This document shows positions 1 to 8,452 of a DNA stretch of 8,452 bases, piece by piece. Position numbers and translations under genes: made by a program. The notes under the pieces are model-generated. The model was not told the DNA's origin, searched no databases, and saw nothing but the letters and a program-made list of their open reading frames with translations. This stretch comes from a candidate division TA06 bacterium SM23_40. Its GTDB lineage: Bacteria; LJUI01; SM1-40. The stretch is taken from NCBI GenBank assembly GCA_001303705.1, contig LJUI01000111.1, positions 1-8,452 of the forward strand. The letters run 5' to 3'. Every line of letters starts with the position of its first letter. Position 1 is the stretch's first letter.

Positions 1-1
1 T

Positions 2-436
2 ATCGAGATCGGGAGCAAGGAGGGTCGGCTGGTGTTGTGCGGGGAGCGTGCGTCTGGCGATGGGTACTTCATTCAACCTACGATCATAGTTGATGTGCCC
101 CGAGAGGCGCGGATAGCACAGGAAGAGATATTCGGGCCTGTTCTTGCAGTGATCAAGGCGCGCGACTTCGACGATGCCCTGGCGGTCGCGAATGACACTG
201 ACTACGGCCTGACTGGCGCCGTCTACACCACGAACGAGGAAAAGATCGAGAAGGCGAGAGAAGTCTTTCACTGCGGCAATCTGTACATAAACCGCAAGTG
301 CACTGGGGCGCTGGTGGGAGTGCATCCCTTCGGCGGGTTCAACATGTCGGGGACGGACTCCAAGGCCGGCGGGCGGGATTACCTTCTGCTCTTCACCCAG
401 GCAAAGGTCGTCTCCGCGTTCGTCGGCAAGTCGTAG
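2..436 (+). CDS. pruA: L-glutamate gamma-semialdehyde (1-pyrroline-5-carboxylate) dehydrogenase, C-terminal part
   Basis: This is the last 144 codons of an aldehyde dehydrogenase; the 5' end lies before the window, and the frame is open from base 2 to a TAG stop. The family oxidises glutamate semialdehyde (open form of pyrroline-5-carboxylate) to glutamate with NAD(P)+, the last step of proline and ornithine degradation, in the cytoplasm. Seen in sequence: the [10 protein letters not shown] block typical of aldehyde dehydrogenases, [16 protein letters not shown], and a C-terminal [20 protein letters not shown] segment. The last two are characteristic of the RocA/PruA type rather than general aldehyde dehydrogenases. 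The catalytic cysteine lies upstream and is not visible, and it cannot be told whether a proline dehydrogenase domain is fused in front. The start region (IEIGSKEG...) is fully in frame, so there is no sign of damage. Product identity is good; substrate is by family. Confidence 0.88.
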
Positions 437-473
437 AATTGTGAAGGTGCGAGGTGCCGCGCTACAGCAGTGG

Positions 474-491
474 CGGTCTCGGGCGGGACCG
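474..491 (+). other. GC-rich hairpin in the gap between the dehydrogenase and the GTPase-like gene
   Basis: CGGTCTC (474-480) can pair with GGGACCG (485-491) around a GGGC loop, giving seven pairs including one G-U. It lies 37 bases after the dehydrogenase stop and 53 before the next start. It has no T-run after it, so it is not a classical intrinsic terminator. It might weakly separate the two transcription units, or it may be chance in GC-rich DNA. I see no convincing promoter in the 108-base gap. Confidence 0.3.
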
Positions 492-544
492 TGCTGAGGT
501 GAGAAGAGGCGCCGGGAAGACAACAAGGCGGCAGGAGTGCCTAT

Positions 545-1867
545 ATGCGGGCGAGACGAGTCCTCATCATGGGGGCGGCAGGGCGCGATTTCCACAACTT
601 CAACGTCTGTTTTCGAGACGATGAACGGTACGAAGTAGTCGGCTTCACCGCTACGCAGATCCCGAACATCGTCGACCGTTCATATCCACCCGCGCTGGCC
701 GGGCCGCGCTATCCTCAGGGCATTCCGATCTATGATGAGGAGGAGCTCCCTCTGTTGATCGCATCCCGTGACGTCGATCTTGTCATCTTCGCGTACAGCG
801 ACGTCACACACGAACATGTCATGCATCAGGCGTCGATCGCGCTGGCGGCGGGCGCTGACTTCGAGATTCTCGGCCCCCGGCGAACGATGCTGGCCAGTCG
901 AGTCCCCGTCGTATCAGTGTGTGCCGTCCGTACAGGGAGCGGGAAGAGTCAGACGACGCGGCGCATCAGCGATCTGCTAAAGTCCAGAGGGAAGCGCGTC
1001 GTAGTCGTGCGCCACCCTATGCCGTATGGTGATCTTGGCGAACAGGCTGTCCAGCGGTTCGAGACGAGGGAAGATCTCGATGCCTACCGGTGCACGATCG
1101 AGGAGCGCGAGGAGTACGAGCCCCATCTCGAGCGCGGGACCGTCGTGTACGCTGGCGTCGACTACGGGAAGATACTCGCTCGCGCCGAAGCCGAGGCAGA
1201 GATCATTCTCTGGGATGGGGGCAACAACGATATGCCCTTCTACCGCCCTGATCTCTACGTGGTGGTGACAGACCCGCACCGTGCAGGCCATGGGATGCGC
1301 TACCATCCTGGCGAGGCCAACCTGAGAAGCGCGGATGTCGTGGTGATCAACAAGGAAGATTCCGCCTCCCGGGAACAGATCGACAGAGTCCGCGAGACGA
1401 TTGCGCGTCTGGCCCCGCATGCAACAGTGATCGACGCGGCTTCTCCCATCTCTATTGACGACGAGTCGATCATCCGAGGAAAGCGCGTGCTCGTCATTGA
1501 AGATGGTCCGACCCTGACCCATGGGGAGATGACCTTCGGTGCAGGGACCCTGGCCGCCCGTGCGGCAGGGGCGGCAGAGATAGTCGATCCGCGGCCGTAT
1601 GCGGTTGGGAGCATAAAAGAGATATTCGAACAGTACCCCGACCTCGCCTGCCTTCTGCCTGCGATGGGGTACGGCGCCGATCAGGTCCGCGAGCTCGAGG
1701 AGACGATTGCCAAAGTGCCGAGCGATACCGTAATCATCGCCACGCCTGTCGATCTCAGGAAGATCATTTCTCTCGATAGGCCGGCTGCCAGGGTCACCTA
1801 CGAGCTCAGGGAGATCGGGAGCCCGAATCTGGAGATGGTCATCGACGAATTTCTGGAGCGCCTGTGA
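545..1867 (+). CDS. Cyclic 2,3-diphosphoglycerate synthetase-like P-loop protein (predicted GTPase)
   Basis: A 440-residue protein resembling the cyclic 2,3-diphosphoglycerate synthetase / 'predicted GTPase' family (COG2403 type), whose archaeal members are about 460 residues. The N-terminal part (residues 5-125) looks like a nucleotide-binding Rossmann fold beginning VLIMGAAGRDFHNFN. A P-loop follows, TGSGKSQTT at 130-138 (Lys134, Ser135). Further on are ILWDGGNND (221-229, a possible Walker B Asp224) and VVINKED (266-272), an NKxD-like guanine-recognition motif. The ATG start is well supported by AGGAG at 533-537, seven bases away. Its TGA stop overlaps the ATG of the carbamate kinase gene (TGATG), so the two are probably translationally coupled. 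The archaeal enzyme makes cyclic diphosphoglycerate, a thermoprotectant. Whether bacterial homologues do so is not established here, and the link to carbamate kinase suggests some other acyl-phosphate or nucleotide-dependent role. Family membership is likely; the reaction is unknown. Confidence 0.75.
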   Translation: MRARRVLIMGAAGRDFHNFNVCFRDDERYEVVGFTATQIPNIVDRSYPPALAGPRYPQGIPIYDEEELPLLIASRDVDLVIFAYSDVTHEHVMHQASIALAAGADFEILGPRRTMLASRVPVVSVCAVRTGSGKSQTTRRISDLLKSRGKRVVVVRHPMPYGDLGEQAVQRFETREDLDAYRCTIEEREEYEPHLERGTVVYAGVDYGKILARAEAEAEIILWDGGNNDMPFYRPDLYVVVTDPHRAGHGMRYHPGEANLRSADVVVINKEDSASREQIDRVRETIARLAPHATVIDAASPISIDDESIIRGKRVLVIEDGPTLTHGEMTFGAGTLAARAAGAAEIVDPRPYAVGSIKEIFEQYPDLACLLPAMGYGADQVRELEETIAKVPSDTVIIATPVDLRKIISLDRPAARVTYELREIGSPNLEMVIDEFLERL

Positions 1868-2820
1868 TGCAGACAGCTGTCGTCGCGCTGGGGGGCAATG
1901 CCATTACCGGGCAGAGCGATACGGGGACGATTCCGGAGCAGTTCGCTCGAACGATGGAGAGTCTTGCCAGCGTCGCCCGACTGGCCCGGGAGGGCTGCAA
2001 TCTGGTGATCACTCACGGGAATGGCCCCCAGGTGGGCAATGCGCTGCTTCGCGTGGAAATGACGCGGAACCGTGTCTACCCGTTGCCGTTGTCCATTATC
2101 GACGCGGACATACAGGGCGGGATGGGCTATATGATTCAGCAGTGTCTTGGCCGACGCCTGGCGCAGGAGGGGATCGACCGCCGTGTGGTGACTGTGGTGA
2201 CTCAGGTTGTAGTCGATCGTAACGATCCTTCCCTGAGCAATCCGACAAAGCCGATTGGCCCGTTCTACGACGATGCTGACGTGCCGGAGCTCCGCGATCT
2301 CGGGTGGGTGGTCCGTGAGGATGCCGGTCGGGGGTATCGACGATTCGTTCCCTCTCCCGTCCCTCTCAGGATCGTGGAGCGGGAGACGATCCGGCTCCTC
2401 GTGGAGAACGGCGTCATTGTGATTGCCGCAGGAGGAGGTGGGGTGCCGGTCATAGAGGAGGATGATGGGAGTCTGACGGGGGTTGAGGGAGTCATCGATA
2501 AGGATCGAGCGTCCGTTATCCTCGCCCGTGACGTCGATGCCGATTTGCTCCTCTTTCTCACGGACGTCGATCAAGTAGCACTCAATTACGGAACTCCGCA
2601 GCAGCAGGATCTGGAAACCCTTACCTCAGATGATGCCCGCCGGTACCTGTCCGAGGGCCATTTCCCGCCCGGGAGCATGGGGCCGAAGATCGAGGCGGCG
2701 ATCGAGTTTCTGGAGTCGGGCGGGGAAGTGGCTATCGTCACTTCCATTGATCAGGCCTCGCAGGCAGTGGATGGTTCGGCAGGAACGCGGATCGTGGGGA
2801 GTCCGCGCGGCAGGGGGTAG
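1867..2820 (+). CDS. arcC: Carbamate kinase
   Basis: A 317-residue cytoplasmic amino-acid-kinase-fold enzyme that interconverts carbamoyl phosphate + ADP and carbamate + ATP. In fermenters it usually runs toward ATP, after arginine deiminase or other carbamoyl-releasing pathways. Seen motifs: ALGGNAI (7-13), THGNGPQVGN (49-58), NPTKPIGPFY (125-134), AAGGGGVPV (187-195), VIDKDRAS (209-216) and GHFPPGSMGPK (264-274). All are standard for carbamate kinase and the length is full. Start choice: a GTG at 1864 is also in frame, but the ATG at 1867 has better spacing (8 bases) from GGAG at 1855-1858 and overlaps the upstream TGA as TGATG. No arginine deiminase or ornithine carbamoyltransferase is present in the window, so the source of carbamoyl phosphate is not shown. 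Stop is TAG. Confidence 0.95.
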   Translation: MQTAVVALGGNAITGQSDTGTIPEQFARTMESLASVARLAREGCNLVITHGNGPQVGNALLRVEMTRNRVYPLPLSIIDADIQGGMGYMIQQCLGRRLAQEGIDRRVVTVVTQVVVDRNDPSLSNPTKPIGPFYDDADVPELRDLGWVVREDAGRGYRRFVPSPVPLRIVERETIRLLVENGVIVIAAGGGGVPVIEEDDGSLTGVEGVIDKDRASVILARDVDADLLLFLTDVDQVALNYGTPQQQDLETLTSDDARRYLSEGHFPPGSMGPKIEAAIEFLESGGEVAIVTSIDQASQAVDGSAGTRIVGSPRGRG

Positions 2821-2891
2821 CGAGGGGCCGGGGTGCGGAGTGGGGCAGATCCGCGCGGGAACTTGAACCGAGTGAGGCCGTGTTTTTCCAA

Positions 2892-2897
2892 GGGAGG
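2892..2897 (+). promoter_or_regulatory. Ribosome binding site deciding the sucC GTG start
   Basis: GGGAGG at 2892-2897 lies seven bases before the GTG at 2905. The open frame reaches back to 2833, but the added residues (rich in Arg, Gly and Asn) match nothing in the SucC family. The family N-terminus, M-K-I-H-E-Y-Q-A-K, begins exactly at 2905. Confidence 0.8.
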
Positions 2898-2904
2898 AAA
2901 AGCG

Positions 2905-4044
2905 GTGAAGATCCATGAATATCAGGCCAAGGAACTCTTTGCACGACAGGGGATTCCCATCCCCGAGGGCCGAATTGCGTCGACGCCCGATGAGGCGGAG
3001 GCGATCGCCCGCGACCTGGGAAGGCCGGTAGTCGTGAAGGCTCAGGTCCACGTCGGGGGACGGGGAAAGGCCGGCGGGATCAAGATCGCCAGGGATCCCA
3101 AGGAGGCGAGGCAGGTTGCGAGTCGGATCCTGGGGATGGAGATCAAGGGGCTTGTGGTGCGGAAGGTGCTTGTGGCCGAGGCTATCGATATCGCGAGTGA
3201 GGCGTATGTGGGGATCATCATCGACAGAAAGACAGAACGGCCGGTGATAATGGTCTCCAGGGAAGGGGGCATTGACATCGAGGAGGTTGCGAAGAAATCT
3301 CCCGAGAAGATCTACAAGCTCGTGATCGATCCGCTGCTGGGTCTCGCTCCGTTCCAGGCTCGTCAGTTGGCGTTTCGGCTGTATGACGACGCAGCGACGT
3401 CAAAAAGTGCGGCGAGTATCATCAGCAAGCTGTATGCCGCCTTCATCGAAGTCGACGCGTCCCTCGCGGAGATCAACCCGCTAGTCGTGACAGGCAAGGG
3501 TGAGGTGATTGCACTTGACGCAAAGATTAACATAGATGACAATGGGCTATTCAGGAGGAAAGAGATTGAGGCGATGCGCGATCTCGATGCCGAGGCGCCG
3601 GGGGAGGTGAAGGCGAGGGAGAACGGGCTGAGCTACATCAAGCTCGAGGGGAACGTCGGCTGCGTGGTCAACGGAGCTGGATTGGCCATGGCGACGATGG
3701 ACCTGATCAAGCGCGCAGGTGGCGAGCCCGCCAACTTCCTCGATATCGGCGGGAGCTCGAGCCCCGAGAAGGTGACCGCGGCAATGGAGATACTCCTCTC
3801 AGACAAGAACGTCCGGTCGGTCTTCTTCAACATCTTCGGGGGCATCACCCGTTGCGACGACGTCGCCAAGGGCATCATCCTCGCCCTTGAACAGATGAAG
3901 ATCGATCTTCCCATCGTCATCAGATTGACGGGCACGAATGAAGAGATAGCCCGGGAGATCCTGAGCGAGACAGATCTCATCTCCGTGGGTTCGATGGAGG
4001 ATGGTGCGGCGAAGGCGATCGAGCTTGCGTCAGAGCCCCACTAG
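2905..4044 (+). CDS. sucC: Succinyl-CoA synthetase (ADP-forming) beta subunit
   Basis: With SucD, this makes succinate + CoA + ATP (or GTP) from succinyl-CoA, a substrate-level phosphorylation step. The 379-residue product is close to the 388 residues of E. coli SucC. It opens with MKIHEYQAKELF and has an ATP-grasp domain over about residues 1-235, including KAQVHVGGRGKAGG (45-58) and the metal/nucleotide-site segment LAEINPLVV (187-195). The C-terminal CoA-ligase domain contains NGAGLAMATMD (256-266), GGSSSPEKV (282-290) in the power-helix region, and NIFGGITRCDDVAKGI (309-324). The start is the GTG at 2905, chosen for its ribosome site and family alignment. It lies 84 bases after the carbamate kinase gene and 48 before sucD. 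The downstream 2-oxoacid:ferredoxin oxidoreductase genes indicate that succinyl-CoA is produced from 2-oxoglutarate and used here to make ATP. Nucleotide specificity cannot be read with confidence. Confidence 0.95.
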   Translation: MKIHEYQAKELFARQGIPIPEGRIASTPDEAEAIARDLGRPVVVKAQVHVGGRGKAGGIKIARDPKEARQVASRILGMEIKGLVVRKVLVAEAIDIASEAYVGIIIDRKTERPVIMVSREGGIDIEEVAKKSPEKIYKLVIDPLLGLAPFQARQLAFRLYDDAATSKSAASIISKLYAAFIEVDASLAEINPLVVTGKGEVIALDAKINIDDNGLFRRKEIEAMRDLDAEAPGEVKARENGLSYIKLEGNVGCVVNGAGLAMATMDLIKRAGGEPANFLDIGGSSSPEKVTAAMEILLSDKNVRSVFFNIFGGITRCDDVAKGIILALEQMKIDLPIVIRLTGTNEEIAREILSETDLISVGSMEDGAAKAIELASEPH

Positions 4045-4092
4045 CTCAGAGAAGAAGCCTGGCAGACCTGCCGATGCATTCGAGGTGAAACG

Positions 4093-4959
4093 GTGAGCAT
4101 ACTAGTCGACGAAGCAACGCGCGTTGTGGTTCAGGGAATCACGGGCCGGGATGGTTCATTCCACACGGCTCAAATGGTCGCGTACGGGACAAACGTCGTT
4201 GCCGGCGTTACCCCGGGAAAGGGAGGACAGCGGGTCGATGGCGTGCCAGTCTTCAATACGGTCCGAGAGGCTGTTGAGAAAGAGGGCGCCAATACCTCTG
4301 TCGTCTACGTGCCTGCCGCGTTCAGTCCGGACGCGATTCTCGAGGCAGCCGATGCAGGCATCACTGTGGTAGTCTGCATCAGCGAGGGGATCCCCACCAT
4401 CGATATGGTGCGGGTGTGCCGCTATCTGGAGGGGACATCGACTCGGCTTGTCGGCCCGAATTCGCCGGGACTGATCAGTCCCGGAAAGACGAAGGTCGGC
4501 ATCATGCCCGGCCACATCCATGCGCCGGGGCCTGTCGGAGTCGTTTCTCGTAGTGGTACGTTGACATATGAGATCGTCCACCAACTCACGAAGGCCGAGA
4601 TCGGCGAGTCGACGTGCATTGGAATCGGCGGCGATCCGATCATCGGCACCGACTTTATCGATTGCCTCGAGTTGTTCCAGGCGGATCCGGAGACGAAAGC
4701 GGTGGTGCTCATCGGGGAGATCGGTGGGACAGCTGAGGAGGAGGCCTGTCAATTCATTGTCGAAAAGATGACCAAGCCGGTCATCGGTTTCATCGCCGGC
4801 AGGACGGCGCCCCCGGGGAAGAGGATGGGCCACGCTGGTGCGATCATCTCCGGTGGAACGGGGACGGCGAAGGAGAAGATCGAGGCGATGAACGCCGCCA
4901 AGGTGGCGGTGGCCGAGACGCCGAGCGAGGTAGCTCTGCTGGCGAAGGATCTCGTCTAG
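4093..4959 (+). CDS. sucD: Succinyl-CoA synthetase alpha subunit
   Basis: The CoA-binding and phosphohistidine subunit of succinyl-CoA synthetase; 288 residues, the same size as E. coli SucD. The N-terminal CoA-binding Rossmann domain carries [14 protein letters not shown] (11-24) and [15 protein letters not shown] (40-54). The ligase domain has [12 protein letters not shown] (121-132), [21 protein letters not shown] (140-160), GIGGDPIIG (177-185) and [12 protein letters not shown] (207-218). His247 in [10 protein letters not shown] is the residue phosphorylated during catalysis (His246 in E. coli). The GTG start at 4093 is preceded by GAGGTGA (4082-4088). Where many homologues have GPNCPG, this protein has Ser, as E. 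coli has Thr, so this is not a defect. Stop is TAG. It is 27 bases before the ferredoxin-like korD, very likely in one operon. Confidence 0.96.
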
Positions 4960-4986
4960 GCGGCAACCAGCGAGGAGGTTCAGACC

Positions 4987-5295
4987 GTGAAGTTCTGGCG
5001 TACGCCGCTCGATAGTGACCGGGTGAAGGTTCCTCATGGGAGGATCCACATCATCGTAGAACGGTGTAAAGGTTGCGCCTACTGTGTTGAGTTCTGCCCC
5101 AGAGACGTGCTGGAGATGTCGACGGAATACAACCAGAAGGGTTACCATCCACCGTATGTCAAGGTCGAGGATGACTGCGTCAACTGTCGATTGTGCGAAC
5201 TACTCTGTCCCGAGTTTGCGATCTTCTGTACGTTGAAGGAAGAGGAAGAGGTTGGAAACAAGGAGGAGGTCGGACACGTTGAAAGCCGATCCTAA
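4987..5295 (+). CDS. korD: 2-oxoglutarate:ferredoxin oxidoreductase, delta (2x[4Fe-4S] ferredoxin) subunit
   Basis: A 102-residue ferredoxin-like subunit that carries electrons from the catalytic subunits of a four-subunit 2-oxoacid oxidoreductase to external ferredoxin. Two full cluster motifs are seen: C27-x2-C30-x2-C33-x3-C37-P and C64-x2-C67-x2-C70-x3-C74-P. These are joined by a segment (EYNQKGYHPPYV) typical of KorD proteins. An extra Cys81 follows. The GTG start has an excellent GAGGAGG site at 4972-4978, eight bases away. The C-terminus is acidic and charged, and its coding bases also carry the ribosome binding site and start of korA, with which it overlaps by 17 bases. It lacks the long N-terminal extension of pyruvate-type fused enzymes. 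Identity as a 2-oxoacid oxidoreductase delta subunit is strong; the 2-oxoglutarate substrate is inferred from sucCD next door. Confidence 0.92.
   Translation: MKFWRTPLDSDRVKVPHGRIHIIVERCKGCAYCVEFCPRDVLEMSTEYNQKGYHPPYVKVEDDCVNCRLCELLCPEFAIFCTLKEEEEVGNKEEVGHVESRS
5261..5270 (+). promoter_or_regulatory. Ribosome binding site deciding the korA TTG start
   Basis: AGGAGGAGGT inside the 3' end of korD lies eight bases before a TTG at 5279. A longer frame would begin at a TTG at 5252, before this site. The 5279 start gives MKADPKGVLTGEHYLDGDHA, which fits the alpha-subunit family. The site encodes Lys-Glu-Glu-Val of KorD at the same time. Confidence 0.8.
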
Positions 5296-6436
5296 AGGGG
5301 TGCTCACAGGAGAGCACTATCTCGATGGCGACCATGCCTGCGCCGAGGGAGGCCTCGCTGCCGGCTGCCGGTTCTTCGCAGGATATCCCATTACACCTTC
5401 CACCGAGGTCGCAGAGCGGATCGCGGAACGCTTCCCGATGGTCGGAGGCATATTCATCCAGATGGAGGACGAGCTTGCCTCGATGTGCGCACTCATCGGT
5501 GCTTCGTGGGCAGGGGCGAAGTCGATGAGCGTCACATCGGGACCCGGGTTCTCTCTGATGATGGAGAATCTGGGGCTGGCGGCGATGATGGAGACTCCGT
5601 GTGTGCTGGTCAATGTGCAGCGGGGCGGGCCGTCGACAGGATTGCCCACGCTTCCCGGGCAGGCGGACATGATGCAGGCGAGGTGGGGCTCCCATGGCGA
5701 CTATGAGATCATCGCCATTTCGCCCAGTTCTCCCCAGGAGTGCTTCGATTTCGTGATCGACGCATTCAATCTGTCGGAGCAGTGGAGGGTTCCGGTTCTC
5801 GTCATGACCGACGAATGCGTGGGGCACATGACCGAGAAAGTCGTGATTCCGCCTGCATACGAGATAGAGGTCGTTCCCCGGAGGTACACCACGCTCCCTC
5901 CGAGCGAATACCTTCCGTACAGGCCGGACCCCGATATGGTGCCGCAGATGATCAAGGCGGGCGACGGATACAGGATTCATACCACTGGTCTCACTCATGA
6001 TGAGCGCGGGTACCCGGTGATGAGCGCCGAGTGTCAGGAGCAGCTCGTCAGGCGGCTTGTAGAGAAGATACGCCTCCACGCCGACCAGATCATTCGGTTT
6101 GAAGAGGATGAGATAGAAGATGCTGATGTAGTAGTTGTCTCCTACGGCATCAGCTCGCGCGTGGCAGTGCGTGCGATCGCGCTCGCGAGGAAGGAAGGGA
6201 TCAAGGTAGGACACCTGAGGCTCATTGTCGTTTGGCCATTTCCTGAGAAGCGGATTCATGAACTCGCGAAGAAGATCAAAGCATTCGTGGTAGTCGAAAT
6301 CAACTACGGCCAGATGGTGTACGAGGTTGAGCGGTGTGCGCACGGTCAGGCTGAGGCGATCCTGGTGCCGCACGGCGGAGGATGGGTGCACGATCCGGCC
6401 GATATTCTCGAAAAGATCAAGGAGGCAGCGCGATGA
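5279..6436 (+). CDS. korA: 2-oxoglutarate:ferredoxin oxidoreductase, alpha subunit
   Basis: A 385-residue catalytic subunit; with KorB it forms the thiamine-diphosphate enzyme that oxidatively decarboxylates 2-oxoglutarate with CoA to succinyl-CoA, CO2 and reduced ferredoxin. The N-terminal pyrimidine-binding domain shows ACAEGGLAAGCRFFAGYPIT (20-39), then PSTE, MEDELASM (62-69), SGPGFSLMMEN (87-97) and QRGGPSTGLPT (114-124). A transketolase-like C-terminal domain (about 270-385) contains VVSYGISSRVAVRA (286-299) and VVEINYGQM (338-346). The gamma domain is not fused; it is encoded separately at 7313. The uncommon TTG start is chosen on the ribosome site. The gene overlaps korD by 17 bases and ends with TGA overlapping the ATG of korB (ATGA), which suggests coupled translation of the complex. 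Branched-chain or pyruvate substrates are alternatives, but the sucCD neighbours favour 2-oxoglutarate. Confidence 0.92.
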   Translation: MKADPKGVLTGEHYLDGDHACAEGGLAAGCRFFAGYPITPSTEVAERIAERFPMVGGIFIQMEDELASMCALIGASWAGAKSMSVTSGPGFSLMMENLGLAAMMETPCVLVNVQRGGPSTGLPTLPGQADMMQARWGSHGDYEIIAISPSSPQECFDFVIDAFNLSEQWRVPVLVMTDECVGHMTEKVVIPPAYEIEVVPRRYTTLPPSEYLPYRPDPDMVPQMIKAGDGYRIHTTGLTHDERGYPVMSAECQEQLVRRLVEKIRLHADQIIRFEEDEIEDADVVVVSYGISSRVAVRAIALARKEGIKVGHLRLIVVWPFPEKRIHELAKKIKAFVVVEINYGQMVYEVERCAHGQAEAILVPHGGGWVHDPADILEKIKEAAR

Positions 6437-7320
6437 GTAACGGGAAGCCCTCAGAAGAACACCACCCTATGGAAGCGCTGCTGCGCATGGATCGAATCCC
6501 TCACATATGGTGCTCTACGTGCGGCTTGGGCACCTCAGTGAGTGCATTCGCCCTTGCTCTGGAGGACCTCCAGTACGACCTGGACAAGATCTGCATCGTC
6601 TCCGGCATCGGATGTACGGGAAGAGTGGCCGGATACGTGAAGCTCGATAGCTTCCACGCGACACATGGGAGGGCTATTCCCTTCGCGACCGGACTCAAGC
6701 TCGCCAACCCCCAACTCAAGGTGGTGGTCTTTAGCGGCGATGGCGATCTGATCGCTATCGGCGGGAATCACTTCATCCACGCCGCGCGGCGGAACATGGA
6801 CCTCACGGTCATCTGCGTCAACAATTTCATCTACGCCATGACCGGCGGCCAGGTCGCTCCTACGAGTCCGCTGGGTGCGAGCTGCTCGACGACGCCATAC
6901 GGAAACTACGAGCGTCCGTTCAATATCCCGCATCTCGCGGAGTCGTGCGGCGCGGTATATGTGGCCCGGTGGACTGCTCTCCATCTGCGGCGGACTGCGA
7001 AGTCGATAGCCGAGGCGATGCGGAAGCCGGGGTTCTCTGTCGTCGAGATCATCTGTCCCTGCTCGACGCTCTACGCCAGGCGGAACCGGCTGGGAGATGG
7101 CCTCGAGTTGATGAAGTTTTACCACGAGAACAGCATCATCAAGCACGGCGCTGACCCACGGGATGTCGACATCGACTTTCAGAGTCCGATCGTCGTCGGG
7201 AAGTTCGTCGACAGAGACCGTCCCACATTCATAGACGGATACAACAGGGCGATGACGGCAAAGCTGGGCGAGAAGTTCGAGCCATACGGCGTTGCTCCTG
7301 CGGAGGTGCACGATGGCTGA
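6433..7320 (+). CDS. korB: 2-oxoglutarate:ferredoxin oxidoreductase, beta (thiamine diphosphate) subunit
   Basis: A 295-residue subunit binding thiamine diphosphate and one 4Fe-4S cluster. Probable cluster ligands are C27 and C30 (WCSTCGLGT), C61 (SGIGCTGR) and C208 or C210 (IICPCSTLY), the usual C-x2-C...C...C pattern of this family. The diphosphate/Mg motif is GDGD (102-105), followed 24 residues later by Asn-Asn (130-131). ATHGRAIPFATGLKLANP (76-93) is the conserved block before the motif. The ATG at 6433 overlaps the korA stop and has GGAGG at 6421-6425, seven bases away. A longer frame reaching 6382 would duplicate korA coding and is rejected. The stop TGA lies inside the start of korC, an 8-base overlap. 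The C-terminal stretch (FVDRDRPTFIDGYN) fits KorB-type proteins of about 280-300 residues. Confidence 0.93.
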   Translation: MSNGKPSEEHHPMEALLRMDRIPHIWCSTCGLGTSVSAFALALEDLQYDLDKICIVSGIGCTGRVAGYVKLDSFHATHGRAIPFATGLKLANPQLKVVVFSGDGDLIAIGGNHFIHAARRNMDLTVICVNNFIYAMTGGQVAPTSPLGASCSTTPYGNYERPFNIPHLAESCGAVYVARWTALHLRRTAKSIAEAMRKPGFSVVEIICPCSTLYARRNRLGDGLELMKFYHENSIIKHGADPRDVDIDFQSPIVVGKFVDRDRPTFIDGYNRAMTAKLGEKFEPYGVAPAEVHDG

Positions 7321-7876
7321 GATCCGTGTGACAGGTTTCGGCGGTCAGGGGATCATCCGTCTCGGATATATCATCGGCAAGGCGGCCTCGCTCTATGGGC
7401 AACAACATGCCACGCTCACCCAGAGCTTCGGGCCCGAGGCGAGGGGGAGCGCCTGCAGCGCTCAGGTCGTCGTCTCAGACATGCCGGTACTCTATCCGTA
7501 CATAACGCGGCCCGACATCCTGGTCGCGATGTCCCAGGAGGCGTACGGGAAGTATATCGACAACCTGAAGGAAGGCGGGCAGTTGCTGTTCGATCAAGAC
7601 CTGGTGAGCACCGGGGAGCTTCCGAAGTCGGTGAAGGCGTTCTCCATTCCCGCCACGCGCCTGGCCGAAGAGATGGGCAACAGGATCATCGCCAACATCG
7701 TCATGCTCGGATTCTTCACCGCCGTGACGGGCCTGATCGAACCTGAGGCGGTGCGGAAGGCGATTCCGGGATCAGTTCCGGATCGATTCGTTGAGCTGAA
7801 CCAGAAGGCGTTCGATGTTGGATACAATTATGTCAAGGAGGGCGCGGTGGTCGCCCCGCCAGAGGACAGGTCGTAG
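7313..7876 (+). CDS. korC: 2-oxoglutarate:ferredoxin oxidoreductase, gamma subunit
   Basis: A 187-residue gamma subunit of the 2-oxoacid:acceptor oxidoreductase, the domain thought to bind CoA or support the complex. The glycine-rich N-terminus EIRVTGFGGQGIIRLG (3-18) and the block TQSFGPEARGSACSA (36-50) are diagnostic. VAMSQEAYGKY (71-81) and NIVMLGFFTAVTGLI (128-142) also match the family. The ATG at 7313 is preceded by GGAGGTG (7302-7308). The frame extends back to 7292, but the extra residues lack family similarity. It is the last gene of the korDABC block, ending in TAG 79 bases before the HdrA-like gene, with no clear terminator between. Confidence 0.94.
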   Translation: MAEIRVTGFGGQGIIRLGYIIGKAASLYGQQHATLTQSFGPEARGSACSAQVVVSDMPVLYPYITRPDILVAMSQEAYGKYIDNLKEGGQLLFDQDLVSTGELPKSVKAFSIPATRLAEEMGNRIIANIVMLGFFTAVTGLIEPEAVRKAIPGSVPDRFVELNQKAFDVGYNYVKEGAVVAPPEDRS

Positions 7877-7944
7877 ACCGCTCTGTGTCGGCCCCGGGTA
7901 CAGTATCGGATTCGATTCTCTGTAGAGCAGGCATGTCAGCTTTT

Positions 7945-7951
7945 GGGAGGG
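7945..7951 (+). promoter_or_regulatory. Ribosome binding site of the HdrA-like gene
   Basis: GGGAGGG lies four bases before the ATG at 7956. Spacing is slightly short, but an in-frame TAG at 7923-7925 blocks any far-upstream start, and the flavin-binding motif begins right after this ATG. Confidence 0.65.
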
Positions 7952-7955
7952 CCTG

Positions 7956-8452
7956 ATGGAGAAGGGAGTTCTGGTCATCGGTGGTGGCATCAGCGGGATG
8001 CAGGCAGCCCTTGACCTGGCCAATTCAGATATCAAAGTCCATCTGGTGGAGAGGTCGCCGTCGATCGGCGGGATGATGGCGCGACTCGACAAGACCTTCC
8101 CCAGCATGGACTGCGCGATATGAATGCTCGGCCCGAAGATGATGGATGTCGGTCGACATCCGAACATCACACTCTGGATGTATAGTGAAGTAGTTGGGCT
8201 CGGGGGTGAGGCGGGAGACTTCACCGCCGGAGTACGGCGGCGTGCCACCTTTGTCGATTGGGATAAGTGCACAGGCTGTGCAGCATGCGGCGACGTTTGC
8301 CCGGTGAAGATGTGGAATGAGTTCGAGAGCGGCCTGTCCCGGCGCGCAGCCATCTACCGGCCGTTTCCTCAGGCCGTTCCCAACAAATTCGTCATCGACC
8401 GTCAGGGCACCCCGCCCTGTCAGGCCGCCTGTCCCCTGCACGTGAATGCGCA
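7956..8452 (+). CDS. hdrA: HdrA-like FAD/iron-sulfur protein, probable selenoprotein (5' part; TGA at codon 56 read as Sec)
   Basis: Start of a large heterodisulfide reductase subunit A-like protein; 165 codons are visible and the gene runs out of the window. Residues 5-15 ([11 protein letters not shown]) form the FAD-binding dinucleotide fold. [19 protein letters not shown] (37-55) leads into codon 56, a TGA, followed at once by [17 protein letters not shown] (57-73). HdrA proteins have D-C-x-x-C-I/M-L-x-P-K-M here, so the TGA replaces a conserved Cys. After it come [18 protein letters not shown] (100-117), a 4Fe-4S motif (C105, C108, C111, C115), then [35 protein letters not shown] (151-165) resembles the N-terminal iron-sulfur domain of GltD-like oxidoreductases, as in large bacterial HdrA fusions. 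TGA ends three other genes in the window, so this is not a changed genetic code. A nonsense mutation or sequencing error is the alternative. Role by context: taking electrons from Kor-reduced ferredoxin. Confidence 0.87.
8121..8123 (+). other. In-frame UGA, probable selenocysteine codon (Sec56)
   Basis: The TGA is in frame with the ATG at 7956 and with HdrA sequence on both sides. It occupies the second cysteine of the family's DCxxC motif. No base is inserted or deleted, since the frame before and after is the same. Sec in HdrA at this Cys position is known from methanogens, as I recall. Confidence 0.82.
8144..8161 (+). promoter_or_regulatory. SECIS-like hairpin downstream of the in-frame UGA
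   Basis: GGATGTC (8144-8150) pairs perfectly with GACATCC (8155-8161) around a GGTC loop (8151-8154); a further U-G pair (8143/8162) can extend it. The loop begins 27 bases after the UGA, within the 16-37 base spacing I recall for bacterial SECIS elements. The loop starts with two guanines; GGUC also occurs in the E. coli fdhF SECIS loop, where it contacts SelB. The bulged U of fdhF is not evident. The hairpin lies within coding sequence. Confidence 0.7.

What the first reader, a model, noticed from the sequence alone, without database searches (positions are those of the whole stretch)
7956..8452. HdrA-like gene with an in-frame UGA at a conserved cysteine: probable selenoprotein
Codon 56 is TGA within MDCAI-[TGA][10 protein letters not shown]. 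HdrA homologues carry Cys at this spot, and the frame continues for over 100 codons with clear HdrA features (4Fe-4S motif, GltD-like PCQAACP). TGA is used as a normal stop by the GTPase-like, korA and korB genes nearby, so recoding is local. Standard gene calling would miss this gene, or call a short fragment or one of the antisense frames.
Basis: partly seen in the sequence, partly recalled or inferred. Interest (0 to 1): 0.85.

Follow-up and report, generated by a model that had tools for sequence, protein, structure and literature searches.

The report
Selenocysteine-containing HdrA next to Kor genes
The gene at the end of this piece of bacterial DNA almost certainly reads one UGA 'stop' as the rare amino acid selenocysteine, inside an electron-transfer protein (HdrA) of a kind known since 2006 to carry selenocysteine; it is a real but expected member of that family, with an unusual fused layout.

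Summary
Confirmed. The HdrA frame (7956-8452, running off the contig) has one in-frame TGA at 8121-8123 (codon 56), in MDCAI-U-MLGPKM. In HdrA paralogues and solved structures this column is Cys; in PDB 9sfi_A it is a non-standard residue (X). The genome holds selA, selB, tRNA-Sec (anticodon TCA) and a selD with its own in-frame TGA. Three more hdrA copies in the genome, and hdrA loci from at least seven named bacterial phyla, carry TGA at this codon. Twenty bases after the TGA all 38 distinct TGA genes keep a hairpin (7 pairs, loop GGTC), nearly frozen even at silent positions and with one covarying pair; the 34 Cys genes lack it. This is a bacterial SECIS. Sequencing error, pseudogene, restart at the following ATG and a changed code all fit worse. 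Bacterial Sec-HdrA was described in 2006 (PMC1794560), so the kind is known. Less ordinary: the gene follows korDABC, as in many phyla, and joined to the only contig that continues it, it encodes a 1484-aa HdrA-GltD-HdrA fusion. That join is inferred: the 104-base overlap is shared by a Cys paralogue's contig. The same layout is contiguous in Eisenbacteria and WOR-3 loci.

The parts
7956..8452 (+). 5' part of a selenocysteine hdrA gene (FAD domain, inserted ferredoxin domain, start of the GltD-like domain); cut by the contig end
8121..8123 (+). in-frame TGA read as selenocysteine (U56); second position of the CxxU pair, aligned to residue 197 (Cys) of the 5odc_A chain
8112..8114 (+). codon of Cys53, the first cysteine of the CxxU pair
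8144..8161 (+). bacterial SECIS hairpin GGATGTC-GGTC-GACATCC, 20 bases after the TGA; loop 8151-8154
8259..8309 (+). [4Fe-4S] motif of the inserted ferredoxin domain ([17 protein letters not shown])
8409..8441 (+). start of the inserted GltD/NfnA-like domain ([11 protein letters not shown])
4987..5295 (+). korD, ferredoxin-like subunit of 2-oxoacid:ferredoxin oxidoreductase
5252..6436 (+). korA (frame as listed from TTG; true start probably downstream), ends in TGA as a stop
6430..7320 (+). korB, ends in TGA as a stop
7316..7876 (+). korC (gamma subunit), directly upstream of hdrA
8349..8452 (+). 104 bases shared exactly with the ends of contigs C176 and C47 (assembly junction)

Best explanation
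The gene is a bacterial hdrA whose UGA codon 56 is decoded as selenocysteine by SelB and tRNA-Sec, directed by a SECIS hairpin in the coding sequence 20 nt downstream. The Sec replaces the second Cys of the conserved DCxxC pair in the FAD domain. The protein probably continues into a 1484-aa fusion of HdrA (FAD1 with CxxU), a GltD/NfnA-like NAD(P)H domain, and a second HdrA half (N-terminal Fe-S domain plus FAD2, without CxxC). Encoded directly after korDABC and, on the joined contig, before mvhD- and hdrBC-like genes, it most likely moves electrons between 2-oxoglutarate:ferredoxin oxidoreductase, NAD(P)(H) and Hdr-type partners by flavin-based bifurcation or confurcation. Decoding of Sec is strongly supported by sequence but not shown at the protein level; the electron route and an Fe-S ligand role for the Sec are inferred.
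For: Sec machinery in the same genome: selB 392 bits and selA 558 bits, adjacent on C5; tRNA-Sec 77.7 bits with anticodon TCA, beside selD, which has its own TGA at CAG-U-ASK. Same-codon TGA in 4 hdrA copies of this genome, Cys in paralogues. In matches across phyla 40 TGA against 34 Cys codons. PDB 9sfi_A has X at this column, other HdrA chains Cys. The SECIS hairpin is kept in all 38 distinct TGA genes, with 99.2% of cells paired against 20-58% when slid; the pair of columns 29/36 goes UA, UG, CG and never CA. Silent positions are frozen in Sec genes and not in Cys genes: residue 65 third base C in 38/38 against 6/26, p = 1e-11; residue 66 p = 5e-6 (the sequences are related, so p is only a guide). 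The hairpin motif occurs only 4 times in the genome, at the four Sec hdrA genes, against 0 for the reversed-pattern control. Window against L049 shows third-position-biased change before and after the TGA (31/8/3 and 58/20/27 at positions 3/1/2), as for one translated frame. Counterparts of the bifurcation residues E356, K409 and the four cluster Cys of 5odc are all present in the joined protein. kor-hdrA synteny in many phyla.
Against: Folded alone, the window hairpin is not exceptional (z -0.86); the case for it is comparative. No proteomics. The gene is cut by the contig end. The continuation into C176 rests on a 104-base overlap that contig C47 (a Cys hdrA paralogue) also shares, so the exact C-terminus is not certain. 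The genome is an 89.8% complete draft in 189 contigs. Function is inferred from domains and neighbours only.
Confidence: 0.94

Rival explanations
1. Sequencing or assembly error: the real codon is TGC or TGT and the protein is a Cys-HdrA.
For: Draft assembly; a Cys paralogue (C47) shares 104 identical bases with this contig's end.
Against: The same TGA in 3 other hdrA genes of the genome and in dozens of independent assemblies; the Cys paralogue is only 68% identical as protein and lacks the hairpin; full Sec machinery present.
Confidence: 0.02
2. TGA is a true stop: either a decayed gene, or two proteins, the second starting at ATG 8124.
For: An ATG directly follows the TGA and opens a frame to the contig end.
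Against: That codon is Ile (ATA/ATT/ATC) in the other 37 TGA genes; the frame is under protein-level constraint on both sides; a free 55-aa piece would split the FAD domain.
Confidence: 0.02
3. TGA is read as a standard amino acid throughout the genome (changed genetic code, e.g. Trp).
For: None found.
Against: TGA ends korA, korB and the GTPase-like gene in the window; the aligned residue is Cys, not Trp.
Confidence: 0.01
4. Sec is inserted, but the protein ends differently from the 1484-aa model because contig C176 follows C47 rather than this contig.
For: C67 and C47 both overlap C176 by the same 104 bases.
Against: C176 is the only contig in the assembly that continues this sequence; Eisenbacteria L049 and WOR-3 L050/L051/L056 have contiguous Sec-HdrA plus GltD plus the next HdrA parts at 54-61% identity.
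Confidence: 0.2

Closest known systems
Bacterial selenoprotein HdrA (Zhang et al. 2006, PMC1794560)
   Same: HdrA with in-frame UGA, several copies per genome, in anaerobes; 16 bacterial cases were listed in 2006, 7 of them in Syntrophobacter fumaroxidans
   Different: Those discussed sit in hdrA-frhD-frhG-frhA operons; here the neighbours are korDABC, and the host lineage is not among those named in the passages read
Type II and type III HdrA of methane-metabolizing archaea (PMC12054007)
   Same: Type II has two thioredoxin-reductase (FAD) domains; type III has a GltD domain inserted by the Fd domain, proposed to use NADH; type II keeps the bifurcation residues in both halves
   Different: Here both features are in one protein, with Sec, in a bacterium beside kor genes; that paper had only nine type III sequences, one class of which is named A9-TRX-C
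Methanogen HdrA with solved structure (5odc_A) and PDB 9sfi_A
   Same: Same FAD, inserted-Fd and C-terminal Fd domains; the column of U56 is Cys in 5odc_A and X in 9sfi_A
   Different: No GltD insert; a single HdrA unit with its own N-terminal domain
Desulfococcus multivorans hdrA (PMC5109826)
   Same: Bacterial hdrA split by annotation at a UGA upstream of a SECIS
   Different: Different organism; gene context not compared

Membership tests
Bacterial selenoprotein gene | in-frame TGA aligned to Cys in homologues | tested here: met
[quoted passage not shown]
   stem 20 nt after the TGA, loop GGTC with both G invariant
Bacterial selenoprotein gene | genome encodes SelA, SelB, SelD and tRNA-Sec | tested here: met
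Bacterial selenoprotein gene | Sec detected in the protein | not testable with these tools
   needs mass spectrometry or 75Se labelling
HdrA family | sequence match to HdrA models and solved HdrA | tested here: met
   NF040770 3e-62 for the window part; 1097 bits for the joined protein, just under its whole-protein cut-off of 1100; 5odc_A 2e-54
HdrA family | FAD-proximal cluster cysteines and bifurcation residues E356/K409 | tested here: met
   in the part that lies on contig C176, so it depends on the join; the choice of E356/K409 is from PMC12054007, that of the cysteines from memory
Type III HdrA (GltD insertion) | GltD domain inserted next to the Fd domain | tested here: met
   (PRK12771 570 bits, residues 146-653) on the joined protein; only its first residues lie in the window
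Type II HdrA (two FAD domains) | second thioredoxin-reductase-like domain | tested here: met
   on the joined protein
CoB-CoM heterodisulfide reductase (function) | reduces CoM-S-S-CoB | not tested
   a bacterium with kor neighbours is not expected to have this substrate; family name only

The most novel reading that the evidence does not exclude
A selenocysteine-containing, GltD-inserted double HdrA that works with KorABCD (and MvhD/HdrBC-like partners) as an electron-bifurcating or confurcating complex linking 2-oxoglutarate oxidation or synthesis, ferredoxin and NAD(P)(H), spread across many uncultured bacterial phyla together with one nearly invariant SECIS.
Probability: 0.35. Interest if true: 0.55.

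Novelty: new member of a known kind. Interest (0 to 1): 0.3.

Why it matters
Standard gene callers cut these genes at the UGA, so central electron-transfer proteins of uncultured anaerobes are missed or split. The kor-linked Sec-HdrA clade, with a SECIS nearly identical across phyla, offers a simple search signature and a testable idea of how 2-oxoglutarate metabolism is tied to bifurcation. The selenoprotein status of HdrA itself is already known.

Tried and rejected
Rfam scan of the window: nothing. Single-sequence folding of the SECIS was not significant (z -0.86), so comparative evidence was used. Literature: no paper held both Eisenbacteria and selenocysteine; none held HdrA with Cys386; two papers held kor, HdrA, gene cluster and bifurcation, neither evidently on this arrangement from its abstract, and not read further. 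Which Fe-S cluster the CxxU pair binds could not be tested, because no coordinates were examined. Structure prediction was not run: the joined protein exceeds the length limit and is not a single locus. Rejected: sequencing error, pseudogene, restart at ATG 8124, changed code (see rivals).

Full report
Observation. The frame from ATG 7956 has exactly one in-frame TGA, at 8121-8123 (codon 56), and stays open to the end of the window. The window is the whole of contig C67 of a draft genome of 2.88 Mb in 189 contigs, 89.8% complete, so the gene is cut. Read with Cys at the TGA, it matches HdrA models across the TGA and solved HdrA chains. TGA is an ordinary stop of korA, korB and the GTPase-like gene.

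The position. tblastn over the genome's own hdrA copies shows TGA at this codon in four genes (C67, C176 twice, C86), and Cys in paralogues with DCxxC. Over loci from named genomes and unnamed relatives, the column is TGA in 40 matches and TGC/TGT in 34. Sec genes come from Eisenbacteria, WOR-3, KSB1, Calditrichota, Acidobacteria, Zixibacteria, Aminicenantes and others. In PDB 9sfi_A the aligned residue is X, a non-standard residue, where 5odc_A, 8rvu_a and 7bkb_A have Cys. That X is Sec is my inference.

The machinery. selA and selB lie side by side on C5. tRNA-Sec, anticodon TCA, lies on C58, about 160 bases before selD, which has an in-frame TGA at CAG-U-ASK. One MvhD/FlpD-like gene on C86 has TGA at CNW-U, where others have CNWC; one on C35 has TGA elsewhere. 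The genome thus probably has at least seven selenoprotein genes, not all equally well supported.

The SECIS. Twenty bases after the TGA lies GGATGTC-GGTC-GACATCC (8144-8161). Folded alone it is unremarkable. Across 38 distinct TGA genes it is nearly frozen: third positions of residues 64, 65 and 68 never vary, while silent positions on either side do. The one varying inner pair is UA in 19, UG in 14, CG in 5, and never CA; 99.2% of cells pair, against 20-58% when slid. Shuffles alone are weaker (16 of 500 reach the covariation score), because most pairs do not vary at all. Cys genes do not keep these codons. The locus search used peptide patterns outside this hairpin, so the conservation is not a product of selection by the search. 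In the genome the motif occurs four times, at exactly the four Sec hdrA genes. This is the position and form of a bacterial SECIS.

Alternatives. An error would have to recur in many independent assemblies. Restart at ATG 8124 is not conserved: the codon is Ile in the other 37 genes. Change between the window gene and L049 is third-position-biased on both sides of the TGA, as for one translated frame.

The rest of the protein. The last 104 bases equal the end of C176, and joining gives 1484 aa. The same 104 bases also end C47, which carries a Cys hdrA, and only these three places hold them in full. So the join is the only continuation present, but the assembly graph is ambiguous there. The same order (Sec-HdrA, GltD domain, further HdrA parts) is contiguous in Eisenbacteria L049 and WOR-3 L050, L051 and L056. 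The joined protein has the FAD1 domain with CxxU, a GltD/NfnA-like domain (residues about 150-630), the rest of HdrA with the counterparts of E356, K409 and the four cluster cysteines, then an HdrA N-terminal domain and a second FAD domain without CxxC. Downstream on C176 are mvhD- and hdrC/hdrB-like genes (named from their sequence motifs) and another Sec hdrA.

Context and kinship. korABC lies just upstream of hdrA in most Sec loci that have enough flank; exceptions include L048/L049, L074, L077, L117 and L119. Many kor-linked copies lack the GltD insert. In a tree of 64 sequences the window lies inside an all-Sec group of 25-30 rows; the Sec label needs 3 changes against 20.5 in shuffles.

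Mechanism. Shown by sequence: the recoding signals and the conserved bifurcation residues. Inferred: Sec serves the second position of a CxxC pair, probably an Fe-S cluster ligand or near one; the GltD domain reacts with NAD(P)H, as proposed for type III HdrA (PMC12054007); Kor supplies or takes low-potential electrons.

Known or new. Bacterial Sec-HdrA is in the literature since 2006 (PMC1794560), and HdrA is in the 2026 review (PMC13188914). GltD-inserted and double-FAD HdrA are described in archaea. The kor-linked Sec form with both features I did not find described in the held library, which is not proof of novelty. Verdict: a real selenoprotein gene, new member of a known kind.

Noticed in passing
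window 8349-8452; G000:C176:16974-17077; G000:C47:1-104: 104 identical bases end both the Sec hdrA contig (C67) and a Cys hdrA contig (C47), though the two proteins are about 68% identical; both lead into C176. Either a collapsed repeat, a gene conversion, or a branch of the assembly graph.
   Followed up: partly
G000:C86 (L131) and G000:C35 (L128): Two FlpD/MvhD-like genes with in-frame TGA, one at the CNW-U place where others have CNWC.
   Followed up: partly
G000:C58 (L042/L034): tRNA-Sec lies just before a selD that itself has an in-frame TGA.
   Followed up: partly
G000 as a whole: All 59 relatives offered were 'same domain' only: no held genome seems to share even its phylum, so the host is a lone lineage in this set.
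   Followed up: no
G058:C1:3208224-3208685: An hdrA match with two in-frame TGA codons, a possible double-Sec HdrA.
   Followed up: no
window 545-1867: GTPase-like protein of 440 aa with only weak family matches (CobW, MobB), upstream of a carbamate kinase gene.
   Followed up: no
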